From an uncultured Oscillospiraceae bacterium (GTDB lineage: Bacteria; Bacillota; Clostridia; Oscillospirales; Oscillospiraceae): a stretch of DNA of 63,586 bases. This document shows, in pieces, positions 1 to 63,586 of the stretch. The stretch is from NCBI GenBank assembly GCA_947169975.1, contig CAMVRT010000014.1, positions 1 to 63,586 on the forward strand, read 5' to 3'. Position numbers and translations under genes: made by a program. Position 1 is the first letter of the stretch. Every line of letters begins with the position of its first letter. The notes beneath the pieces were generated by a model, which was not told the DNA's origin, did no database searches, and saw only the letters and a list, made by a program, of their open reading frames with translations.

Positions 1-15
1 TTTTGACGGAAAAAT

Positions 16-51
16 GGGGCCGCTGCAAAACCCTCGTTTTGCAACGGCCCC
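16..51 (+). terminator. Intrinsic terminator of a gene left of the window
   Basis: A 7-bp GC stem (GGGGCCG/CGGCCCC) stacks on a second 7-bp stem (TGCAAAA/TTTTGCA) and is followed by TTT. It reads as a plus-strand terminator; its gene lies outside the window. Confidence 0.6.
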
Positions 52-60
52 TTTCGAGAC

Positions 61-298
61 TGTCAAAAAACGGCAATGCCGTTTTTTGACAAAAGGCTTG
101 CAGCCTACTGCGCGCACTCATTGTCCGCCAATGGCGGACAATTCGCACACTTCGTAGTCTGAGAGGTGTATTTTGCCACGTACTACGACTCGCTTCGCTC
201 GCATGCATAAGTTCGCGCAGCCAAATCATAGATTTGGGCGCTCACGTAACGCCGCGGCAAAATACAATTAAATGTCTTCGCGCCGTGCGCGGCGCGAA
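61..298. repeat. Structured intergenic element, copy 1
   Basis: This gene-free stretch holds three hairpins in order. H1 is 61-75 with 77-91 (TGTCAAAAAACGGCA and its complement). H2 is GTATTTTGCC at 168-177 with GGCAAAATAC at 256-265. H3 is TTCGCGCCG at 277-285 with CGGCGCGAA at 290-298. A GGCTTGCAGCC segment and GCGCACTCA lie between H1 and H2. The same order and linker words occur at 57546-57699 with different but still complementary stem bases. Copy 1 also has an extra hairpin at 120-142 and an enlarged H2 loop. No coding potential is seen. It could be a mobile repeat (BIME-like) or a transcribed RNA. Confidence 0.65.
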
Positions 299-347
299 CA
301 GCTAACGCATTAGTTCGTGCAGCCAAATCAGAGATTTGGGCACTCAC
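210..347. repeat. Pair of 36-bp direct repeats
   Basis: Positions 210-245 and 312-347 are near-identical 36-mers sharing the core CCAAATCA.AGATTTGGGC, each itself a small inverted repeat. The first copy lies in the loop of hairpin H2 of the surrounding element; the second lies just past H3. Confidence 0.7.
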
Positions 348-376
348 TTATCTGCGAGGCTTTTTTGACAAGCTGT

Positions 377-408
377 AAAGCGGGCACGGCGAAGGCCGTG
401 CCCGCTTT
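377..408 (-). terminator. Terminator of the Ig-repeat gene
   Basis: A 14-bp stem (AAAGCGGGCACGGC) with a 4-nt loop starts 16 bases past the stop codon of the gene at 424-2166. The T-run is weak. Confidence 0.6.
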
Positions 409-423
409 CCTTTTGAAGTTTGG

Positions 424-2166
424 TCAGCCCACGATCATCTTCGCGGCTTCGGAATAAGTCTTCTTGCCGTTGGCATCGGTGATGACGCAGCGGTACTGCT
501 GGCCGTTCCGGGCCTTGGTGGCGGGCACGGTGAGCGTGGATGTACTGCATCCGGTCTGACCGGAGCTCAGCCACTTGCCGTCCCTGTTATACTGCCACTG
601 GTACGTGAGCCCTGCGCCGCTGGCCTTGACGGTAAACACAGCCTGCTCACCCACAGCGACTTTGGCATCCTTGGGCTGAGCGGTGATGACTGTCTTGACC
701 TTCAGCTTGCCGGTGGAGGAAATTGTCTGCGCACCGTTGGCATCGGTGATAACGCAGCGATAGAGCTGACAGTTCCGGGCGGCGGTGACAGGCACGGACA
801 GCGTGGCCGTCTTGTTGCCGGTCATGGAGGAGTTCAGCCATTTGCTGCCGGTGTAGTACTGCCACTGATAGGCGAGCTCTGCACCGCTGGCCTTCACGGT
901 GAACTTGACAGTGTTGCCGATGGGCGCCAGCATGACCACCGGCTGCTTGGTGATGACGGTTTTCACAAGGAGCGTGGCGGCGTCCGTGGTGATCGTCCCA
1001 CCGTTGGCGTCGGTGATGATGCAGCGGTACTGCTGGCCGTTCCGGGCGGCGGTGACGGGCACGGACAGCGCGGCGGTGTCATACCCGGTCATGCCGGAGT
1101 TGGCCCAGCCATTGCCGCTGTTGTACTGCCAGCGGTACTTCAGCTTCGGTCCCGTGGCCTGCACGGCGAACACGGCAGTGTCGCCAATGGGCAGAACAGC
1201 ATCCGCAGGCTGGCGGGTAAGGGTTGTGGTGACAGTCAGTCTGGCTGATCCGGAAATCAACAAATCGCCGGTTCTGTCCATGATGCGGCAGCGGTAAATG
1301 CGGCCGTTTCGAGCACCGGTGACGGGAACGGACAGCGTGGGCGTATCATATCCGGTCATCTTGGAGTCCACCCACTTGCCGCCGCTGTAATACTGCCACT
1401 GATATGTCAGGTAGACGCCGGTAGCAGCCACGGTGAACTGGGCCGTTTCGCCGACGGCGGCGGTGATATCGGCGGGCTGCTGGGTGACGGCCAGCTCATA
1501 GGGACCGTTCCACTGGATGTAATAGGTCACGTCGTGGTTGGGGAAGGTATAGCATTCCTCCCCGTCAACGATCTGGGTGGGCACGGGCTCATTGCCCTCG
1601 GCGTCGGTGGACAGGCCGCCGAACTCGTACTTTTCACGAACAGCCATCCGCTTCAGCACGCTCACCAGCATCTGATCCCCGGCGCCCACTGTCGTCACAT
1701 AGGGATCCGGCATCTGTTCATAGCCGGAGGATGTCTGGGCAAAGAGGAAGCCGCCGTTGGCGCAGAGGGTCATCTGGACGGCCCTGCCCCAGATCACGTA
1801 AAGAGTGGTGTCCTCGGTAAAGCGGGTGCCGCCCAGCTGGCCGAGATGCACCGTCACCGGTCCGGAGGACGACTTGCCATAGCCGATGGGCAGATAGCCG
1901 TCGCGGGTCAGTCCGGCATACTGCTGATCGAGCCCGGCTGCGGTAATATCTTCGGCCTTCAGATAGCCGGTGGATCGCAGCTGGAAGGTCTTTGGCCCGG
2001 TTGTGCCGTCGGCAAAAGCACCGCCGTTGGGGTCGATGGTCAGGTTGTGATAGACAATGGCGTCTGGCTCCGCCGGCGCGGCGGCCAGTGCCTGGCAGGG
2101 CAGCATCGACAGCACCAGCGCCAGGCACAGCAGGATGCGCAGCAGCCTGCGCGATGTTTGAACCAT
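424..2166 (-). CDS. Secreted protein with four Ig-like repeats
   Basis: This is a 580-residue exported protein of unknown ligand. Residues 1-28 form a signal peptide (hydrophobic core ending QALAAA). Residues about 35-225 contain two short segments like Listeria-Bacteroides repeats (LTIDPNGGAF and MTLCANGGFLF). Four tandem Ig-like domains of about 88 residues follow (226-580). Each carries the signature QP..., FTV.A.G, L.YQWQY, TLSVPVT.ARNG, YRC.I.D. The start is supported by an AAGGAGGA site 7 bases upstream. No sortase motif or membrane anchor is visible, so retention at the wall is unexplained. The same Ig family occurs in the next gene (2307-5528) and in the cobalamin-regulated protein at 42517-46230. 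Adhesion or substrate binding is inference. Confidence 0.85.
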   Translation of the reverse strand: MVQTSRRLLRILLCLALVLSMLPCQALAAAPAEPDAIVYHNLTIDPNGGAFADGTTGPKTFQLRSTGYLKAEDITAAGLDQQYAGLTRDGYLPIGYGKSSSGPVTVHLGQLGGTRFTEDTTLYVIWGRAVQMTLCANGGFLFAQTSSGYEQMPDPYVTTVGAGDQMLVSVLKRMAVREKYEFGGLSTDAEGNEPVPTQIVDGEECYTFPNHDVTYYIQWNGPYELAVTQQPADITAAVGETAQFTVAATGVYLTYQWQYYSGGKWVDSKMTGYDTPTLSVPVTGARNGRIYRCRIMDRTGDLLISGSARLTVTTTLTRQPADAVLPIGDTAVFAVQATGPKLKYRWQYNSGNGWANSGMTGYDTAALSVPVTAARNGQQYRCIITDANGGTITTDAATLLVKTVITKQPVVMLAPIGNTVKFTVKASGAELAYQWQYYTGSKWLNSSMTGNKTATLSVPVTAARNCQLYRCVITDANGAQTISSTGKLKVKTVITAQPKDAKVAVGEQAVFTVKASGAGLTYQWQYNRDGKWLSSGQTGCSTSTLTVPATKARNGQQYRCVITDANGKKTYSEAAKMIVG

Positions 2167-2236
2167 ATTGTTTCCTCCTTCTTGAGGCCCGTAGAACGGG
2201 TCTATGCGGCCGCATACGGTTTATTACCAGTATATG

Positions 2237-2245
2237 ATTATATCA
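2237..2245 (-). promoter_or_regulatory. Extended -10 promoter for the Ig-repeat gene
   Basis: On the minus strand the sequence TGATATAAT is an extended -10 (TGnTATAAT), about 70 bases upstream of the start at 2166. No good -35 is seen, as is usual for extended -10 promoters. Confidence 0.5.
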
Positions 2246-2306
2246 CATCTGTTCCCTGCCGTACACCCCAAAATTGCGGAAATGCCGGAAAAATCTGCCC
2301 GGAATG

Positions 2307-5300
2307 TCACGTTACCAACAGCGTACCTGCATCGGAAACCGTCTTCTCCCCGCTCCAGTCGGTGATGACGCAGCGGTATCTCTGGCCGTTCCGGGCGGCA
2401 GTAGCGGGTACGGACAGCGTGGCCGTCTTATTGCCGTTCATGCCGGAGCTCACCCATCTGCTGCCGGAATAGTACTGCCACTGGTACGTCAGGCCCGCGC
2501 CGGACGCCTCCACCGTAAAGAGGGCGGTGCTGCCCGCGGACGCGAAGACGTCCGAAGGCTGGGCGGTGATGACTGTCCGGATCCGCAGCCTGCCGACGTC
2601 GGAAAAGACCTTTTCCCCTTGGGCATCGGTGATAACGCAGCGGTATTTCTGGCCGTTCCGGACGGCGGTGGCGGGCACGGATAGCGTATCCGTTTTGTTG
2701 CCGCTCATGCCGGAATTGATCCACCTGCCGCTGTTGTAGTATTGCCACTGATACGTCAGGCCGATGCCGCTGGCGGCTACCGTGAAGCGGGCAATTTCTC
2801 CCACGGCGGCGGTGACGTCAGCGGGCTGGACAGTGATCGCCGTCTTGACCGTCAATGTGCCGGGCTTGGAAATCACCTGTGCGCCGTAGATGTCCTTTAC
2901 CACACAGCGGTACCGGTAGCCGTTGCGGGCAGCGGTGACGGGCACCTTCAGCGTGCTCGTGTCATGGCCCGTTAAACCGGAATTTTTCCAGCTGCCGCCG
3001 GGAACCTGATACTGCCAGGAATAGGTTTTTGGCGTTCCGTAGATGGCGACGAAAAATTCCGCGACAGACCCGATGGGAGATGAAATATTCTTCGGCTGAA
3101 CCGCCATGGTCGCCGTTATGTATAAAGTGGCGGCATTTGAAATGGCCTTTCCGCCGTTTTCATCCGTTACCACGCAGCGGTACCTGTAAAGATGCCGGTT
3201 GGAGACCACGGGAACGGACAGCGTATCGGTATCATGGCCCGGCAGCGTTGCATTCTGCCAGTTGTTTCCCGCGTAGTACTGCCAGCGGTAAATCAGGCCT
3301 TCTCCCGTGGCTTCAACGTGAAATACCGCCGTATCCCGCAGCGGCGCATAGACGTCGGCGGGGTGGGATGTAATAAACGGGGTGACGGTCAGCGTTGCCG
3401 CGTCGGTGGTACAGGTATTGCCGTTGGCGTCAACGATGACGCAGCGGTATTGCTGACCGTTCCGGGCGGCGGTGGCGGGCACGGACAGCGTGTCCGTCCT
3501 GTTGCCGGACTGGCCGGAGTCGAGCCACTTGCTCCCGGTATGGTACTGCCATTGATAGGTAAGGCCTGCACCGGAGGCGGCAACGGTGAACTGCGCCGTC
3601 TGGCCGACAGAGGCTGTGGCGTCGGCTGGCTGGTCGGTAATCACGGTCTCTATCGTCAGCACGGCCTCGTCGGAATATACCGTGGTCACACCGGCGCGTG
3701 TGACGGCGCAGCGGTACTGCTGGCCGTTCCGGGCCACGGTGGCGGGTACGGAAAGCGTGTCCGTGTTATTTCCCGTCAGACCGGAGTTGGCCCAGTTTTC
3801 TCCCTTGCTGTACTGCCACTGATACGTGAGATCCGTTCCCTCCGCCGCCACGGTGAAGCGGGCTGTCTCACCTGCCGGAATGCAGACGGACCGGGGCTGC
3901 TCCGTGATGGCGGCGGGACTGGGAATGGCGGCGGTGACCATGTTGCTCCAGGTGCCCTCCACCTTATCTTTCACGGCACGGACACGGTAATAGTAGGTCA
4001 CGTCCTCCTCTTCGGTGGTGGATACGTATTGGGTAGGCGTGGCGGACTTGGACGCGCCCAGATAGTTCAGGTCACCGTCTGTGGTGCCCCGGTAAACGTA
4101 GTAGGCGTCAGCCCCCTCCACACTCTCCCAGCGAAGCGTCACGCCCTCCGGCGCAACGTCCACGGCGGTGATGCGGGGCGGCTGCAGGTCCTTGTAATCG
4201 CTGTAAAAGTCGGAATAATAATAGTTGTTGGCCAGCGCCTGCTCCGTCATGTCAAAGCCGGAGTAGCTGCGCACGTCGCCCCGGGTCCACGCCTCGTCGC
4301 TGTCATCGTCCCAGTCGGTGCGGCGCCACACGTTCTGGCAGCCGCTGTTGGCGTCCACCACCACCCAGTGTCCGTCCACGTACACCTCGCTCCACCAGTG
4401 GGAGATCTTCGTGGTGAACTGCATGGAATCATTCCACACAGCGGCGCCGGTGTCGATGTGGTAGCCCCGGGCCATGCGGGCAGGGATCCCCTCGGCACGG
4501 GCCAGGGCAATGACCATGGAAGCAAAGCCGTTGCACACTGTGGCCACTCTGCCATTGGAGCTGTTGGGGACTTCCACCCCGTCGCGCAATGCGCGGAGGT
4601 TGTCGTAGGGGTTGCAGTACTGGCGCTTGTTGTCGTGGGAATAGGCGTAATAGTCGTAGTAGAAGTGATCGGACAGATACTCATAGATCAGCCGCACCTT
4701 CTCATAATCCGATTCCGCCGGAGCGGTGATCTCATCCGCCGCGGATTTAAGATAGGCCACCTTCTCCGCCGTCATGGGATGGGTGGTGCCGGTGGTATCC
4801 ATGGCCCACTCGATGTCTTTCAGATAGGTGTCGGTGTATTCCGCATACGCGTCGCTGCCCTCGGTCAGCTCGGCGTTCAGGGAGCGGACAGCGGCATTGT
4901 GGCTGCGGATTTCCGTGAAATCCACCACCTGCGGATCGTTGTCCGTCATCTCCACCACGAACTCCTTGCAGGCGTAGCCAAGGGAGCCGCCCAAGGGGTT
5001 GTCCTCGCTGCCCCAGCCACCGTCATACACGGCGTCAGCCTGGGCCGCGGTGGTGGCCCGGGTAACGGTCACGCGGTAGAAGCCGTCTGCAATCTCCGGT
5101 ACGGCGCGATAACCCGGCACGGTGTCGTAGCAGGGCGTGCCGCTCTGGCCGCCGGTTTCGTCCGCGATGACCGTGCCGCGCTCCGCCGTCGGGTACGCCG
5201 AGTTGCCCGATTCCGTATGGATGCAAACGGAAAAGGCGCCGTTCTCATCCGGGCGGACAAAGGTGCGGATCACCGCGCCGTCGGTCTGGTTGAGCACGGA

Positions 5301-5528
5301 GATGAGAAAAACCTCCGTTTGAGACACGCTGCAGCCCTCCACATAGAGCGTGCAGGGTTCGTCCGCCGGCGTGCGCAGGGTATAGTTCTCCCCCTCCCAG
5401 CCGTTGAGTGAGATCTCTTCCACGGTTTCGAAGCCGTCATACTCCCCGGCAAGAGTGGGAATCGTCAGGCCCAGCAGCATGACAGCCGCCAGCAGGCAGC
5501 TTATCAGGGATCGGATCGTCTTTTTCAT
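2307..5528 (-). CDS. Secreted transglutaminase-like protein with Fn3 and six Ig-like repeats
   Basis: This 1073-residue exported protein has a signal peptide at 1-28 and an N-terminal beta-rich region. A transglutaminase-like (papain-fold) domain covers about 270-400. Its candidate catalytic triad is Cys332 (in TVCNGFASM), His377 (ISHWWSEVYVDG) and Asp392 (VVVDANSG). A fibronectin type III domain lies at about 455-545, and six Ig-like repeats of the YQWQY type run to the C-terminus. Such domains in clostridial surface proteins act as proteases or cross-linkers on other proteins. Which reaction happens here cannot be told from sequence. The repeats match those of the downstream gene, so the pair probably arose by duplication and works on the cell surface. 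A GGAGGG site precedes the start. Confidence 0.88.
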   Translation of the reverse strand: MKKTIRSLISCLLAAVMLLGLTIPTLAGEYDGFETVEEISLNGWEGENYTLRTPADEPCTLYVEGCSVSQTEVFLISVLNQTDGAVIRTFVRPDENGAFSVCIHTESGNSAYPTAERGTVIADETGGQSGTPCYDTVPGYRAVPEIADGFYRVTVTRATTAAQADAVYDGGWGSEDNPLGGSLGYACKEFVVEMTDNDPQVVDFTEIRSHNAAVRSLNAELTEGSDAYAEYTDTYLKDIEWAMDTTGTTHPMTAEKVAYLKSAADEITAPAESDYEKVRLIYEYLSDHFYYDYYAYSHDNKRQYCNPYDNLRALRDGVEVPNSSNGRVATVCNGFASMVIALARAEGIPARMARGYHIDTGAAVWNDSMQFTTKISHWWSEVYVDGHWVVVDANSGCQNVWRRTDWDDDSDEAWTRGDVRSYSGFDMTEQALANNYYYSDFYSDYKDLQPPRITAVDVAPEGVTLRWESVEGADAYYVYRGTTDGDLNYLGASKSATPTQYVSTTEEEDVTYYYRVRAVKDKVEGTWSNMVTAAIPSPAAITEQPRSVCIPAGETARFTVAAEGTDLTYQWQYSKGENWANSGLTGNNTDTLSVPATVARNGQQYRCAVTRAGVTTVYSDEAVLTIETVITDQPADATASVGQTAQFTVAASGAGLTYQWQYHTGSKWLDSGQSGNRTDTLSVPATAARNGQQYRCVIVDANGNTCTTDAATLTVTPFITSHPADVYAPLRDTAVFHVEATGEGLIYRWQYYAGNNWQNATLPGHDTDTLSVPVVSNRHLYRYRCVVTDENGGKAISNAATLYITATMAVQPKNISSPIGSVAEFFVAIYGTPKTYSWQYQVPGGSWKNSGLTGHDTSTLKVPVTAARNGYRYRCVVKDIYGAQVISKPGTLTVKTAITVQPADVTAAVGEIARFTVAASGIGLTYQWQYYNSGRWINSGMSGNKTDTLSVPATAVRNGQKYRCVITDAQGEKVFSDVGRLRIRTVITAQPSDVFASAGSTALFTVEASGAGLTYQWQYYSGSRWVSSGMNGNKTATLSVPATAARNGQRYRCVITDWSGEKTVSDAGTLLVT

Positions 5529-5636
5529 CGGTGCAGCCCTCCGTTTCAGATTTGGGATTGATTCTCATACAGGTAAAATGCCCGGAGGTGTATTTTTATC
5601 GCACAGCGGCAAGAAAAAACCGAGGCACAAATTGCG

Positions 5637-5951
5637 TCACAGCTTCTTTGCGGAGATGTCGCACAGCTCCAGACGGATACCACGCTTGTTCAGCAGCCCT
5701 CTGCCCTTCCCCAGCAGCTTGTCCCGGTGCTTGGCGGCCAGCTCCACCAGCAGCTCGTCCTTCTTCTCCTGGGACATGGTCTTGAGCAGCGTATGGGCCA
5801 TGGCGGTGGCGGCGGCGGGGTTTTTGGCCAGGATCCCTCCCAAAATGCCGCCCTTTTCGCCGTCTCTCATCTTCTCCGTCACCAGCGGAACAAGCACGTC
5901 CGCCAGCGAGTCGTAGTCGATATTGTCCACCAGTATCTTCAGTTCGATCAT
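5637..5951 (-). CDS. Small hypothetical protein
   Basis: I do not recognise this 104-residue protein. It has no signal peptide or membrane segment. Residues 30-50 are Gly/Ala-rich (GGILGGILAKNPAAA) and residues 55-85 are charged and helical. A good AAAGGAG site sits 8 bases before the ATG. It follows the pckA terminator and precedes the transglutaminase-like gene by about 110 bases, so co-transcription with that gene is possible but not shown. It is probably a cytosolic helical protein. Confidence 0.7.
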   Translation of the reverse strand: MIELKILVDNIDYDSLADVLVPLVTEKMRDGEKGGILGGILAKNPAAATAMAHTLLKTMSQEKKDELLVELAAKHRDKLLGKGRGLLNKRGIRLELCDISAKKL

Positions 5952-5981
5952 ATTGTGCTCCTTTGTATGCGTGTATGCGGA

Positions 5982-6009
5982 AAACGCCGGAAGATACCTT
6001 CCGGCGTTT
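5982..6009 (-). terminator. Terminator of pckA
   Basis: A 12-bp stem (AAACGCCGGAAG) with a 4-nt loop lies 14 bases after the pckA stop. It separates pckA from the hypothetical gene at 5637-5951. Confidence 0.75.
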
Positions 6010-6023
6010 CCCTTTGTTCGTAT

Positions 6024-7589
<1,566 letters not shown>

Positions 7590-7642
7590 GTGTGTCATTC
7601 CTCCTGTACGCGTATAATCATAGTGTTTTACACGATATGAAA

Positions 7643-7648
7643 ATTATA
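7643..7648 (-). promoter_or_regulatory. -10 box upstream of pckA
   Basis: TATAAT on the minus strand lies about 55 bases before the pckA start. The -35 (TATCAT at 17 bp spacing) is poor, so only the -10 is called. Confidence 0.4.
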
Positions 7649-7695
7649 ACACGCCGCGCCGGGAAATGATAGCCCCTTTTTCACTTTTATTCCGC

Positions 7696-9036
7696 TCAAT
7701 ATCCCCTGCCCCGGGTGCTGATCTCGCTCCAGAGGATCGGGCCCACCGCCCCGGTGGGATCGAAGCCCAGCTGGCGCTGCAGGGCCTTCACCGCCGCGTC
7801 CGTTGCCGCGTCAAATTCACCGGTCACCTGCACCTGCGGGACAGACGGGTCGTTCCGGGCGATGCGCCGGAGATTGCTCTGGAGGCGGGACACGGCGGCG
7901 CCTGTATCGCCCTGCACCAGGAAACGGCCGGGGTACGCCTCGCCGATGTAGGTCTGGTAATCCGGCGGCAGATCCGCCACAGCGGCGCGGTAGACGCGCT
8001 GCAGCTCGTTCCACGTGTTTCTGCCCACAACGCCGTCCACAGCAAGGCCGTATTGATTCTGGAAGGTCACCACCGCGTCAAAGGTCTCCTGCCCGAAGAC
8101 GCCGTCGATGGCGATGGGCGGCAGATCCGGGTAGAAATACCCCAGAAAGGCCAGATAATACTGGACGATGCGCACGGCGATGCCTGTGTCGCCCCGGCGC
8201 AGAACGCTGGGGTACACCTGCTGGGCCTCGCTGAAGGTGAGTCCCTCGCTGCTCAGTTCCGACAGGCGCTTGACGCCGTTGTAGATCTCCTTCACCTTAT
8301 ACCAGGTGGCCTTGCCCACGATGCCGTCCACATAAAGGTTGAAGATGTCCTGAAACCGGATCACCGCCTGCTCCGTGGGTACGTCGAACACACCGGTGAC
8401 GGCGGGAATGGCCGGAATGGCGGGAAAGTTCTTGCCGATGCGGTTGAGCTCGAGCTGGAGCTGACGCACCTCCTCGCCGAAGGAGCCCCGCTGCAACGGG
8501 ATGCCGGGATAGGAGGGCACGTTGGTGCCCACCGGGGCGTTGGTGACGATGCCGATATCCTGCCCGTAGTAGTACTGCAGGATCTGATAGGGCGTCAGGC
8601 CCTGATTGGCAAGGGACACCGTGCCCCACTGGGACAGGCCGGAACACTGGCTCTGCACCCCGTCGCAGAACTGGGCGAACAGGGGCTCTACCCTTCCCTG
8701 CCGGACGATATAGTTGTTGAAGATCTCATCCACAATGCGGCCGATGTTCTCGAACACCTCGCCGCCCTGCGTATAGGCCTGATCGTACTGCGTGGTGTTG
8801 GTGATGTCGAAGTCGTAGCCACGGCTGGGGTAAAACTCCGTGAACACCCGGTTGAGGGCAAAGGAGATCTGGGCCAGTATGTTGGCCCGGATGGCGCTCT
8901 CCGGCCAGGTGGGATAGATTTCGCTGGAGGCCACGTTCTTGATGTAATCGGCAAAGGGAACGGTGACGTTCTCCGCCGCTCTGTCCGGTGGGCCAAGATG
9001 GACGGTGATGGTCTGGGGAATAACGGGACTTGCCAC
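7696..9036 (-). CDS. SpoIID-like domain protein with three peptidoglycan-binding repeats
   Basis: This 446-residue protein has no obvious signal peptide. Residues about 1-180 resemble the SpoIID/LytB fold, with CDG near 133 and GLSQWGTVSLANQG then QILQYYYG, the conserved C-terminal motif of SpoIID glycan-strand enzymes. Three PG_binding_1 domains follow (about 183-255, 275-350 and 360-445), recognised by G..V..LQ..L, G.FD..T..AV..FQ and DGIVG..TW. It overlaps closely with the upstream gene at 9052-9456 (15-base gap). I infer a sporulation or cell-wall function. Export without a signal peptide, or action inside the developing spore, is unexplained. Confidence 0.85.
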   Translation of the reverse strand: MASPVIPQTITVHLGPPDRAAENVTVPFADYIKNVASSEIYPTWPESAIRANILAQISFALNRVFTEFYPSRGYDFDITNTTQYDQAYTQGGEVFENIGRIVDEIFNNYIVRQGRVEPLFAQFCDGVQSQCSGLSQWGTVSLANQGLTPYQILQYYYGQDIGIVTNAPVGTNVPSYPGIPLQRGSFGEEVRQLQLELNRIGKNFPAIPAIPAVTGVFDVPTEQAVIRFQDIFNLYVDGIVGKATWYKVKEIYNGVKRLSELSSEGLTFSEAQQVYPSVLRRGDTGIAVRIVQYYLAFLGYFYPDLPPIAIDGVFGQETFDAVVTFQNQYGLAVDGVVGRNTWNELQRVYRAAVADLPPDYQTYIGEAYPGRFLVQGDTGAAVSRLQSNLRRIARNDPSVPQVQVTGEFDAATDAAVKALQRQLGFDPTGAVGPILWSEISTRGRGY

Positions 9037-9051
9037 GGCTTGCCCTCCTCT

Positions 9052-9456
9052 CTATCGCACCAGCGGCTCCAGCGCCACGGGCAGGATGGTCTCAATGCCG
9101 TCGTAGATCTCCACGGTGGAATCCCGCAGGGGGATAAACAGCGGGTGATAGACCGATACCTGATACTGGGTGCCGCTGCCCTCCGCCGTGGCCTCCACCC
9201 GGGAATTGCCCACCGGCTGAGCAGGCAGCGGCATCCGCTCCACAATGCCGGAGGGATCTGTGAGCCGGCTGTAGAGTATCCGTCTCTCCCCGTCCATCAC
9301 CCGGCTGACCTCCACCACCGCACCGGGCACAGGGAAGGTGCCCCGGGCTGTGGATACCTGCACCTTCAGACTGCCGCGGCCGGGATGGCTGCGCAAAAAC
9401 GATTCATACGTCTCTCCCGCAGGGGGATACAGTCCTCCTGACGACTGGTTTTCCAT
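9052..9456 (-). CDS. Small protein with carboxypeptidase-regulatory-like beta domain
   Basis: The protein has 134 residues. Residues about 28-110 look like a carboxypeptidase-regulatory-like (Ig-fold) domain: GSLKVQVSTARGTFPVPGAVVEV, then LTDPSGIVE and a YQVSVYHP strand. The C-terminus (STVEIYDGIETILPVALEPL) has the same style as a beta-sandwich. There is no signal peptide. It is the first gene of a pair with the SpoIID-like protein, 15 bases apart, so the two probably act together on the wall or spore. Exact function unknown. Confidence 0.65.
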   Translation of the reverse strand: MENQSSGGLYPPAGETYESFLRSHPGRGSLKVQVSTARGTFPVPGAVVEVSRVMDGERRILYSRLTDPSGIVERMPLPAQPVGNSRVEATAEGSGTQYQVSVYHPLFIPLRDSTVEIYDGIETILPVALEPLVR

Positions 9457-9526
9457 GGCGACGTCGCCCCTTTCACGATTTTTTCCATTCTATGCCGCCC
9501 TTTGACCCATTGTGCGGGAAAAAACA

Positions 9527-9556
9527 TTGTACCTTTGGGGCAGTATGTGGTATAAT
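9527..9556 (+). promoter_or_regulatory. Promoter of the M18 aminopeptidase gene
   Basis: TTGTAC at 9527-9532 and TATAAT at 9551-9556 with 18 bp spacing, 57 bases before the start codon. Confidence 0.75.
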
Positions 9557-9613
9557 ATTTGTTGAATCCATTGGGAGCCATGCTCCGAAAATCCATACGT
9601 AAGAGGTGTCACT

Positions 9614-10885
9614 ATGATCACATCCCTGCTGCACGATCTGAAAAAGAGCCCCACCGCCTATCACGCCGTGGAAACCCTGCGCCAGAAGCTGCTGGATAAC
9701 GGCTATCTCCCCCTCCGCCGGGGCGAGGCCATGGTGAGCGGCGGCAAGTATTTCCTCGCCCCCCACGGCAGCTCCTTTATCGCCTTCCGGCTGCCCGAGG
9801 GCAAGCCCACCGGCTTCATGATCTCCGCCAGCCACGCCGACTCCCCCTGCTTCCGGCTTCGGGACAAGGCGGAGCTTTCCGGCGGCGACTGCGTGCGCCT
9901 GTCCGCGGAGCGGTACGGCGGCATGCTGCAGGACAGCTGGCTGGACCGCCCCCTCAGCATCGCCGGACGCGTGTCCGTCCGCACGGAAAAAGGCGTGCGC
10001 ACGGAGCTGGTGGACTTTGAGAAGGACATGGTTGTCATTCCCCGTCTGGCCATCCACATGAACCGGGAGGCCAACAACGGCTACAAGTACGATCCCGTCC
10101 GGGATCTGGCGCCGCTGTACGCTCTGGCCGCCAACGCCGGGCAGTTCAATGCCCGGCTGGCGGAAAAGCTGGGCTGCAGCGTGGAGGACATCCTGGCAAC
10201 CGACCTCATCATCTACAACAACCAGGACGGCTTCGTCTGGGGACCGGCGGAGGAGTTCCTCTCCGCTCCCCGGCTGGACGATCAGGCCTGCGTGTTCACC
10301 TGCGCTGAGGCGTTTTTGCGTGCCAAGGCCACCGGCGCCGTACAGGTGCTGTACGTCTCCGACAACGAGGAGATCGGCTCGGAGACCAAGCAGGGCGCCG
10401 CCGCTGTAACCCTTCCCGACGTGCTGCGTCAGATCGCCCATGAGACCGGCGCGGATTACGCCGCCATGCTGGATAACTCCCTGCTGCTCTCCTGCGACAA
10501 CGGTCACGCCCGGCATCCCAACCGCCCGGAGATGGCCGACGCCAACGAGGCGCCGGTGATGGGCGGCGGCGTGGTCATCAAGCACTCCCCCCGCTACGCC
10601 ACCGACGGGCTCTCCGCCGCCGTGTTTGCCGAGATCTGCCGGCGCGCCGGCGTGCCGGTGCAGCACTACGCCAACCGGCCGGACATGGCAGGCGGCTCCA
10701 CTCTGGGCAACATTGCCGACACCAAGCTGCCGGTGAGCACCGTGGATATCGGCATGGCACAGCTGGCCATGCACTCCTGTCTGGAGACCTGCGCCACCGC
10801 CGACGTGGATTATTTCACCGACGCCGTGACCGCCTTCTACAACACCGTGCTGCGCGCGGACGGCGACGGCGTGGAGATCCTGTAA
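9614..10885 (+). CDS. apeB: M18 family aminopeptidase
   Basis: This is a cytosolic zinc aminopeptidase of the aspartyl aminopeptidase family (M18), removing N-terminal residues from short peptides. The 423-residue length fits bacterial members. Metal-ligand and catalytic motifs are visible: ISASHADSPCF (first His), a DNEEIGS stretch (catalytic and ligand Glu), MLDNSLLLSCDNGHA, and a C-terminal STVDIGMAQLAMHS with the last His. It has its own promoter. The mntP gene follows after about 30 bases with no terminator between, so both may share a transcript. Confidence 0.93.
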   Translation: MITSLLHDLKKSPTAYHAVETLRQKLLDNGYLPLRRGEAMVSGGKYFLAPHGSSFIAFRLPEGKPTGFMISASHADSPCFRLRDKAELSGGDCVRLSAERYGGMLQDSWLDRPLSIAGRVSVRTEKGVRTELVDFEKDMVVIPRLAIHMNREANNGYKYDPVRDLAPLYALAANAGQFNARLAEKLGCSVEDILATDLIIYNNQDGFVWGPAEEFLSAPRLDDQACVFTCAEAFLRAKATGAVQVLYVSDNEEIGSETKQGAAAVTLPDVLRQIAHETGADYAAMLDNSLLLSCDNGHARHPNRPEMADANEAPVMGGGVVIKHSPRYATDGLSAAVFAEICRRAGVPVQHYANRPDMAGGSTLGNIADTKLPVSTVDIGMAQLAMHSCLETCATADVDYFTDAVTAFYNTVLRADGDGVEIL

Positions 10886-10916
10886 CGATTCCGACTACTG
10901 TTAGGGAGGCATGATC

Positions 10917-11504
10917 GTGACCTGGTCTGCCCTGTTTTTCTTCAACAGCATCCTCTTCGGCGTGGGCCTAGCCATGGACGCCTTTTCCGTGTCTCTTGCC
11001 AACGGACTGCGACAGCCGGGCATGGGGCGCAGACGGATGTGCCTCATTGCCGGCACCTTCGCCTTTTTCCAGATCATCATGCCCCTCATCGGATGGGCCT
11101 GCGTCCACACCATCGCCGAAAAGTTCCAGGCGGTGCAGAAGTACATCCCCTGGATAGCCCTGATCCTGCTGGTGTGGATCGGCGGCGGCATGATCCGGGA
11201 GGGTCTGCAGCGCAGGGACGGCGACGCCCCGCCGCCTCCCGTGGGACTGCGGGGTCTGGCGGTGCAGGGGGTGGCCACGTCCATCGACGCCCTGTCCGTG
11301 GGCTTCACCATCGCCGAATACACCTGGCCCTTTGCCCTTGCCGAAGCCCTCATCATCGGCGCGGTGACCTTCGGCATCTGCATGGCGGGACTGCATCTGG
11401 GCAAGAAGTTCGGCACCCTGCTCTCCGGCAAGGCCTCGATCCTGGGCGGGCTGATCCTCATCGCCATCGGCGTGGAGATCCTGCTCAAAAGTCTGCTGGG
11501 ATAG
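10917..11504 (+). CDS. mntP: Manganese efflux pump MntP
   Basis: This is an inner-membrane Mn2+ exporter of the MntP (YebN) family, about 195 residues with six predicted helices. The two internal-repeat motifs are visible: LAMDAFSVSLANG near the N-terminus and SIDALSVGFT in the middle, containing the Asp residues of the family. The GTG at 10917 is chosen because the GGGAGG site ends 7 bases upstream; the ATG at 10911 is only 1 base away from it. It lies head-to-head across a terminator with a CaCA exchanger that sits behind a Mn2+ riboswitch, so this locus may hold two Mn2+ exit routes. No riboswitch precedes mntP itself. Confidence 0.93.
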   Translation: MTWSALFFFNSILFGVGLAMDAFSVSLANGLRQPGMGRRRMCLIAGTFAFFQIIMPLIGWACVHTIAEKFQAVQKYIPWIALILLVWIGGGMIREGLQRRDGDAPPPPVGLRGLAVQGVATSIDALSVGFTIAEYTWPFALAEALIIGAVTFGICMAGLHLGKKFGTLLSGKASILGGLILIAIGVEILLKSLLG

Positions 11505-11518
11505 GGTAATCATTCCAT

Positions 11519-11556
11519 AAAACAACACCCGGAGATCATCTCCGGGTGTTGTTTTA
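11519..11556 (+). terminator. Bidirectional terminator between mntP and the CaCA exchanger
   Basis: A 16-bp stem (AAACAACACCCGGAGA) with a 3-nt loop and flanking A/T runs lies 15 bases after mntP. It is 32 bases beyond the stop of the convergent exchanger gene. Confidence 0.85.
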
Positions 11557-11587
11557 TGTGTAATGTTATTTTCCTTTACAGTCCTTG

Positions 11588-12559
11588 TTACAGATTGATG
11601 ACGAACTGCGCCGTGCAGAAGGCGGCGTAGATCAGCAGCAGCGCGATGCCCTGCCAGCGAGCCAGCTTGCCTCGGAGCAGCGCAGGCACCGTCAGCAGCA
11701 GCATGACGGCGAACATCACCGGGAAATCCATCACCAGCGAGGCGGGGTTGCCGGCGATGACGGAGCCCTGGGGAATGGTAAAGGGGTTGAGGGCAACGGA
11801 TGCACCGCTGACCAGCACGATGTTGAAGAGGTTGGCGCCGATGACGTTGCCCAAAGACAGGGCGCTGTGGCCCTTGACCAGGGACGTGATGGCGGTGACA
11901 AGCTCCGGCAGGCTGGTGCCCAGAGCCACGAAGGTCAGGGCGATGACCGACTCGGGCACGCCCATGGCGGTGGCAATCTTGGTGCCGTTCTCCACCAGCA
12001 GACGGGCACCCACGGCGATCAGCGCGGCGCCGATGACCAGCAGAACGATCTCCAGAAGGAGGGTGCGCTCCTTGGCGGGCTCCTCCTCCACCTCCGCCTC
12101 GTCAGGGTGCTTTTTCATCTGCAGCACCGTGACCGCCATGTAGATCACGAAAATCGCCAGCAGCACGAAGCCGATGGCACGGCTGAAAAAGCCGGTGGTA
12201 TAAGCCACGATGGCGAACAGCACCGCGGAGCCGAAGAAGAACAGCACCGGCGTGCGCAGGGTGGCGCGGTTCACCTTGCCGGGACGGACGGCCAGGGTGA
12301 TGGCGGCGATGAGCGCCGTGTTGCAGATCACGGAGCCGATAGCGTTGCCGTAGGCGATCTCGCCGTGGCCGCTCAGGGCAGCGGAGGTGGACACCATGAC
12401 CTCCGGCAGCGTGGTGCCGATGGAGACCACCGTGGCGCCGATGAGCAGCTCCGGCAGGTGGAAGCGGCGGGCAATGCCGGCGGCGCCGTCCACAAACCAG
12501 TCGCCGCCCTTGATAAGACAGACGAGGCCGACGATAAACAGCAGAACAGGTACAAGCAT
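11588..12559 (-). CDS. CaCA-family Na+/Ca2+ (or Mn2+) exchanger
   Basis: This 323-residue membrane antiporter of the YrbG-type CaCA family has about ten helices in two inverted halves. The alpha-repeat motifs are clear: GATVVSIGTTLPEVMVS with AYGNAIGSVICN in the first half, and LTFVALGTSLPELVTA with SLGNVIGANLFN in the second. Between them is a short acidic cytosolic loop. The ATG at 12559 is chosen because AAGGAGG ends 8 bases upstream; a TTG at 12577 would overlap that site. The leader holds a yybP-ykoY Mn2+ riboswitch, which suggests the physiological substrate includes Mn2+. That substrate call is inference. Confidence 0.92.
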   Translation of the reverse strand: MLVPVLLFIVGLVCLIKGGDWFVDGAAGIARRFHLPELLIGATVVSIGTTLPEVMVSTSAALSGHGEIAYGNAIGSVICNTALIAAITLAVRPGKVNRATLRTPVLFFFGSAVLFAIVAYTTGFFSRAIGFVLLAIFVIYMAVTVLQMKKHPDEAEVEEEPAKERTLLLEIVLLVIGAALIAVGARLLVENGTKIATAMGVPESVIALTFVALGTSLPELVTAITSLVKGHSALSLGNVIGANLFNIVLVSGASVALNPFTIPQGSVIAGNPASLVMDFPVMFAVMLLLTVPALLRGKLARWQGIALLLIYAAFCTAQFVINL

Positions 12560-12646
12560 ACTTTTTTCCTCCTTCAATTTTCCACAAAGATCGGTTGGGC
12601 ACGCAGCCGTGAAGTCCCGTCTTCATCCAGCGGAGAAAATAGTAAG

Positions 12647-12765
12647 GCGAGACTTCTCCTACAATACGTAGTAAAAGTCTCGCTTCTTCGAACATATCCC
12701 GGGGAGAGAGATCTCCCGTATTGACGAAAATATGTTACACAAACGTGCAAGCTACTCCCTCATAC
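12647..12765 (-). promoter_or_regulatory. yybP-ykoY (manganese) riboswitch
   Basis: Read on the minus strand, the leader starts GAGGGAGTAGC (conserved loop L1). It continues with CGTCAATACGGGAG and CTCTCCCCGG, and reaches the conserved AGCGAGAC element. The 3' hairpin is closed by GCGAGACTT/AAGTCTCGC. These match the yybP-ykoY Mn2+ aptamer. GAAGTCTC at 12656-12649 can instead pair over 8 bp with GGGACTTC at 12618-12611, giving a plausible switch ahead of the AAGGAGG site. Mn2+ binding normally turns expression on. Confidence 0.85.
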
Positions 12766-12774
12766 AACAGGGGT

Positions 12775-12803
12775 ATTTTATCAGAAATTCTAATTTGTGT
12801 CAA
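12775..12803 (-). promoter_or_regulatory. Promoter of the Mn2+ riboswitch/exchanger transcript
   Basis: Minus-strand TTGACA (12803-12798) and TAAAAT (12780-12775) are separated by 17 bp. They lie directly upstream of the riboswitch. Confidence 0.8.
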
Positions 12804-12830
12804 GACTTCAAATTCTCTCCGGAACCGTGA

Positions 12831-12859
12831 TTTACAATCTGCGGCGCGCGGTGTAGAAT
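12831..12859 (+). promoter_or_regulatory. Promoter of the hypothetical gene at 12881
   Basis: TTTACA at 12831-12836 and TAGAAT at 12854-12859 with 17 bp spacing, 21 bases before the ATG. It is divergent from the riboswitch promoter. Confidence 0.6.
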
Positions 12860-12880
12860 AACGGCAAGGAGGTGGGACAC

Positions 12881-13507
12881 ATGGAGCTTCTGGTCCCCGA
12901 ATATGAGGTGATTGGCGCGGTGGGCAGCGGCCGCAGCGCCGTGTGGACCGCAACCGTCGCCGGAGTGGAGCAGGCTGCCGCGCTGGGGTACGGACTGCGG
13001 GACGTATTCTATCTGCCCGGAGCAGGGGAAGCTCCCGGCGTTGTACTGGGCAAGTGTCGCCCGGTGTCCTCCTCCCTTGTTCAGCTGCAGCAAATCGACC
13101 GGGCCGCCGCCGAAGCGGGCGGTGGACTTGTCAGCGTGGGGCTGCGGATCGTGGCGAACGGTTTTCATGCCGGCTCCGGCATACCGGTGGATGAGCTGGC
13201 GGAAATCGCCCGCCTTCTCCCCTCCCTTTCCGCCGTCACCGTGCGGGGCTGCTTTGCGGCCGGGGATCTGAACGGGCTCCACGGCAAGGAGCTGGGCCGT
13301 TTTTTCCGGGCCTGCTACGAGAGCGCCAAGATCATGACCGTCACTCTCCCCTGCGCCATGCCATATCTCTGCGTGGAGGGCGGTCTGGCGGCGCTGGAAC
13401 GCAATCGCGCCGAACATCCGGAGACGCTGGAGGCGGCGGTCACGGCTGCGCAGATCGTGGCGGCGCAGAACAGCACGGCGTTCTACGCGCGGCTTCTGAT
13501 CACATAA
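12881..13507 (+). CDS. Hypothetical protein, possible alanine-racemase-like barrel
   Basis: I do not recognise this 208-residue cytosolic protein with confidence. The pattern SGIPVDELAEIARLLPSL followed by VTVRGCF and a later barrel strand weakly resembles the C-terminal half of YggS/alanine-racemase-like PLP-binding barrels. However, no PLP lysine is apparent in the N-terminal 60 residues, so it may be a degenerate or unrelated fold. The ATG at 12881 is preferred to the GTG at 12872 because AAGGAGG ends 9 bases upstream of the ATG. It is monocistronic with its own promoter and terminator. Confidence 0.7.
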   Translation: MELLVPEYEVIGAVGSGRSAVWTATVAGVEQAAALGYGLRDVFYLPGAGEAPGVVLGKCRPVSSSLVQLQQIDRAAAEAGGGLVSVGLRIVANGFHAGSGIPVDELAEIARLLPSLSAVTVRGCFAAGDLNGLHGKELGRFFRACYESAKIMTVTLPCAMPYLCVEGGLAALERNRAEHPETLEAAVTAAQIVAAQNSTAFYARLLIT

Positions 13508-13537
13508 GAAAAATCCCGGACGGTCGTCCGGGATTTT
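13508..13537 (+). terminator. Terminator of the gene at 12881-13507
   Basis: Stem AAAAATCCCGGACG with its complement CGTCCGGGATTTTT begins right after the stop codon and ends in a T-run. Confidence 0.85.
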
Positions 13538-13559
13538 TCTCATTATTGACAAATTAAGG

Positions 13560-13778
13560 TTATACTTCCGTCCCCTCAGCGGGTTCTTCTTTATTGCCCA
13601 CGATGGGGATAATGTTGATAGTGTAGTCGTCCTTCTCCTCGCCGGGGGTCTTTTTCACCGACCACAGCAGGCCGCCCACCTCAAAGGCGCCGGTCTCCTC
13701 GTCCTTCTTGAATTTGTAGGGCACCAGTCCGGCAATAAGGGCCAGACCGATGATCTTTCCGATGGAAAACTTCTTCAT
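13560..13778 (-). CDS. Small hypothetical membrane-associated protein
   Basis: This 72-residue protein has a short hydrophobic N-terminal stretch (IGKIIGLALIAGLVPY). An acidic region with GGLLWSVKKTPGEEKDDYTINIIPI follows. The ATG at 13778 is chosen because AAGGAG lies about 8 bases upstream; upstream in-frame codons lie inside the xanthine dehydrogenase gene. It is the last gene after the molybdenum hydroxylase operon (26-base gap) and may be co-transcribed. Function unknown. Confidence 0.7.
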   Translation of the reverse strand: MKKFSIGKIIGLALIAGLVPYKFKKDEETGAFEVGGLLWSVKKTPGEEKDDYTINIIPIVGNKEEPAEGTEV

Positions 13779-13804
13779 ATCTGTATCTCCTTTCAAAATA
13801 TGGA

Positions 13805-16366
13805 TCATCCCCTGCGGTACGGCGTGTCCTCCAGCGGCAGACTCTGGCGGAACTTGCCGTCGTAGCGGTAGTAGGCGTGGGCGCAGGCGGGAGCGGTGGG
13901 GATCATGCACAGCTCGCCGCAGCCCTTGGCGCCCAGAGAATAGGGCAGCTTGTCCTCCTCGCGGGGCTCACAGAGGATGACCTCCAGGTCCGGTGCGGCG
14001 TCGGCACGCATGAAGCCCACGGTGCCGAAGCGGCTCTTCATGACGCCGTTCTCGATCTCGATTTTCTCGGTGACGCCGTAGCCGATGCCCATGAGCATAC
14101 CGCCCTCGATCTGGCCCTCCACGGACTGGATGTTGACCGGCGTGCCCACGTCAAAGGCGGAGACCGCCTTAGTGATCTTTCCCTCGTCATTGAGAACGAT
14201 GACCTGCGCGCCGTAGGAGTAGGACACATGGCTGATGGGGTTTTCCTTGATGGCGCCCAGCGGGTCGGTCTGGGCGGAGTATTCGCCCAGGAACTCCCTG
14301 CCCTCCAAGTCGGCCAGCGTCTTCCCCTCCAGTGCGGCCTTCAGCTTCTCGCCTACCCGGCGGGCCGCCTCGCCGGTCATCACCGTCTGGCGGGAGGCGG
14401 TGGAGGTGCCGGCGTCCGGCGTGCGGACGGTATCCGCAGCCTCGAAGACGAACAGCGCCGGATCCAGCTCCGTCACGTGGCAGATCTCCGTGAGCACCAT
14501 CTGACCGATGCCCTGGCCCATGCAGGAGGCGGAGGTGCGGATGTGGATCCTCCCCTGCTCCACGCTCAAGAGCACACGGCCGATGTCCTTCTTGCCCATG
14601 CCGGTACCCGAATTCTTGAAGCCGCAGGCGATGCCGGCGTACTTGTTGCCGTAGTAGACGTCCTTCACCGCGTCGAGGCAGGCTGCCATGTTGGTGTTGG
14701 GATCGGCGGTCTGGCCGTTGGGCAGCACGTCGCCGGGCTTGATGGCGTTGCGCCGGCGGAACTCCCAGGAATCGATGCCAACCATCTCCGCCAGGAGATT
14801 GATGTTCATCTCCGTGGCAAAGCAGCTCTGGGTGACGCCGAAGCCACGGAAGGCGCCGGAGGGCACGTTGTTGGTATAGACCGACATGCCGAAGATGTCG
14901 ATGTTCTGGTAGTTATACGGCCCGGCGGCGTGGGTGCAGGCGCGGTGGAGCACCGGGCCGCCCAGAGAGGCGTAAGCGCCGGTGTCGGCGATGATGATGC
15001 CTTTCATGCCGGTGAGGATACCGTTTTCATCGCAGGCGGTGGTGAACTCCATCTCCATGGGATGACGCTTCACGTGATAGGCCAGGGACTCCTGCCGGCT
15101 GTACTTGATCTTGACGGGGCGCTTTGTCACCCACGCCATCAGCGCGGCGTACTGCTGGACGGACATATCCTCCTTGCCGCCGAAGCCGCCGCCCACCAGC
15201 GGGGCGCGGCAGTGGACCTTCTCCGCCGGGAGCTTCAGCATGGTGGAGCACTCACGCTGTACGTCGTAGATGGACTGGCTGGTGGTGTAGATCAGCAGGC
15301 CGTCCTCCCCCTCCGGCATGGCAATGGCGCACTCCGGCTCCATGAAGCCGTGCTCCTGCCAGGAGGTCTTGTACTTGCGGGTCACCACGTATTTGGAGTT
15401 CCTGATGGCCTCGTCGGCATTGCCCCGCACCAGATTGGCACGGCTCATGACGTTGCCGTCGGGGTGGATCAGCGGCGCGTCGCCCCGGAGGGCGTCAAAA
15501 GGATTGGTGAGAGGCTCCAGCTCGGTGTAGTCCACCTCCACCAGCGCGGCGATCTCGTCCAGCTTCTCCTTCTTGTCCGTGGCGATGACGGCGATGACGT
15601 TGCCCATGTAGCGTGTCACGTCGCCCACGCCCATCATCACGTCCCAGTCCTGCTTGATATGGCCGATCTTGTTGCAGGGCACGTCGTCCTTGGTCAGCAC
15701 CTCCACGCAGTCGGGGTGCTCCAGCGCCTTGGTGACGTCCACCCGGTCGATGCGGGCCCGGGGGTATTTGGAGAACACCGGCTTGGCGTACAGCATGCCG
15801 GGGAAGGTCATATCGTCGGCAAAGACGCCGGTGCCGTTGACCTTCTCGGCCGCGTCAATGCGCTTGGCGTGTTCGTTCATGTGGAGGGTTTTCGGCGCAG
15901 GCGGGATAGGCTTACCCTCACGGAAAAACGCCGCCGCCATCAAAATGGCATCCTCGATCTTCTTGTAGCCGGTGCAGCGGCAGAGGTTACCCCGGATGGC
16001 GGCCTTCACATCGGCACGGGTAGGATTGAGATTCACGTCCAGCAGGCTCTTGGCGGAGATCACCATGCCGGGAATGCAGAAGCCGCACTGTACGGCGCCG
16101 GCCTCGGCAAAGCAGTGTTCATAGATGCGCATCTCCGCCGGGTCGATGCCCTCCACCGTCACCACCTTTTTGCCCGCCAGACGGCTCAAGGACACCACGC
16201 AGGCCTTCATCTTCTTCCCGTCCACCAGCACCGTGCAGGTGCCACAGACGCCCTCGCTGCAGCCATCCTTGGCGGCGGTGAGGCCCAGATCGTCCCGCAG
16301 GAAGGAAAGCAGCTTCTTATCATGGGCGGACTCGTAGTCCTTGCCGTTGACATTGACAATATACAT
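13805..16366 (-). CDS. xdh: Selenium-dependent-type xanthine dehydrogenase (fused Fe-S and Mo subunits)
   Basis: This 853-residue molybdenum hydroxylase probably oxidises xanthine or a related purine. Residues 1-155 carry two [2Fe-2S] clusters: DGCSEGVCGTCTVL (plant-type) and CGFC...GNLCRCTGY. The remainder is the molybdopterin domain, with VGGGFGGKEDMS, GAFRGFGVTQS and GAKGCGE, where the last Glu is the usual catalytic base. The fused layout without an FAD domain and the close match to the Se-dependent xanthine dehydrogenase family underlie the call. Selenium dependence itself is family knowledge. The ATG at 16366 has AAGGAGG 6 bases upstream; a TTG at 16384 overlaps that site. FAD is probably supplied by the gene at 16414-17232. 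Confidence 0.9.
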   Translation of the reverse strand: MYIVNVNGKDYESAHDKKLLSFLRDDLGLTAAKDGCSEGVCGTCTVLVDGKKMKACVVSLSRLAGKKVVTVEGIDPAEMRIYEHCFAEAGAVQCGFCIPGMVISAKSLLDVNLNPTRADVKAAIRGNLCRCTGYKKIEDAILMAAAFFREGKPIPPAPKTLHMNEHAKRIDAAEKVNGTGVFADDMTFPGMLYAKPVFSKYPRARIDRVDVTKALEHPDCVEVLTKDDVPCNKIGHIKQDWDVMMGVGDVTRYMGNVIAVIATDKKEKLDEIAALVEVDYTELEPLTNPFDALRGDAPLIHPDGNVMSRANLVRGNADEAIRNSKYVVTRKYKTSWQEHGFMEPECAIAMPEGEDGLLIYTTSQSIYDVQRECSTMLKLPAEKVHCRAPLVGGGFGGKEDMSVQQYAALMAWVTKRPVKIKYSRQESLAYHVKRHPMEMEFTTACDENGILTGMKGIIIADTGAYASLGGPVLHRACTHAAGPYNYQNIDIFGMSVYTNNVPSGAFRGFGVTQSCFATEMNINLLAEMVGIDSWEFRRRNAIKPGDVLPNGQTADPNTNMAACLDAVKDVYYGNKYAGIACGFKNSGTGMGKKDIGRVLLSVEQGRIHIRTSASCMGQGIGQMVLTEICHVTELDPALFVFEAADTVRTPDAGTSTASRQTVMTGEAARRVGEKLKAALEGKTLADLEGREFLGEYSAQTDPLGAIKENPISHVSYSYGAQVIVLNDEGKITKAVSAFDVGTPVNIQSVEGQIEGGMLMGIGYGVTEKIEIENGVMKSRFGTVGFMRADAAPDLEVILCEPREEDKLPYSLGAKGCGELCMIPTAPACAHAYYRYDGKFRQSLPLEDTPYRRG

Positions 16367-16381
16367 AGGCTCCTCCTTGGG

Positions 16382-16410
16382 CAAAAAGCCGCGGTTTCCG
16401 CGGCTTTTTG
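16382..16410 (-). terminator. Intercistronic hairpin between FAD subunit and xanthine dehydrogenase genes
   Basis: CAAAAAGCCGCGG pairs with CCGCGGCTTTTTG around a 3-nt loop, right after the FAD-subunit stop and just before the next ribosome site. It looks like a terminator or attenuating/processing hairpin, so expression of the downstream gene may be partly uncoupled. Confidence 0.7.
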
Positions 16411-16413
16411 ATT

Positions 16414-17232
16414 TTAGATACCGAACTTCGTCAGAAAGTCGTTCAGCAGATTCATGCAGACGTTCTTGCGGTACTCCGCGCTGACGCGGCCCCGGGTCAG
16501 CACCATCCGCTGGGCGTAAGCCTTGAGATAGTCGGCCTTCAGGGCTTTTGCCTCCTCGAAGGTCTTGCCGATGAGCATCTGCTCGATGTCACGATACCGC
16601 AGCACCGTGTCGGCCACGGCGCCGAAGGCGGCGGCCACGTTGGTGATGCGTCCGTTCTCCATGGAGAACACACCGGCAAAGGAAACCCGGGAGATGGCCA
16701 GGGCGTTGCGCCCGCCCACCTTCTGGTAGCTGTAGCGCTCCAGTCCGGTTCTGGGCAACAGGATCTCGGCGATCAGCTCGTCACTGTGGAGATCCAGCTT
16801 CTTGCGACCCAGGTAGAAGTCCTCCACCGCCACGATGCGCTCGCCGTTTAAAGATACCAGGCGCAGCCTGGCGTCCGCCACGAACTCGATGAGGACGGAG
16901 TCGGCCTTGGCCGAGCCGTTGCCCAGATTGCCGCCGAAGGTGCCGGCGTTGCGGATGGCGGGGGCTGCAATGCGGCTCACTGCCTCCTTCATCAGCTGCG
17001 GCACCCGCTCATCGGAGAGCGCTTCGGTGAAGGTCACCGCCGCGCCGATGCGGACATAGTTCTCATCCACGGTGATTCTTCGCAGTTCCGGGATCTTGTG
17101 CAGGAACAGATAGGTGACGCCGGGGCGGTTTTCCACCATCAGATCGGTGCCGCCGGCATAGGGCACCACATCATATTTGGCGCGGAGCTCCAGAGCCTCC
17201 CGCAGAGAGTCAGGTGCGTATCCGTTTACCAT
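16414..17232 (-). CDS. FAD-binding subunit of molybdenum hydroxylase
   Basis: This 272-residue medium-chain subunit (CoxM/XdhB type) carries electrons from the Fe-S clusters to NAD+ or another acceptor. FAD-binding motifs are visible: VPYAGGTDLMVENR near residue 25 and IRNAGTFGGNLGNGSAKAD near 110. The ATG at 17232 overlaps the stop of the Fe-S subunit gene by 7 bases and has AAGGAGGG upstream, indicating translational coupling. It is the only FAD subunit in an operon with two Mo-binding proteins, so it may serve both. Confidence 0.92.
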   Translation of the reverse strand: MVNGYAPDSLREALELRAKYDVVPYAGGTDLMVENRPGVTYLFLHKIPELRRITVDENYVRIGAAVTFTEALSDERVPQLMKEAVSRIAAPAIRNAGTFGGNLGNGSAKADSVLIEFVADARLRLVSLNGERIVAVEDFYLGRKKLDLHSDELIAEILLPRTGLERYSYQKVGGRNALAISRVSFAGVFSMENGRITNVAAAFGAVADTVLRYRDIEQMLIGKTFEEAKALKADYLKAYAQRMVLTRGRVSAEYRKNVCMNLLNDFLTKFGI

Positions 17233-17699
17233 AGTCCGTCGCCCTCCTTTGCCGCGATGCTCACCGCATTCACGATGGCGTTGTAGCCGGTGCAGCGGCA
17301 CAGGTTGCCGCTGAGGCCCTCGCGAATGTCATCCTCCGTGGGGTGGGGGTTTCTGGAAAGCAGCGCCTCCGCCGCCAGCACCATGCCGGGAATGCAGAAA
17401 CCGCACTGTACGGCGGACACCTCACCGAAGGCCTTTTCCAGCACATGGAAGCGCTCCGTCTCCCGGAAGCCCTCCATGGTGACCACGCTGGCGCCCTCCA
17501 CGGCGCCCATGGCCACGCAGCAGGAGTTATAGAGCACCCCGTCCATCAGCACGGAGCAGGCGCCGCACTCCCCTTCCTTGCAGCCGCACTTGACGCTGGT
17601 GCAGCGGTAGATGTCGCGCAGCACGTCCAGCAGACGGTCGGCGGCGGAGCCGTCATAGACGACCTCCCTGCCATTGAGTGTAAAACGAATGCCATCCAT
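17226..17699 (-). CDS. [2Fe-2S] subunit of molybdenum hydroxylase
   Basis: This 157-residue small subunit (CoxS/XdhC type) has the plant-type cluster KCGCKEGECGACSVLMDG and the second cluster CGFCIPGM...GNLCRCTGYN. It passes electrons between the Mo centre of the upstream-encoded subunit and FAD. The ATG at 17699 starts 1 base past the TGA of the Mo subunit gene, with GGAGGG just upstream, so the genes are coupled. Confidence 0.93.
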   Translation of the reverse strand: MDGIRFTLNGREVVYDGSAADRLLDVLRDIYRCTSVKCGCKEGECGACSVLMDGVLYNSCCVAMGAVEGASVVTMEGFRETERFHVLEKAFGEVSAVQCGFCIPGMVLAAEALLSRNPHPTEDDIREGLSGNLCRCTGYNAIVNAVSIAAKEGDGLW

Positions 17700-17700
17700 G

Positions 17701-19824
17701 TCACAGTCCCTCCTTTGCAATAACGGCCAGCGTGTCCTCCGCCGTGAACGGGGCGTGGTGCAGCCTCACGCCGCCCAGCGCCTGTTCCATAGCCTCCACA
17801 TAGGCGCCCGGCGCACCCACCAGCGGCAGCTCGCCGGCGCCCTTGGCGCCGTAGGGGCCGTCCGGGTATTTCTCCACGTGGAGCATGCACTTGAGGTTGG
17901 GCACGTCCTTGGTGGTGGGGATCAGATAGTCGGAGAAGGAGTTGTTGCGGATGCGGCCCTTGGCGTCGTAGTCCATCTTCTCGATGGAGGCGTATCCGAT
18001 GCCCTGGAGGAAGCCGCCCTCCATCTGGCCCAGCACCACGTTGTAGTCGATGGGCGTGCCTACGTCAAAGGAGCCGTATGCGCCCAAAATCTTGGTGATG
18101 CCGGTATAGGTATCCACCTCCACCTCAATGGCGTTGACCGCCCAGGCGTAGGTGGGATAGGCGTCGCCCTGGAACTTGTCGATATAGAACGGGATCATGA
18201 AGTCCGGCTCGCGGAACCGCTCCTCCACCTCCTGCTCCACGCCGTCGATCCACTGCTCACGCAGCTTGATGGCGGCTCTTCTTAAAAGCTCACCCACCAC
18301 CATCAGGGACCGGGAGGCCACGGTGGGTCCGGAATCCGGCACGCGGGCGGTGTCGGGGTGGTCGTAATAGACCTTTTCCAGCGGGAGGTTCAGCTCGTTG
18401 GCCACGATCTTGGGGAAGGTGGTACGCACGCCCTGTCCGATCTCGCCGTTGGAGGCCAGGATCTCCACGGTGCCGTCGGCGTACTTGCGAAGCTTGGCCA
18501 CTGCCTTGATGAGGTCCCGCTCACCGGAGCCGGTGAAGCCGGCGCCGTGGAAGTACATGGACATGCCGATGCCCCGGCGGTAGCGCCCTGTCTGGGGACG
18601 TGCGTAACGCTCACGCTTGGCGCGGTAGTCGCATTCCGCGTCCACCTCGGCGATCATAGCCGGAATGGGCACGGGGAAATGGTATTTGCCGCAGGTGGAG
18701 GTGGCGTCGCCCTGCTTCACCAGATGGGCCTCCTTGAAGGGCAGGGAGTCCACGCCCAGATCCCGGGCAATGTGGTCCATCATCATCTCCACGGCGAAGA
18801 AGGTCTGAGGCGCGCCGAAGCCGCGGTAGGCGCCGCAGGGGCTGGTGTTGGTCTTGACGGCGCTGCCGTGAACCCGCAGATTGGGTACATTGTAGATGCC
18901 AGGCGAGGCGATGATACCCCGCTGCAGCACCACGGCGGACAGGGTGGAATAGGCGCCGGCGTTGAACTTCACGTCGATGTCCATGGCTGTGACCCTGCCG
19001 TCCTTTACCGCCACACGGTAACGGCACAACGACGGATGGCGCTTGGAGGTATACTCCATGTCCTCTCGCCGGTCAAAGACGCAGCGCACCGGCTTGCCGC
19101 ACTTGTGGGCGGCAACAGCCACCTGGCAGCCCAGAATGGAGGGGAAGGCCTCCTTGCCGCCGAAGCCGCCGCCGGTGACGTCCTGCAGGATGTGGACGCC
19201 GGCGGGGCCGCAGCCCAGGACACGCATCACCGCGCCGTGGACGTAGTAGGCGCACTGTGCCGAGCCGTGGACGAACATCCGTCCGCCCTCCTCCGGCACG
19301 GCCATCATGCCCTGGGGCTCCAGATAGGCCTGCTCCTGATAGCCGGTCTCAAACTCCTCGTCATAGACCTTGTCCGCCTCGGCAAAGGCCTTGTCCACGT
19401 CGCCGTGGCCGAAGTGGTAGTCGAAGAAGACATGGTCGGCAGTGCGGATGTCCAGCACCGGCTCCTGCTCCTCATAGTGCACCACACAGGCGTCCCGCAA
19501 GCGCTCCACCGTCTTCTCATCCGGGCCGCAGAGCATGGCGATGGGCTCGCCGATATACTCCACCGTTTCACGGCAGAAAACCGGCGTATCGTCCAGCACG
19601 ATGTTCACGTTATTGTCGCCGGGCACGTCCCGGGCGTCCACGTAGAAATAGCCCTCCGGCAGCTCCGGCACGTCCACGTCAAGAACCTTGGCCCGGGCAA
19701 CCTTGCCGTGGAGCAGCTTGCCGAACAGAACGCCCTCCGTGGGGTAGTCGGCCACGTAGACGCTGCGGCCGGATACCTTGGGCAGGTGGTCCTTTTTGAC
19801 CACGGATTCACTGATCCGATCCAT
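17701..19824 (-). CDS. Molybdopterin-binding subunit of a xanthine dehydrogenase-like hydroxylase
   Basis: This is a 707-residue large subunit. It has the aldehyde oxidase/xanthine dehydrogenase a/b hammerhead (residues 1-130), then VTGGGFGGKEAFPS, CGAYRGFGAPQT and the C-terminal PYGAKGAGELPL, where the second Glu is the usual catalytic base. The substrate is not determined; purine or another N-heterocycle is likely from the operon. The ATG at 19824 is preferred because the GGAGG site is 10 bases upstream; an ATG at 19833 lies almost on top of it. It forms a three-subunit enzyme with the next two genes. It follows mocA, which matures the cofactor. Confidence 0.92.
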   Translation of the reverse strand: MDRISESVVKKDHLPKVSGRSVYVADYPTEGVLFGKLLHGKVARAKVLDVDVPELPEGYFYVDARDVPGDNNVNIVLDDTPVFCRETVEYIGEPIAMLCGPDEKTVERLRDACVVHYEEQEPVLDIRTADHVFFDYHFGHGDVDKAFAEADKVYDEEFETGYQEQAYLEPQGMMAVPEEGGRMFVHGSAQCAYYVHGAVMRVLGCGPAGVHILQDVTGGGFGGKEAFPSILGCQVAVAAHKCGKPVRCVFDRREDMEYTSKRHPSLCRYRVAVKDGRVTAMDIDVKFNAGAYSTLSAVVLQRGIIASPGIYNVPNLRVHGSAVKTNTSPCGAYRGFGAPQTFFAVEMMMDHIARDLGVDSLPFKEAHLVKQGDATSTCGKYHFPVPIPAMIAEVDAECDYRAKRERYARPQTGRYRRGIGMSMYFHGAGFTGSGERDLIKAVAKLRKYADGTVEILASNGEIGQGVRTTFPKIVANELNLPLEKVYYDHPDTARVPDSGPTVASRSLMVVGELLRRAAIKLREQWIDGVEQEVEERFREPDFMIPFYIDKFQGDAYPTYAWAVNAIEVEVDTYTGITKILGAYGSFDVGTPIDYNVVLGQMEGGFLQGIGYASIEKMDYDAKGRIRNNSFSDYLIPTTKDVPNLKCMLHVEKYPDGPYGAKGAGELPLVGAPGAYVEAMEQALGGVRLHHAPFTAEDTLAVIAKEGL

Positions 19825-19840
19825 ACCGATCATACCTCCC

Positions 19841-20458
19841 TTATATCATCAATAGCTTTTTGCATCTCTCATAGTCCTCCGGCGTATCCAGATCCAGCGT
19901 CACGCCGGGATCGGAAACAGGGACGAGCACGCTGTCCCCCTCATGCGCGCGCCAGAGACCGCGCAGACCGTCCGTGCCCCGGAAGGCAAGGATCTCCGGG
20001 ATCAGCGCCGCGTCCACCAGCGGCGGATGGGTGCGGCAGCCGTCCAGCATAGGGAATACCAGTAGGGGTCTTCCCTGCTCCCGTGCGTCCAGAAGGGCGC
20101 GGAACGTATCGGGCGAGACGGCGGGCATGTCGCCGGGCAGGAGGAAAAATGCCTCGCAGTCCGGCAGCGCCGCCGCGCCGATCTGCACGGAACGCAGCAT
20201 GTCGGTGGCGGCGAAATCCGGATTGAACACGCACCTCACCCGGTCGCCGAAGCCGCACAGTGCGGCGGCTACCCGATCGCCGTGAAAGCCGGTGACCACC
20301 ACCGCACTCTCCGCGCAGTTCAGGGCGCGGCGCACCGTGCTCTCGATCACCGTGGTATCGCCCAGCGGCAGCAGGGGCTTGAACGAGCCCATGCGGCGAG
20401 AGAGCCCGGCTGCCACGATCAGCGCGCTGATCCCGCTGTGATCCGGCATACCGCTCAT
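19841..20458 (-). CDS. mocA: Molybdenum cofactor cytidylyltransferase (MocA-like)
   Basis: This 205-residue nucleotidyltransferase has the MobA/MocA signature LIVAAGLSRRMGSFKPLLPLG at the N-terminus and LPGDMPAVSPDT in the middle. The family converts Mo-MPT to the MCD form required by xanthine dehydrogenase-type enzymes, in line with the two such enzymes encoded downstream. It is the first gene of the operon, with its own promoter 39 bases upstream. Specificity for CTP over GTP is inferred from context. Confidence 0.88.
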   Translation of the reverse strand: MSGMPDHSGISALIVAAGLSRRMGSFKPLLPLGDTTVIESTVRRALNCAESAVVVTGFHGDRVAAALCGFGDRVRCVFNPDFAATDMLRSVQIGAAALPDCEAFFLLPGDMPAVSPDTFRALLDAREQGRPLLVFPMLDGCRTHPPLVDAALIPEILAFRGTDGLRGLWRAHEGDSVLVPVSDPGVTLDLDTPEDYERCKKLLMI

Positions 20459-20496
20459 CCCCCCTCCAACGTCGATCTATACTTTTTGCCACTTAT

Positions 20497-20525
20497 ATTA
20501 TAGGAGCAAACACCGCCGATTGCAA
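20497..20525 (-). promoter_or_regulatory. Promoter of the molybdenum hydroxylase operon
   Basis: Minus-strand TTGCAA (20525-20520) and TATAAT (20502-20497) are spaced by 17 bp, 39 bases before the mocA start. Confidence 0.8.
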
Positions 20526-20666
20526 AGCTCTTTTTTTGTTTGCATACCAAAATTTTTGGATGATTTTTGTGGAAATAGACCATTCCCGGCATCGCGTTTG
20601 TACAACATGATGAATCCGGGGCGTTTTATCCCGTAAATCATGAGCAATGGAACAACATGCTTTCCG

Positions 20667-20696
20667 TTGACAAACCGGCCTGTGTGACGATATAAT
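20667..20696 (+). promoter_or_regulatory. Promoter of guaB
   Basis: TTGACA at 20667-20672 and TATAAT at 20691-20696, 18 bp apart, near consensus, 60 bases before the ATG. Confidence 0.85.
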
Positions 20697-20755
20697 GAGA
20701 TATTATTTGAGCCGTTTCGACCGGATAAAATGAGCTTTATAAGGAGGATGCGTCC

Positions 20756-22261
20756 ATGGCCAAGATCATCAATGAGCCCGCCCATACCTTTAACGAGTAC
20801 CTGCTGATCCCCGGGTATTCCTCCGCCGAGTGCGTGCCGGACAACGTGTCGCTGCGCACGCCGCTGGTGAAGTACCGCCGGGGCGAGGAGCCTGCCATCT
20901 CCATGAATATCCCCATGGTGTCCGCCATCATGCAGTCCGTGTCCGGCGACCGGCTGGCGGTGGCGCTGGCCATTGAGGGCGGCGTATCCTTTATCTACGG
21001 CTCCCAGAGCATTGAAAACGAGGCGGCCATGGTGGCCCGGGCCAAGAGCTACAAGGCCGGCTTCGTCAAAAGCGACTCCAACCTCCACCCCGACGACACG
21101 CTGCGGGACGTGCTGGCACTGAAGGAGCGCACCGGCCACTCCACCGCCGCCGTCACCGAAGACGGCACCGAGGACGGCAAGCTGGTGGGCATCGTCACCA
21201 GCCGGGATTACCGCGTCAGCCGCATGGATCCTGACACCAAGGTGCGGGAATTCATGACCCCCTTTGAAAAGCTGATCTGGGCGCCGGAGGGCACCACCCT
21301 CAAGGAGGCCAACGACATTATCTGGGACCACAAGCTCAACTCCCTGCCCATTCTGGACGAAGAAGGCCGCCTGCGCTATTTCGTGTTCCGCAAGGACTAT
21401 GAGACCCATAAGAAGAACCCCAACGAGCTGCTGGACAGCCACAAGCGCTACGTGGTGGGCGCCGGCATCAACACCCGTGACTACGCCCAGCGCGTTCCCG
21501 CCCTCATCGAGGCCGGCGCCGACGTACTGTGCATCGACTCCTCCGAGGGCTTCTCCGACTGGCAGAAGCTCACCCTGGCGTGGATCCGGGAGCACTACGG
21601 CGACACTGTCAAGGTGGGCGCCGGCAACGTGGTGGACGCGGCGGGCTTCCGTTTCCTGGCCGACTGCGGCGCCGACTTTGTGAAGGTGGGCATCGGCGGC
21701 GGCTCCATCTGCATCACCCGTGAGACCAAGGGCATCGGCCGCGGTCAGGCCACCGCCCTCATCGAGGTCTGCGCCGAGCGTGACCGCTACTTTGAGGAGA
21801 CCGGCATCTACGTCCCCGTCTGCTCCGACGGCGGCATCGTGTATGACCACCACATCACGCTGGCGCTGGCTATGGGCGCGGACTTCGTGATGCTGGGCCG
21901 CTACTTTGCCCGCTTCGACGAGAGCCCCACCAACCGCGTCAACATCGGCGGCACTTATTATAAGGAGTACTGGGGCGAGGGCTCCGCCCGCGCCCGGAAC
22001 TGGCAGCGCTACGATCTGGGCGGCGACAAGAAACTGAGCTTTGAGGAGGGCGTCGATTCCTACGTACCCTATGCCGGCTCCCTGAAGGACAACGTGGCCC
22101 TGACTCTCAGCAAGGTGCGCCACACCATGTGCAACTGCGGCGCCCTCACCATCCCCGAGCTGCAGGAGAAGGCGGTGCTGACGCTGGTCTCCTCCACCAG
22201 CATCGTGGAGGGCGGCGCTCACGACGTCATCCAGAAGGACACCTCCCCCGTTATCAAGTAA
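20756..22261 (+). CDS. guaB: IMP dehydrogenase
   Basis: The enzyme oxidises IMP to XMP with NAD+, the first step to GMP. The 501 residues have the usual barrel with an inserted CBS pair (about 105-220). The catalytic loop is [12 protein letters not shown] with Cys319. The flap carries [13 protein letters not shown]-like residues (here [10 protein letters not shown]). The N-terminus ([15 protein letters not shown]) and the loop are strikingly like the IMPDH of the protist Tritrichomonas foetus, which I recall also has Cys319, rather than typical Bacillus GuaB (GIGPGSICTTR). An AAGGAGG site lies 8 bases upstream and the gene has its own promoter. It uses IMP from the purine operon at 31102-42283. 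Confidence 0.95.
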
Positions 22262-22277
22262 TTGGACAAGATACGAA

Positions 22278-22498
22278 GATCCCCGCGGCGGAAGCCGCGG
22301 GGATCTCAAGCTGTCGACAACGTGTCGACAGCTTGAGAAGCAAATTCAGAAACATTGAAAAATGTTCCTGAATTTGCACGGATTTCACGTGAAGGGGGAG
22401 TCCCCTCCCCCTTCACAATCCCCCATGCGTGTTGTAGCCTTTCGGCCAATTACCTTTGTCTACAGTATGAGATCCCCGCGGCTTCCGCCGCGGGGATC
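22278..22498. repeat. Array of five hairpins between convergent guaB and cyuA-like genes
   Basis: This gene-free stretch holds hairpins at 22278-22305, 22306-22336, 22340-22377, 22389-22416 and 22471-22498. The first and last are exact inverted copies: each has stem GATCCCCGCGGC, and the loops GGAA and TTCC are complementary. Each convergent gene is therefore followed by the same transcribed hairpin. None has a strong T-run, so a BIME-like repeat cluster is as likely as a terminator pair. Confidence 0.75.
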
Positions 22499-22534
22499 TG
22501 TCTGTTTACAAGATATGTAAAGCGTTACTGCTTG

Positions 22535-23812
22535 TCAGCTCTCCATCATCAGTCGGATGATCTCCTTGTCCGTTTGTTCCATGCCGAAGCGGGCCAGACG
22601 GCCTACGCTGGCGATGGTGTTCTCCACGCCGCACTTGACGATGCCGTCGCCGCCGAAGAACTGGTTGCCGTCCTCGTACATGGCAAGGCCCAGCAATCCC
22701 GCATCCACGGCGGAGGCGATCTTGGCGGCGCAGCTGGCCTTGGCGCCGTCGCACACGATGCCGGAGTCCACCGCCACGGCGTTCACCACCGTGTGGGCGA
22801 TCATATCCACGCGGCCGCCCTTGAGATAGGCAATGCCCGCGCCTGCGCCGCACCCGGCGCTGACGGCGCCGCAGTAGGCGGAGAGGCGGCCGATGCCGGT
22901 TTTCAGATGTGTGGTAACAAGGTTAGAAACGCACAGGGCACGCAGCAGCTCCTCATGTGTTTTGCCCATCTCCCGGGCGTAGACGATGACGGGGACGCTG
23001 GCGGTGATGCCCTGGTTGCCGCTGCCGGAGTTGATGACCACAGGCAGCTCGCAGCCGTTCATCCGGGCGTCGCTTCCGGCGGCGGCCCAGGCCCGCATCT
23101 TGTAGTTGATGTCATTCTCACGACCACGCAGCACGGTTTTGCCGATGTTGGCGCCGTAGCTGTGGCGCAGGCCCTCCTCGGCGATGGCCATATTGTAGCT
23201 GATCTGCCGCTCCAGCAGCTCCCGCACGTCCTCAGTGTCCACGCTGTCGGCAAAGTCCACGATGCCCTCGATGGAGAGGCAGGAACGGTCGGTGAGGCCC
23301 TCGTCCAGCTGCTCGGTGACGGCGCGCTCCAGCAGCGTCTCGCCGTTGCGCTTCACGCTCACCACGTTGGTGTGGTAGTCCACGATGCGGACAAAGGCGG
23401 AGTCCTCGCCGCAGAAGGCGGTGATCATGATGTCGAAGATATGCCCCGTGTCGGCGTGCTGCACCTCGATGGGGGTGGTTTTCAGGAACTCGCCCATGGC
23501 GGCGATCTGCTCCGCCGTCACGTGGGCCAGCACCTCCAGCTCGGCGTCGGCGTCCCCTGCCACGGTGCCGGCTGCAGCGGCGGCGGGAATGCCGCGCAGA
23601 CCGCCGGTATGGGGCACCACCACGCTCTTGACGTTCTTGATGATGTTGCCGCTGACCTCCACCAGCAGCCGCTCCGGCATGGCGCCCAGTACGGCGCGGG
23701 CCTTGGCGGCGGCGTAGGCAATGGCGATGGGCTCGGTGCAGCCCATGGCGGGCTTGAGTTCCTCGTTGAGGATCTGAATATACTGACGGTAACAGCAGTC
23801 ACACTTTTTCAT
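22535..23812 (-). CDS. L-cysteine desulfidase family protein (CyuA/UPF0597)
   Basis: This 425-residue cytosolic protein of the UPF0597/CyuA family, related to the Fe-S L-serine dehydratase alpha domain, degrades cysteine to pyruvate, H2S and ammonia in characterised members. Visible features are AMGCTEPIAIAYAAA near residue 25, the Gly-rich NSGSGNQGI motif, and Cys-bearing SAGCGAGAG, CDGAKASCAAK stretches that fit [4Fe-4S] ligands. The ATG at 23812 has AGGAGG 7 bases upstream and a TTGCAA/TAAAAT promoter. It is monocistronic and convergent with guaB. Whether cysteine or another amino acid is the true substrate is not settled by sequence. Confidence 0.88.
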   Translation of the reverse strand: MKKCDCCYRQYIQILNEELKPAMGCTEPIAIAYAAAKARAVLGAMPERLLVEVSGNIIKNVKSVVVPHTGGLRGIPAAAAAGTVAGDADAELEVLAHVTAEQIAAMGEFLKTTPIEVQHADTGHIFDIMITAFCGEDSAFVRIVDYHTNVVSVKRNGETLLERAVTEQLDEGLTDRSCLSIEGIVDFADSVDTEDVRELLERQISYNMAIAEEGLRHSYGANIGKTVLRGRENDINYKMRAWAAAGSDARMNGCELPVVINSGSGNQGITASVPVIVYAREMGKTHEELLRALCVSNLVTTHLKTGIGRLSAYCGAVSAGCGAGAGIAYLKGGRVDMIAHTVVNAVAVDSGIVCDGAKASCAAKIASAVDAGLLGLAMYEDGNQFFGGDGIVKCGVENTIASVGRLARFGMEQTDKEIIRLMMES

Positions 23813-23843
23813 GGGGACGCCTCCTGTGTAAAAATCTTTTTTG

Positions 23844-23872
23844 ATTTTACCCGATATCCGTCGATTTTGCAA
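23844..23872 (-). promoter_or_regulatory. Promoter of the cysteine desulfidase gene
   Basis: Minus-strand TTGCAA (23872-23867) and TAAAAT (23849-23844) with 17 bp spacing. Confidence 0.75.
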
Positions 23873-23908
23873 GGTCTTATAACCAATTCGTCCCGGAGAA
23901 CGTTTATA

Positions 23909-23938
23909 TTGCCTAACCGGGGTATGATTTGGTATAAT
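23909..23938 (+). promoter_or_regulatory. Promoter of the NiCo riboswitch/CDF transcript
   Basis: TTGCCT at 23909-23914 and TATAAT at 23933-23938 with 18 bp spacing. It ends just before the riboswitch. Confidence 0.65.
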
Positions 23939-23945
23939 CGCTTTG

Positions 23946-24050
23946 CTGAACAGGCTGTGCCCTATGGGGCATGAGGCCGGGTTACGGAGGATAACAGCGA
24001 ACCGTGTTCGCAGGACAGTGAAGGAGCTCACTGCCCTGCTTTTTCTTTTT
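23946..24050 (+). promoter_or_regulatory. NiCo (czcD) riboswitch with overlapping terminator
   Basis: The leader contains the conserved blocks of the Ni2+/Co2+-sensing RNA: GGCTGTGCC, GGCATGAGGCCGGGT, ACGGAGGATAACAGC, GAACCGTG and GCAGGACAGTG. The last block forms the 5' side of a terminator stem (24010-24021 with 24028-24039) followed by a T-rich run at 24040-24050. Metal binding should therefore block termination and turn on the exporter. The downstream CDF gene is the classic partner of this class. Confidence 0.88.
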
Positions 24051-24062
24051 GGAGGGATCGAA

Positions 24063-24932
24063 ATGGAACCAAACAGAGACGCCATGACCGTCTCATGGGT
24101 CAGCATCATCGTCAACGTGGCGTTGGCGGCGGGCAAGCTGGCGGCGGGACTTCTGGCCAGATCCAGCGCCATGGTGTCCGACGCCGTGCACTCCGCGTCG
24201 GACGTATTCAGCACCGTGGTGGTGATGATCGGCATTCGCCTCTCCGGCAAGGAGCAGGACCGGGATCACCCCTACGGCCACGAGCGGATGGAAAGCGCCG
24301 CCGCCGGCATTCTGGCCATCGCGCTGGCCGCTGTGGGCATCGAGATCGGCCTCACCGGCATCCGGCACCTGATCTCCGGCGATTTCCGCACGGCCGCAGT
24401 GCCCGGTCTTGCGGCGCTGATCGCGGCGGCAGTGTCCATCGTGGTGAAGGAAGCCATGTTCTGGTACACCCGCACCGCGGCAAAGCGCATCCGCTCCGGC
24501 GCGCTGATGGCCGACGCCTGGCACCACCGCTCCGACGCCCTGTCCTCCGTGGGTGCGCTGATCGGCATCGGCCTGGCCCGGCTGGGCTATCCGGCGGCGG
24601 ACGCCGTGGCCAGCCTCATCATCTGCCTGATGATCCTGAAGGCCGCCTTCGACATCTACCGGGACAGCCTGAACCGCATGGTGGATCACAGCGCCGACGA
24701 GGAGACGGTGCAGCGCATCCGGCAGGCGGTGGAAAGCGTGCCGGGCGTGGTGCGCATCGACGATCTCAAAACCAGGATGTTCGGCAGCCGGCTCTATGTG
24801 GATATCGAGATCGCCGCCGACAGCACCCTGCTTCTCTCCGAGGCCCACGCCATCGCCGAAGCCGTCCATGCCACGGTGGAGCGGGAGTTTGACACCGTGA
24901 AGCACTGCATGGTCCACGTGAACCCGGCATAA
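24063..24932 (+). CDS. czcD: Cation diffusion facilitator (CDF) metal exporter
   Basis: This 289-residue inner-membrane proton-coupled divalent metal exporter has six predicted helices and a cytosolic C-terminal domain. The transport-site motifs are SDAVHSASDVFS in helix 2 (H..D pattern) and ADAWHHRSDALSS in helix 5. The C-terminal ferredoxin-like domain (about 210-289) ends in HCMVHVNP. The ATG at 24063 follows GGAGGG by 6 bases. The NiCo riboswitch upstream indicates that Co2+ or Ni2+ induces it and is probably the exported metal. Confidence 0.94.
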   Translation: MEPNRDAMTVSWVSIIVNVALAAGKLAAGLLARSSAMVSDAVHSASDVFSTVVVMIGIRLSGKEQDRDHPYGHERMESAAAGILAIALAAVGIEIGLTGIRHLISGDFRTAAVPGLAALIAAAVSIVVKEAMFWYTRTAAKRIRSGALMADAWHHRSDALSSVGALIGIGLARLGYPAADAVASLIICLMILKAAFDIYRDSLNRMVDHSADEETVQRIRQAVESVPGVVRIDDLKTRMFGSRLYVDIEIAADSTLLLSEAHAIAEAVHATVEREFDTVKHCMVHVNPA

Positions 24933-24942
24933 GTTTTGCGCA

Positions 24943-24972
24943 AAAATGCCCCGCCTCACGGCGGGGCATTTT
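24943..24972 (+). terminator. Bidirectional terminator between CDF gene and hutU
   Basis: Stem AAAATGCCCCGCC/GGCGGGGCATTTT lies 11 bases past the exporter stop and 17 bases past the stop of convergent hutU. Confidence 0.85.
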
Positions 24973-24988
24973 CTTATGCCGCGGATAT

Positions 24989-27010
24989 TTACATGTTCAG
25001 CTCGGACATGGCAGCGGCCACGACAGCGTCGTCCGCCACATAGGGCAGGGTGATGTGATCCTGTCCGGCGTACATCTTGTTGTACTCGGCAGCGGTGGTC
25101 ATGGCGTGCTCGTTGCGAGCCCAGGAGCGGCGGGCGACGCCCACCATGGTGTCCCAGGGCATGGACATGCGCAGGATGGTATCCACCCGCTCGGAGCCGT
25201 CCAGCACCATGCCGAAGCCGCCGTTGATAGCGCGGCCGATGCCGGTGCCGCCGCCGTTGTGGAGGGCGATGTAGCTCATGCCCCGGGCGGCGTTGCCGGC
25301 GTAGCACTGGGTGGCCATCTCGGCCATGATGTTGGAGCCGTCCTTGATGTTGGAGGTCTCACGGAAGGGAGCGTCGGTGCCGCCGGTATCGTGGTGGTCG
25401 CGGCCCAGAATCACGGGGCCGATCTCGCCGTTGCGGACCATTTCGTTGAACTTCAGGGCGATATTCATGCGGCCCATGGCGTCCTGATACAGGATGCGGC
25501 ACTGGGTGCCCACCACCAGCTTGTTCTTCTTGGCGTCCCGGACCCAGACATAGTTGTCGTGGTCCTGATAGCGGCGGTCATGGGTGCGGATGTACTCGGC
25601 GGCAGCCGCGTCGGTCTTGTCCAGATCCTCCGGCTTGCGGCTCAGGCAGCACCAGCGGAAGGGACCGTAGCCATAGTCGAACAGACACGGGCCCAGGATA
25701 TCCTCCACATAGGAGGGGAAGATGAAGCCGTCCAGATCGTTCTCGCCGTTCTTGCAGATGCTCTTGACGCCGGTGTCGTACACGGCCTTCAGGAAGCTGT
25801 TGCCGTAGTCGAAGAAATAGGTGCCCCGGTCGTGGAACTTGCAGATCATCTCATAGTGGTGCTGCAGGGTCTTGTCCACCAGAGCGCGGAAGGTCTCGGG
25901 ATCCTTGTCCAGCATCTCGGTGCGCTGGGCAAACGTCAGTCCCTGGGGGCAGTAGCCGCCGTCATAGGGCACGTGGCAGGAGGTCTGGTCGCTCATGAGG
26001 TCCACGTGGATGTTGTGGTCATAGAGGTACTCCAGCAGATCCACGATGTTGCCGTGGTAGGCAACGGCGCAGGGCTTGCCCGCCGTCTGATGCTCGCGGG
26101 CGATGGCCACGGCCTCCTCCAGGCTGTCGGTGCGGTGGCTGACCCAGCCCTGGGTATAGCGGGTGTCGATGCGGGAGTCGTCCACCTCGGCGATGATGGA
26201 GGCGGCGCCGGCGATCTCGGCGGCCTTGCCCTGGGCGCCGGACATGCCGCCCAGACCTGCGGAGACAAACAGACGGCCGGACAGGTTCCCGTCATTGGGG
26301 ATGCCCAGCTTCAGACGGCCTGCGTTGAGCAGGGTGTTGAAGGTGCCGTGTACGATGCCCTGGGGCCCGATGTACATCCAGCCGCCGGCGGTCATCTGAC
26401 CGTAGTTGGCAACGCCCAGAGCGGCGGCGCGGTTGAAGTTCTCCTGATCGTCAAAGGTGCCCACCATCAATCCGTTGGAGATGATGACACGGGGCGCCAG
26501 CTTGTGGGAGTGGAACAGGCCCAGCGGATGGCCGGACATAACGACAAGCGTCTGCTCGTCGGTCAGCTCCTCCAGATACTTCTTGATGAGACGGTACTGC
26601 ATCCAGTTCTGGCAGACCTGGCCGGTCTCGCCGTAGGTCACCAGCTCATAGGGGTACAGCGCCACGTCGAAGTCCAGGTTGTTGTCGATCATCACCTGGA
26701 TGGCCCGGCCTTCGATGCACTTGCCCTTATACTCGTCGATGGGCTTGCCGTACAGCTTGCCCTCGGGACGGAAACGGTAGCCGTAGATGCGGCCGTGCTC
26801 TTGAAGCTCCTGGGCAAACTCCTTTGCCATCTGGGCGTGGTGATCCGGATGGATGTAGCGCAGGGCGTTCTTGATGGCCAGCGCCTTGTCCGCCTCCGTC
26901 AGCTTCGACTCGCGGCGGGGTGCGCGGCGGTAGCCGCTCTCCATCCTGGGATATGCCGGCAGCTCATAGTCCAGCTTGATGGTCATCGCTTCATTTGCCA
27001 AATCGGTCAT
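24989..27010 (-). CDS. hutU: Urocanate hydratase
   Basis: This is the second step of histidine degradation, converting urocanate to 4-imidazolone-5-propionate with tightly bound NAD+. At 673 residues it belongs to the longer clostridial urocanase form. Visible family motifs include GGWMYIGPQGIVHGT, SAGLGGMSGAQGKA, the Cys-containing TSCHVPYDGGYCPQGL, and LGRDHHDTGGTDAPFRE with ALHNGGGTGIGRA. The ATG at 27010 has GAGGGAGG upstream. It is divergent from ftcD-fchA-hutH across a region with a tandem 26-bp repeat. hutI (imidazolonepropionase) is not in the window. Confidence 0.96.
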   Translation of the reverse strand: MTDLANEAMTIKLDYELPAYPRMESGYRRAPRRESKLTEADKALAIKNALRYIHPDHHAQMAKEFAQELQEHGRIYGYRFRPEGKLYGKPIDEYKGKCIEGRAIQVMIDNNLDFDVALYPYELVTYGETGQVCQNWMQYRLIKKYLEELTDEQTLVVMSGHPLGLFHSHKLAPRVIISNGLMVGTFDDQENFNRAAALGVANYGQMTAGGWMYIGPQGIVHGTFNTLLNAGRLKLGIPNDGNLSGRLFVSAGLGGMSGAQGKAAEIAGAASIIAEVDDSRIDTRYTQGWVSHRTDSLEEAVAIAREHQTAGKPCAVAYHGNIVDLLEYLYDHNIHVDLMSDQTSCHVPYDGGYCPQGLTFAQRTEMLDKDPETFRALVDKTLQHHYEMICKFHDRGTYFFDYGNSFLKAVYDTGVKSICKNGENDLDGFIFPSYVEDILGPCLFDYGYGPFRWCCLSRKPEDLDKTDAAAAEYIRTHDRRYQDHDNYVWVRDAKKNKLVVGTQCRILYQDAMGRMNIALKFNEMVRNGEIGPVILGRDHHDTGGTDAPFRETSNIKDGSNIMAEMATQCYAGNAARGMSYIALHNGGGTGIGRAINGGFGMVLDGSERVDTILRMSMPWDTMVGVARRSWARNEHAMTTAAEYNKMYAGQDHITLPYVADDAVVAAAMSELNM

Positions 27011-27072
27011 GAAATAGCCTCCCTCAAATATAGCCGGGGCCGGAAAAGCGGTCCCATAAATTTGCACTATAT

Positions 27073-27101
27073 ATTATAGCGGAAAAATCCGCCGATGAAA
27101 A
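27073..27101 (-). promoter_or_regulatory. Probable hutU promoter
   Basis: Minus-strand TATAAT (27078-27073) with a weak TTTTCA (27101-27096) at 17 bp spacing. It abuts the tandem repeat at 27106-27158. Confidence 0.45.
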
Positions 27102-27105
27102 GTGG

Positions 27106-27158
27106 GTAATTCACCTTTTTCTGCTTTTGATTGTAATTCACCTTTTTCTGCTTTTGAT
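27106..27158. repeat. Tandem 26-bp direct repeat between divergent hut promoters
   Basis: Two identical 26-mers (27106-27131 and 27133-27158, each starting GTAATTCACC) are separated by one base, giving a 27-bp period. They lie between the hutU promoter and the ftcD promoter, a typical place for an operator bound by two regulator dimers. Confidence 0.85.
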
Positions 27159-27187
27159 AGAAAATTGAAAAGATATCATTTTAACAG

Positions 27188-27217
27188 TTTACAAATCGCC
27201 GTTATCTGCGATATAAT
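27188..27217 (+). promoter_or_regulatory. Promoter of ftcD-fchA-hutH
   Basis: TTTACA at 27188-27193 and TATAAT at 27212-27217, 18 bp apart, 46 bases before the ftcD start. Confidence 0.75.
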
Positions 27218-27263
27218 AGCGGATGGTTTGAACTTAATTAAATAAACAGGAGGCAAATTGATT

Positions 27264-28178
27264 ATGGCAAAGTTGGTTGAGTGTATCCCGAATTTCAGCG
27301 TCAGCCGCGAGCGGGATGAGAAGGTCTTTCAGGGTCTGGTGGACACCGCGAACAGCGTGCCCGGCTGCACCCTTTTCGACGTTCAGTCCGACGGCAACCA
27401 CAACCGCTGCGTTTTCACGCTGATCGGCGCGCCCCAGGCCATTGAGGAGGTCGCCTTCCAGCTGTGCAAGAAGGCCATGGAGACCATCGACATGACCAAG
27501 CACGAGGGACAGCATCCCCGCATGGGCGCCACCGACGTGATCCCCTTCGTGCCCCAGATGGACGTCACCGTGGCCGAGTGCGTGGAGATGAGCAAGCGCG
27601 TGGCCCAGCGGATCTGGGACGAGCTGCAGATCCCCTCCTTCCTCTATGAGGATTCCGCCACCCGCCCCGAGCGCAAGAATCTGGCCACCTGCCGCAAGGG
27701 TCAGTTCGAGGGCATGCCCGAGAAGCTGCTCCAGCCCGACTGGGCGCCCGACTACGGCGAGCGGAAAATCCACCCCACCGCCGGCATCACCGCCATCGGC
27801 GCACGGATGCCGCTGGTCGCCTTCAACGTCAATCTGAACACCTCCGATCTGGAGATCGCCAAGAAGATCGCCAAGGCCATCCGCGGCAGCTCCGGCGGCT
27901 TCCGCAGCTGCAAGGCCATCGGCATCATGCTGGAGGAGCGGAACATCGCCCAGGTCTCCATGAACATGGTCAACTATGAGGACACCCCCCTCTACTATAC
28001 TTATGAGATGGTCCGCGTGCTGGCCGAGCGCTACGGCGTGGGCATCCTGGGCACCGAGGTGGTGGGTCTGACCCCCGCCAAGGCCCTCATCGACTGCGCC
28101 GAGCACTACCTGCGCATCGAGAACTTTGACTGCAAGAAGCAGGTGATGGAATACCACCTGATCGACATGAACAACTGA
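27264..28178 (+). CDS. ftcD: Glutamate formimidoyltransferase
   Basis: The enzyme transfers the formimino group of N-formiminoglutamate to tetrahydrofolate, giving glutamate and formimino-THF. The 304 residues correspond to the transferase half of the animal FTCD fusion; motifs include LVECIPNFSVSR at the N-terminus, DGNHNRCVFT, EGQHPRMGATDVIPFVP and NVNLNTSDLE. The ATG at 27264 follows AGGAGG by 10 bases; a TTG six bases earlier is less likely. The cyclodeaminase half is encoded by the next gene 13 bases downstream. Confidence 0.95.
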   Translation: MAKLVECIPNFSVSRERDEKVFQGLVDTANSVPGCTLFDVQSDGNHNRCVFTLIGAPQAIEEVAFQLCKKAMETIDMTKHEGQHPRMGATDVIPFVPQMDVTVAECVEMSKRVAQRIWDELQIPSFLYEDSATRPERKNLATCRKGQFEGMPEKLLQPDWAPDYGERKIHPTAGITAIGARMPLVAFNVNLNTSDLEIAKKIAKAIRGSSGGFRSCKAIGIMLEERNIAQVSMNMVNYEDTPLYYTYEMVRVLAERYGVGILGTEVVGLTPAKALIDCAEHYLRIENFDCKKQVMEYHLIDMNN

Positions 28179-28191
28179 GGGAGGCGTCGAC

Positions 28192-28827
28192 ATGAAGCTT
28201 GCTGATTTGACCGTCACCGCCTTTACCGACACCGTAGCCTCCGACGCGCCGGCACCCGGCGGCGGCTCTGTTGCCGCGCTGGCCGGCTCCATCGGCGCCG
28301 CTCTGACCGCCATGGTGGGCTGCCTGACCCAGGGACGCAAGAAATACGCCGACTGCGCCGAATACGCTGCCGAGGTGGAGGCCAAGGGCAACGAGCTCAA
28401 GACCCGCCTCATGGACGTGATGGATCGGGACACCGAGGCCTTCAACGTGGTCAGCGCCGCCTTTGCCATGCCCAAGTCCACCGATGAGGAAAAGGCCGCC
28501 CGCACCGCCGCCATTCAGGACGGGCTCAAGGGCTGCACCAAGACCCCCATGGAGATGATGGAGCTGATGGACGAGACCCTGACGCTGGCCGCCTCCCTGC
28601 TGGAAAACGGCTTCAACGATACCGCCGCCAGCGATCTGGGCGTGGGCTTCCTCAGCCTGAAGGCCGGCATCCAGGGCGCGTGGCTCAACGTGCTCATCAA
28701 TGTGGGCTCCCTGAAGGACCGGGACTTTGCCGACGCCTACCGGGCAAGAGGCGAGGCCATTCTCACCCACGCCCTGCCCCTGGCAGACGAGTGCTACGAC
28801 CGGCTGGTAAAGCTCATCGAGGGCTGA
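28192..28827 (+). CDS. fchA: Formiminotetrahydrofolate cyclodeaminase
   Basis: This 211-residue protein of the cyclodeaminase/cyclohydrolase family converts formimino-THF to methenyl-THF plus ammonia. The N-terminal APAPGGGSVAALAGSIGAAL motif and the helical remainder are typical. It directly follows ftcD. Methenyl-THF leads to formyl-THF, which PurN and the AICAR transformylase of the neighbouring purine operon consume. Confidence 0.93.
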   Translation: MKLADLTVTAFTDTVASDAPAPGGGSVAALAGSIGAALTAMVGCLTQGRKKYADCAEYAAEVEAKGNELKTRLMDVMDRDTEAFNVVSAAFAMPKSTDEEKAARTAAIQDGLKGCTKTPMEMMELMDETLTLAASLLENGFNDTAASDLGVGFLSLKAGIQGAWLNVLINVGSLKDRDFADAYRARGEAILTHALPLADECYDRLVKLIEG

Positions 28828-28864
28828 TCAGGACGGATCATCTGATAGATCGAGGTAGATAAAC

Positions 28865-30433
28865 ATGATTATGAACCCCTCTGCTGTTCGTCACGTTGTG
28901 ATCGACGGACACAGCCTGACGCTGGAGCAGTTTGTTGCCGTGTGCCGCTATGACGCCACGGTAGAGCTCTCCCCTGCCGCCCGGGACGCCATGCAGCGCT
29001 CCCGCGACCTGGCGGAGAAGATCGCCGCAGAAGGCCGCGTGGCCTACGGCATCACCACCGGCTTCGGCGAGTTCCAGAAGGTGGCCGTGCCCAAGGAGAT
29101 GAGCAACCAGCTCTCCACCAACCTGATCCTCAGCCACTGCACCGCCGCCGGCGATCCCTATGCCGGTGAGATCGTGCGCGGCATGATGCTGCTGCGGGCC
29201 AACGCCCTGTGCGTGGGTGTGTCCGGCGTACGTCCCCTGCTGGTGGAAATGCTCATTGACATGCTCAATAAGGGCGTCACCCCCATCGTGCCGGAAAAGG
29301 GCTCTCTGGGCTCCTCCGGTGACCTGGCGCCGCTGGCCCACATGACTCTGCCCATGCTGGGCAAGGGCGAGGCCGTCTACGGCGGTGTTCGCATGAGCGG
29401 CGCCGAGGCCATGGCCAAGGCCGGCATCCCCACACTGGACACGCTGGTGAGCAAGGAAGGCCTGGGCATGACCAACGGAACCTGCGCCATGACCTCCGTG
29501 GGCGCGCTGGCTCTCTACGACGCCATCTGCGCCGCCCAGCTTGCCGACGTCATCGCCTCCCTCTCCTTTGAGGGACTCACCGTGCTGCGCAACGCCTTTG
29601 ATCCCCGCATCCACGCCGCCCGCGGCCAGCAGGGCCAGATGACCGTGGCCGCCAATATCCGCGCGCTGCTCCAAGGCTCCGAGATCATCGACAACTGCCA
29701 GAGCGACCGGGTGCAGGACGCCTACGCCCTGCGCTGCGTGCCCCAGCTCCACGGCGCCTGCCGTGATGCGCTGGACTTCGTGCGGCAGAAGGTGGAGATC
29801 GAGTTCAACGCCGTCACCGATAACCCGCTGATCTTCCCGGACGACGAGGCCGTCATCTCCGGCGGCAACTTCCACGGCGAGCCCATGGCACTGCCCTTCG
29901 ATTTCCTGGGCATCGCCGCCGCCGAGCTGGCCGACGCCTCCGAGCGCCGCACCGAGCGCATGGTGAACGCCGCCCTCAGCAACGGCCTCACCCCCTTCCT
30001 GACCACCCAGCCCGGCGTCAACTCCGGCTTCATGATCGTCCAGTACGCCGCCGCCTCCATGGTCAGCGAGAACAAGGTGTACGCCCACCCCGCCTCCGTG
30101 GACTCCATCCCCTCCTCCGCCAATCAGGAGGACATCGTGTCCATGGGCACCACCGCCGCCCGCAAGGCCCGGATGATCGTGCGCAACACCCAGGACGTGC
30201 TGGCTGACGAGCTGATGACCGCCTGCCAGGCCATCGACATCCGCCGCCGCCTCAATACCCACGGTCAGGGCATTACCGCGCTGCACCAGGCGCTGTACGC
30301 CCATGTCCGCGAAAAGGTGGATTTCTACGAGGTGGATCGCGAGATCTGGCCTGACATCCGCGCCTGCGAAGAGATGATCCGCTCCGGCGAGCTGCTGGCC
30401 ATTGTCAAGGAGTACCTGCCCGAGCTGGCATAA
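28865..30433 (+). CDS. hutH: Histidine ammonia-lyase
   Basis: The enzyme removes ammonia from histidine to give urocanate. The 522-residue length is normal. The MIO prosthetic group forms from an internal triad in GSLGSSGDLAPLAHM; here it is Ser150-Ser151-Gly152, where most family members have Ala-Ser-Gly. Other motifs include YGITTGFGEF (catalytic Tyr), QDAYALRC and FHGEPMALPFD. It is the last gene of ftcD-fchA-hutH, with a strong terminator 14 bases downstream. The context makes histidine the likely substrate; a tyrosine or phenylalanine lyase is less likely. Confidence 0.94.
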   Translation: MIMNPSAVRHVVIDGHSLTLEQFVAVCRYDATVELSPAARDAMQRSRDLAEKIAAEGRVAYGITTGFGEFQKVAVPKEMSNQLSTNLILSHCTAAGDPYAGEIVRGMMLLRANALCVGVSGVRPLLVEMLIDMLNKGVTPIVPEKGSLGSSGDLAPLAHMTLPMLGKGEAVYGGVRMSGAEAMAKAGIPTLDTLVSKEGLGMTNGTCAMTSVGALALYDAICAAQLADVIASLSFEGLTVLRNAFDPRIHAARGQQGQMTVAANIRALLQGSEIIDNCQSDRVQDAYALRCVPQLHGACRDALDFVRQKVEIEFNAVTDNPLIFPDDEAVISGGNFHGEPMALPFDFLGIAAAELADASERRTERMVNAALSNGLTPFLTTQPGVNSGFMIVQYAAASMVSENKVYAHPASVDSIPSSANQEDIVSMGTTAARKARMIVRNTQDVLADELMTACQAIDIRRRLNTHGQGITALHQALYAHVREKVDFYEVDREIWPDIRACEEMIRSGELLAIVKEYLPELA

Positions 30434-30447
30434 AACACAGAAACATA

Positions 30448-30482
30448 AAATACGCGGCTCCGAAATTCGGAGCCGCGTATTT
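30448..30482 (+). terminator. Bidirectional terminator between hutH and hutD
   Basis: A perfect 17-bp stem (AAATACGCGGCTCCGAA) with a 1-nt loop lies between the convergent stops of hutH and hutD. Confidence 0.88.
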
Positions 30483-30496
30483 CTTTTGCGCTGTGT

Positions 30497-31087
30497 TCAG
30501 ATCCGCCGCATCCGGCAGAGCATCAGCCGGGCGCATCCGGTGGATTTCAGCGTCAGCACCCCGCCCTCCGGTTGCCGGATCAGCAGGGATTCTCTGCTTT
30601 CTATGACAAGTTCTTTTCCTTTACATGTAACGGAACAGCTGCCCTCTGCGCAGTATAGCAGCACTTCATCCAAGCCGGGCGCAAGACCCACTGCTCGCTC
30701 CTCCGCCTCAAGAGAGAGCGCTTCCACGGTGCCCTCCGCCTGATTGCGGCGGAGCATCAGATTGAAATCGGTGCACAGGCCCGCGGAGTGGGTGGCGTCG
30801 CTGCCTTCGAAGGCATGTACCTCGTAGGGCTGGAGCGCAAAGGGCTCATGTCCGTTGTGGGAGAGGATCATCTCCCCCTCCAGCACGGAGATGAGGCGGT
30901 GATAGTCCGGCAGAGACGTAAAGTCAGATTCCTTTACGGCGACTGTTGCAGAGCTGATACGCCAGAAAAAGTTCCGGTCGGCGTACACCGCGCCCTCCGG
31001 AAAGATGCGCAGTTGCGTGGTGGTCCCGCCGCTCCACGCTGTTGTCACGTAATCCTCCGGGCGCAGATGGATCAGCGTTTCACCCAT
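30497..31087 (-). CDS. hutD: HutD family protein
   Basis: This 196-residue cupin-like protein of the HutD/Ves family has the characteristic TTAWSGGTTTQLRIFPEG, then FFWRISSATV and HRLISVLEGEMIL. HutD proteins accompany histidine-degradation genes and are thought to tune pathway activity, but their biochemical role is not established. The ATG at 31087 has GAGGAGG upstream. It lies 14 bases downstream of purL and is convergent with hutH, so it seems to be transcribed as the last gene of the purine operon. Confidence 0.9.
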   Translation of the reverse strand: MGETLIHLRPEDYVTTAWSGGTTTQLRIFPEGAVYADRNFFWRISSATVAVKESDFTSLPDYHRLISVLEGEMILSHNGHEPFALQPYEVHAFEGSDATHSAGLCTDFNLMLRRNQAEGTVEALSLEAEERAVGLAPGLDEVLLYCAEGSCSVTCKGKELVIESRESLLIRQPEGGVLTLKSTGCARLMLCRMRRI

Positions 31088-31101
31088 GGTTTTGCGCCTC
31101 C

Positions 31102-34100
31102 TCAACGGAAGTATGCCACGGCGGCGGCAAACATCTTCATGTCGAAGTCGCCGGGGACATTTTTGTAGAGGCCCTTGCCGATGCGCTCGGCATGGCCCAT
31201 CTTGCCGAAGATCCGGCCGTCCGGGGAGGTGACGCCCTCCACGGCGCAGACGGAGCCGTTGGGGTTGAAGTGGACGTCCATGGTGGGTTTGCCGTCCAGA
31301 TCCACATACTGGGTGGCGATCTGACCGTTCTTAGCCAGGTCACGCACCAGCTGTTCCGAGGCGTAGAACCGCCCCTCGCCGTGGGAGATGGGCACATTGT
31401 AGACGTCGCCCACCTGGGTCAGTGCCAGCCAGGGGGACTTGTTGGAGGCCACCCGCACCGGCACGATGCGGGACTGGTGGCGGCCGATGACGTTGCCCGT
31501 CAGGGTGGGGCAGGTCTCGTCCGGCTCGATGATGCGGCCGTAGGGCACCAGACCCAGCTTGATGAGGGCCTGGAAACCGTTGCAGATGCCGGCCATGAGA
31601 CCGCCCCGCTGCTCCAGCAGCCCGGTAACGGCCTTCTTCACCGCGGCGTTGCGGAAGAACGCGGTGATGAACTTGCCGGAGCCATCGGGCTCGTCGCCGC
31701 CGGAGAAGCCGCCGGGGATGAAGATCATCTGGGTGTCATCGACGCGGCGGGCAAAGTACTCCGTGGCGTCGGCAATGGCGGCGGAGGTCCGGTTGCGGAT
31801 GACCACCGTCTCCGGCTCAGCGCCGGCAGCGGCAAAGGCCTTGGCACTGTCGTACTCGCAGTTGGTGCCGGGAAAGACGGGGATCAGCACCCGGGGCTTG
31901 CTGCAATGAAGCACCGTGGCCACACGGGAATTTGTGGTGTAATCCAGATTGGGGATCTCGGCCTCCGGGGTGGGGATATTGCAAGGATAGACGCTCTCCA
32001 GCTTGCCCTCATAGATGGCCAGCAGCTCGTCCAGAGAGACAGCGTCATCACCGCGGCTGACGGTCTTGTCCGCCGTGGTGCGGCCCAGCAGCGTGCCGGA
32101 AACCTCCCACTCCCCTGCCAGCTCCAGCACGAAGGCGCCGTAGCGGTAGCCGAAAACGGTCTCGTCGGTCACACTCTTGTCGTAGGCGAAGCCTACGCCG
32201 TTGCCGAAGCACATCTTCATCACCGCCTCGGCCACGCCGCCGTAGGTGGGGGTGTAGGCCGCAACGGCCTTGCCGGTAGTCAGCAGTGTATGGACAGCGT
32301 CGTAAAGCTTGAGCAGGCTGTCCGTGGCAGGCAGACCGCTGTCGTCACAGTCCGGGGTCAGCAGCACCACGTTATGGCCGGGTGCCTTGAAGTCGTTGGA
32401 GGTAATCTCCGCAAGCTTGGCGGTGGTAACGGCGAAGGAGACCAGCGTGGGCGGCACAGTGAGGTTCTCGAAGGTGCCGCTCATGGAGTCCTTGCCGCCG
32501 ATGGCAGCCATGCCAAGGCCTTTCTGGGCCTTAAAGGCGCCTAGCAGCGCGGCAAGAGGCTTACCCCAGCGGCGGCTGTCACGGCCCAGCTTTTCGAAAT
32601 ACTCCTGGAAGGTGAGGTACACATCCCTGCGATCGGCGCCGGAGGCGATGAGCTTGGAGACGGACTCCACCACCGCCAGATATGCGCTGTGGTAGGGGCT
32701 TTTCTCCGCAATATAGGGGTTATATCCCCAGGCCATGAGAGAGCAGGTGTCGGTGTCCCGCTTCTCCACAGAGATCTTGTGTGCCATGGCCTGTGCGGGG
32801 GTCAGCTGATTTCTGCCGCCGAAGGGCATCAGCACCGTGCCGGCGCCGATGGTGGCGTCGAACTCCTCGGCAAGGCCCCGCTTGGAGCAGACGTTCAGCT
32901 CGCCGGCCAGCGCACGATAACCCGCGGCAAAGTCAGCGGGGACAGCGCGGGTAAAGGATTCCGGCTTTACAGCTTCAACGGTGATATGCTTCTCCGCGCC
33001 GTTGGTGTCCAGGAAGGCGCGGGAGATGTCCACCACGGATTTGCCGTGCCAGCGCATGGTTAGCCGGGGCTCTGCCTTGACGGTGGCAATGACGGTGGAC
33101 TCCAGATTCTCGGCGTCGGCGATGGCGCAGAAACGCGCCACGTCCCTGGCCTCCACCACCACGGCCATGCGCTCCTGGGACTCGGAGATGGCCAGCTCGG
33201 TGCCGTCCAGTCCCTCGTATTTCCGGGGCACCACGTCCAGATCGATGTCCAGACCGTCGGCCAGCTCGCCCACGGCAACGGACACGCCGCCGGCGCCGAA
33301 GTCGTTGCAGCGGCGGATCATACGGGTGGCCTCGGCGTTGCGGAACAGACGCTGGAGCTTGCGCTCCTCGGGGGCGTTGCCCTTCTGCACCTCGGAGCCG
33401 CAGTTTTCCACGGAGTGGGTGTTGTGAGCCTTGGAAGAGCCGGTGGCGCCGCCGATGCCGTCGCGGCCGGTGCGGCCGCCCAGCAGGATCACCACGTTGC
33501 CCGGCTCCGGACGCTCCCGGCGCACGTTCTCCGCCGGAGCGGCGGCGATGACGGCGCCGATCTCCATGCGCTTGGCGGCGTAGCCGGGATGATAGAGCTC
33601 ATCCACCTGTCCGGTGGCAAGGCCGATCTGGTTGCCGTAGGAGGAGTAGCCGCCGGCGGCCAAAGTGACGATCTTGCGCTGGGGCAGCTTGCCGGGGATG
33701 GTCTCCTCCAGCGGACGCAGCGGATCCGCCGCGCCGGTGACGCGCATGGCGGCATAGACGTAGCTGCGGCCGGACAGCGGATCCCGGATGGCCCCGCCGA
33801 TGCAGGTGGCGGCGCCGCCGAAGGGCTCGATCTCCGTGGGATGGTTGTGGGTCTCGTTCTTGAACAGCAGCAGCCAGTCCTGCGCCTCCCCCTCCACGTT
33901 GACCGTGATCTTCACCGTGCAGGCGTTGATCTCCTCTGACTCGTCCAGCTTGTCCAAGAGGCCCTTCTTCTTGAGGTACTTGGCGGCGATGGTGCCCATG
34001 TCCATGAGGGTCACCGGCTTGGTGCGGCCCAGCTCACGGCGGACGGCCAGATAGTCCTCGTAGGTCCGGTGCAGCTCCTCATCTTCAAAGGTCACATCGT

Positions 34101-34797
34101 CGATGACGGTGTGGAAGGTGGTGTGGCGGCAGTGGTCGGACCAGTAGGTGTCCACCACCTTGATCTCGGTGATGGTGGGATCTCTGCCCTCTTTGCGGAA
34201 ATAGTCACGGCAGCAGAGGATGTCGCCCAGATCCATGGCAAGGCCGCGATGGGCAATGAAGTCAGCCAGCGCATTCTCATCCATCTCCCGGAAGCCGTCC
34301 AGCGTCTCCACGGAGTCGGGCATGCCGTAGTCCACGGCCAGCGTATCCGGCAGCTCCAGTGCGGCAAGGCGGCTGTCCACCGGGTTGATGACGTACTTTT
34401 GAATGGCGGCCACCTGCTCCGCGGTCAGGTCGCCCCGCAGGAGATAGACCCGCGCCGTGCGAACGGTGGGCCGCTCGCCCAGGGAGATGATCTGGATGCA
34501 CTGGGCGGCGGAGTCGGAGCGCTGGTCGTACTGGCCGGGGAGATACTCCACGGCGAAAACGGTGTCGCCCTCCCCTGCCGGCAGATCGGTGTACACATCG
34601 TCCACCTGGGGCTCGCTGAACACGGTGTTCACCGCGTGGTCAAAGGTGTCTTTGTCGATGCCCTCCACATCATAGCGGTTCAGCAGGCGCACGTCCTCCA
34701 GCGCGGTGATGCCCAGGAAGGTGCGGATGTCATCCCGCAGCGCACGCTCGGCGTGGGCCAGCGGCTTTTTCTTTTCAACGTAAATTCGATAAATCAT
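31102..34797 (-). CDS. purL: Phosphoribosylformylglycinamidine synthase (single-chain PurL)
   Basis: The enzyme makes FGAM from FGAR, glutamine and ATP. At 1231 residues it is the long fused form (N-terminal PurS-like domain, two AIRS-like halves and a glutaminase domain), so separate purS and purQ are not needed. Visible motifs are TYWSDHCRHTTFHT, FKNETHNHPTEIEPFGGAAT, GGKDSMSGTFE, and the glutaminase triad with Cys in LMAGICNGFQALIKLG and His/Glu in ISHGEGRFYA. Its start lies 2 bases past the purD stop. Confidence 0.97.
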   Translation of the reverse strand: MIYRIYVEKKKPLAHAERALRDDIRTFLGITALEDVRLLNRYDVEGIDKDTFDHAVNTVFSEPQVDDVYTDLPAGEGDTVFAVEYLPGQYDQRSDSAAQCIQIISLGERPTVRTARVYLLRGDLTAEQVAAIQKYVINPVDSRLAALELPDTLAVDYGMPDSVETLDGFREMDENALADFIAHRGLAMDLGDILCCRDYFRKEGRDPTITEIKVVDTYWSDHCRHTTFHTVIDDVTFEDEELHRTYEDYLAVRRELGRTKPVTLMDMGTIAAKYLKKKGLLDKLDESEEINACTVKITVNVEGEAQDWLLLFKNETHNHPTEIEPFGGAATCIGGAIRDPLSGRSYVYAAMRVTGAADPLRPLEETIPGKLPQRKIVTLAAGGYSSYGNQIGLATGQVDELYHPGYAAKRMEIGAVIAAAPAENVRRERPEPGNVVILLGGRTGRDGIGGATGSSKAHNTHSVENCGSEVQKGNAPEERKLQRLFRNAEATRMIRRCNDFGAGGVSVAVGELADGLDIDLDVVPRKYEGLDGTELAISESQERMAVVVEARDVARFCAIADAENLESTVIATVKAEPRLTMRWHGKSVVDISRAFLDTNGAEKHITVEAVKPESFTRAVPADFAAGYRALAGELNVCSKRGLAEEFDATIGAGTVLMPFGGRNQLTPAQAMAHKISVEKRDTDTCSLMAWGYNPYIAEKSPYHSAYLAVVESVSKLIASGADRRDVYLTFQEYFEKLGRDSRRWGKPLAALLGAFKAQKGLGMAAIGGKDSMSGTFENLTVPPTLVSFAVTTAKLAEITSNDFKAPGHNVVLLTPDCDDSGLPATDSLLKLYDAVHTLLTTGKAVAAYTPTYGGVAEAVMKMCFGNGVGFAYDKSVTDETVFGYRYGAFVLELAGEWEVSGTLLGRTTADKTVSRGDDAVSLDELLAIYEGKLESVYPCNIPTPEAEIPNLDYTTNSRVATVLHCSKPRVLIPVFPGTNCEYDSAKAFAAAGAEPETVVIRNRTSAAIADATEYFARRVDDTQMIFIPGGFSGGDEPDGSGKFITAFFRNAAVKKAVTGLLEQRGGLMAGICNGFQALIKLGLVPYGRIIEPDETCPTLTGNVIGRHQSRIVPVRVASNKSPWLALTQVGDVYNVPISHGEGRFYASEQLVRDLAKNGQIATQYVDLDGKPTMDVHFNPNGSVCAVEGVTSPDGRIFGKMGHAERIGKGLYKNVPGDFDMKMFAAAVAYFR

Positions 34798-34799
34798 CG

Positions 34800-36062
34800 T
34801 TATTCCCTCTCCAGTGCACGGCGGCCGATGTCGCGGCGGTAATAGGCATTGGCAAAATGCACCTTTTCCACCTGCTTGTAGGCACGCGCAACGGCGTCCT
34901 TCAGCGCCGGGGCGGTGGCCACCACGCCCAGCACACGGCCGCCGGAGGTAAGGAGCTTGCCGTCCTTCTCTTTGGCGCCGGCGATATAAAGCTGTGCGTC
35001 GAAATCACCGTCCACGGTGATCTCATGGCCCTTTTCATAGCTGCCGGGATAGCCGTCGGAGGCCATCACCACGCAGCAGGCGGCGTCCGCGGAGAATTTG
35101 ACCTCCGTCCCGGCCAGCGTACCGTTGCGGCAGGCCATCATGACGGTGAGCAGATCGCTCTCCAGCAGAGGCAACACCACCTGGGTTTCGGGATCGCCGA
35201 AGCGGCAGTTGTATTCGATGACCTTGGGGCCTTTGGGCGTCAGCATCAGGCCGAAATAGAGGCAGCCCCGGAAGGTGCGGCCTTCTGCCTTCATGGCGCG
35301 GATGGTGGGCAGGAAGATCTCCTCCATGCACCGCGCCGCCATCTCGGGGGTGTAATAGGGGTTGGGGGCCACGGTGCCCATGCCGCCGGTGTTGGGGCCG
35401 GCGTCTCCGTCGTGGGCACGCTTGTGGTCCATGGAGGACACCATGGGCACCAGCGTCTCGCCGTCGGTGAAGGACAGGACGGATACCTCCGGGCCGGTGA
35501 GGAACTCCTCAATGACCACCCGCTCGCCGCTGTGGCCGAACTTCTTGTCCACCATCATGGTGTCAATGGCGGAGCGGGCCTCCTCCCTGCTCTGGGCGAT
35601 GATCACGCCCTTGCCCAGAGCCAGGCCGTCGGCCTTGATGACGATGGGCAGGTCGCAGCTCTCCAGATAGGAAAGAGCGGCGGCGCGGTCGGTGAACACC
35701 TCATATTGTGCCGTGGGGATGTTGTATCGCCGCATCAGATCCTTGGAAAAGGCCTTGCTGCCCTCGATGATCGCCGCCTTCTTCTCCGGGCCGAAGCAGG
35801 GGATCCCGGCCGCCTCCAGCGCGTCCACCGCGCCCAGCACCAGGGGATCGTCCGGCGTGACTACGGCGAAGTCGATCTTTTCCGCCGCGGCAAAGGCCAC
35901 GATGCCCTCGATATCCGTGGCGGCGATGTTCACGCACTTGGCGTCGGCGGCGATGCCGCCGTTGCCGGGCAGGGCGTAGATGACCTCCACCGACGGGTTT
36001 TCCTTCAGTTTCTTGATGATGGCGTGCTCGCGCCCGCCGCCACCGATGACCATCAGTTTCAT
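34800..36062 (-). CDS. purD: Phosphoribosylamine-glycine ligase
   Basis: The enzyme makes GAR from phosphoribosylamine, glycine and ATP. The 420 residues show the ATP-grasp layout with MKLMVIGGGGREHAI at the N-terminus, KADGLALGKGV in the ATP site, AGPNTGGMGTVAP, and YNCRFGDPETQ holding metal ligands. The ATG at 36062 has a GGGAGAG site. It sits between the AICAR transformylase gene and purL in the operon. Confidence 0.97.
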   Translation of the reverse strand: MKLMVIGGGGREHAIIKKLKENPSVEVIYALPGNGGIAADAKCVNIAATDIEGIVAFAAAEKIDFAVVTPDDPLVLGAVDALEAAGIPCFGPEKKAAIIEGSKAFSKDLMRRYNIPTAQYEVFTDRAAALSYLESCDLPIVIKADGLALGKGVIIAQSREEARSAIDTMMVDKKFGHSGERVVIEEFLTGPEVSVLSFTDGETLVPMVSSMDHKRAHDGDAGPNTGGMGTVAPNPYYTPEMAARCMEEIFLPTIRAMKAEGRTFRGCLYFGLMLTPKGPKVIEYNCRFGDPETQVVLPLLESDLLTVMMACRNGTLAGTEVKFSADAACCVVMASDGYPGSYEKGHEITVDGDFDAQLYIAGAKEKDGKLLTSGGRVLGVVATAPALKDAVARAYKQVEKVHFANAYYRRDIGRRALERE

Positions 36063-36078
36063 ATCGCTCTCCCCCAAA

Positions 36079-37257
36079 TCAATGGTGGAACAGCCGCATG
36101 CCGGTGAAGGACATGACGATGCCGTATTTGTTGGCGGTGGCGATGACGTTGTCGTCACGGATGCTGCCGCCGGGCTCCACGATGTACTGCGCACCGGACT
36201 TGCGGGCGCGCTCCACGTTGTCGCCGAAGGGGAAGAACGCATCGCTGCCCACGGTGACGCCGGTCTGCTTGGCGATCCACGCCTTCTTCTCCTCCGCCGT
36301 CAGGGGCTCGGGACGCTCACGGAACACCAGCTGCCACGCGCCGTCGCGCAGCACGTCCTCGTACTCGTCGGAGAGGTACACGTCGATGGCGTTGTCCCGG
36401 TCGGGACGGCGGACGGTGGGCAGGAACGGCAGGGCCAGTACCTTGGGGTGCTGGCGCAGATACCAGTTGTCCGCCTTGGTGCCGGCCAGACGGGTGCAGT
36501 GGATGCGGCTCTGCTGTCCGGCGCCCACGCCGATGGCCTGTCCGTTCTTCACATAGCAGACGGAGTTGGACTGGGTGTATTTCAGGGTGATGAGAGCCAC
36601 GATCATGTCGGTTTTGGCCTGATCGGGCAGCTCCTTGTTCTCGGTGACGATGTTGGCAAGCAGCGCCTCGTCGATGCGGAAATTGTTGCGGCCCTGCTCG
36701 AAGGTGATGCCGAACACGTCCTTGTGCTCCACGGGAGCGGGGACGTAGTCCGGGTCGATCCTCACAACGTTGTAGCCGCCCTTCTTCTTGGCGCGGAGGA
36801 TCGCCAGCGCCTCGTCGGTATAGCCGGGGGCGATGATGCCGTCGGACACCTCGGGACGGATGTATTCAGCCGTGGCGGCGTCACACACGTCGGAGAGGGC
36901 CGCCCAGTCGCCGTAGGAGCACAGGCGGTCGGCGCCGCGGGCACGGATATAGGCGCAGGCGATGGGGCTCAATTCCGCATCGGGCTTCACAAAGTAGATC
37001 TGACGGTCCACATCGCTGAGGGGCAGGCCTACAGCGGCGCCTGCCGGGGACACATGCTTGAAGGACGCGGCGGCGGGCAGGCCGGTGGCCTCCTTCAGCT
37101 CCTTCACCAGCTGCCAGGAGTTGAGGGCGTCCATAAAGTTGATATAGCCGGGGCGGCCGTTCAGCACCTCTACGGGCAGATCGCGGCCGTCATTGACGAA
37201 GATGGAGGCGGGCTTCTGGTTGGGGTTGCAGCCGTATTTCAGTTCCAGATTCTTCAT
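36079..37257 (-). CDS. purH: AICAR transformylase (stand-alone PurH C-terminal domain)
   Basis: The enzyme formylates AICAR to FAICAR with 10-formyl-THF. The 392 residues correspond only to the transformylase half of bifunctional PurH, starting at KYGCNPNQKPA. Family motifs visible are AASFKHVSPAGAAVG (substrate Lys-His), TQSNSVCYVKNGQAIGVGAGQQSR and DAFFPFGDN with IVEPGGSIRDD. The MGS-like IMP cyclohydrolase half is absent; a separate PurO-type enzyme is encoded upstream. The start is 16 bases from the purO stop. Confidence 0.93.
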   Translation of the reverse strand: MKNLELKYGCNPNQKPASIFVNDGRDLPVEVLNGRPGYINFMDALNSWQLVKELKEATGLPAAASFKHVSPAGAAVGLPLSDVDRQIYFVKPDAELSPIACAYIRARGADRLCSYGDWAALSDVCDAATAEYIRPEVSDGIIAPGYTDEALAILRAKKKGGYNVVRIDPDYVPAPVEHKDVFGITFEQGRNNFRIDEALLANIVTENKELPDQAKTDMIVALITLKYTQSNSVCYVKNGQAIGVGAGQQSRIHCTRLAGTKADNWYLRQHPKVLALPFLPTVRRPDRDNAIDVYLSDEYEDVLRDGAWQLVFRERPEPLTAEEKKAWIAKQTGVTVGSDAFFPFGDNVERARKSGAQYIVEPGGSIRDDNVIATANKYGIVMSFTGMRLFHH

Positions 37258-37273
37258 ATTCTCTCCCCTGTTC

Positions 37274-37990
37274 TCACTGATTCTTGTTGATGAGGCGTGT
37301 CTCCTGCATGCCGGAAGTCAGATCGGTGTAGCAGACGTACAGCGAGATCCTGTTGTCCGGGTCCAGATTGTCCCAGATATCCGCGGTGAAGGCGTCGATG
37401 TCATCGGGGATGGACACACGCTCCGGCTCACCCTGGAAGGTGGGGATGGGATTGCCGTCGGTAACGTAGGTGTGGATAAAGTGGCCCAGACCGGGCAGGC
37501 CGGTGTAGCGGAAGTACTGGCGGGTGCACTCGGTGCCGTAAGCGTCCATGCTCTTGAGGATGCTCATGCGGTAGCGGAAAATGCCGCCCAGGATCAGCTG
37601 ACCGCTGATGCGGGGGGTGAAGTTGGGACCGTCCGGCTCAAAGGTGCGGCTCTCCAGCGCGGACTCCATGTCGCCGCCGCGGGAAAGCTCCTCGCAGATG
37701 GTGTCGGTCTGGTCGCCGTTGGTGACCACGATATTCCGGCCGCAGCGGCGCACCGGGGAATAGATGATGAGGGACGGATCGGCCAGCTTGGCCGGATCAA
37801 AGGCCTCGGTGCGGATGCCGTCCTCCGTGGGAACAAAGACGCGGTTGCGGCTGTTGGCGCTGCGGCCCATGATGAAATAGGCGAACACCGCCTTGGCGCC
37901 GTCCTGACTGCGGCCGATGACGATGCCGCGGCCCACATAGGGGTTGCCGGCGATGCGCTCTCCCATGGTCTTGACTTCGTAGATGTTCAT
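37274..37990 (-). CDS. purO: IMP cyclohydrolase, PurO type
   Basis: This 238-residue enzyme closes FAICAR to IMP, the final purine step. It belongs to the PurO family first described in archaea. Features are the N-terminal NPYVGRGIVIGRSQDG, YFIMGRSANSRNRVF, YSPVRRCGRNIVVTNGDQTD and NFTPRISGQ. It replaces the missing N-terminal half of PurH. The ATG overlaps the purN stop region by 4 bases, so translation is coupled. Confidence 0.92.
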   Translation of the reverse strand: MNIYEVKTMGERIAGNPYVGRGIVIGRSQDGAKAVFAYFIMGRSANSRNRVFVPTEDGIRTEAFDPAKLADPSLIIYSPVRRCGRNIVVTNGDQTDTICEELSRGGDMESALESRTFEPDGPNFTPRISGQLILGGIFRYRMSILKSMDAYGTECTRQYFRYTGLPGLGHFIHTYVTDGNPIPTFQGEPERVSIPDDIDAFTADIWDNLDPDNRISLYVCYTDLTSGMQETRLINKNQ

Positions 37991-38604
37991 TTGCTCTCTC
38001 CTTCTTCCGCGATTCCACGCGCCACCAGCTCGGCGGCACGGGGCAGCAGGATCCATTCGGCCTGCTCCATCACCCGGCGCTGCAGGGTCTCCGGCGTGTC
38101 GTCCGGGGCGATGTCCACCGCCTTCTGCAGAATGATCTGCCCGCCGTCGGGGATCTCGTTGACAAAGTGTACTGTGGCGCCTGTCACCTTCACGCCGTAG
38201 GCAAGGGCGGCCTCATGGACGCGGAGTCCGTAGAAGCCCTTGCCGCAGAAGGACGGGATCAGAGACGGGTGCACGTTGATGATGCGATGGGGCCAGCGGC
38301 GGGTAAAATCGGCGCTGAGGATGCTCAAGAAGCCCGCCAGCACGATCATATCCACCCGGTGAGCCTCCAGCTCCGCCTGCACGGCGGCCTCAAAGGCCTC
38401 CTGTGAGCCCAGCTCCTTTTTGGAGCAGACCGCCGTGGGGATACCGTTGTTTTTTGCCCGCTCCAGCGCGTAGGCGCCGGCCTTGGTGGACAGCACCAGC
38501 ACGATTTCACCGCTGGGCAGCTCTCCCCTGCCTGCCGCGTCCATGAGCGCCTGCAGGTTGGTGCCGCCGCCGGAGACAAAGACGGCGATGCGGGTCTTTA
38601 CCAT
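37987..38604 (-). CDS. purN: Phosphoribosylglycinamide formyltransferase
   Basis: This 205-residue enzyme formylates GAR with 10-formyl-THF. It has the N-terminal AVFVSGGGTNLQAL, the catalytic Asn-His in INVHPSLIPSF and the late GATVHFVNEIPDGGQII segment with the active-site Asp. It overlaps purM (7 bases) and purO (4 bases). Formyl-THF may come partly from the adjacent histidine pathway. Confidence 0.96.
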   Translation of the reverse strand: MVKTRIAVFVSGGGTNLQALMDAAGRGELPSGEIVLVLSTKAGAYALERAKNNGIPTAVCSKKELGSQEAFEAAVQAELEAHRVDMIVLAGFLSILSADFTRRWPHRIINVHPSLIPSFCGKGFYGLRVHEAALAYGVKVTGATVHFVNEIPDGGQIILQKAVDIAPDDTPETLQRRVMEQAEWILLPRAAELVARGIAEEGESK

Positions 38605-39638
38605 AGGATCACGCCCTCGTCGCTGCGGACGATCTCGCCCAGCTTATAGGCCTCCACACCGTTTTGGCGCAGGATGGCGGCAGCGCGGCAGGCATCCGCC
38701 CTGGACACCACCACGGTCATGCCAACGCCCATGTTGAAGGTGTTGAACATATCCCGCTCGGGGATATTGCCCTTCTTCGCGATGAGGTCGAAGATGGGCA
38801 GAACGCGGACGTCCTTCCGGCGGATCTTGGCGGAGTAGCCCTTGGGGATGCTGCGGGGGATGTTCTCATAGAAGCCGCCGCCGGTGATGTGGGACACGGC
38901 CTTCACCGTGACCTCTTCCATCAAAGCCAGCATGGGCTTGACGTACAGCTTGGTGGGAGTGAGCAACGTCTCGCCCACGGAGGCGCCGCCCAGGGCCTCG
39001 CAGGGGGCGGTGAGATCGGCGTTTTCCACGTCAAAGACCTTGCGCACCAGGGAGAATCCGTTGGAGTGGACGCCGCTGGAGGGCAGCGCCAGCATCACGT
39101 CGCCCTCGGCGACAGTGGAATTATCCAGAATTTTGGACTTGTCCACCACGCCCACGGCGAAGCCCGCCAGGTCGTACTCCTCCTCCGGCATCATGCCGGG
39201 ATGCTCGGCGGTCTCGCCGCCGATGAGGGCGCAGCCGGACTGGACGCAGCCCTCCGCCACGCCGGCAACGATCTCGGCGATACGCTCCGGAACGTTTTTG
39301 CCGCAGGCGATGTAGTCCAGGAAAAACAGGGGCCTGGCGCCGCAGCAGATGATATCGTTGACGCACATGGCAACGCAGTCGATGCCGATGGTGTCGTGCT
39401 TATTCAGCAGGAAGGCGATCTTCAGCTTAGTGCCCACGCCGTCGGTGCCGGAAACCAGCACCGGATCGGTCATGCCGGTAAGATCCGGTGCAAAGAGGCC
39501 GCCGAAGCCGCCTACGCCGCCGATAACGCCGGGGATGTGGGTGCGCTTGACGTGCTCGCCCATGAGCTTCACCGCCTCATAGCCGGCGGTGATGTCCACG
39601 CCGGCAGCGGCGTAGGATGCGGAGAATGACTTTTCCAT
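38598..39638 (-). CDS. purM: Phosphoribosylformylglycinamidine cyclo-ligase
   Basis: This 346-residue AIR synthetase turns FGAM into AIR with ATP. Motifs seen are SYAAAGVDITAGYEAV, VSGTDGVGTKLKIAF, MCVNDIICCGARPLFFLDY, GGETAEHPGM and SSGVHSNGFSLVR. The ATG at 39638 follows AAAGGA. It lies 4 bases after purF and overlaps purN. Confidence 0.96.
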   Translation of the reverse strand: MEKSFSASYAAAGVDITAGYEAVKLMGEHVKRTHIPGVIGGVGGFGGLFAPDLTGMTDPVLVSGTDGVGTKLKIAFLLNKHDTIGIDCVAMCVNDIICCGARPLFFLDYIACGKNVPERIAEIVAGVAEGCVQSGCALIGGETAEHPGMMPEEEYDLAGFAVGVVDKSKILDNSTVAEGDVMLALPSSGVHSNGFSLVRKVFDVENADLTAPCEALGGASVGETLLTPTKLYVKPMLALMEEVTVKAVSHITGGGFYENIPRSIPKGYSAKIRRKDVRVLPIFDLIAKKGNIPERDMFNTFNMGVGMTVVVSRADACRAAAILRQNGVEAYKLGEIVRSDEGVILW

Positions 39639-39642
39639 ATTC

Positions 39643-41070
39643 TTATTCCTTTCCCGTCCAGCAGTAGGTGCAGACCTTCTCCCGGTCGATGCCGATGGCC
39701 TCCAGCAGGCCGTCGAGAGACTGATAGCCCAGCGAGTCGAAGCCGAACTTCTGGCAGATGGCCTTGAGCAGGCAGCCGCCCCGCTCCGTGGAGGCGTCGG
39801 CGTACTCGTCCAGATGGCGCTGACCCTCGTCGCCTTCCAGCTCCTGGACCACACGGCGGGCCAGCAGATCCATGTCAGACTTGCCCCGGGAGAAGTCCAG
39901 ATACTTGCAGGCGTACATGATGGGCGGGCAGGCCGAGCGCATGTGGACCTCCGCCGCGCCGGAGTCGTAGAGGAAGCTGACGGTGCCCTGGAGTTGGGTG
40001 CCGCGGACGATGGAGTCGTCCACGAACAGCAGCTTCTTGCCCTCGATGAGCTCGGGCACGGGGATCTGCTTCATTTTGGCCACCTGATCCCGCACCGCCT
40101 GATTGGAGGGCATGAAGGACCGGGGCCATGTGGGGGTGTACTTCACGAAGGGACGGCCGAAGGGCAGCTGGCTCCGGTTGGAGTAGCCGATGGCGTGGGG
40201 CACGCCGGAATCCGGCACGCCTGCCACCATGTCGATGTCGGGCATGGTGCCGCGGGCCATTTCGTCGCGGGCCATGATCTGGCCGTTGCGATAGCGCATG
40301 ACCTCCACGTTCACGCCCTCGTAGTTGGAGTTGGGATAGCCGTAGTAAGCCCACAGGAAGGCGCAGATCTTCATCTGATCCCCGGCAGGCGACACGGTTT
40401 CGTAGCCGTCCGCTTTCACGTGGACGATTTCGCCGGGGCCCAGCTCGTACTCGTTCTCGTAGCCCAGCTTGTGGTAGGCAAAGGACTCGAAGGAGACGCA
40501 GTAGCCGTCCTGATCCTTGCCGATGAGCACCGGCAGACGGCCGGCGCTGTCACGGGCGGCGATGATCTCGCCGTCGGGCGTCAGCAGCAGGATGGTCATG
40601 GAGCCGTCGATGACGGACTGGGCGTGGCGGATGCCGTCCACAAGGCTCTCCCCCTCGTTGATGAGGGCGGCCACCAGCTCCGTGGAGTTGACCCGGCCGG
40701 AGCTCATGGCCATGAACTGATGGCCGTGGCCGGCAAAGTACTCCTCCACCAGCGTCTCGGCGTTGTTGATGAGGCCGATGGCGGTGATGGCGTAGACGCC
40801 CAGATGGGAGCGCACCAGCAGCGGCTGGGGATCGGAATCGCTGATGCAGCCGATGCCGCTGGTGCTGCCGCCGAACTTGGCCAGGTCGTCTTCAAACTTG
40901 GTGCGGAAGGGGGCGTTGGCAATGGAGTGGATCTGCCGCTGGTAGCCCCCCTGGCTGCTCCACACCACCATGCCCGCGTTGCGGGTTCCCAGATGGCTGT
41001 GGTAATCGGTGCCGAAAAAGATGTCCAGCACCACCTCGCGGCGAGAGACCGCGCCGAAAAAGCCGCCCAT
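39643..41070 (-). CDS. purF: Amidophosphoribosyltransferase without the N-terminal cysteine
   Basis: By position and fold this is the first committed enzyme of the purine pathway (PRPP to phosphoribosylamine). The 475 residues have an Ntn-type domain (1-230) and a PRTase domain with the PRPP loop LLFVDDSIVRGTQ and a C-terminal Cys pair (CTYC). The N-terminus reads MGGFFGAVS, where canonical PurF starts with the nucleophile Cys (CGIFG). No Cys occurs in the first 70 residues, so glutamine hydrolysis as usually known cannot work. It may use free ammonia or another subunit. Similar Gly-start versions exist in Bacteroidota and clostridia, as I recall. The ATG overlaps the purC stop (TAATG). Confidence 0.92.
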   Translation of the reverse strand: MGGFFGAVSRREVVLDIFFGTDYHSHLGTRNAGMVVWSSQGGYQRQIHSIANAPFRTKFEDDLAKFGGSTSGIGCISDSDPQPLLVRSHLGVYAITAIGLINNAETLVEEYFAGHGHQFMAMSSGRVNSTELVAALINEGESLVDGIRHAQSVIDGSMTILLLTPDGEIIAARDSAGRLPVLIGKDQDGYCVSFESFAYHKLGYENEYELGPGEIVHVKADGYETVSPAGDQMKICAFLWAYYGYPNSNYEGVNVEVMRYRNGQIMARDEMARGTMPDIDMVAGVPDSGVPHAIGYSNRSQLPFGRPFVKYTPTWPRSFMPSNQAVRDQVAKMKQIPVPELIEGKKLLFVDDSIVRGTQLQGTVSFLYDSGAAEVHMRSACPPIMYACKYLDFSRGKSDMDLLARRVVQELEGDEGQRHLDEYADASTERGGCLLKAICQKFGFDSLGYQSLDGLLEAIGIDREKVCTYCWTGKE

Positions 41071-41756
41071 TACGCGAAGAACAGCTTGGACAGCGTCATG
41101 GGATCGATGTACTTGCCATCCTTGTAGACGCGCATGTTGCCGGAGGCGATCTCGTCGATGAGCATGACCTTGCCCTCGGGATCGTAGCCGTACTCAAACT
41201 TGATGTCGTAGAGGACCATGCCCTTCTCCTTCAGATCGTCAGCCACGATCTGGGTGATCTTCTGGGTCATGTCCTTGATGTCGTCATACTGCTGCTCGGT
41301 CATCACGCCCAGCACGACGAGCCCGTCCTTGGTGACAAGAGGATCGCCCAGGGCGTCGTTCTTGAAGGTGGTCTCCACATAGGCGGGCAGGTCGGCGCCC
41401 TCCTCGATGTACTCGCCGTAGCGGCGCAGGAAGCTGCCCACGGCCTTGTGGCGGCAGATGACCTCCAGCCCGTGGCCAAACACCTTGGCGGGCAGAACCT
41501 CCATGGTGGTGTTCTCAAGATCGGCGCTGACATAGTGGGTGCGGATGCCGGCGGCGTTGATCTTCTCGAAGAAATAGATGGACATGCGCAGGTTCACGTC
41601 GCCCACGCCGTCGATGGTCAGGCCCACGCTGTTCTCGCCGGGATCAAACACGCCGTCCTTGCCGGTGCAGTCGTCCTTGAACTTCAGCAGATAGTTGCCG
41701 TTGGGCAGGGCGTAGACGTTCTTGGTCTTGCCGGTGTACACGAGCTTCATTTCCAT
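41070..41756 (-). CDS. purC: SAICAR synthetase
   Basis: This 228-residue ligase joins CAIR and aspartate with ATP. Motifs are [12 protein letters not shown] near the N-terminus, the [16 protein letters not shown] stretch, and [18 protein letters not shown] with the metal/ATP Asp-Glu. AAAGGAG lies 9 bases upstream of the ATG. It is coupled to purF by a 1-base overlap. Confidence 0.96.
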
Positions 41757-41791
41757 GGTGATTTCTCCTTTTCTATTTCAATCAAATTGGT

Positions 41792-42283
41792 TCAGTGGTT
41801 AAATTCCGCCTCGATGGCGGCGTTCTTCTCCAGCACCTTCCGCCGTCCCTCGGCGCGGCTCTCCTCCAGCTTTGCCGCCAGCGACTCGTCAGACAGGGCC
41901 AGGATCTGGATGGCAAGCAGCGCGGCGTTGGCAGCGCCGTCGATGGCCACGGTGGCCACGGGGATGCCGCTGGGCATCTGCACGGTGGCAAGCAGCGCGT
42001 CCATGCCGTCCAGGGAGGACTTGATGGGGATGCCGATCACCGGCAGTGTGGTGTTGGCGGCGATGGCGCCGGCCAGATGGGCGGCCTTGCCCGCCGCGGC
42101 GATGATAACGCCGACGCCCTGTTCCCGGGCATTCCGGGCGAACGCCGCCGCCTCCGCCGGGCAGCGGTGGGCGGAAAAAACGTGGGCCTCCATGGGCACG
42201 CCGTATTCCCGCAGGGTGTCAATGGCCTTTCTGACCACAGGCAGATCGCTGTCGCTGCCCATGATGACCGCAACTCTCTTCAT
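41792..42283 (-). CDS. purE: N5-carboxyaminoimidazole ribonucleotide mutase
   Basis: This 163-residue protein catalyses the AIR carboxylation step. It has [10 protein letters not shown] at the N-terminus, the SAHRCP loop with the active-site His, and [17 protein letters not shown]. It is the first gene of the purine operon. No purK is in the window, so either purK is elsewhere or this form carboxylates AIR directly. The sequence alone does not settle the class. Confidence 0.95.
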
Positions 42284-42348
42284 AAATGCTCTCCTTACCT
42301 CGTCTTTTTGCTGTTACAGCAGGGAATTCGCCGATTCTCAACAGTACG

Positions 42349-42377
42349 ATTATACCTGTGAACCATCCGGTTTCCAA
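42349..42377 (-). promoter_or_regulatory. Promoter of the purine operon
   Basis: Minus-strand TTGGAA (42377-42372) and TATAAT (42354-42349) with 17 bp spacing, about 65 bases before purE. No purine riboswitch is seen in the short leader. Confidence 0.75.
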
Positions 42378-42394
42378 ATACATATTTTGCATAG

Positions 42395-42419
42395 TTATAA
42401 TAAGCATAGCTTATTATAA
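42395..42419. repeat. AT-rich palindrome upstream of the purine promoter
   Basis: TTATAATAAGC and GCTTATTATAA flank a 3-nt centre, a perfect 11-bp inverted repeat located about 20 bp upstream of the -35 box. It could be an operator. It does not resemble the Bacillus PurR box. Confidence 0.55.
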
Positions 42420-42472
42420 TATCAATCAGCAGAAGTCCACCTGTTTACATCGATAAAGAAGCCGGGTATGAA

Positions 42473-42503
42473 AATGCCCCGTCGGGACGATCCCGGCGGG
42501 GCA
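42473..42503 (-). terminator. Terminator of the cobalamin-regulated surface gene
   Basis: Minus-strand stem ATGCCCCGCCGGGA with its near-complement closes a 3-nt loop and is followed by TTTT, 14 bases past the stop of the gene at 42517-46230. Confidence 0.8.
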
Positions 42504-42516
42504 TGATGATGGGGTT

Positions 42517-45500
42517 TTACCGCACGGTCAGCACCGCGGCCTCGGTGGTCACGGTATTGCCGTTGGCGTCGGTAATAATGCAGCGGTACTGCTGGCCGTT
42601 GCGGGCGGCGGTGGCCTTCACGCTGAGGCTGGCGGTCCTGTTGCCGGTCATGGAGGAGTTGACCCACTTGCTGCCGGTGTAGTACTGCCACCGGTAGGTC
42701 AGGTCAGCGCCGGTGGCGGCAACAGTGAACGTTGCCATCTCGCCTGCGTTGGCGGTGACGTTCTGGGGCTGGGCGGTGACGGTGAGCTTCACGGTCAGCT
42801 TGACGACCAGAGTGGTAACCGTCTTGCCGTCGGCGTCGGTGATGACACAGCGGTACTGCTGTCCGTTCCGGGCGGCGGTGGCCTTTACGCTGAGGCTGGC
42901 CGTCTTGTTGCCGGTCAGGCCGGAGTTGAGCCACTTGCTGCCGGTGTAGTACTGCCACTGGTAGGTCAGGCCGCTGCCGGCGGCATCCACGGTAAACACG
43001 GCGGCGGTGTTCAGCTCACAGTTGGCGCTCTGGGGCTGGGCCATGATCACGGGGCCGCTGCCCACTACCAGCCAAACCTCGTCGGAGATAACCTGGTTGC
43101 CGGCGTCGTCGGTCACGATGCAGCGGTACATCTGGCCGCTGCGGGCGGCGGTAGCGACCACTCGCAGTGCGGCGGTCTTGGCGCCGGTCATGGAGGAGTT
43201 GCGCCATGTGCCTCCGCCGGGGGCCTTGTACTGCCACTGGTAGGTCAGACCGTGGCCGGTGGCCTCCACCGCGAAGACGGCGGTCTCGCCCTCAGCGCCC
43301 ACGAAATCCTCCGGCTGGGACACGATGGCCACAGGATCGAAGGTCACCTGCAGCTGGGCGGCCTCGGAAACGGCCTCATTGCCGAGACGGTCGGTGACCA
43401 CGCAGCGGTACTGCTGGCCGTGGCGGGAAGCAGTGACGGGCACGTGCAGTGAGGGGGTGTCGGCGCCGGTCATGCCGGAATTGCGCCAGACACTGCCGCC
43501 GGCGGCCTTGTACTGCCACTGATAGGTCAGGTCAGCGCCCTCTGCCGCCACGGTAAAGACGGCAGTCTCGCCCACGGAGCCGGTGAAGCTCTCAGGCTGG
43601 GCGGTGATCACCACGGGGGCGATCTCCACCAGAGCGTCGATGGCGTCCTCAATGGCCTGGGCCATGGCGTCCACCTGGGCCTGCTTGTCGGAGGTCAGAT
43701 CCCGCACCACCGCGTCGATGGCGGATTGCAGGGCGGCAACGCTCTCGTCGGTGTAGATGCTCAGATCGGCAGGCACTCTGGCAAGGGCGGCGTCCACCGC
43801 CGTGTAGTCGGCGTACACCTTGTCGATGACCAGCGTGCCCTCCGCCTCGCTGACGGTGAACTGGCGCTCATACCAGCTGTCGTTCTTCACGGAGTGGAAA
43901 CTCACGATGAAGGGCTCGTCCAGCAGGTTCACCAGCGTCTCGGGCTGGCCGAAGTTGGCAACCCACTTCACCGGCAGGGAGAATACCTGCTCCTCCGTCA
44001 CGTCGATGACGGCGGTATCCTCGCCGATCTCGCTCATGCGGCCCACATAGGCCTTGTCGAAGGAGGTGCTGCCCATGGTCAGCTCCAGCGTGGACTTGTA
44101 GTTGTTGCTGTTGGGACCGCCCACGGTATCCAGCGCAGCGCCGGACACCTTGAACATGGTCACGTTGTTGGTGACCGTCAGCTCACGGCTGAACTCATAG
44201 TCGCCGGTCACCAGCGTGGCGGCCTCCCGGTCCAGCTCCATCTGGCGGGGATAGAAGGCCCGCTCCAGAGAGTTCTGGCCGTTGAGGTACTTCTCGTAGT
44301 AGGAATTGGAGATGGCCACCACGGGGATGTAACTCTCGTCCTCGGCCACGGGGATGCGGAACTCCCACTTGCCGGCGTCGTTGACGGCGCCGTGGATCCA
44401 GTTGTCGGTGTTGTCGCCGTTGGCCACAGCCTGCTCGTAGGTGCCCTTGAACAGCTCGTGATAACCGGTGCCGGACAGGGCCATCACCAGCGTGGTCTGG
44501 CCGTCCTCGATCTCCAGATACGCGGTCACGGCCTTGAACATGCCGGTGTTGTTGGTGATGGTCAGGTCGGTGCGCTGCACCCGCTCCACCAGAGCGTCGA
44601 TGGCGTCCTCGATGGCCTGGGCCATGGCGTCCACCTGGGCCTGCTTGTCGGAGGTCAGATCCCGCACCACCGCGTCGATGGCGGATTGCAGGGCGGCAAC
44701 GCTCTCGTCGGTGTAGATGCTCAGATCGGCAGGCACTCTGGCAAGGGCGGCGTCCACCGCCGTGTAGTCGGCGTACACCTTGTCGATGACCAGCGTGCCC
44801 TCCGCCTCGCTGACGGTGAACTGGCGCTCATACCAGCTGTCGTTCTTCACGGAGTGGAAACTCACGATGAAGGGCTCGTCCAGCAGGTTCACCAGCGTCT
44901 CGGGCTGGCCGAAGTTGGCAACCCACTTCACCGGCAGGGAGAATACCTGCTCCTCCGTCACGTCGATGACGGCGGTATCCTCGCCGATCTCGCTCATGCG
45001 GCCCACATAGGCCTTGTCGAAGGAGGTGCTGCCCATGGTCAGCTCCAGCGTGGACTTGTAGTTGTTGCTGTTGGGGCCGCCCACGGTATCCAGCGCGGCG
45101 CCGGACACCTTGAACATGGACACGTTGTTGGTGACGGTCAGCTCACGGCTGAACTCATAGTCGCCGGTCACCAGCGTGGCGGCCTCGCGGTCCAGCTCCA
45201 TCTGGCGGGGATAGAAGGCCCGCTCCAGGGAGTTCTGACCGTTGAGGTACTTCTCGTAGTAGGAATTGGAGATGGCAACCACGGGGATGTAGGTCTCGTC
45301 CTCGGCCACGGGGATGCGGAACTCCCACTTGCCGTCGGCGTTGACGGCGCCGTGGATCCAGCTGTCGTTGCCGTTGTCCGCCGTGCCGTCGCCGTTGGCC
45401 GCCGCCTGCTCATAGGTGCCCTTGAACAGCTCATGATAGCCGGTGCCGGACAGGGCGAAAACCAGCGTGGTCTGGCCGTCCTCGATCTCCAGATACGCGG

Positions 45501-46230
45501 TCACAGCCTTGAACATACCGGTGTTGTTGGTGATGGTCAGGTCGATGTGCTCCGGCTCGGATACTGTGCTCTCCTCAATGGTGGTGGTCAGAGAGAAAGC
45601 GATGGGGATCGGCATGCTGGTAGAAACGCCGTTAAAGTAAAACGTGCTGTTCAGATCGATGGGCACGTTGGCGAATTCACTGTTGCCGGATGTGTTGGTC
45701 TTGGCGTACTCCGTGCCGTAGATCATAATGCCGCTGTAGGAGCTGCTCTCCACGGTAATGGTGGCATAGGCCTTGCCGTCCCGGACTTCCACCTCTTTCA
45801 CGCTCCAGGGCTTCTGGCGGCTGGAGGTGCTCTTGCCCTTGCTGTACTCGGAGCTCAGCGCGGGCTCGCTGGTGGCGTTATAGACGCCGTCGGGCAGTGT
45901 GGTGGAGTTGTCTGCCTCGTCGAAGGACCACACCGTCCACAGGGCGGACTCCAGCACACGGCCCAGAGGCTGACCCGTTCCGGTGTGGGTGCAGCGTTCA
46001 TCCAGTATGGCCTGGTCCTCTGCGCTCAGCGCGTCGTAATCGGCTTTGATGCCCTCGACCATTTCGCGGTCGGCAGCAGTATAGTCATGGGCATCTGCTG
46101 ACAGCGCCTCGATCTCCGCCGCCACCTCATCCACCGTATTGGCGTCAGCGGCAAAGGCAGGCGTCACGCAGGAAAGAGCCATGATCATTGCCAGCAGAAG
46201 CGCCAGCAGTTTGTTTGTTGTCTTCTTCAT
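42517..46230 (-). CDS. Cobalamin-regulated secreted protein with NEAT-like, FIVAR-like and Ig-like domains
   Basis: This 1237-residue exported protein has a signal peptide at 1-27 ending AFAA. A conserved helical stretch and a NEAT-like beta domain follow (about 108-215: LPDGVY, SEYSKGKSTSSRQKPW, DGKAYATITVES). Next are two near-identical 320-residue modules (226-546 and 547-867). Each is a beta-rich unit beginning LTITNNTGMFKAV followed by a FIVAR-like helical unit (YTAVDAALARVPADLSIYTDESV). Four YQWQY-type Ig-like domains (867-1237) end the protein. No transmembrane anchor is seen. It sits directly behind a cobalamin riboswitch and downstream of a BtuFCD-type transporter. I infer corrinoid capture or delivery at the surface; heme or another tetrapyrrole is the alternative, given the NEAT resemblance. 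Confidence 0.88.
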   Translation of the reverse strand: MKKTTNKLLALLLAMIMALSCVTPAFAADANTVDEVAAEIEALSADAHDYTAADREMVEGIKADYDALSAEDQAILDERCTHTGTGQPLGRVLESALWTVWSFDEADNSTTLPDGVYNATSEPALSSEYSKGKSTSSRQKPWSVKEVEVRDGKAYATITVESSSYSGIMIYGTEYAKTNTSGNSEFANVPIDLNSTFYFNGVSTSMPIPIAFSLTTTIEESTVSEPEHIDLTITNNTGMFKAVTAYLEIEDGQTTLVFALSGTGYHELFKGTYEQAAANGDGTADNGNDSWIHGAVNADGKWEFRIPVAEDETYIPVVAISNSYYEKYLNGQNSLERAFYPRQMELDREAATLVTGDYEFSRELTVTNNVSMFKVSGAALDTVGGPNSNNYKSTLELTMGSTSFDKAYVGRMSEIGEDTAVIDVTEEQVFSLPVKWVANFGQPETLVNLLDEPFIVSFHSVKNDSWYERQFTVSEAEGTLVIDKVYADYTAVDAALARVPADLSIYTDESVAALQSAIDAVVRDLTSDKQAQVDAMAQAIEDAIDALVERVQRTDLTITNNTGMFKAVTAYLEIEDGQTTLVMALSGTGYHELFKGTYEQAVANGDNTDNWIHGAVNDAGKWEFRIPVAEDESYIPVVAISNSYYEKYLNGQNSLERAFYPRQMELDREAATLVTGDYEFSRELTVTNNVTMFKVSGAALDTVGGPNSNNYKSTLELTMGSTSFDKAYVGRMSEIGEDTAVIDVTEEQVFSLPVKWVANFGQPETLVNLLDEPFIVSFHSVKNDSWYERQFTVSEAEGTLVIDKVYADYTAVDAALARVPADLSIYTDESVAALQSAIDAVVRDLTSDKQAQVDAMAQAIEDAIDALVEIAPVVITAQPESFTGSVGETAVFTVAAEGADLTYQWQYKAAGGSVWRNSGMTGADTPSLHVPVTASRHGQQYRCVVTDRLGNEAVSEAAQLQVTFDPVAIVSQPEDFVGAEGETAVFAVEATGHGLTYQWQYKAPGGGTWRNSSMTGAKTAALRVVATAARSGQMYRCIVTDDAGNQVISDEVWLVVGSGPVIMAQPQSANCELNTAAVFTVDAAGSGLTYQWQYYTGSKWLNSGLTGNKTASLSVKATAARNGQQYRCVITDADGKTVTTLVVKLTVKLTVTAQPQNVTANAGEMATFTVAATGADLTYRWQYYTGSKWVNSSMTGNRTASLSVKATAARNGQQYRCIITDANGNTVTTEAAVLTVR
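43629..45553 (-). repeat. Internal 960-bp tandem duplication within the surface protein gene
   Basis: Positions 43629-44588 and 44589-45553 are nearly identical. Long runs match base for base, e.g. the lines starting 43681 and 44641. They differ by scattered substitutions and an 18-base indel near 45370. The period is 960 bp (320 codons), so the frame is kept. Confidence 0.9.
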
Positions 46231-46294
46231 ACTTTCTCCTTCCGGACTGTCATCGGCAGTCCTCGTTCTCTGCGGGGACGCTGAAGTCCCCTCC

Positions 46295-46457
46295 CGCGCA
46301 GCAGGTTTCCTGGCTTTCGGATCGTCGCGTCGGCTGCGCCTTCTCATGCCTTTTGGCACAATGGCGTATTGCTGCCGCTGCTCCCCGCTTACAGTGACCG
46401 GATCGCCCGGGATTTTCACCCGGTTCCCTTTTCCGCCCCCTTGGGCGGCACTGCGCG
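46295..46457 (-). promoter_or_regulatory. Cobalamin riboswitch 1
   Basis: Read on the minus strand: CGCGCAG opens P1; then come GGGAACCGGGTGAAAATCC, GGTCACTGTAAGCGGGGAG, a GCATGAGAAGGCG segment and the B12 box GCCAGGAAACCTGC (46314-46301), closed by CTGCGCG. Two downstream hairpins (GGGGAC/GTCCCC at 46274-46291 and GGACTG/CAGTCC at 46244-46262) precede the AAGGAG site and could form the expression platform. It lies between the transporter ATPase gene and the surface protein gene. Confidence 0.93.
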
Positions 46458-46471
46458 AGTCCTCTCGTTTT

Positions 46472-46502
46472 ATGACCGGCCTTCCCGGCCGGAGCCGGTC
46501 AT
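46472..46502 (-). terminator. Terminator overlapping the end of the transporter ATPase gene
   Basis: ATGACCGGC pairs with GCCGGTCAT around a GC-rich inner stem and is followed by AAAACG on the minus strand. It includes the TGA stop. The T-run is missing, so it may only weaken read-through into riboswitch 1. Confidence 0.5.
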
Positions 46503-47620
46503 TTTCCGTCCGTTCCCCCCTCCCCGTCTCTCAACAGTCCGAGAGACCTGGCTTCTTGTATCAGCTCCGCCATGCGCCGGTTGGTCTCCCCCAGGGGGAC
46601 GCCGGTACAGATCACGGTTTCGCACATTTTCATCAGTTCCATCGCACGGTCATAAGCTGTGTCGGAAATGGGTACAAAGGGCCGCTCGGTGACCACCTCG
46701 GCGGCCAGACTCCGGGCCACCTGACAGTCCACATCGTTTTCATAGAGGATGCCCGCGTAAAACGGCACTCCCTCCTTCTGCAGGCGGCGGAAGGTGCCCA
46801 CGCCGCTGCCGCAGCCGGAAATGACAAAAGTTTTGGGTTCGCCCTTGGGCCGCGGCATCTCCACGCTGCCGAAGGTGATATTGTAGGCGCCGTCGGCAAT
46901 CCCGTAGAGGTCGTTGATGATCTCCGGGCGGAAGATCTCGTCCGGCGTGCCGAAATGCCGGATTGTCTCGCCGCTGACGCACATGATCTTGTCGGCGATC
47001 TTCTGGGCAAAGTCGATCTCGTGGAGGGACATGATGACGGTGATGCCCTTCTCCTTGGCCATGGTGCGCAGGATGCTCAATAACTCCAGCTTGTGCCGGA
47101 TGTCCAGGAAGGAGGTGGGCTCGTCCAGCACGATGATCTCCGGCTCCTGGCAGATGGCACGGGCCAGCAGGATCCGCTGGCGCTGGCCGTCGCTGATGGC
47201 GGTAAAGTCCCGGTTGGCCAGCTCGGCGGCATGGACCTTTTCCAGTGCAGCCCACACCTTGTCACGGTCCTCCTGTGAGAGAAGGCCCAGGGTGTTGGTA
47301 TAGGGATAGCGGCCGGTGGCCACCACATCCCAGCAGGTCAGCAGCTCGCCCTTGATCCGTTCGGTGAGCACCACCGCCAGCTTGCGGGAGAGCTCCTTGT
47401 AGCTCATGCCCTTCACCGAGGCGTCGGCAATGAAGCTGTCGCCCCGGATGGCGGCGAGGTGCTTGGTGATGCTCTTTAATATGGTGGATTTGCCGGAGCC
47501 GTTGGGTCCGATGAGGGTCAGGATATCCCCGGCCTTGACGCGGATCTCAATGTCCCGGATGAGGGTATTGCCGTGATAGCCCACGGAGAGATCCTCCGTG
47601 CGGAAATAGTACTCGTTCAT
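46499..47620 (-). CDS. Corrinoid/siderophore-type ABC transporter ATP-binding protein with extra C-terminal domain
   Basis: This is a BtuD/FecE-type ATPase energising import. The ABC domain (1-255) has Walker A LIGPNGSGKSTIL, the signature ISDGQRQRILLARA, Walker B IIVLDEPTSFLD and the switch His (SLHEIDFA). Residues about 258-373 are an extension not present in classical BtuD, starting KTFVISGCGSGVGTFRRL, with a Gly-rich loop and a Rossmann-like pattern. The gene is 12 bases from the permease gene. Placement between two cobalamin riboswitch-controlled genes supports corrinoid as the cargo. Confidence 0.9.
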   Translation of the reverse strand: MNEYYFRTEDLSVGYHGNTLIRDIEIRVKAGDILTLIGPNGSGKSTILKSITKHLAAIRGDSFIADASVKGMSYKELSRKLAVVLTERIKGELLTCWDVVATGRYPYTNTLGLLSQEDRDKVWAALEKVHAAELANRDFTAISDGQRQRILLARAICQEPEIIVLDEPTSFLDIRHKLELLSILRTMAKEKGITVIMSLHEIDFAQKIADKIMCVSGETIRHFGTPDEIFRPEIINDLYGIADGAYNITFGSVEMPRPKGEPKTFVISGCGSGVGTFRRLQKEGVPFYAGILYENDVDCQVARSLAAEVVTERPFVPISDTAYDRAMELMKMCETVICTGVPLGETNRRMAELIQEARSLGLLRDGEGGTDGK

Positions 47621-47632
47621 TACCGCACCCCC

Positions 47633-48670
47633 TTACGCTTTGCTGCCGTGGCGGCGGATCAGCATGGCGATGACCACCGGCGCGCCCAGCAGAGCCGTGA
47701 CGGTGCTGATGGACAGCTCATTTTCAAAGGCCATGCGGGCGATGTAATCGCAGAACAGGCAGAACACGGCGCCGCCCAGAAACGAGGCCGGGATCACCAG
47801 AATGGGCTTGGCGGTCTTGAGCAGCATCTTGATGAGGTGGGGCACGGCGATGCCCACAAAGGAGATGGGTCCGGCAAAGGCGGTGACGCAGCCGGCGATG
47901 AGGCTGGACATGAGGATCAGCAGCACACGGAAGCGCTTGACGTTGACGCCCATGCTCTGGGCGTAGGCCTCGCCCATCTGATAGGCGTTGATGGGCTTGG
48001 ACATCAGGAACACCGCCACCAGGCACACCAAGATGATGGCTGTGAACACGTACACGTCGCTCCACTTGGTGCCGGAAAAGCTGCCCTGTGACCAGTTGTG
48101 GAGATTGACGATATCGGAATCCTTGGCGAAGTTGATCAGGAATTCCGTGATGGCCGAGCAGATATAGCTGATCATGATGCCGGCCACCAGCAGCATGGAC
48201 ATCTGCCGGATGGAGCGCGCCGCCAGCAGCACAAAGCCCATGGCGATCAGCGCGCCGACAAAGGCGGCAACCACCATCATCCACGAGGAGATGAAGGGGA
48301 TATACTGCAGCGCCACGATCATGGTAATGGCCACGAACAGCTTGGAGCCGGAGGAGATACCCAGCACGAAAGGCCCGGCAATGGGGTTTCCGAAAAAGGT
48401 CTGCATCAGGAAGCCGGACAGGGCAAGGCCGCCGCCCAGCACCGCCGCGGCAATGATACGGGGCAGGCGCAGCTTCCACACGATGTTTACCTCCGACAGC
48501 TCGCCCTGACGGAGAAAGATGATCCGGGCGATATTGCCCACGGAGATATGGACGCTGCCGGTGTTGATATTCCACACCACCAGCAGCACAAGGGCGGCAA
48601 TGAGCCCGGCAAATACAACGCCGTAGCGGACGCGGCGGACGCCGGAATGGCTCATGGATAATTGATTCAT
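47633..48670 (-). CDS. Corrinoid/siderophore-type ABC transporter permease
   Basis: This 345-residue membrane protein of the BtuC/FecCD family has about ten helices. Family motifs are LRLPRIIAAAVLGGGLALSG (near 70-90), NPIAGPFVLGISSG and AGPISFVGIAVPHLIK, which contains the coupling loop to the ATPase. It follows the binding-protein gene by 15 bases. It should form the import channel with the ATPase encoded downstream. Confidence 0.92.
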   Translation of the reverse strand: MNQLSMSHSGVRRVRYGVVFAGLIAALVLLVVWNINTGSVHISVGNIARIIFLRQGELSEVNIVWKLRLPRIIAAAVLGGGLALSGFLMQTFFGNPIAGPFVLGISSGSKLFVAITMIVALQYIPFISSWMMVVAAFVGALIAMGFVLLAARSIRQMSMLLVAGIMISYICSAITEFLINFAKDSDIVNLHNWSQGSFSGTKWSDVYVFTAIILVCLVAVFLMSKPINAYQMGEAYAQSMGVNVKRFRVLLILMSSLIAGCVTAFAGPISFVGIAVPHLIKMLLKTAKPILVIPASFLGGAVFCLFCDYIARMAFENELSISTVTALLGAPVVIAMLIRRHGSKA

Positions 48671-48685
48671 CGGTTGATCCCCCGT

Positions 48686-49846
48686 TTACTGGAGCTTGAA
48701 GAGGTACGTCAGCTTCTGCCCGTCGGCCTGTCCGGTGAGGATCGCGTTCATCTCCTGAATGATGGTGCCCATCTTGTCGGTCTGCTGGAACATGCTGTGG
48801 GTGGTGCACCAGACGTTGCCCTCCCGCACGGCCTTGCAGTCCTCCAGCACCGGGTTCAGGCTCAAAAGATCGTCCAGCGTGTAGAGCTGGGAGGCGATGC
48901 TGCAGTTGTAGATGAATACATCCGCGTCCTTGGCGGTGTCGTAAAACCGCTCCATGTCGATGTTGATGGTGCTGAGCTTGCTGTCGTCGTCCAGCCCCAG
49001 GTCGGTGAACACGTACTCGCCGCCTGCGATGCGGATCATGGCGGGCACGTAGCCGTTGGTCTTATAGGTCACCACGTTGCCGCTGGTGTTGATATAGAAG
49101 AAGGCGACGGTCTTGCCGGTGCTCTCCAGAGACTCCAGCGCGCGGATCTTCTCCACCTCGCGCTTGAAAACGGCGTTGGCCTCCTCCTCCTTGCCCAGCA
49201 GGGTGCCGTAGACCTTCACCCATTCGGTACGGCCCAGGGGATGGCTCTCATAGCTGGAGCGCTCCACCACGGTCTTGATGCCCAGGTCGATCAGCATCTC
49301 CTTGACCTCCGGATTGTGGAGGATCATGGTGGACTCGATGGCCAGCTGACAGCCGCCGCCCACCAGCTTCTCATAGTCGGGGGTGTTATACTTTCCGGCG
49401 TAGTCAAACTTGCCGGCCTCATACGCGCTCCGGGCTCCCTCGGTGTACCAGTGCTGGCTGCCCACAAAGGTAATGCTGTCCAGCTCATCAATGGCTTCGA
49501 AGAATGCCATGGCGGAGGTGGCGGCAAGGTAGATATGGCTCAGCGGCTGCTGCACCACCACGATGTCGCTGTCCAGACCCACGGGGACCTCCTTCCCCTC
49601 CGGCACCACCAGGATCCGGTCGCTGTTGACCATCTCAATGAGAGAGTAGCCGCCCTCATATTTGTAGATGGCAAATTGATCGGCGTATTCCAGCGGCACG
49701 GTGCCCAGGTATTTCAGACTCCCTGCCGCAGGCGGACCGCCGGCATTCGCGGCCTTTTTGCCGCAGCCGCCGAGAACCGTCATGCTCATGACCGCGGCCA
49801 GCAGCAACAGCGCTGAAAGGACGCGGGTAACGGTCGTTCTTCTCAT
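48686..49846 (-). CDS. Corrinoid/siderophore-type ABC transporter substrate-binding lipoprotein
   Basis: This 386-residue lipoprotein has a signal peptide with lipobox VLGGC at about residue 28 and a periplasmic-binding fold of the BtuF/FepB class. Visible segments include VVVQQPLSHIYLAATSAM and GIKTVVERSSYESHPLGRTEWVK, which resembles the BtuF domain linker region. The ATG lies 1 base after the stop of the surface protein gene upstream, so the two are translationally coupled. It would hand its ligand from the surface proteins to the permease. Confidence 0.9.
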   Translation of the reverse strand: MRRTTVTRVLSALLLLAAVMSMTVLGGCGKKAANAGGPPAAGSLKYLGTVPLEYADQFAIYKYEGGYSLIEMVNSDRILVVPEGKEVPVGLDSDIVVVQQPLSHIYLAATSAMAFFEAIDELDSITFVGSQHWYTEGARSAYEAGKFDYAGKYNTPDYEKLVGGGCQLAIESTMILHNPEVKEMLIDLGIKTVVERSSYESHPLGRTEWVKVYGTLLGKEEEANAVFKREVEKIRALESLESTGKTVAFFYINTSGNVVTYKTNGYVPAMIRIAGGEYVFTDLGLDDDSKLSTINIDMERFYDTAKDADVFIYNCSIASQLYTLDDLLSLNPVLEDCKAVREGNVWCTTHSMFQQTDKMGTIIQEMNAILTGQADGQKLTYLFKLQ

Positions 49847-49847
49847 A

Positions 49848-52800
49848 TCATTCACCTCTGTTTTTTCTCTTGCGCGATCCGAGGACATAGCCGGCTCCGC
49901 CGCCGGCCAGGAAGCAGCCCGCCGCAATGGCGATCACGGCAGCGGTGCCCAGTCCGCTCTCGCTCTCCCCGCTTTGCGTTTCCGCCCCGTCGGCTCCGCC
50001 GATGATCAGCTCGTCGGGATGGCCCTTCATGGGACCTGTGGGCTCCTCTGCCCCGGGCAGATCTTCATGGCCGGGCTCATCCCCCCCGCCGGGCTCGTCC
50101 GGCGGCGTGATATCAACGGCCTGTGACGGATCGGTCAGCGGCACGCCGGTGGGATCGAAGAAGACAGTATAGACCACCTCATAGGGCTGGGACATGGCGC
50201 TGGTCACCGTGGCCACATCCTGATAGCCCAGATCCGGGATCTGCACATGGCGGAAGGTGCAGGTGCAAGCCTCCTCATCCGTCTCGGGGGCGTACGTCCC
50301 GTAGGCGGTGGTCAGCGAGTCATAGCGCGGCGCGTGAAGCGGCGCCGTCACCCGCTTGAAAACGATGTCGACGTAGAGGTTTCCCTCCTCCACGTAGAGG
50401 GTGGCGGGAGACACCAGCGTATTGTGCCACTCCTCGCCCGTGAGCCGGCAGGCGATGGTGTAGGTGCCGTCCACATACTTTCCGGCAGCGGCCGCAGGCG
50501 TCACTGCGGTGGGAGCGGGCTCCGTCTCCTCCTGCTCCTCGGGCAGGACAGTATCCGTCCCGTCGGCGGCGCTGATTACGATGGTCTTCGCCAGCTTGTC
50601 GATGACCATCTGATAGGTCACCGTCTGGCCGGTGGCTGCCACGCGGAACAGCATCACAACCGGCTCGCCGTCCCGGAACGCCGTCACACCGGGTGCGTTC
50701 AGCAGATTCAGCGCGAAGGTGTTGTCCGGGCCAAGGTCGGCAGTTGCCTCGGTGACCTGACCGTTCATCACGGTGGGATAGGTCACCCGGTCATAGGTAG
50801 CGTCCAGCATCTGCAGGGTGGGCGCCACATTGTAGTTATTGGAGTTGGGACCGCCGGCTACATAGACTTTGGCGGTATCCGCCACACGGAGATTGGGATC
50901 GCTGCTGGTGACGGAGACGGTGATGGTCTCCTCATAGTCGCCGGTCACCAGCGTGCCGGCGGCCTCGTTCAGCACCAGCTGACGGGGATAGAAGGCCCGG
51001 GCGACAGACTGGCTCTGGCCGCTGTCATACCGCCCCACCTCCCGGAAGGAGATGGCCACGCAGGGGATATAGCTCTCGCCGGTATTCAGCGGGATCGCAA
51101 ACTCCCAGTGATCCTCGGCGTTTTTGGTGCCGCTGATCCATTTGGAGCGGTCGTTGCCGTTGGCAACAGCCTCCTCATAGGTACCCTTGAAGAGATGATG
51201 GTACCCGTCGCCGGACAGGGCGACCACCAGCCGTGCCTGACCGCCGCTGCGCTCCACCCGTGCGCTCACCGCCTTGAACATGCCGGTGTTGTTGGTGATG
51301 GCCAGCTCCGTCTCGCCTTCCGGTCTGCGCACCAGCGCGGCAACGGCAGTCTCAATGGCGCGGGCCATGGCGTCCACCTCGGCCTGACGGCTCACCTTCA
51401 GCCCCCGCACCACAGCGTCTCTCGCGCTCTTTACGGCGGCGGCGGTCTCATCTGTGTAAACGTTCAGATCGGCGGGGATCTTCGCCAGCGCGGCGTCCAC
51501 CGCACCATAATCCGCCTCTCTCTCCGTCAGCGCGGCAACGGCGTCCTCAATGGCGCGGGCCATGGCGTCCACCTCGCTCTGGCGGCTCTTTTTCAGCCCC
51601 CGCACCACGGCGTCTCTCGCGCTCTTTACGGCGGCGGCGGTTTCCTCTGTGTACACGCTCAGATCGGCTGGGATCGTTGCCAGTGCCGCGTCCACCGCCG
51701 TATAGTCCGCCCCGGCTTCCACCAGCGACGCCACAGCAATGTCGATGGCAAGGGCCATGTCGTCTACCTCGCTCTGGCGGCTGAGGCGCAGATTCCGGAT
51801 CACGCCGTCCCGGGCGGCTTCCACCGCCGCGGCAGTTTCCGGCGTATAGATGCTCAGATCCGCGGGGATCTTCGCCAGTGCGGCGTCCACCGCCGTATAG
51901 TCGGCGTAGTAGTTCAGCAGCTCCTCGCCCTCCAGCGTCAGCGTGCCGGAAACCAGATCCAGCGTCAGCTGTCTCACCAGCTCGTCGCCGGTCTCCCGCA
52001 CGCGGAAGCGGACCTCCACGCTCTCGCCGTCCCGGAAGCACCGGTTCTCCGGCGTATTGGTGAGGCGGATGGTAAAGGTGCTCTGCTCCGACAGGTTTGC
52101 CGTCCGCTCCTGCAGCTTCCCGTCCTTCACCGTCATATATGTCGCGCGGTCGTAGGCGTCGTCCTCCATGGTCAGGCGGATCCGCTGGGTGTATTCCGGC
52201 GCGTTGGGATCTCCCGTCACACGCACGCTGGCGGTCTTCCTGACCGGAAAGCTGTTGAGATTGTTGACGATCTTCACCTTGACCGTCTCATCGTAATCGC
52301 CGGCGGTCAGGGTCTTTTCCGACCTGTCCAGCGTGATCTGCCAGGCGTGGAAGGCGTCGGTCACGCTGTCGCTCTCCTGCAGCTCGCTGCGGGAGATGGC
52401 CACGCAGGCCAGATACGTCTCCGTCCCCTTCAGAGGAATGGTAAATACCCGCTTGGCGGGCTCGTTTTTCTCTCCGGCGATCCAGTTGTCCCGGTTATCG
52501 CCGTTGGCGGCGGCCTGGGCAAAGGTGCCTATGTACAGGTGGCGGATATCGCTGCCCGACAGGGTGACCACCAGCGACGTACGGCCATTGTCCTGCAGCA
52601 GATACGCGCTGTCCGCCTTCACCGCCGTGCCGGTATTGGTGACCGTCAGATCGGTCCGCACCGGTTTCTTCACCAGGGCGGCGACGGCCTCCTCAATGGT
52701 GCGGGCCATGGCATCCACCCGGGCCTGCTCGCTCTTCTTCAGGCCGCGGACCACGGCATTTTTCGCCTCGGTCAGACGCCGGACGCTCTCCTCCGTGTAG

Positions 52801-53543
52801 ATGCTCAGATCGGCGGGGATCTTTGCCAGCGCCGCGTCCACCGCCGTATAGTCCGCGTCCTCCTCCGGCTCGTTCTCCGGCTCGTCAATGAACGTGGTCA
52901 GGGAGAAGGCGATAGGGATCGGCATGGTGGTAGACACGCCGTTGAAATAGAAGGTGCTGTTCAGATCCACCGGCACATCGGCAAACTCGCAGTTTCCGGA
53001 GGTGTTGGTGCGGGCATAGACGGTGCCGTGGAGCATGATGCCGCTGTAGGTATCGCTTTCCACGGTGATGGTGGCGTAGGCCTTGCCGTCCCGGACTTCC
53101 ACCTCTTTCACGCTCCAGGGCTTCTGGCGGCTGGAGGTACTCTTGCCCTTGCTGTACTCCGAGTTCAGTGCGGGCTCGCTGGAGGCATCGTAGACGCCGT
53201 CCGGCAGTGTGGTGCTGTTGTCGGGGATGTCGAAGGACCAGACGGTCCACAGGGCGGACTCCAGCACACGGCCCAGGGGCTGGCTGGTCTCCGGATGGGT
53301 CGTGCGGCTGTCCAGCGCCGCCTGATCCGCCTCGCTCAGCGCCTCGTAGGCGTGCCAGACGGTCTCTACCCGCTGCCGGTCCGCGGCGGTGTATTCCCGG
53401 GCGTCCGCCGGCAGGGCCTCGATCTGCGAGGCGACCTCGTCCACCGTCTTGCCGGCGGCCAGCACGGGCACGATCCCGGATACCGCGATCACAAAGGCCA
53501 GCGCCAGCGCCAGCAGCTTGCTTCCCACCGTTCTCATCGTCAT
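49848..53543 (-). CDS. Cobalamin-regulated membrane-anchored surface protein with two NEAT-like domains
   Basis: This 1231-residue exported protein has a signal peptide (1-30) and a NEAT-like domain (about 110-220) nearly the same as in the gene at 42517-46230. Four FIVAR-like helical units follow (about 230, 543, 615 and 678 onward), with two beta-rich modules of the LTVTN/LAITNNTGMFKAV type (293-545 and 745-990). A second NEAT-like domain lies at 1022-1130 (GKYVDGTYTIACRL, EEGNLYVDIVFK). After a Pro/Gly/Glu-rich stalk, a single transmembrane helix (1197-1222) ends in RKRKNRGE. There is no LPXTG motif. The ATG at 53543 follows AGAGG by 10 bases. It is the first gene behind cobalamin riboswitch 2 and is coupled to the binding lipoprotein gene. 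Confidence 0.88.
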   Translation of the reverse strand: MTMRTVGSKLLALALAFVIAVSGIVPVLAAGKTVDEVASQIEALPADAREYTAADRQRVETVWHAYEALSEADQAALDSRTTHPETSQPLGRVLESALWTVWSFDIPDNSTTLPDGVYDASSEPALNSEYSKGKSTSSRQKPWSVKEVEVRDGKAYATITVESDTYSGIMLHGTVYARTNTSGNCEFADVPVDLNSTFYFNGVSTTMPIPIAFSLTTFIDEPENEPEEDADYTAVDAALAKIPADLSIYTEESVRRLTEAKNAVVRGLKKSEQARVDAMARTIEEAVAALVKKPVRTDLTVTNTGTAVKADSAYLLQDNGRTSLVVTLSGSDIRHLYIGTFAQAAANGDNRDNWIAGEKNEPAKRVFTIPLKGTETYLACVAISRSELQESDSVTDAFHAWQITLDRSEKTLTAGDYDETVKVKIVNNLNSFPVRKTASVRVTGDPNAPEYTQRIRLTMEDDAYDRATYMTVKDGKLQERTANLSEQSTFTIRLTNTPENRCFRDGESVEVRFRVRETGDELVRQLTLDLVSGTLTLEGEELLNYYADYTAVDAALAKIPADLSIYTPETAAAVEAARDGVIRNLRLSRQSEVDDMALAIDIAVASLVEAGADYTAVDAALATIPADLSVYTEETAAAVKSARDAVVRGLKKSRQSEVDAMARAIEDAVAALTEREADYGAVDAALAKIPADLNVYTDETAAAVKSARDAVVRGLKVSRQAEVDAMARAIETAVAALVRRPEGETELAITNNTGMFKAVSARVERSGGQARLVVALSGDGYHHLFKGTYEEAVANGNDRSKWISGTKNAEDHWEFAIPLNTGESYIPCVAISFREVGRYDSGQSQSVARAFYPRQLVLNEAAGTLVTGDYEETITVSVTSSDPNLRVADTAKVYVAGGPNSNNYNVAPTLQMLDATYDRVTYPTVMNGQVTEATADLGPDNTFALNLLNAPGVTAFRDGEPVVMLFRVAATGQTVTYQMVIDKLAKTIVISAADGTDTVLPEEQEETEPAPTAVTPAAAAGKYVDGTYTIACRLTGEEWHNTLVSPATLYVEEGNLYVDIVFKRVTAPLHAPRYDSLTTAYGTYAPETDEEACTCTFRHVQIPDLGYQDVATVTSAMSQPYEVVYTVFFDPTGVPLTDPSQAVDITPPDEPGGGDEPGHEDLPGAEEPTGPMKGHPDELIIGGADGAETQSGESESGLGTAAVIAIAAGCFLAGGGAGYVLGSRKRKNRGE

Positions 53544-53672
53544 TTCTTTACAGCCTCTCTTCTCATGCAAAAAGTGCCCGCTTCCGGACGGACGCAGGCA
53601 CAACAAAAGACCGCGCGGTCGCCGCGCAGCTCCTCTATTGCGGCATTTGCCCACCCCGGAGGCCTCAACCAC

Positions 53673-53849
53673 TTTTTCAGCAGGTTTCCTGACTCACGGC
53701 TCTCCGTCCCCGGCGACGCCTTCTCATGCACGCGGCACAATGGCATACTTCGCGCCGGGACTCCCCGTTCACAGTGACCGGATCGCTCAGGATTTGCACC
53801 TGATTCCCTCTTTCACCGGCGCTGTCCGAAGCGTCGGTGCACTGAAAAA
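53673..53849 (-). promoter_or_regulatory. Cobalamin riboswitch 2
   Basis: On the minus strand: TTTTTCAG opens P1; then come GGGAATCAGGTGCAAATCC, GGTCACTGTGAACGGGGAG, GCATGAGAAGGCG and the B12 box AGTCAGGAAACCTGCTGA (around 53693-53678), closed by CTGAAAAA. The P1 3' strand CTGAAAAAGTG can instead pair with CACTTTTT at 53576-53569 close to the ribosome site, a plausible switch. Confidence 0.93.
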
Positions 53850-53864
53850 TATTGTAACAGAATG

Positions 53865-53893
53865 ATTATACCAGCCAATTCCGCTCTTTGCAA
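53865..53893 (-). promoter_or_regulatory. Promoter of the cobalamin-regulated operon
   Basis: Minus-strand TTGCAA (53893-53888) and TATAAT (53870-53865) with 17 bp spacing, ending about 15 bases before riboswitch 2. Confidence 0.85.
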
Positions 53894-53955
53894 GCAGTTT
53901 CGCGCTTTTTTGGCCACAACGTACGCAATATTTCGCGTGACAGAGGGGCGCGGCA

Positions 53956-54831
53956 TCAGGTCAGCCGGGAAACGCCCACGGCCTCTAAAAAACGCACCAG
54001 TCCGGAGGGGAACGTCTCCTCTCCATCCAGTCCCGTGCTGCCCAGCTTCACCAGCTTGTTCTTGCCGTGGTAGTCGCTGCCGGCAGTGACGTACAGGCCG
54101 TAGCGATCCGCCAGGGCCAGCATCTCGGCGGTGATCCTGGGCGTGAAGCCGGAGTAGAACGCCTCCATCCCCTGCAGTCCGAAGTCCATGAGCCGGCGAA
54201 GCCGGTTCTCCATCTCCTCACCCAGAAACAGTTCGTCGCCGCTGCCGTAGGCGGGATGGGCCAGCACCGGTATGCCGCCGGCGCCCAGGATGCCAGCAAT
54301 GGCCTCCTCCGGGCGGATGTACTGATTGCGGATGCGCAGGGGATCGATAAAGTCGTGAATGGCCTGCTCCTTGGTCTCGGCGTAACCGTATTTCACCAGC
54401 AGGTTGCCGATATGGGGCTTGCCGGGGTTGTCCATGGCCAGCAGGGCGGCGATCTCATCCTCCGGGATGGCGAAGCCGTACACCGCGCGCAGACCGTTGA
54501 GACGGGCCGTGACCTTCTCCATGCGGTAACCGTGGCCCTTGTCCACCACGCAGTTGATCTCGTCCGACTCCGGATCGAAGCCGTAGCCCAGGATGTGGTA
54601 CTTTCCCAGTTCGTCCCGGCAGGAGAACTCCACGCCGGGGATGAACAGCGGGTCCTCCGCTCCCAGCAGCGGCGGCAGGATCCTGCCCGCCTTCACCGCG
54701 TCGTGATCCGTCACGGAGAAAAGGCGGATCCCCGCCGAGCGGACCTGTTCCAGGATCTCGGCGGGCGTATCGGTGCCGTCGGACACGGTGGAGTGCATAT
54801 GCAGATCGATTTTCGCATCACAGTTCAGCAC
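53956..54831 (-). CDS. PHP domain phosphoesterase
   Basis: This 291-residue metal-dependent phosphoesterase of the TrpH/YciV type has DLHMHSTVSDGTDTP at the N-terminus, VTDHDAV, IPGVEFSC, VLAHPA and TAGSDYHG; together these supply the His/Asp metal ligands of the PHP active site. Characterised relatives hydrolyse 3',5'-nucleoside bisphosphates or trim RNA 5' ends. The start is GTG at 54831 with GAGGAGGGAG upstream. It is monocistronic with its own promoter. The precise substrate is not known from sequence. Confidence 0.9.
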   Translation of the reverse strand: MLNCDAKIDLHMHSTVSDGTDTPAEILEQVRSAGIRLFSVTDHDAVKAGRILPPLLGAEDPLFIPGVEFSCRDELGKYHILGYGFDPESDEINCVVDKGHGYRMEKVTARLNGLRAVYGFAIPEDEIAALLAMDNPGKPHIGNLLVKYGYAETKEQAIHDFIDPLRIRNQYIRPEEAIAGILGAGGIPVLAHPAYGSGDELFLGEEMENRLRRLMDFGLQGMEAFYSGFTPRITAEMLALADRYGLYVTAGSDYHGKNKLVKLGSTGLDGEETFPSGLVRFLEAVGVSRLT

Positions 54832-54895
54832 GGCGTCTCCCTCCTCTCCCGGTGATCGCTGGACTCACCGCCTCATCAGCGGTTTTCGATAAATG

Positions 54896-54924
54896 ATTAT
54901 ACCATATCCTTTTGTTCTGTGCAA
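54896..54924 (-). promoter_or_regulatory. Promoter of the PHP phosphoesterase gene
   Basis: Minus-strand TTGCAC (54924-54919) and TATAAT (54901-54896) with 17 bp spacing. The rest of the gap to 55155 holds only a small hairpin (TGGGC/GCCCA near 55037-55051) and the next promoter; nothing else is seen. Confidence 0.75.
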
Positions 54925-55072
54925 GGAATGCTTGACAGCCCATCTCTCAAACCGGTTTCCGGTCACGTAATACGGAACCATAAGTATGACTAATGTGTTT
55001 TCTCCCGCCATAAAATTTGAAAAGGCTGTCGAAATTGGGCCGCAAGCCCACCAAATCCCATTTTTCATTTGT

Positions 55073-55078
55073 TATAAT
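55073..55078 (+). promoter_or_regulatory. -10 box upstream of the membrane protein gene
   Basis: TATAAT about 80 bases before the ATG at 55156. The -35 region is not convincing. Confidence 0.45.
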
Positions 55079-55155
55079 GATATGTAACATAAGCTTCTGC
55101 CGAAGCGGTATCTCTGCTTATCGCGGAAGCTTGAAGAAAAAGGAGGCAGCAAATC

Positions 55156-55827
55156 ATGTTCACGAAGTCAGGAGAAAAGCTGAAAGGTCTGGCGGTAGTC
55201 AATTTCGCAGTAGGATGCGTCGGATTATTCATCTTCTTTATCTCGCGGCTCATTCATGCCCAAGATAGCGGGGATGGATCTTTTGTCTCTATTCTAATCG
55301 CTCTCGCCATTCTGGGAGTCGGCGTGTTTGCCCTTTATATCGAATCGCTGTTTATCCACGCCTTCGGCACGCTGGTCGACTCCTCGGAGAAAAGCGCGGA
55401 CAGTGATAAGCACACGGAGGCGCTGCTGTCCAATTTGGATAAGAACATGCAGTATCTGCGGAATACGAAGGTGTCCGATGCCCAAACCTCGCTGACCTCT
55501 GTCGGGGACAAAGGCCTTTCCGTGACGCCTGTTCGGCCTGCCGCGCCGGATCAGCCTGCCGCGCCTGTGAACGCGCCTGCGAAAAAAGAGAATCATCCGC
55601 AGTCTTCGCCGGCTGCAGCGCCAGCGGTAACTGAAGAGAAAATGCTCACATACAAGGAACATCTCGCCTATGCTGCCAAATATCACACGGTGTCGGGAAT
55701 GAGGGGGTATCTGCAATCAATAACCGCCGATAAGCAAGCCCTTTTCTCCAACGAGGAAAAGCGCAACCTTCAGGCATTGCTCCACCTTCCCGATATGCAG
55801 CTCCAGCAGAAGATTTTTGAATTGTGA
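55156..55827 (+). CDS. Hypothetical membrane protein with two transmembrane helices
   Basis: I do not recognise a specific function for this 223-residue protein. It has two hydrophobic helices (about 12-34 and 45-68), then a charged segment, a Pro/Ala-rich linker (about 125-160) and a C-terminal helical region from 160. The layout of a short two-helix anchor with SLFIHAFGTLVDSSEK after helix 2 is common in clostridial hypothetical proteins. AAAGGAGG lies 9 bases upstream of the ATG. It is somewhat lower in GC than its neighbours. No operon partner. Confidence 0.75.
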   Translation: MFTKSGEKLKGLAVVNFAVGCVGLFIFFISRLIHAQDSGDGSFVSILIALAILGVGVFALYIESLFIHAFGTLVDSSEKSADSDKHTEALLSNLDKNMQYLRNTKVSDAQTSLTSVGDKGLSVTPVRPAAPDQPAAPVNAPAKKENHPQSSPAAAPAVTEEKMLTYKEHLAYAAKYHTVSGMRGYLQSITADKQALFSNEEKRNLQALLHLPDMQLQQKIFEL

Positions 55828-55850
55828 TGGTCCGCCGCAAGGTGGTTTTC

Positions 55851-56314
55851 ACGTGCTTGGCACCTGTAGGCCGCCGGTTCTCCCCCTTGCATGGGGTGGG
55901 TCCGGGAGGGGACGGTAATCCCCTCCCGGATTATTTAATAACACACGCCGCAGCGCGGCGTGCAAAAGACCGCCGCCCCATCAGGGGTGACGGTCTTTTG
56001 GTACGCCCGACTGGATTCGAACCAGCGGCCTGTGGACGGCGCTTCGCGCCGCCACAGTGTGGTTATTTACGTGCTTCGCACCTGTAGGCCGCCCGTCCGT
56101 CCCTGCATGGGGTGGGTCCGGGAGGGGACGGTAATCCCCTCCCGGAATATCAAATAAACACGCCGCAGCGCGGCGTGCAAAAGACCGCCGCCCCATCAGG
56201 GGTGGCGGTCTTTTGGTACGCCCGACTGGATTCGAACCAGCGGCCTGTGGACGGCGCTTCGCGCCGCCACAGTGTGGTTATTTTACGTGCTTCGCACCTG
56301 TAGGCCGCTGGTTC
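55851..56314. repeat. Tandem tRNA-derived cassettes
   Basis: Two near-identical units (55851-56068 and 56069-56284, period about 217 bp) and a short third start (56285-56311) lie next to tRNA-Arg. On the minus strand each unit contains the last 33 bases of that tRNA including CCA (56031-55999 and 56246-56214), followed by a GC-rich hairpin with AAAAGACCGCC/GGCGGTCTTTT-type stems. Each unit also starts, on the plus strand, with a piece of the same tRNA region in the opposite sense (e.g. AGGCCGCTGGTTC at 56302-56314). Second hairpins (GGGAGGGGA/TCCCCTCCC) sit in each unit. No open reading frame is believable. Confidence 0.85.
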
Positions 56315-56333
56315 AACAAATCAGACAAACATA

Positions 56334-56372
56334 CCAGAAAGCAGCACCCCCGTTGGGGGTGCTGCTTTCTGG
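56334..56372 (-). terminator. Terminator of tRNA-Arg
   Basis: CCAGAAAGCAGCACCCCC pairs with its complement around a 3-nt loop, starting at the encoded CCA end. Confidence 0.75.
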
Positions 56373-56446
56373 TACGCCCGACTGGATTCGAACCAGCGGC
56401 CTACAGAGTCGGAGTCTGTCACTCTATCCAACTGAGCTACGGGCGC
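56370..56446 (-). tRNA. tRNA-Arg (anticodon CCG)
   Basis: This 77-nt cloverleaf has acceptor GCGCCCG/CGGGCGT, D stem GCTC, anticodon arm ACAGA-CTCCGAC-TCTGT with anticodon CCG (reads CGG), T arm GCTGG-TTCGAAT-CCAGT, discriminator A and an encoded CCA. It has its own promoter and terminator. Confidence 0.97.
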
Positions 56447-56480
56447 ATATGGCGTGGTCGTTCTCGTTCCACGGCAAATG

Positions 56481-56509
56481 ATTATATCAACTTTTCCCCC
56501 TCTTGTAAA
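56481..56509 (-). promoter_or_regulatory. Promoter of tRNA-Arg
   Basis: Minus-strand TTTACA (56509-56504) and TATAAT (56486-56481) with 17 bp spacing, about 35 bases before the tRNA. Confidence 0.8.
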
Positions 56510-56528
56510 GCGAAAAAGCAAAAAAAGA

Positions 56529-56569
56529 TTGTTAAAAAAGTTGACAACTTCATCAAGGTGATGTAAAAT
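56529..56569 (+). promoter_or_regulatory. Promoter of rex with a possible Rex operator
   Basis: TTGACA at 56541-56546 and TAAAAT at 56564-56569, 17 bp apart. An imperfect palindrome TTGTTAAAAAAGTTGACAA (56529-56547) overlaps the -35. It resembles the Rex site TTGTTAANNNNTTAACAA but with a 5-base centre, so autoregulation is only suggested. Confidence 0.6.
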
Positions 56570-56619
56570 ACACCCAAATATCAGGGCTTTGACCCGCGAT
56601 GGAAGGAGCAGATTCCTCC

Positions 56620-57249
56620 ATGAGAAAAGAACGCATTTCCGACGCCGTGATCCGGCGTCTTCCCCGGTACTACCGCCATCTGGACGACCTTTTCAACAAG
56701 GGCGTGGTGCGCATTTCCTCCGGCACACTGGGCGCCAAGATGGACATCACCGCCTCCCAGATCCGGCAGGATCTCAGCTGCTTCGGCGAATTCGGCCAGC
56801 AGGGCTACGGCTACAACGTCTCCGAGCTGCGCGCGGAGATCGGACACATTCTGGGCATCGACCACGGCCACCGGCTCATCGTCATCGGCGCGGGACATCT
56901 GGGCCACGCCCTGCTGCAGAACTTTGACTTTCAGGCTGTGGGCTTTCAGGTGGACTCCGCCTTCGACGTCTCCCCCGACCTGATCGGCACCGAGATCCGC
57001 GGCGTGACCATCCGCTCCATGGACGAGCTGGCCGACTACGTGGCCGCCTTCCGGCCGGAGGTGGCCGTGCTGACCGTGCCCCAGCAGCAGGCCCGGCCTC
57101 TGGCCGCCCGGCTCATCGAGCTGGGGATCCGGGGCTTCTGGAACTTCACCAATGTGGAGCTCTCCTCTGACGTACCCGGCGTGTTTTTCGAGGATGTTCA
57201 CTTTGTGGACACCTTGCTGACCCTCAGCTATCGGATCTCCCGGGAGTAA
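56620..57249 (+). CDS. rex: Redox-sensing transcriptional repressor Rex
   Basis: This 209-residue dimeric repressor senses NADH/NAD+. An N-terminal winged helix (SDAVIRRLPRYYRHLDDL, then TASQIRQDLSCFGEFGQQGYGY) binds DNA. The Rossmann domain has VIGAGHLGHALL, and a C-terminal swap helix follows. The ATG at 56620 is chosen because AAGGAG lies 11 bases upstream; the ATG at 56599 precedes that site. The oxaloacetate decarboxylase operon 2 kb downstream carries a good Rex-like site. Confidence 0.96.
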   Translation: MRKERISDAVIRRLPRYYRHLDDLFNKGVVRISSGTLGAKMDITASQIRQDLSCFGEFGQQGYGYNVSELRAEIGHILGIDHGHRLIVIGAGHLGHALLQNFDFQAVGFQVDSAFDVSPDLIGTEIRGVTIRSMDELADYVAAFRPEVAVLTVPQQQARPLAARLIELGIRGFWNFTNVELSSDVPGVFFEDVHFVDTLLTLSYRISRE

Positions 57250-57326
57250 ATGCACCTCCCCCGGCGGCTCGCATACTATGGAATGAGACCTGCGACAAGG
57301 TCAAGAATTTCATAGGAGGTACCGCT

Positions 57327-57491
57327 ATGTGCAATCAGAATTCCTGCTTCGGCGGCGGCAGCTGCTGGATTATCATCCTTATCATCATCCTGCTGCTCTC
57401 CGGCAGCTGGGGCAACAACGGCTGTGGCTGCAACAACGGCTGCGGCTGTGACAACGGCTGCGGCAACAACGGCTGCGGCTGCGGTTGCTGA
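57327..57491 (+). CDS. Very small Cys/Gly/Asn-rich membrane protein
   Basis: This 54-residue protein has an N-terminal MCNQNSCFGGGSCW, one hydrophobic helix (residues 14-24, IIILIIILLLS) and a tail of repeated NNGCGC-type units with 13 cysteines in all. An AGGAGGT site lies 7 bases upstream and a terminator 19 bases downstream, so I regard it as real although very short. It recalls the small YjcZ-type sporulation proteins in its helix, and spore or metal-binding proteins in its tail. Both links are weak. Confidence 0.75.
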   Translation: MCNQNSCFGGGSCWIIILIIILLLSGSWGNNGCGCNNGCGCDNGCGNNGCGCGC

Positions 57492-57509
57492 ACCGTAAAC
57501 GCACAGATC

Positions 57510-57535
57510 ATCCCCCCATCCCTCGATGGGGGGAT
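57510..57535 (+). terminator. Terminator of the Cys-rich protein gene
   Basis: ATCCCCCCATC pairs with GATGGGGGGAT around a 4-nt loop and is followed by TTT. Confidence 0.8.
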
Positions 57536-57545
57536 TTTACTCAAC

Positions 57546-57699
57546 TGCCCAAAAACGGCAAACCGTTTTTGGGCAATGGGCTTGCAGCCTGCTGCAGCGC
57601 ACTCACTTCGTTCGCACGTTTGCAGGCTGATCGGTGTATTTTCTGACGCGCATGTCGTCAGAAAATACGATCTGATATCTTCGCGTCCGCGGACGCGAA
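57546..57699. repeat. Structured intergenic element, copy 2
   Basis: Three hairpins are in the same order as at 61-298: TGCCCAAAAACGG (57546-57558) with 57563-57575; GTATTTTCTGAC (57636-57647) with GTCAGAAAATAC (57657-57668); TTCGCGTCC (57680-57688) with GGACGCGAA (57691-57699). The linkers GGGCTTGCAGCCTGCTGC, GCGCACTCA and TTCGCAC are conserved. Stem bases differ from copy 1 but remain paired. The second loop is short here. Confidence 0.7.
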
Positions 57700-57774
57700 A
57701 TCTGCGATGCTTTCATTTGGCTGACTCCGTCGGAAGATGGGGGATTGTCTATTCCCATTTCCCCGCCGGGGGTG

Positions 57775-57780
57775 TATAAT
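57775..57780 (+). promoter_or_regulatory. -10 box upstream of the Nudix gene
   Basis: TATAAT 21 bases before the ATG at 57802. The best -35 (TTCCCA, 17 bp away) is weak. Confidence 0.5.
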
Positions 57781-57801
57781 GCGGCCAAAGGATGTGATGA
57801 C

Positions 57802-58410
57802 ATGGATATCGCCCGGATCCGGGACAAGCTCAGCGCCCACCGGCCTACGCTGCAGGGTGCGCGGGGAGAATACGCCGTGCTGGCGCCGCTTCTGGAGCAG
57901 CCGGACGGCATCCACCTGCTCTACGAGGTGCGCGCCGCCAAACTGCACCATCAGCCCGGCGAGGTCTGCTTCCCCGGCGGCGAGATGGAGCCCGGGGAGA
58001 CGCCGGTGACATGCGCCCTGCGGGAGACCCGGGAGGAGCTGGGCGTGGCAGCGGACCGGATCGAGATCATCGGGCAGCTGGACTTCGTGCTGCGCGGCCA
58101 AAGCATCATCTACCCCGTGCTGGCCGTGCTGCACATCGACGATCCCGCCGCCCTGCCCATCGGTCCGGACGAGGTGGCGGAGGTGTTCACCGTGCCGCTT
58201 CAATGGCTGCGAGAGCATCCGCCGGAGATCTACCGCCGCAAGGTACCCATCCACCCGGAGGACTTCCCCTACGACGCCGTAGGCGTGGCCCCGGACTATC
58301 CCTGGGCACCGCTGGGCATCGAGGTGCCCATTTACCGCGGGCTGTCCCATCCCCTGTGGGGACTGACGGCCCGGATCACCGCACATCTTATGGAACAGAT
58401 AGGCGAATAA
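57802..58410 (+). CDS. Nudix hydrolase, CoA pyrophosphatase-like
   Basis: This 202-residue hydrolase has a clear Nudix box (GGEMEPGET followed by RETREELG). The preceding segment (RAAKLHHQPGEVCFPGG) resembles the extra motif of the CoA pyrophosphatase subfamily (NudL), which cleaves CoA to phosphopantetheine and 3',5'-ADP. The ATG at 57802 follows AAAGGA by 9 bases. It is monocistronic, with a strong terminator 3 bases after the stop. The substrate is inferred from the motif only. Confidence 0.9.
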   Translation: MDIARIRDKLSAHRPTLQGARGEYAVLAPLLEQPDGIHLLYEVRAAKLHHQPGEVCFPGGEMEPGETPVTCALRETREELGVAADRIEIIGQLDFVLRGQSIIYPVLAVLHIDDPAALPIGPDEVAEVFTVPLQWLREHPPEIYRRKVPIHPEDFPYDAVGVAPDYPWAPLGIEVPIYRGLSHPLWGLTARITAHLMEQIGE

Positions 58411-58412
58411 GC

Positions 58413-58450
58413 AAAGGGCGTGCTGCAACCCATTTTGCAGCACGCCCTTT
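58413..58450 (+). terminator. Terminator of the Nudix gene
   Basis: A 16-bp stem (AAAGGGCGTGCTGCAA) with a 6-nt loop, ending in TTT. Confidence 0.85.
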
Positions 58451-58489
58451 ACTCTGTATCTGCTGACAAGCAGTTTCCCTTGTCAGCTT

Positions 58490-59167
58490 TTATAATACAA
58501 CAGGTACAGCCTCATCTATGGCCAGTGAATCCGGCGTAACGCGGCAGGTGTACGCGGCCACGTTCACACCGGCGGCGGCTGCCTGCCGCAGCGCCTCGCC
58601 AAAGGCGGGGTGGGTGTCATCGTTGGGGGAAAAGTCTTTTACGTCCGCCATCTGAATGACAAAGAATGCCGTGGCGCGGCGTCCCTCCGCCACAAGGCGC
58701 GTCAGCTCCCGCAGGTGCTTGACACCCCGCTCCGTGGGTGCGTCGGGAAAACGGGCGTGGCCATCCTGCTCCAGCGTGACGCCCTTGACCTCAATATAAT
58801 GGAAGCCGCCATCCTGCAGCTCCAGGCAGAAGTCCAGCCGGGACTCACCCACCGTAAACTCCGGGTGGACCGCCGCCGTATTCGGCTCAAAGGACCGCGC
58901 AAACTCGGCAAAGACCCGGTTGGGCGCCTGGGCGTCCATGTTGATCAGCTTTGTTCCCTTCTCCACCGCGATGAGATCCCAGGCGGTTTTGCGGCCGGGG
59001 TTTTCCCCCGCCGCCAGATAGACGGTGGCCCCGGGCACCAGCAGCTCCCGGCAGCGTCCCGTGTTTTTCACATGGCAGACCACCGTCTCACCGTCCATTA
59101 TTACCCGGGCAATAAATCGGTTGGGGCGCTCCAGAAAGACGCCGCGTCTGACCGATCCGTATTGCAT
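58490..59167 (-). CDS. sfsA: SfsA family nuclease
   Basis: This 225-residue protein of the SfsA family is an OB-fold plus restriction-like domain with DNA/RNA nuclease activity in E. coli. It was once called sugar fermentation stimulation protein. Seen here are VVCHVKNTGRCRELLVPGATVYL, SRLDFCLELQDG and YIEVKGVTLEQDGHARFPDAPT, which contain the D...ExK-type catalytic residues. It is convergent with the Nudix gene and monocistronic. Confidence 0.94.
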   Translation of the reverse strand: MQYGSVRRGVFLERPNRFIARVIMDGETVVCHVKNTGRCRELLVPGATVYLAAGENPGRKTAWDLIAVEKGTKLINMDAQAPNRVFAEFARSFEPNTAAVHPEFTVGESRLDFCLELQDGGFHYIEVKGVTLEQDGHARFPDAPTERGVKHLRELTRLVAEGRRATAFFVIQMADVKDFSPNDDTHPAFGEALRQAAAAGVNVAAYTCRVTPDSLAIDEAVPVVL

Positions 59168-59310
59168 GCGCGCCGCCCCCTTCCTGCGACCGTTTTCTTA
59201 ATTTAGATAGTATATCATAGAATGACGTGCTTTGCATTTGTGGCTTTTGCAGATTCTGCGCACCCGATTTCCGTCATTCTGTCGATTTTTGGAAATCTCC
59301 ATGAATTTTG

Positions 59311-59347
59311 TTGCATTTGCGGGAATAGATTGTTATCATATAAACAA
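59311..59347 (+). promoter_or_regulatory. Promoter of the oxaloacetate decarboxylase operon with a Rex-like operator
   Basis: TTGCAT at 59311-59316 and TATCAT at 59334-59339 give 17 bp spacing. Overlapping the -10 is TTGTTATCATATAAACAA (59330-59347), which matches 12 of 14 defined positions of the Rex consensus TTGTTAANNNNTTAACAA. Rex is encoded 2 kb upstream. Binding when NADH is low should block RNA polymerase. Confidence 0.7.
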
Positions 59348-59375
59348 TCCTATATTATGGGAGGTATCGGAAATT

Positions 59376-59633
59376 ATGGAATTCAGTGATTTGCTTGCCG
59401 TGCTGATGGGCGTGGGAACCGTCTTTTTCGGCCTGATCTGTCTCATCGTGCTGGTCTGGGTCATGGGCAAGCTCTTCCGCGGCGTGGAGCAGCCTTCTCC
59501 CGCCCCTGTCCCCGCACCGGAGCGCACCGTGTCCAACGGCGGTGAGCTCATCGCAGCCATCTCCGCCGCCATCGCCGAGGAGCTGGGCACGGATGTTTCC
59601 GCGTTCCGCATCGTATCTGTCAGGAAACTCTGA
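59376..59633 (+). CDS. oadG: OadG-family sodium pump decarboxylase gamma subunit
   Basis: This 85-residue single-span membrane protein has an N-terminal helix (VLMGVGTVFFGLICLIVLVWVMGKLF), a Pro-rich linker and a C-terminal helix ending AIAEELGTDVSAFRIVSVRKL. That is the usual layout of the small subunit that holds the Na+-pumping decarboxylase complex together. The ATG at 59376 follows GGGAGG. It is the first gene of the operon. Confidence 0.88.
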   Translation: MEFSDLLAVLMGVGTVFFGLICLIVLVWVMGKLFRGVEQPSPAPVPAPERTVSNGGELIAAISAAIAEELGTDVSAFRIVSVRKL

Positions 59634-59648
59634 TAAGGAGGGTCTCTC

Positions 59649-59981
59649 ATGAAAAAGTACAAAGTCAACGTCAACGGCACCGTCTATGAGGTGGAGATCG
59701 AGGAGATCTCCGGCGCGGCAGCGGCTGCTCCCACTGCCCCGGCCGCTCCGGCTGCGCCTGCAGCCGGCGGCGAGGTCATCGCCGCACCCATGCCCGGCAG
59801 CATTCTGGCCGTCAACGTCAAGGCCGGCGACGCCGTGAAGAAAGGCCAGGTGCTGATGATCCTGGAGGCCATGAAGATGGAAAACGAGATCGTCTGTCCC
59901 CGGGACGGCACCGTGGTCTCTGTGTCCGTGAGCAAGGGCTCCGCCGTGGAGACCGGCGCGGCGCTGTGCGCCATCCGCTGA
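59649..59981 (+). CDS. Biotin carboxyl carrier protein of the decarboxylase
   Basis: This 110-residue carrier has a short N-terminal strand region, an Ala/Pro-rich flexible linker (about 24-42) and a biotinyl domain with the lysine site EAMKMENEI. It shuttles CO2 from the carboxyltransferase to the membrane beta subunit. AAGGAGG lies a few bases upstream. The next gene begins 19 bases later. Confidence 0.93.
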   Translation: MKKYKVNVNGTVYEVEIEEISGAAAAAPTAPAAPAAPAAGGEVIAAPMPGSILAVNVKAGDAVKKGQVLMILEAMKMENEIVCPRDGTVVSVSVSKGSAVETGAALCAIR

Positions 59982-60000
59982 GGCTGCGGAGGACGAAGCC

Positions 60001-61260
60001 ATGGAAGCAATACAAAACTTTTTGAACAGCACCGGCTTCGTGCAGTTCTTCGCAGGCGATAACTGGAAGTGCGCGGTGATGATCCTCATCGCCTGCGGCC
60101 TGCTGTGGCTGGGCATCGTGAAGAAATTTGAGCCGCTGCTGCTGGTGCCCATCGCCTTCGGCATGCTGCTGACCAACCTGCCCGGCGCCAATATGTTCCA
60201 CGAGATCCTGTTCGCCGGCGGCCATGTTCACTGGGACATCTTCGGCGGCGCACCGGTGACCCAGGAGTTTATCGATGAGATGGCCGCGGCCGGCGTGTCC
60301 GACGCGGTGCTCTCCACCGTCACCGTGGGGCACAGCGTCCCGGCGGGACTGCTGGACGTGCTGTATCTGGGCATCAAGCTGGGCCTCTACCCCTGCCTCA
60401 TCTTCCTGGGCGTGGGCGCTATGACCGATTTCAGCCCGCTGATTGCCAATCCCAAGAGCCTGCTGCTGGGCGCTGCCGCCCAGATCGGCATCTTCCTCAC
60501 CTTCGTGATCTTTCGCATGCTGGGCTTTTCCGGTGCGGAGGCGGCCTCCGTGGGCATCATCGGCGGTGCTGACGGCCCCACGGCCATCTTCACCACCGCC
60601 CTGCTGGCCCCCTCTCTGCTGGGACCCATCGCCGTGGCGGCCTATTCCTATATGGCGATGGTGCCGCTGATCCAGCCACCTATCATGAAGGCGCTGACCA
60701 CCGACGCCGAGCGCCGGATCGTCATGAAGCCTCTGCGCACCGTCACCAGGACGGAGAAGATCATCTTCCCCATCGTCGTCACCATTTTCGTAGCGCTGCT
60801 GGTGCCCTCCGCCGCCCCGCTGGTGGGCTTCCTGATGCTGGGCAATCTCATCAAGGAAAGCGGCGTCACCGAGCGGCTCAGCAAGACGGTGCAGAATGAG
60901 CTGATGAATACCGTCACCGTCTTCCTGGGCGTGTCCGTAGGCGCAACCGCCACGGGTGCAACCTTTATCGCCTGGAAAACGGCCGGTATCCTGATCTTCG
61001 GCGTTCTGGCCTTTGCGCTGGGCACTGCAGGCGGCGTGCTGCTGGCCAAGTTCATGAACCTGTTTCTCAAGGAGAAGATCAACCCGCTCATCGGCTCGGC
61101 CGGCGTATCCGCCGTGCCCATGGCAGCCCGTGTCAGCCAGAAGGTGGGGCAGCAGTACAATCCCCACAACTTCCTGCTGATGCACGCCATGGGTCCCAAC
61201 GTGGCCGGCGTCATCGGCTCCGCCATCGCCGCGGGCGTGCTGATCTCCCTGTTCGGTTAA
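60001..61260 (+). CDS. oadB: Sodium ion-translocating decarboxylase beta subunit
   Basis: This 419-residue membrane protein with about ten helices couples decarboxylation of carboxybiotin to Na+ export. Typical segments are GVGAMTDFSPLIANPK (with the key Asp), GIIGGADGPTAIF and MVPLIQPPIMKALTT, plus GVSVGATATGATF and AMGPNVAGVIGSA near the end. It is in the oad operon, 12 bases before the carboxyltransferase gene. Confidence 0.95.
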   Translation: MEAIQNFLNSTGFVQFFAGDNWKCAVMILIACGLLWLGIVKKFEPLLLVPIAFGMLLTNLPGANMFHEILFAGGHVHWDIFGGAPVTQEFIDEMAAAGVSDAVLSTVTVGHSVPAGLLDVLYLGIKLGLYPCLIFLGVGAMTDFSPLIANPKSLLLGAAAQIGIFLTFVIFRMLGFSGAEAASVGIIGGADGPTAIFTTALLAPSLLGPIAVAAYSYMAMVPLIQPPIMKALTTDAERRIVMKPLRTVTRTEKIIFPIVVTIFVALLVPSAAPLVGFLMLGNLIKESGVTERLSKTVQNELMNTVTVFLGVSVGATATGATFIAWKTAGILIFGVLAFALGTAGGVLLAKFMNLFLKEKINPLIGSAGVSAVPMAARVSQKVGQQYNPHNFLLMHAMGPNVAGVIGSAIAAGVLISLFG

Positions 61261-61272
61261 TGGAGGTACGAT

Positions 61273-62736
61273 ATGGAATTTCTGTCAAACAAGCCTCTGC
61301 TGATCACCGACACCATTCTCCGCGACGCGCACCAGTCCCAAGCCGCCACCCGCATGACGACGGCGGAGATGCTCCCCGCCCTGGAGATGCTGGACAGCAT
61401 CGGCTACTACTCTCTGGAGTGCTGGGGCGGCGCCACCTTCGACGCCTGCATGCGTTTTCTCAATGAGGATCCCTGGGAGCGTCTGCGCACCATCCGCGCT
61501 CATGTGAAGCACACCAAGCTGCAGATGCTGTTTCGCGGCCAGAACATTCTGGGCTACAAGCACTACGCCGACGATGTGGTGGACGCCTTCTGCCGCAAGA
61601 GTGTGGAAAACGGCATCGATATCATCCGCATTTTCGACGCCCTGAACGACGTCCGCAATTTGGAGGCCGCCATCCGTGCCACCAAAAAATACGGCGGTCA
61701 GGTGGAGGCGGCGCTCAGCTACACCATCTCCCCCATCCACAATGAGGCGTATTTCGTCAAGCTGGCCCGTGAACTGGAGCAGATGGGCGCCGACGCCATC
61801 TGCATCAAGGACATGGCCAACCTGCTGCTGCCCATGGAGGCCTATTCCCTGGTGAAAGCACTGAAGGAGACCGTCAGCGTCCCCATCCATCTCCACACCC
61901 ACAACACCACCGGCACCGGCGACATGACGCTGCTGATGGCGGCTTACGCCGGCGTGGATATCGTTGACACCGCCCTCTCACCCATGGCCAACGGCACCTC
62001 CCAGCCCGCCACCGAGTCTCTGGTGGCCACGCTGCAGGGCACCGTCCGTGATACGGGGCTGGATCTGGAGAAGATGTCCGGCGCAGCGGCCCATTTCCGC
62101 ACGGTGGCCCAGCGGCTGCAGGACGACGGGATTTTGAACCCCAAGGTTCTGCGAGTGGACACCAACACCCTGCGCTATCAGGTGCCCGGCGGCATGCTGT
62201 CCAACATGATCAACCAGCTGAAGGAGGCCAAGAAGGAGGATCGGCTCTACGACGTGCTGGAGGAGATCCCCCGTGTCCGCAGGGACTTCGGCTATCCCCC
62301 GCTGGTGACGCCCACCAGCCAGATCGTGGGAACCCAGTCTGTCATGAATGTCATCATGGGCGAACGGTACAAGGTGTTCCCCAAGGAGTCCAAGGCGCTG
62401 CTGCGCGGTGAATACGGCCGTCTGCCCGGCGAGGTCAACGATGAGGTGCGTGCCAAAGCCGGCATCAAGCCGGAGGATGTGATCACCTGCCGGCCTGCCG
62501 ATCTGCTGGAGCCGGAGCTGGAGAAGTACAAGGCGGAGTTCAAGGACATCGCCCGATCCGAGGAGGACGTGTTGAGTCTCGCCCTCTTCCCCCAGGTGGC
62601 CCCCAAGTTCTTGGAGCGGCGGGATCACCCGGAACGATTTGAGGCGGCTGCTTCCGTGCACGGCAAGCCAGCTGATCCCAACGCTGTGCGGGAAATCACC
62701 GTGCAGTGCGATGACAGCGTGATGCGGAATCTGTGA
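61273..62736 (+). CDS. oadA: Oxaloacetate decarboxylase alpha subunit (carboxyltransferase)
   Basis: This 487-residue carboxyltransferase moves CO2 from oxaloacetate to biotin, leaving pyruvate. It has the DRE-TIM barrel (TDTILRDAHQSQAATRM near residue 15, then the metal-binding HLHTHNTTG) and the PYC-like C-terminal conserved domain. The biotin domain is absent and supplied by the separate carrier gene. The set oadG-carrier-oadB-oadA is complete for a Na+ pump. Lactoyl or methylmalonyl substrates are unlikely given this carboxyltransferase type. Confidence 0.93.
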   Translation: MEFLSNKPLLITDTILRDAHQSQAATRMTTAEMLPALEMLDSIGYYSLECWGGATFDACMRFLNEDPWERLRTIRAHVKHTKLQMLFRGQNILGYKHYADDVVDAFCRKSVENGIDIIRIFDALNDVRNLEAAIRATKKYGGQVEAALSYTISPIHNEAYFVKLARELEQMGADAICIKDMANLLLPMEAYSLVKALKETVSVPIHLHTHNTTGTGDMTLLMAAYAGVDIVDTALSPMANGTSQPATESLVATLQGTVRDTGLDLEKMSGAAAHFRTVAQRLQDDGILNPKVLRVDTNTLRYQVPGGMLSNMINQLKEAKKEDRLYDVLEEIPRVRRDFGYPPLVTPTSQIVGTQSVMNVIMGERYKVFPKESKALLRGEYGRLPGEVNDEVRAKAGIKPEDVITCRPADLLEPELEKYKAEFKDIARSEEDVLSLALFPQVAPKFLERRDHPERFEAAASVHGKPADPNAVREITVQCDDSVMRNL

Positions 62737-62743
62737 GATATAC

Positions 62744-62779
62744 AAAGAAGTCCCGGACGATTCGTCCGGGGCTTCTTTT
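62744..62779 (+). terminator. Terminator of the oad operon
   Basis: AAAGAAGTCCCGGACGA and its near-complement form a long stem just after oadA, ending in TTTTAT. It overlaps the stop of the convergent acetyltransferase gene. Confidence 0.85.
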
Positions 62780-63224
62780 ATCCGCTGTACACCATTTCGA
62801 TTTCCGACAGTGTTTCCGAGAGAATATGACACTCCCCCGTGGCATGAAAGCCAAGCCGCTCATAGAGGTTCATGGCGCGCCGGTTGCTGTTCAGCACCCA
62901 CAGCGTCGGCGTCCCGGTGCATTTCTCCATGGCGAAGCGAAGAAGCTGTGTGCCGTATCCCCTGCCCTGCTCGTCCGGGAGCACGTACAAATCACCGACA
63001 ACATCATCCCGTATGGAAACAATTCCAACAGGTTTACCGGCATCAGACAGCAGATAGATGGCAGCACCTTTGTTCATTTGACTTTTCAAATATTCCATCT
63101 GCATCTCTGCCGTGTGTACGGCAATGAATTCCTCTGAACAAATGTCGCGATGTGATTCGCGCCAGGAGATGGCATGGACCTCTGCCGCCTGTCTGATATT
63201 AGTACCACAAACTATAATAATCAT
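62778..63224 (-). CDS. GNAT family N-acetyltransferase
   Basis: This 148-residue acetyltransferase has the acetyl-CoA loop LPDEQGRGYGTQLLRFAM (residues about 80-97) and the C-terminal LNSNRRAMNLYERLGF typical of the GNAT fold. The acceptor is unknown. It lies between the oad operon and the rRNA operon. Its GC content is lower than that of its neighbours. Confidence 0.88.
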   Translation of the reverse strand: MIIIVCGTNIRQAAEVHAISWRESHRDICSEEFIAVHTAEMQMEYLKSQMNKGAAIYLLSDAGKPVGIVSIRDDVVGDLYVLPDEQGRGYGTQLLRFAMEKCTGTPTLWVLNSNRRAMNLYERLGFHATGECHILSETLSEIEMVYSG

Positions 63225-63259
63225 AATTTATGCCTCAAGTCAATATGGTACGAAATAGC

Positions 63260-63291
63260 AAAAGGTCGCAACCTTTCGGTCACGACCTTTT
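63260..63291 (-). terminator. Terminator of the rRNA operon
   Basis: AAAAGGTCG and CGACCTTTT flank an inner CAACCTTTCGGTCA segment, directly after the 5S rRNA on the minus strand. Confidence 0.85.
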
Positions 63292-63293
63292 GT

Positions 63294-63408
<115 letters not shown>

Positions 63409-63586
63409 TGCGTCGACACAAGTTCCATATCACTCGCCGCGGCGTAAGCGCCACGTCTCACTCATTTCGCTGTGTCTCCTTTTCACATCACAAACGCTTC
63501 GCTGGTTTGTGATGTGAGTCAGGATAACGTATTTGTACCCTGAAAACCGAACAAAGAGGAGCGATGGGAGGAGTAAGACTATTTGG
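63409..63586 (-). other. 23S-5S intergenic spacer
   Basis: This has no coding content. It holds an inverted repeat (TCACATCACAAACG with CGTTTGTGATGTGA-like partner near 63482-63517) and the CCGAACAAAG stretch often seen in clostridial rRNA spacers. The 23S gene presumably lies just past the window edge. Confidence 0.6.

Follow-up and report, generated by a model that had tools for sequence, protein, structure and literature searches.

The Isd heme relay of Staphylococcus, Bacillus and their relatives is built from surface domains of the NEAT lineage, an IsdE-related lipoprotein, a FecCD permease and an ATPase. A histidine of IsdE has a role in heme binding. The gene cluster described here contains parts of the same kinds, and a relay from wall to membrane as in Isd is plausible for it. 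In contrast to Isd, however, it contains cobalamin riboswitches, and across its relatives the type A surface domains mostly show HxxxY, the binding proteins have lost HGMP, CbiK is a partner and corrin genes are linked. In Bacteroidota, BtuG and BtuH (DUF4465) are also riboswitch-linked surface proteins which feed a corrinoid ABC transporter, but those systems include an outer membrane and BtuB. Their domains are unlike those found here, being a beta-propeller in BtuG and, in BtuH, a C-terminal B12-binding domain (PMC6977713; PMC8941943). Firmicutes are not entirely without such proteins: btuH homologues are predicted in three species, one of them close to a transporter of the ECF type (PMC8941943), and Bacillota appear among the taxa given for DUF4465 (PMC13398666). 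A further parallel is IhtB of P. gingivalis, a CbiK-homologous lipoprotein encoded with the Iht ABC transporter (PMC10913741). It is described as part of a heme/iron or porphyrin system, and the excerpts consulted, which place a CbiK-like chelatase (FetB) in a heme/porphyrin context, do not mention NEAT domains (PMC10913741; PMC13402209). No description of the present system was found in the open PubMed Central literature, a collection which leaves most subscription papers and preprints outside, and it may be in print elsewhere.

The window is a stretch of 63,586 nucleotides from an uncultured Oscillospiraceae bacterium (contig CAMVRT010000014.1). The cluster occupies positions 42517..53893, with every gene, and every feature located below, on the minus strand. 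We read it as a system for corrinoid uptake, repressed by cobalamin, in a bacterium whose class suggests a single membrane, and organized as an Isd-like relay in which the ligand has changed (probability about 0.68). The locus is one instance of a widespread system.

The gene order and riboswitches of the original prediction were recovered in full. The promoter placed at the head of the cluster corresponds to TTGCAA-17-TATAAT with an extended -10 (53865..53893), found where the predicted span ends; this is a consensus match in a region with 13 promoter-like sites against 2.2 expected. Riboswitch A (53662..53861; RF00174, 97.3 bits, E 5e-23) forms the leader of the anchored surface protein P0002 and the transporter genes, and riboswitch B (46283..46470; 102.1 bits, E 2e-24) that of the second surface protein, P0001. 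Both lie above the Rfam gathering cut-off of 31.5 bits. Repression is supposed here since cobalamin riboswitches usually act as OFF switches. After riboswitch A and ahead of the start codon lies a terminator-like hairpin of nine pairs with a T-rich tail (53610..53630), suggesting that regulation acts through transcription termination.

P0002 (1231 residues; 49848..53543) includes, in order, a signal peptide, a domain which we call type A, helical spacers, modules of type B, a C-terminal type A domain and a membrane-like segment. P0001 (1237 residues; 42517..46230) is made up of a signal peptide, a type A domain, type B modules, helical spacers and C-terminal Ig-like domains (Ig_3 of Pfam, in three stretches). 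Both signal peptides, and the spacers of P0002, were recognized by eye. Longer mechanical reading-frame starts were rejected in favor of 53543 and 46230, which are nearest to the signal peptides. The expected anchor corresponds to a membrane-like segment in P0002 (approximately residues 1196-1222, followed by KRKNRGE) and has no counterpart in P0001, and LPXTG is absent from both. FIVAR-like spacers had been proposed for both proteins; one gives a weak Pfam match (E 0.098) and the other none.

Relatives were collected with a NEAT-domain peptide-motif scan, which returned at least 559 in named genomes. The best-scoring 80 were kept and, because of this selection and because the five seeds themselves adjoined corrinoid genes, one orthologous operon is over-represented among them. 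A NEAT-like domain had been proposed as common to both surface proteins. Taken alone, the window proteins give no significant NEAT match in Pfam or NCBIfam (Pfam NEAT at E 0.39 for one, none for the other), but the relationship appears through the relatives: Pfam NEAT (PF05031) matches 69 of the best 80 at E<=0.01 (top 3e-11), and in hhalign against 16 classic NEATs type A reaches a probability of 96.75% and type B 96.88%, compared to 1.38% and 0.13% for Ig controls. The window sequences give 49.6% (A) and 2.8% (B) in the same comparison. Through its relatives, the module containing ITNNTGMFKAV (type B), originally regarded as an unnamed beta-rich module, itself belongs to the NEAT lineage, and both types are, judging from these profiles, divergent NEAT-lineage domains. 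When the NEAT-pair profile was compared with the sequences of solved structures, the top match was a NEAT entry, yet at E 0.3. Where profiles A and B weakly matched each other's domains, the matches were not treated as additional domains.

NEAT domains have an Ig-like fold of eight strands, and the heme-binding ones are marked by YXXXY in strand 8 and SXXXXY in a 3-10 helix. Instead of the first, type A domains of the best 80 relatives carry [H/Y]xxxY, in which the first position is His in 73/80 and Tyr in 7/80 and the last is always Tyr (80/80). When aligned jointly by MAFFT, this motif falls exactly on YXXXY; hhalign places it two residues off. In place of the second, the consensus by eye is GGSGKAS (A) and SSSSMF (B) in alignment A5. 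YXXXY is absent from about half of NEAT domains, so that its lack does not exclude heme (PMC4143258). In the window, the C-terminal type A domain of P0002 (50148..50489; E 1.7e-11), near the membrane-like segment, retains YxxxY (SAMSQPYEVVY). Both motif residues are lost from the N-terminal type A domains of P0002 (52878..53291; match 52962-53120, E 1.7e-4; TMPIPIAFSLT) and P0001 (45586..45819; E 2.5e-6; SMPIPIAFSLT), which were consequently rejected as metal-binding. Type B is represented in P0002 by a degenerate module (52386..52649; E 4.9e-7 and 6.4e-8 in two profile searches) and by an ITNNTGMFKAV module (50904..51320; E 9.8e-12), and in P0001 by two ITNNTGMFKAV copies (45154..45543, E 3.5e-11; 44191..44565, E 3.8e-13).

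A cobalamin riboswitch is in place at 72 of the best 80 loci (the other eight have none there); a binding protein is encoded at 74, a permease at 67, an ATPase at 65 and further corrin genes at 24. In the family- and class-level samples, all 29 type A loci have a corrinoid-linked neighbor and 22 have a riboswitch within the examined stretch, none being seen there at L023, L025, L026, L027, L125, L129 and L140. The phylum sample added nine loci, the only ones from genomes not examined before, with type A at eight, CbiK at all nine and a B12 box at eight. In contrast, eight classic NEAT loci, from seven of nine matched genomes, have no cobalamin riboswitch and no CbiK or corrin gene match. G224 and G246 were left out of these controls since they fall below the Pfam cut-off and belong to the corrinoid set, as were two small G679 contigs; the control genomes G536 and G523 are also weakly matched by profile A5 (E 5.6e-6 and 7.5e-4). 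As to whether homologues keep company with cobalamin riboswitches or with heme or iron regulation, these counts of riboswitches and corrinoid-linked neighbors favor corrinoids.

A rival idea is that P0001, P0002 and their relatives are simply proteins of the wall or of adhesion, containing beta-sandwich domains and only co-regulated with a B12 transporter. The length of the proteins, their Ig-like domains and their helical spacers would fit this description, as would some type-B-only proteins without corrinoid neighbors: no corrinoid link was found at four of ten type-B-only loci (L130, L131, L137, L138), and type B was for this reason rejected as a corrinoid-only marker. We nevertheless regard the idea as highly improbable, since the NEAT pair is fused to the binding protein at 11 of the best 80 loci and to CbiK at three, and since in four relatives the transporter is immediately preceded by a small anchored protein with a single type A domain. 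A twelfth candidate fusion to the binding protein, L090, was rejected because its frame ends where the binding protein begins.

The importer had been assigned to the BtuFCD type. The permease and the ATPase extension have their best matches among corrinoid transporters; the binding protein is nearer to heme proteins than to BtuF. The FecCD-family permease (47633..48670) has BtuC as its top NCBIfam match, at 210.7 bits and below the model cut-off of 334. The whole ATPase (46499..47620) fits the corrinoid model (202.2 bits; cut-off 537) and FecE (201.7) equally well and does not reach the curated cut-off, while its C-terminal extension alone matches only the "corrinoid ABC transporter ATPase" model (E 7.9e-8). 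The substrate-binding lipoprotein (Peripla_BP_2; 48686..49846; lipobox by eye) falls within profile A7, whose nearest solved-structure sequences are Lmo2184 (HupD; E 2.8e-9) and more weakly IsdE (0.0029). The profile is needed for these matches, as phmmer with the window protein alone gave nothing at 0.01. Among its 19 members, 12 are matched by the IsdE model and none by BtuF models at E<=0.01. Both solved heme proteins contain an HGMP stretch that would be expected of the full IsdE/Lmo2184 type. It is absent from all 19 members, none of which has even HGM, and the aligned residues are YNSTIDG-like throughout.

The NEAT lineage, together with a binding protein whose closest solved sequences are Lmo2184 and then IsdE, could point to heme or porphyrin uptake which happens to be under cobalamin control. 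This appears improbable to us given the riboswitches and corrin-gene linkage, which the eight classic NEAT loci do not have, the scarcity of Tyr at the first motif position and the loss of HGMP from all 19 binding proteins.

The first reading missed the cobaltochelatase gene cbiK, part of the system in relatives. CbiK is encoded at 79 of the best 80 loci, with a lipobox pattern in 65/79, GHG in 78/79 and GDHA in 79/79. It is absent from the window cluster, and the sole match in the genome lies on contig C2, where the protein has a lipoprotein-like signal and its gene lies behind riboswitch 3, beside that of a type B lipoprotein. Compared to solved structures it is closest to the cobaltochelatase 1qgo (E 3.9e-35) and then to heme-binding FetB (9b86; E 1.5e-28), which we take to be the same protein as IhtB; this second match is a further point for heme. 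An exported CbiK might insert cobalt into extracellular tetrapyrroles or exchange their metal, with the NEAT proteins and transporter importing a cobalt tetrapyrrole and not finished corrinoids. The position of CbiK beside the NEAT pair, its lipobox and conserved motifs, the three fusions and the arrangement on C2 all agree with such a role, but we consider it unlikely as the function of the system: the window cluster is without CbiK, the importer parts resemble corrinoid transporters, and we know of no extracellular source of sirohydrochlorin.

Corrinoid uptake remains our preferred reading. The surface proteins would bind corrinoids, or cobalt tetrapyrroles close to them, outside the cell and hand them inwards, the long proteins acting at the wall and the membrane-near type A domain at the membrane, where the His or Tyr of [H/Y]xxxY may contact cobalt. 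The ligand would then pass to the binding lipoprotein and the BtuCD-type transporter. We count against this reading the heme-protein-like binding lipoprotein, an ATPase equally close to FecE, the CbiK-like chelatase of a heme/porphyrin system, the loci without riboswitches, the type-B-only loci without a corrinoid link and the N-terminal type A domains without the motif. Comparable sets of genes are found in many gut Clostridia and are therefore probably the route by which these bacteria catch B12-like molecules. More tentatively, and at somewhat less than even odds, a branch of the NEAT fold, which has until now been associated with heme, may have been re-tooled for corrinoids, His replacing the iron-binding Tyr. 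Joined by a binding protein derived from IsdE and by a cobaltochelatase exposed on the cell exterior, it may form the main surface B12 route of gut Clostridia, a single-membrane counterpart of BtuG/BtuH. The result is a concrete and widespread candidate system with named parts, and perhaps an example of one fold changing its ligand from heme to corrinoid. It raises the further question of why a cobaltochelatase should be exported.

Uptake is not the only possible source of corrinoids for this genome, as it carries CbiD and other corrin genes. No gene clearly follows the fourth riboswitch of the genome (G000:C12, 43 bits) on the same strand, and this riboswitch was left out. PF02607 (MetH-type) was not found in the genome, and PF02310 was found at three places.

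Two cobalamin riboswitches, both above the Rfam gathering score, lie on the minus strand of the cluster. The upstream one (53662–53861) is followed in order by P0002 (49848–53543, minus strand), a Peripla_BP_2 lipoprotein, a FecCD permease and an ABC ATPase, and the downstream one (46283–46470) by P0001 (42517–46230, minus strand). P0002 (1231 aa) and P0001 (1237 aa) are long exported proteins, their signal peptides being judged by eye. The original prediction of two surface proteins flanking the transporter, each behind a cobalamin riboswitch, is borne out in its arrangement; as to attachment, P0002 has a C-terminal membrane-like segment, but neither such a segment nor LPXTG was found in P0001. 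The upstream leader includes a promoter-like site with an extended -10 at 53893 and, 31 bases 3′ of the aptamer, a terminator-like hairpin, which would fit control by transcription termination. In the leader of the downstream riboswitch, the site scan listed no minus-strand terminator-like site.

Both proteins carry a domain previously described as NEAT-like (type A) and a module typified by ITNNTGMFKAV (type B), and a pair, B then A, recurs in many relatives' loci. Neither window protein by itself reaches a significant NEAT match: Pfam reports E 0.39 for one and nothing for the other. The N-terminal domain of P0001, used as query, found matches in 12 of the 150 family genomes searched, its own among them, and a scan with two NEAT-domain peptide motifs identified at least 559 relatives, of which the best 80 were kept. 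A pair profile built from these 80 named loci (A5) matches seven places in P0001 and P0002 (E 3.8e-13 to 1.7e-4), and at E≤0.01 the Pfam NEAT model detects 69 of the 80, the best at 3e-11. In profile-profile comparisons with 16 classic NEAT domains, type A scored 96.75% over 102 columns and type B 96.88% over 101, against 1.38% and 0.13%, respectively, for Ig controls. Window A and B domains reach their family counterparts at 95.3% and 98.5%; directly against classic NEAT they score more weakly (49.6% and 2.8%). Among PDB sequences, the pair profile has a NEAT entry as its top match, though with E 0.3. This chain of homology, from window to relatives to classic NEAT, places the window domains in the NEAT lineage by way of their relatives.

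That homologues co-occur with cobalamin riboswitches was confirmed: 72 of the best 80 named loci have one in place, of which 69 were recognised from a B12-box pattern in the 2.5 kb upstream and 3 through Rfam, and all 12 pattern-positive loci rechecked with Rfam were confirmed. Rfam finds none in L076, L077, L084, L095, L102 or L112; among the eight loci lacking one in place, L079 starts just upstream of the NEAT pair and L059 has a B12 box by pattern about 5.6 kb upstream. The five scan seeds (L025, L026, L027, L029 and L030), found by NEAT homology, all adjoin corrinoid genes. The cobaltochelatase CbiK occurs at 79 of the best 80 loci, the binding protein at 74, other corrin genes at 24, and permease and ATPase at 67 and 65, the transporter counts being lower bounds because contigs end within several of the loci. 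CbiK has a lipobox by pattern in 65 of 79 cases (several of the other 14 have a signal-like N-terminus by eye) and retains GHG (78/79) and GDHA (79/79), which we take to carry the metal-site histidines. Among the 80, 11 loci encode the NEAT pair and the binding protein as one fusion, and 3 fuse the pair to CbiK. CbiK and NEAT-lineage domains also share one protein in L022, L027 (with three S-layer domains), L028 and L031; by eye, L028 and L031 have two CbiK copies each.

A family search (12 loci, L020–L031) and a class search with A5, which matched 18 of 293 genomes, the window's own included (27 further loci, L117–L143), provided 39 loci. Type A is present in 29, each of which has a neighbour tied to corrinoids, whether a riboswitch, the binding protein, CbiK or a corrin gene. 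The weakest is L143, whose evidence consists of pattern-only B12 boxes, a match resembling CbiJ and a transporter that scores low. A riboswitch lies within the examined stretch at 22 of the 29, some 9 kb off in L024 and L123, and none was found there at L023, L025, L026, L027, L125, L129 and L140. In L024 and L123, type A and a CbiK homologue adjoin, by eye, apparent heme/siroheme biosynthesis genes, possibly a second context of this domain. Six of the ten type-B-only loci have a corrinoid link, two bearing riboswitches; L134 has CbiK and no riboswitch by Rfam, and no corrinoid gene was found near L130, L131, L137 or L138. A phylum search with A5 (14 of 299 genomes) added nine loci, with type A in eight, CbiK in nine and a B12 box in eight. 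As background, cobalamin riboswitches are present in 81 of 98 genomes of the class. In eight control loci, each a stretch of 5 to 19.5 kb with a classic NEAT match, there was no cobalamin riboswitch, CbiK or corrin gene match, and no permease/ATPase match exceeded 159 bits.

The transporter had been called BtuFCD-type. For the permease the top model is BtuC, at 210.7 bits and thus below the cut-off of 334. Over its full length the ATPase scores 202.2 bits with the corrinoid ATPase model and 201.7 with FecE, both below cut-off; its C-terminal extension, beyond the FecE match, is matched by the corrinoid model alone (E 7.9e-8). The BtuFCD label does not suit the binding protein, and here lies the main evidence for the rival heme reading: the profile is nearest Lmo2184, then more weakly IsdE, whose model matches 12 of 19 members, while BtuF matches none of the 19. 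However, the HGMP stretch of the solved proteins Lmo2184 and IsdE, whose histidine in IsdE is presumably heme-binding, is replaced by YNSTIDG-like letters in all 19. For HtsA, Met79 and His229 are named in an excerpt of PMC4684392. We read the binding protein as a probable descendant of an Isd-type ancestor with its ligand changed.

In the 80 named loci, type A ends in T-x-A-M-S-x-P-[H/Y]-x-x-x-Y (Thr, Met and last Tyr 80/80; His 73/80 or Tyr 7/80). In S. aureus heme NEATs, the first Tyr of YXXXY binds iron (PMC4684392). When 20 type A and 16 classic domains are aligned jointly, the two motifs fall in register, but hhalign displaces them by two residues. The absence of YXXXY does not disprove heme binding: according to passages of PMC4143258, roughly half the NEAT domains do without it, as does the survey's whole Clostridial group, for which other heme contacts are proposed. 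The C-terminal type A of P0002 keeps YEVVY; the N-terminal type A domains of P0001 and P0002 have lost the motif residues. In four window-like loci (L020, L021, L129 and L135) the transporter is directly preceded by a small anchored protein whose single type A domain bears the motif, so P0002 looks like such a protein fused behind a long surface protein. A P0001 relative (L021:4076–8401, minus strand) has three S-layer homology domains where P0001 has Ig-like domains, another means of wall retention.

We put the probability of corrinoid capture at about two in three. The parts and their linkage are observed. In the proposed mechanism, low corrinoid would lift riboswitch repression, and the ligand would be caught by the long wall proteins, handed to the type A domain near the membrane and imported by the lipoprotein and BtuCD-like channel; we infer ligand, repression and hand-over from context, the fusions and analogy with Isd. 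Outside the cell, exported CbiK may insert metal into tetrapyrroles or bind them. An excerpt of PMC13402209 describes its solved relative FetB (9b86), from P. gingivalis, as a porphyrin chelatase, and one of PMC10913741 describes IhtB, from that species too, as a lipoprotein that resembles CbiK and putatively binds heme. The working manner resembles the Isd relay, but motif and HGMP stretch, both tested, differ, and we therefore do not file the system as an Isd member. Surface B12 capture in Firmicutes is not without precedent, since part of PMC8941943 reports BtuH homologues in a few; none of NEAT lineage was found in the literature searched.

The host is presumably a single-membrane Clostridia, judging from the identity of a family-level relative; genome G115 is of the same family. 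The host's own genome has four cobalamin riboswitches in 2.16 Mb (about 0.04 per 20 kb). The third, on contig C2 (L032:7331–9502), is followed by the genome's sole CbiK match and by a type B NEAT-lineage protein of 174 aa, both bearing a signal like that of lipoproteins; the canonical set is therefore split over two places, C2 holding the half absent from the window. A corrin gene cluster including CbiD on contig C11 suggests that the organism probably makes corrinoids and also salvages them. The fourth riboswitch (L033:10666–10894, contig C12) is weak, at 43 bits, and no clear gene follows it on the same strand. In the window, a NiCo riboswitch (23936–24020, plus strand; 40.9 bits, cut-off 37) lies at the start of an ORF (23943–24932) resembling, by eye, a CDF cation-efflux transporter.
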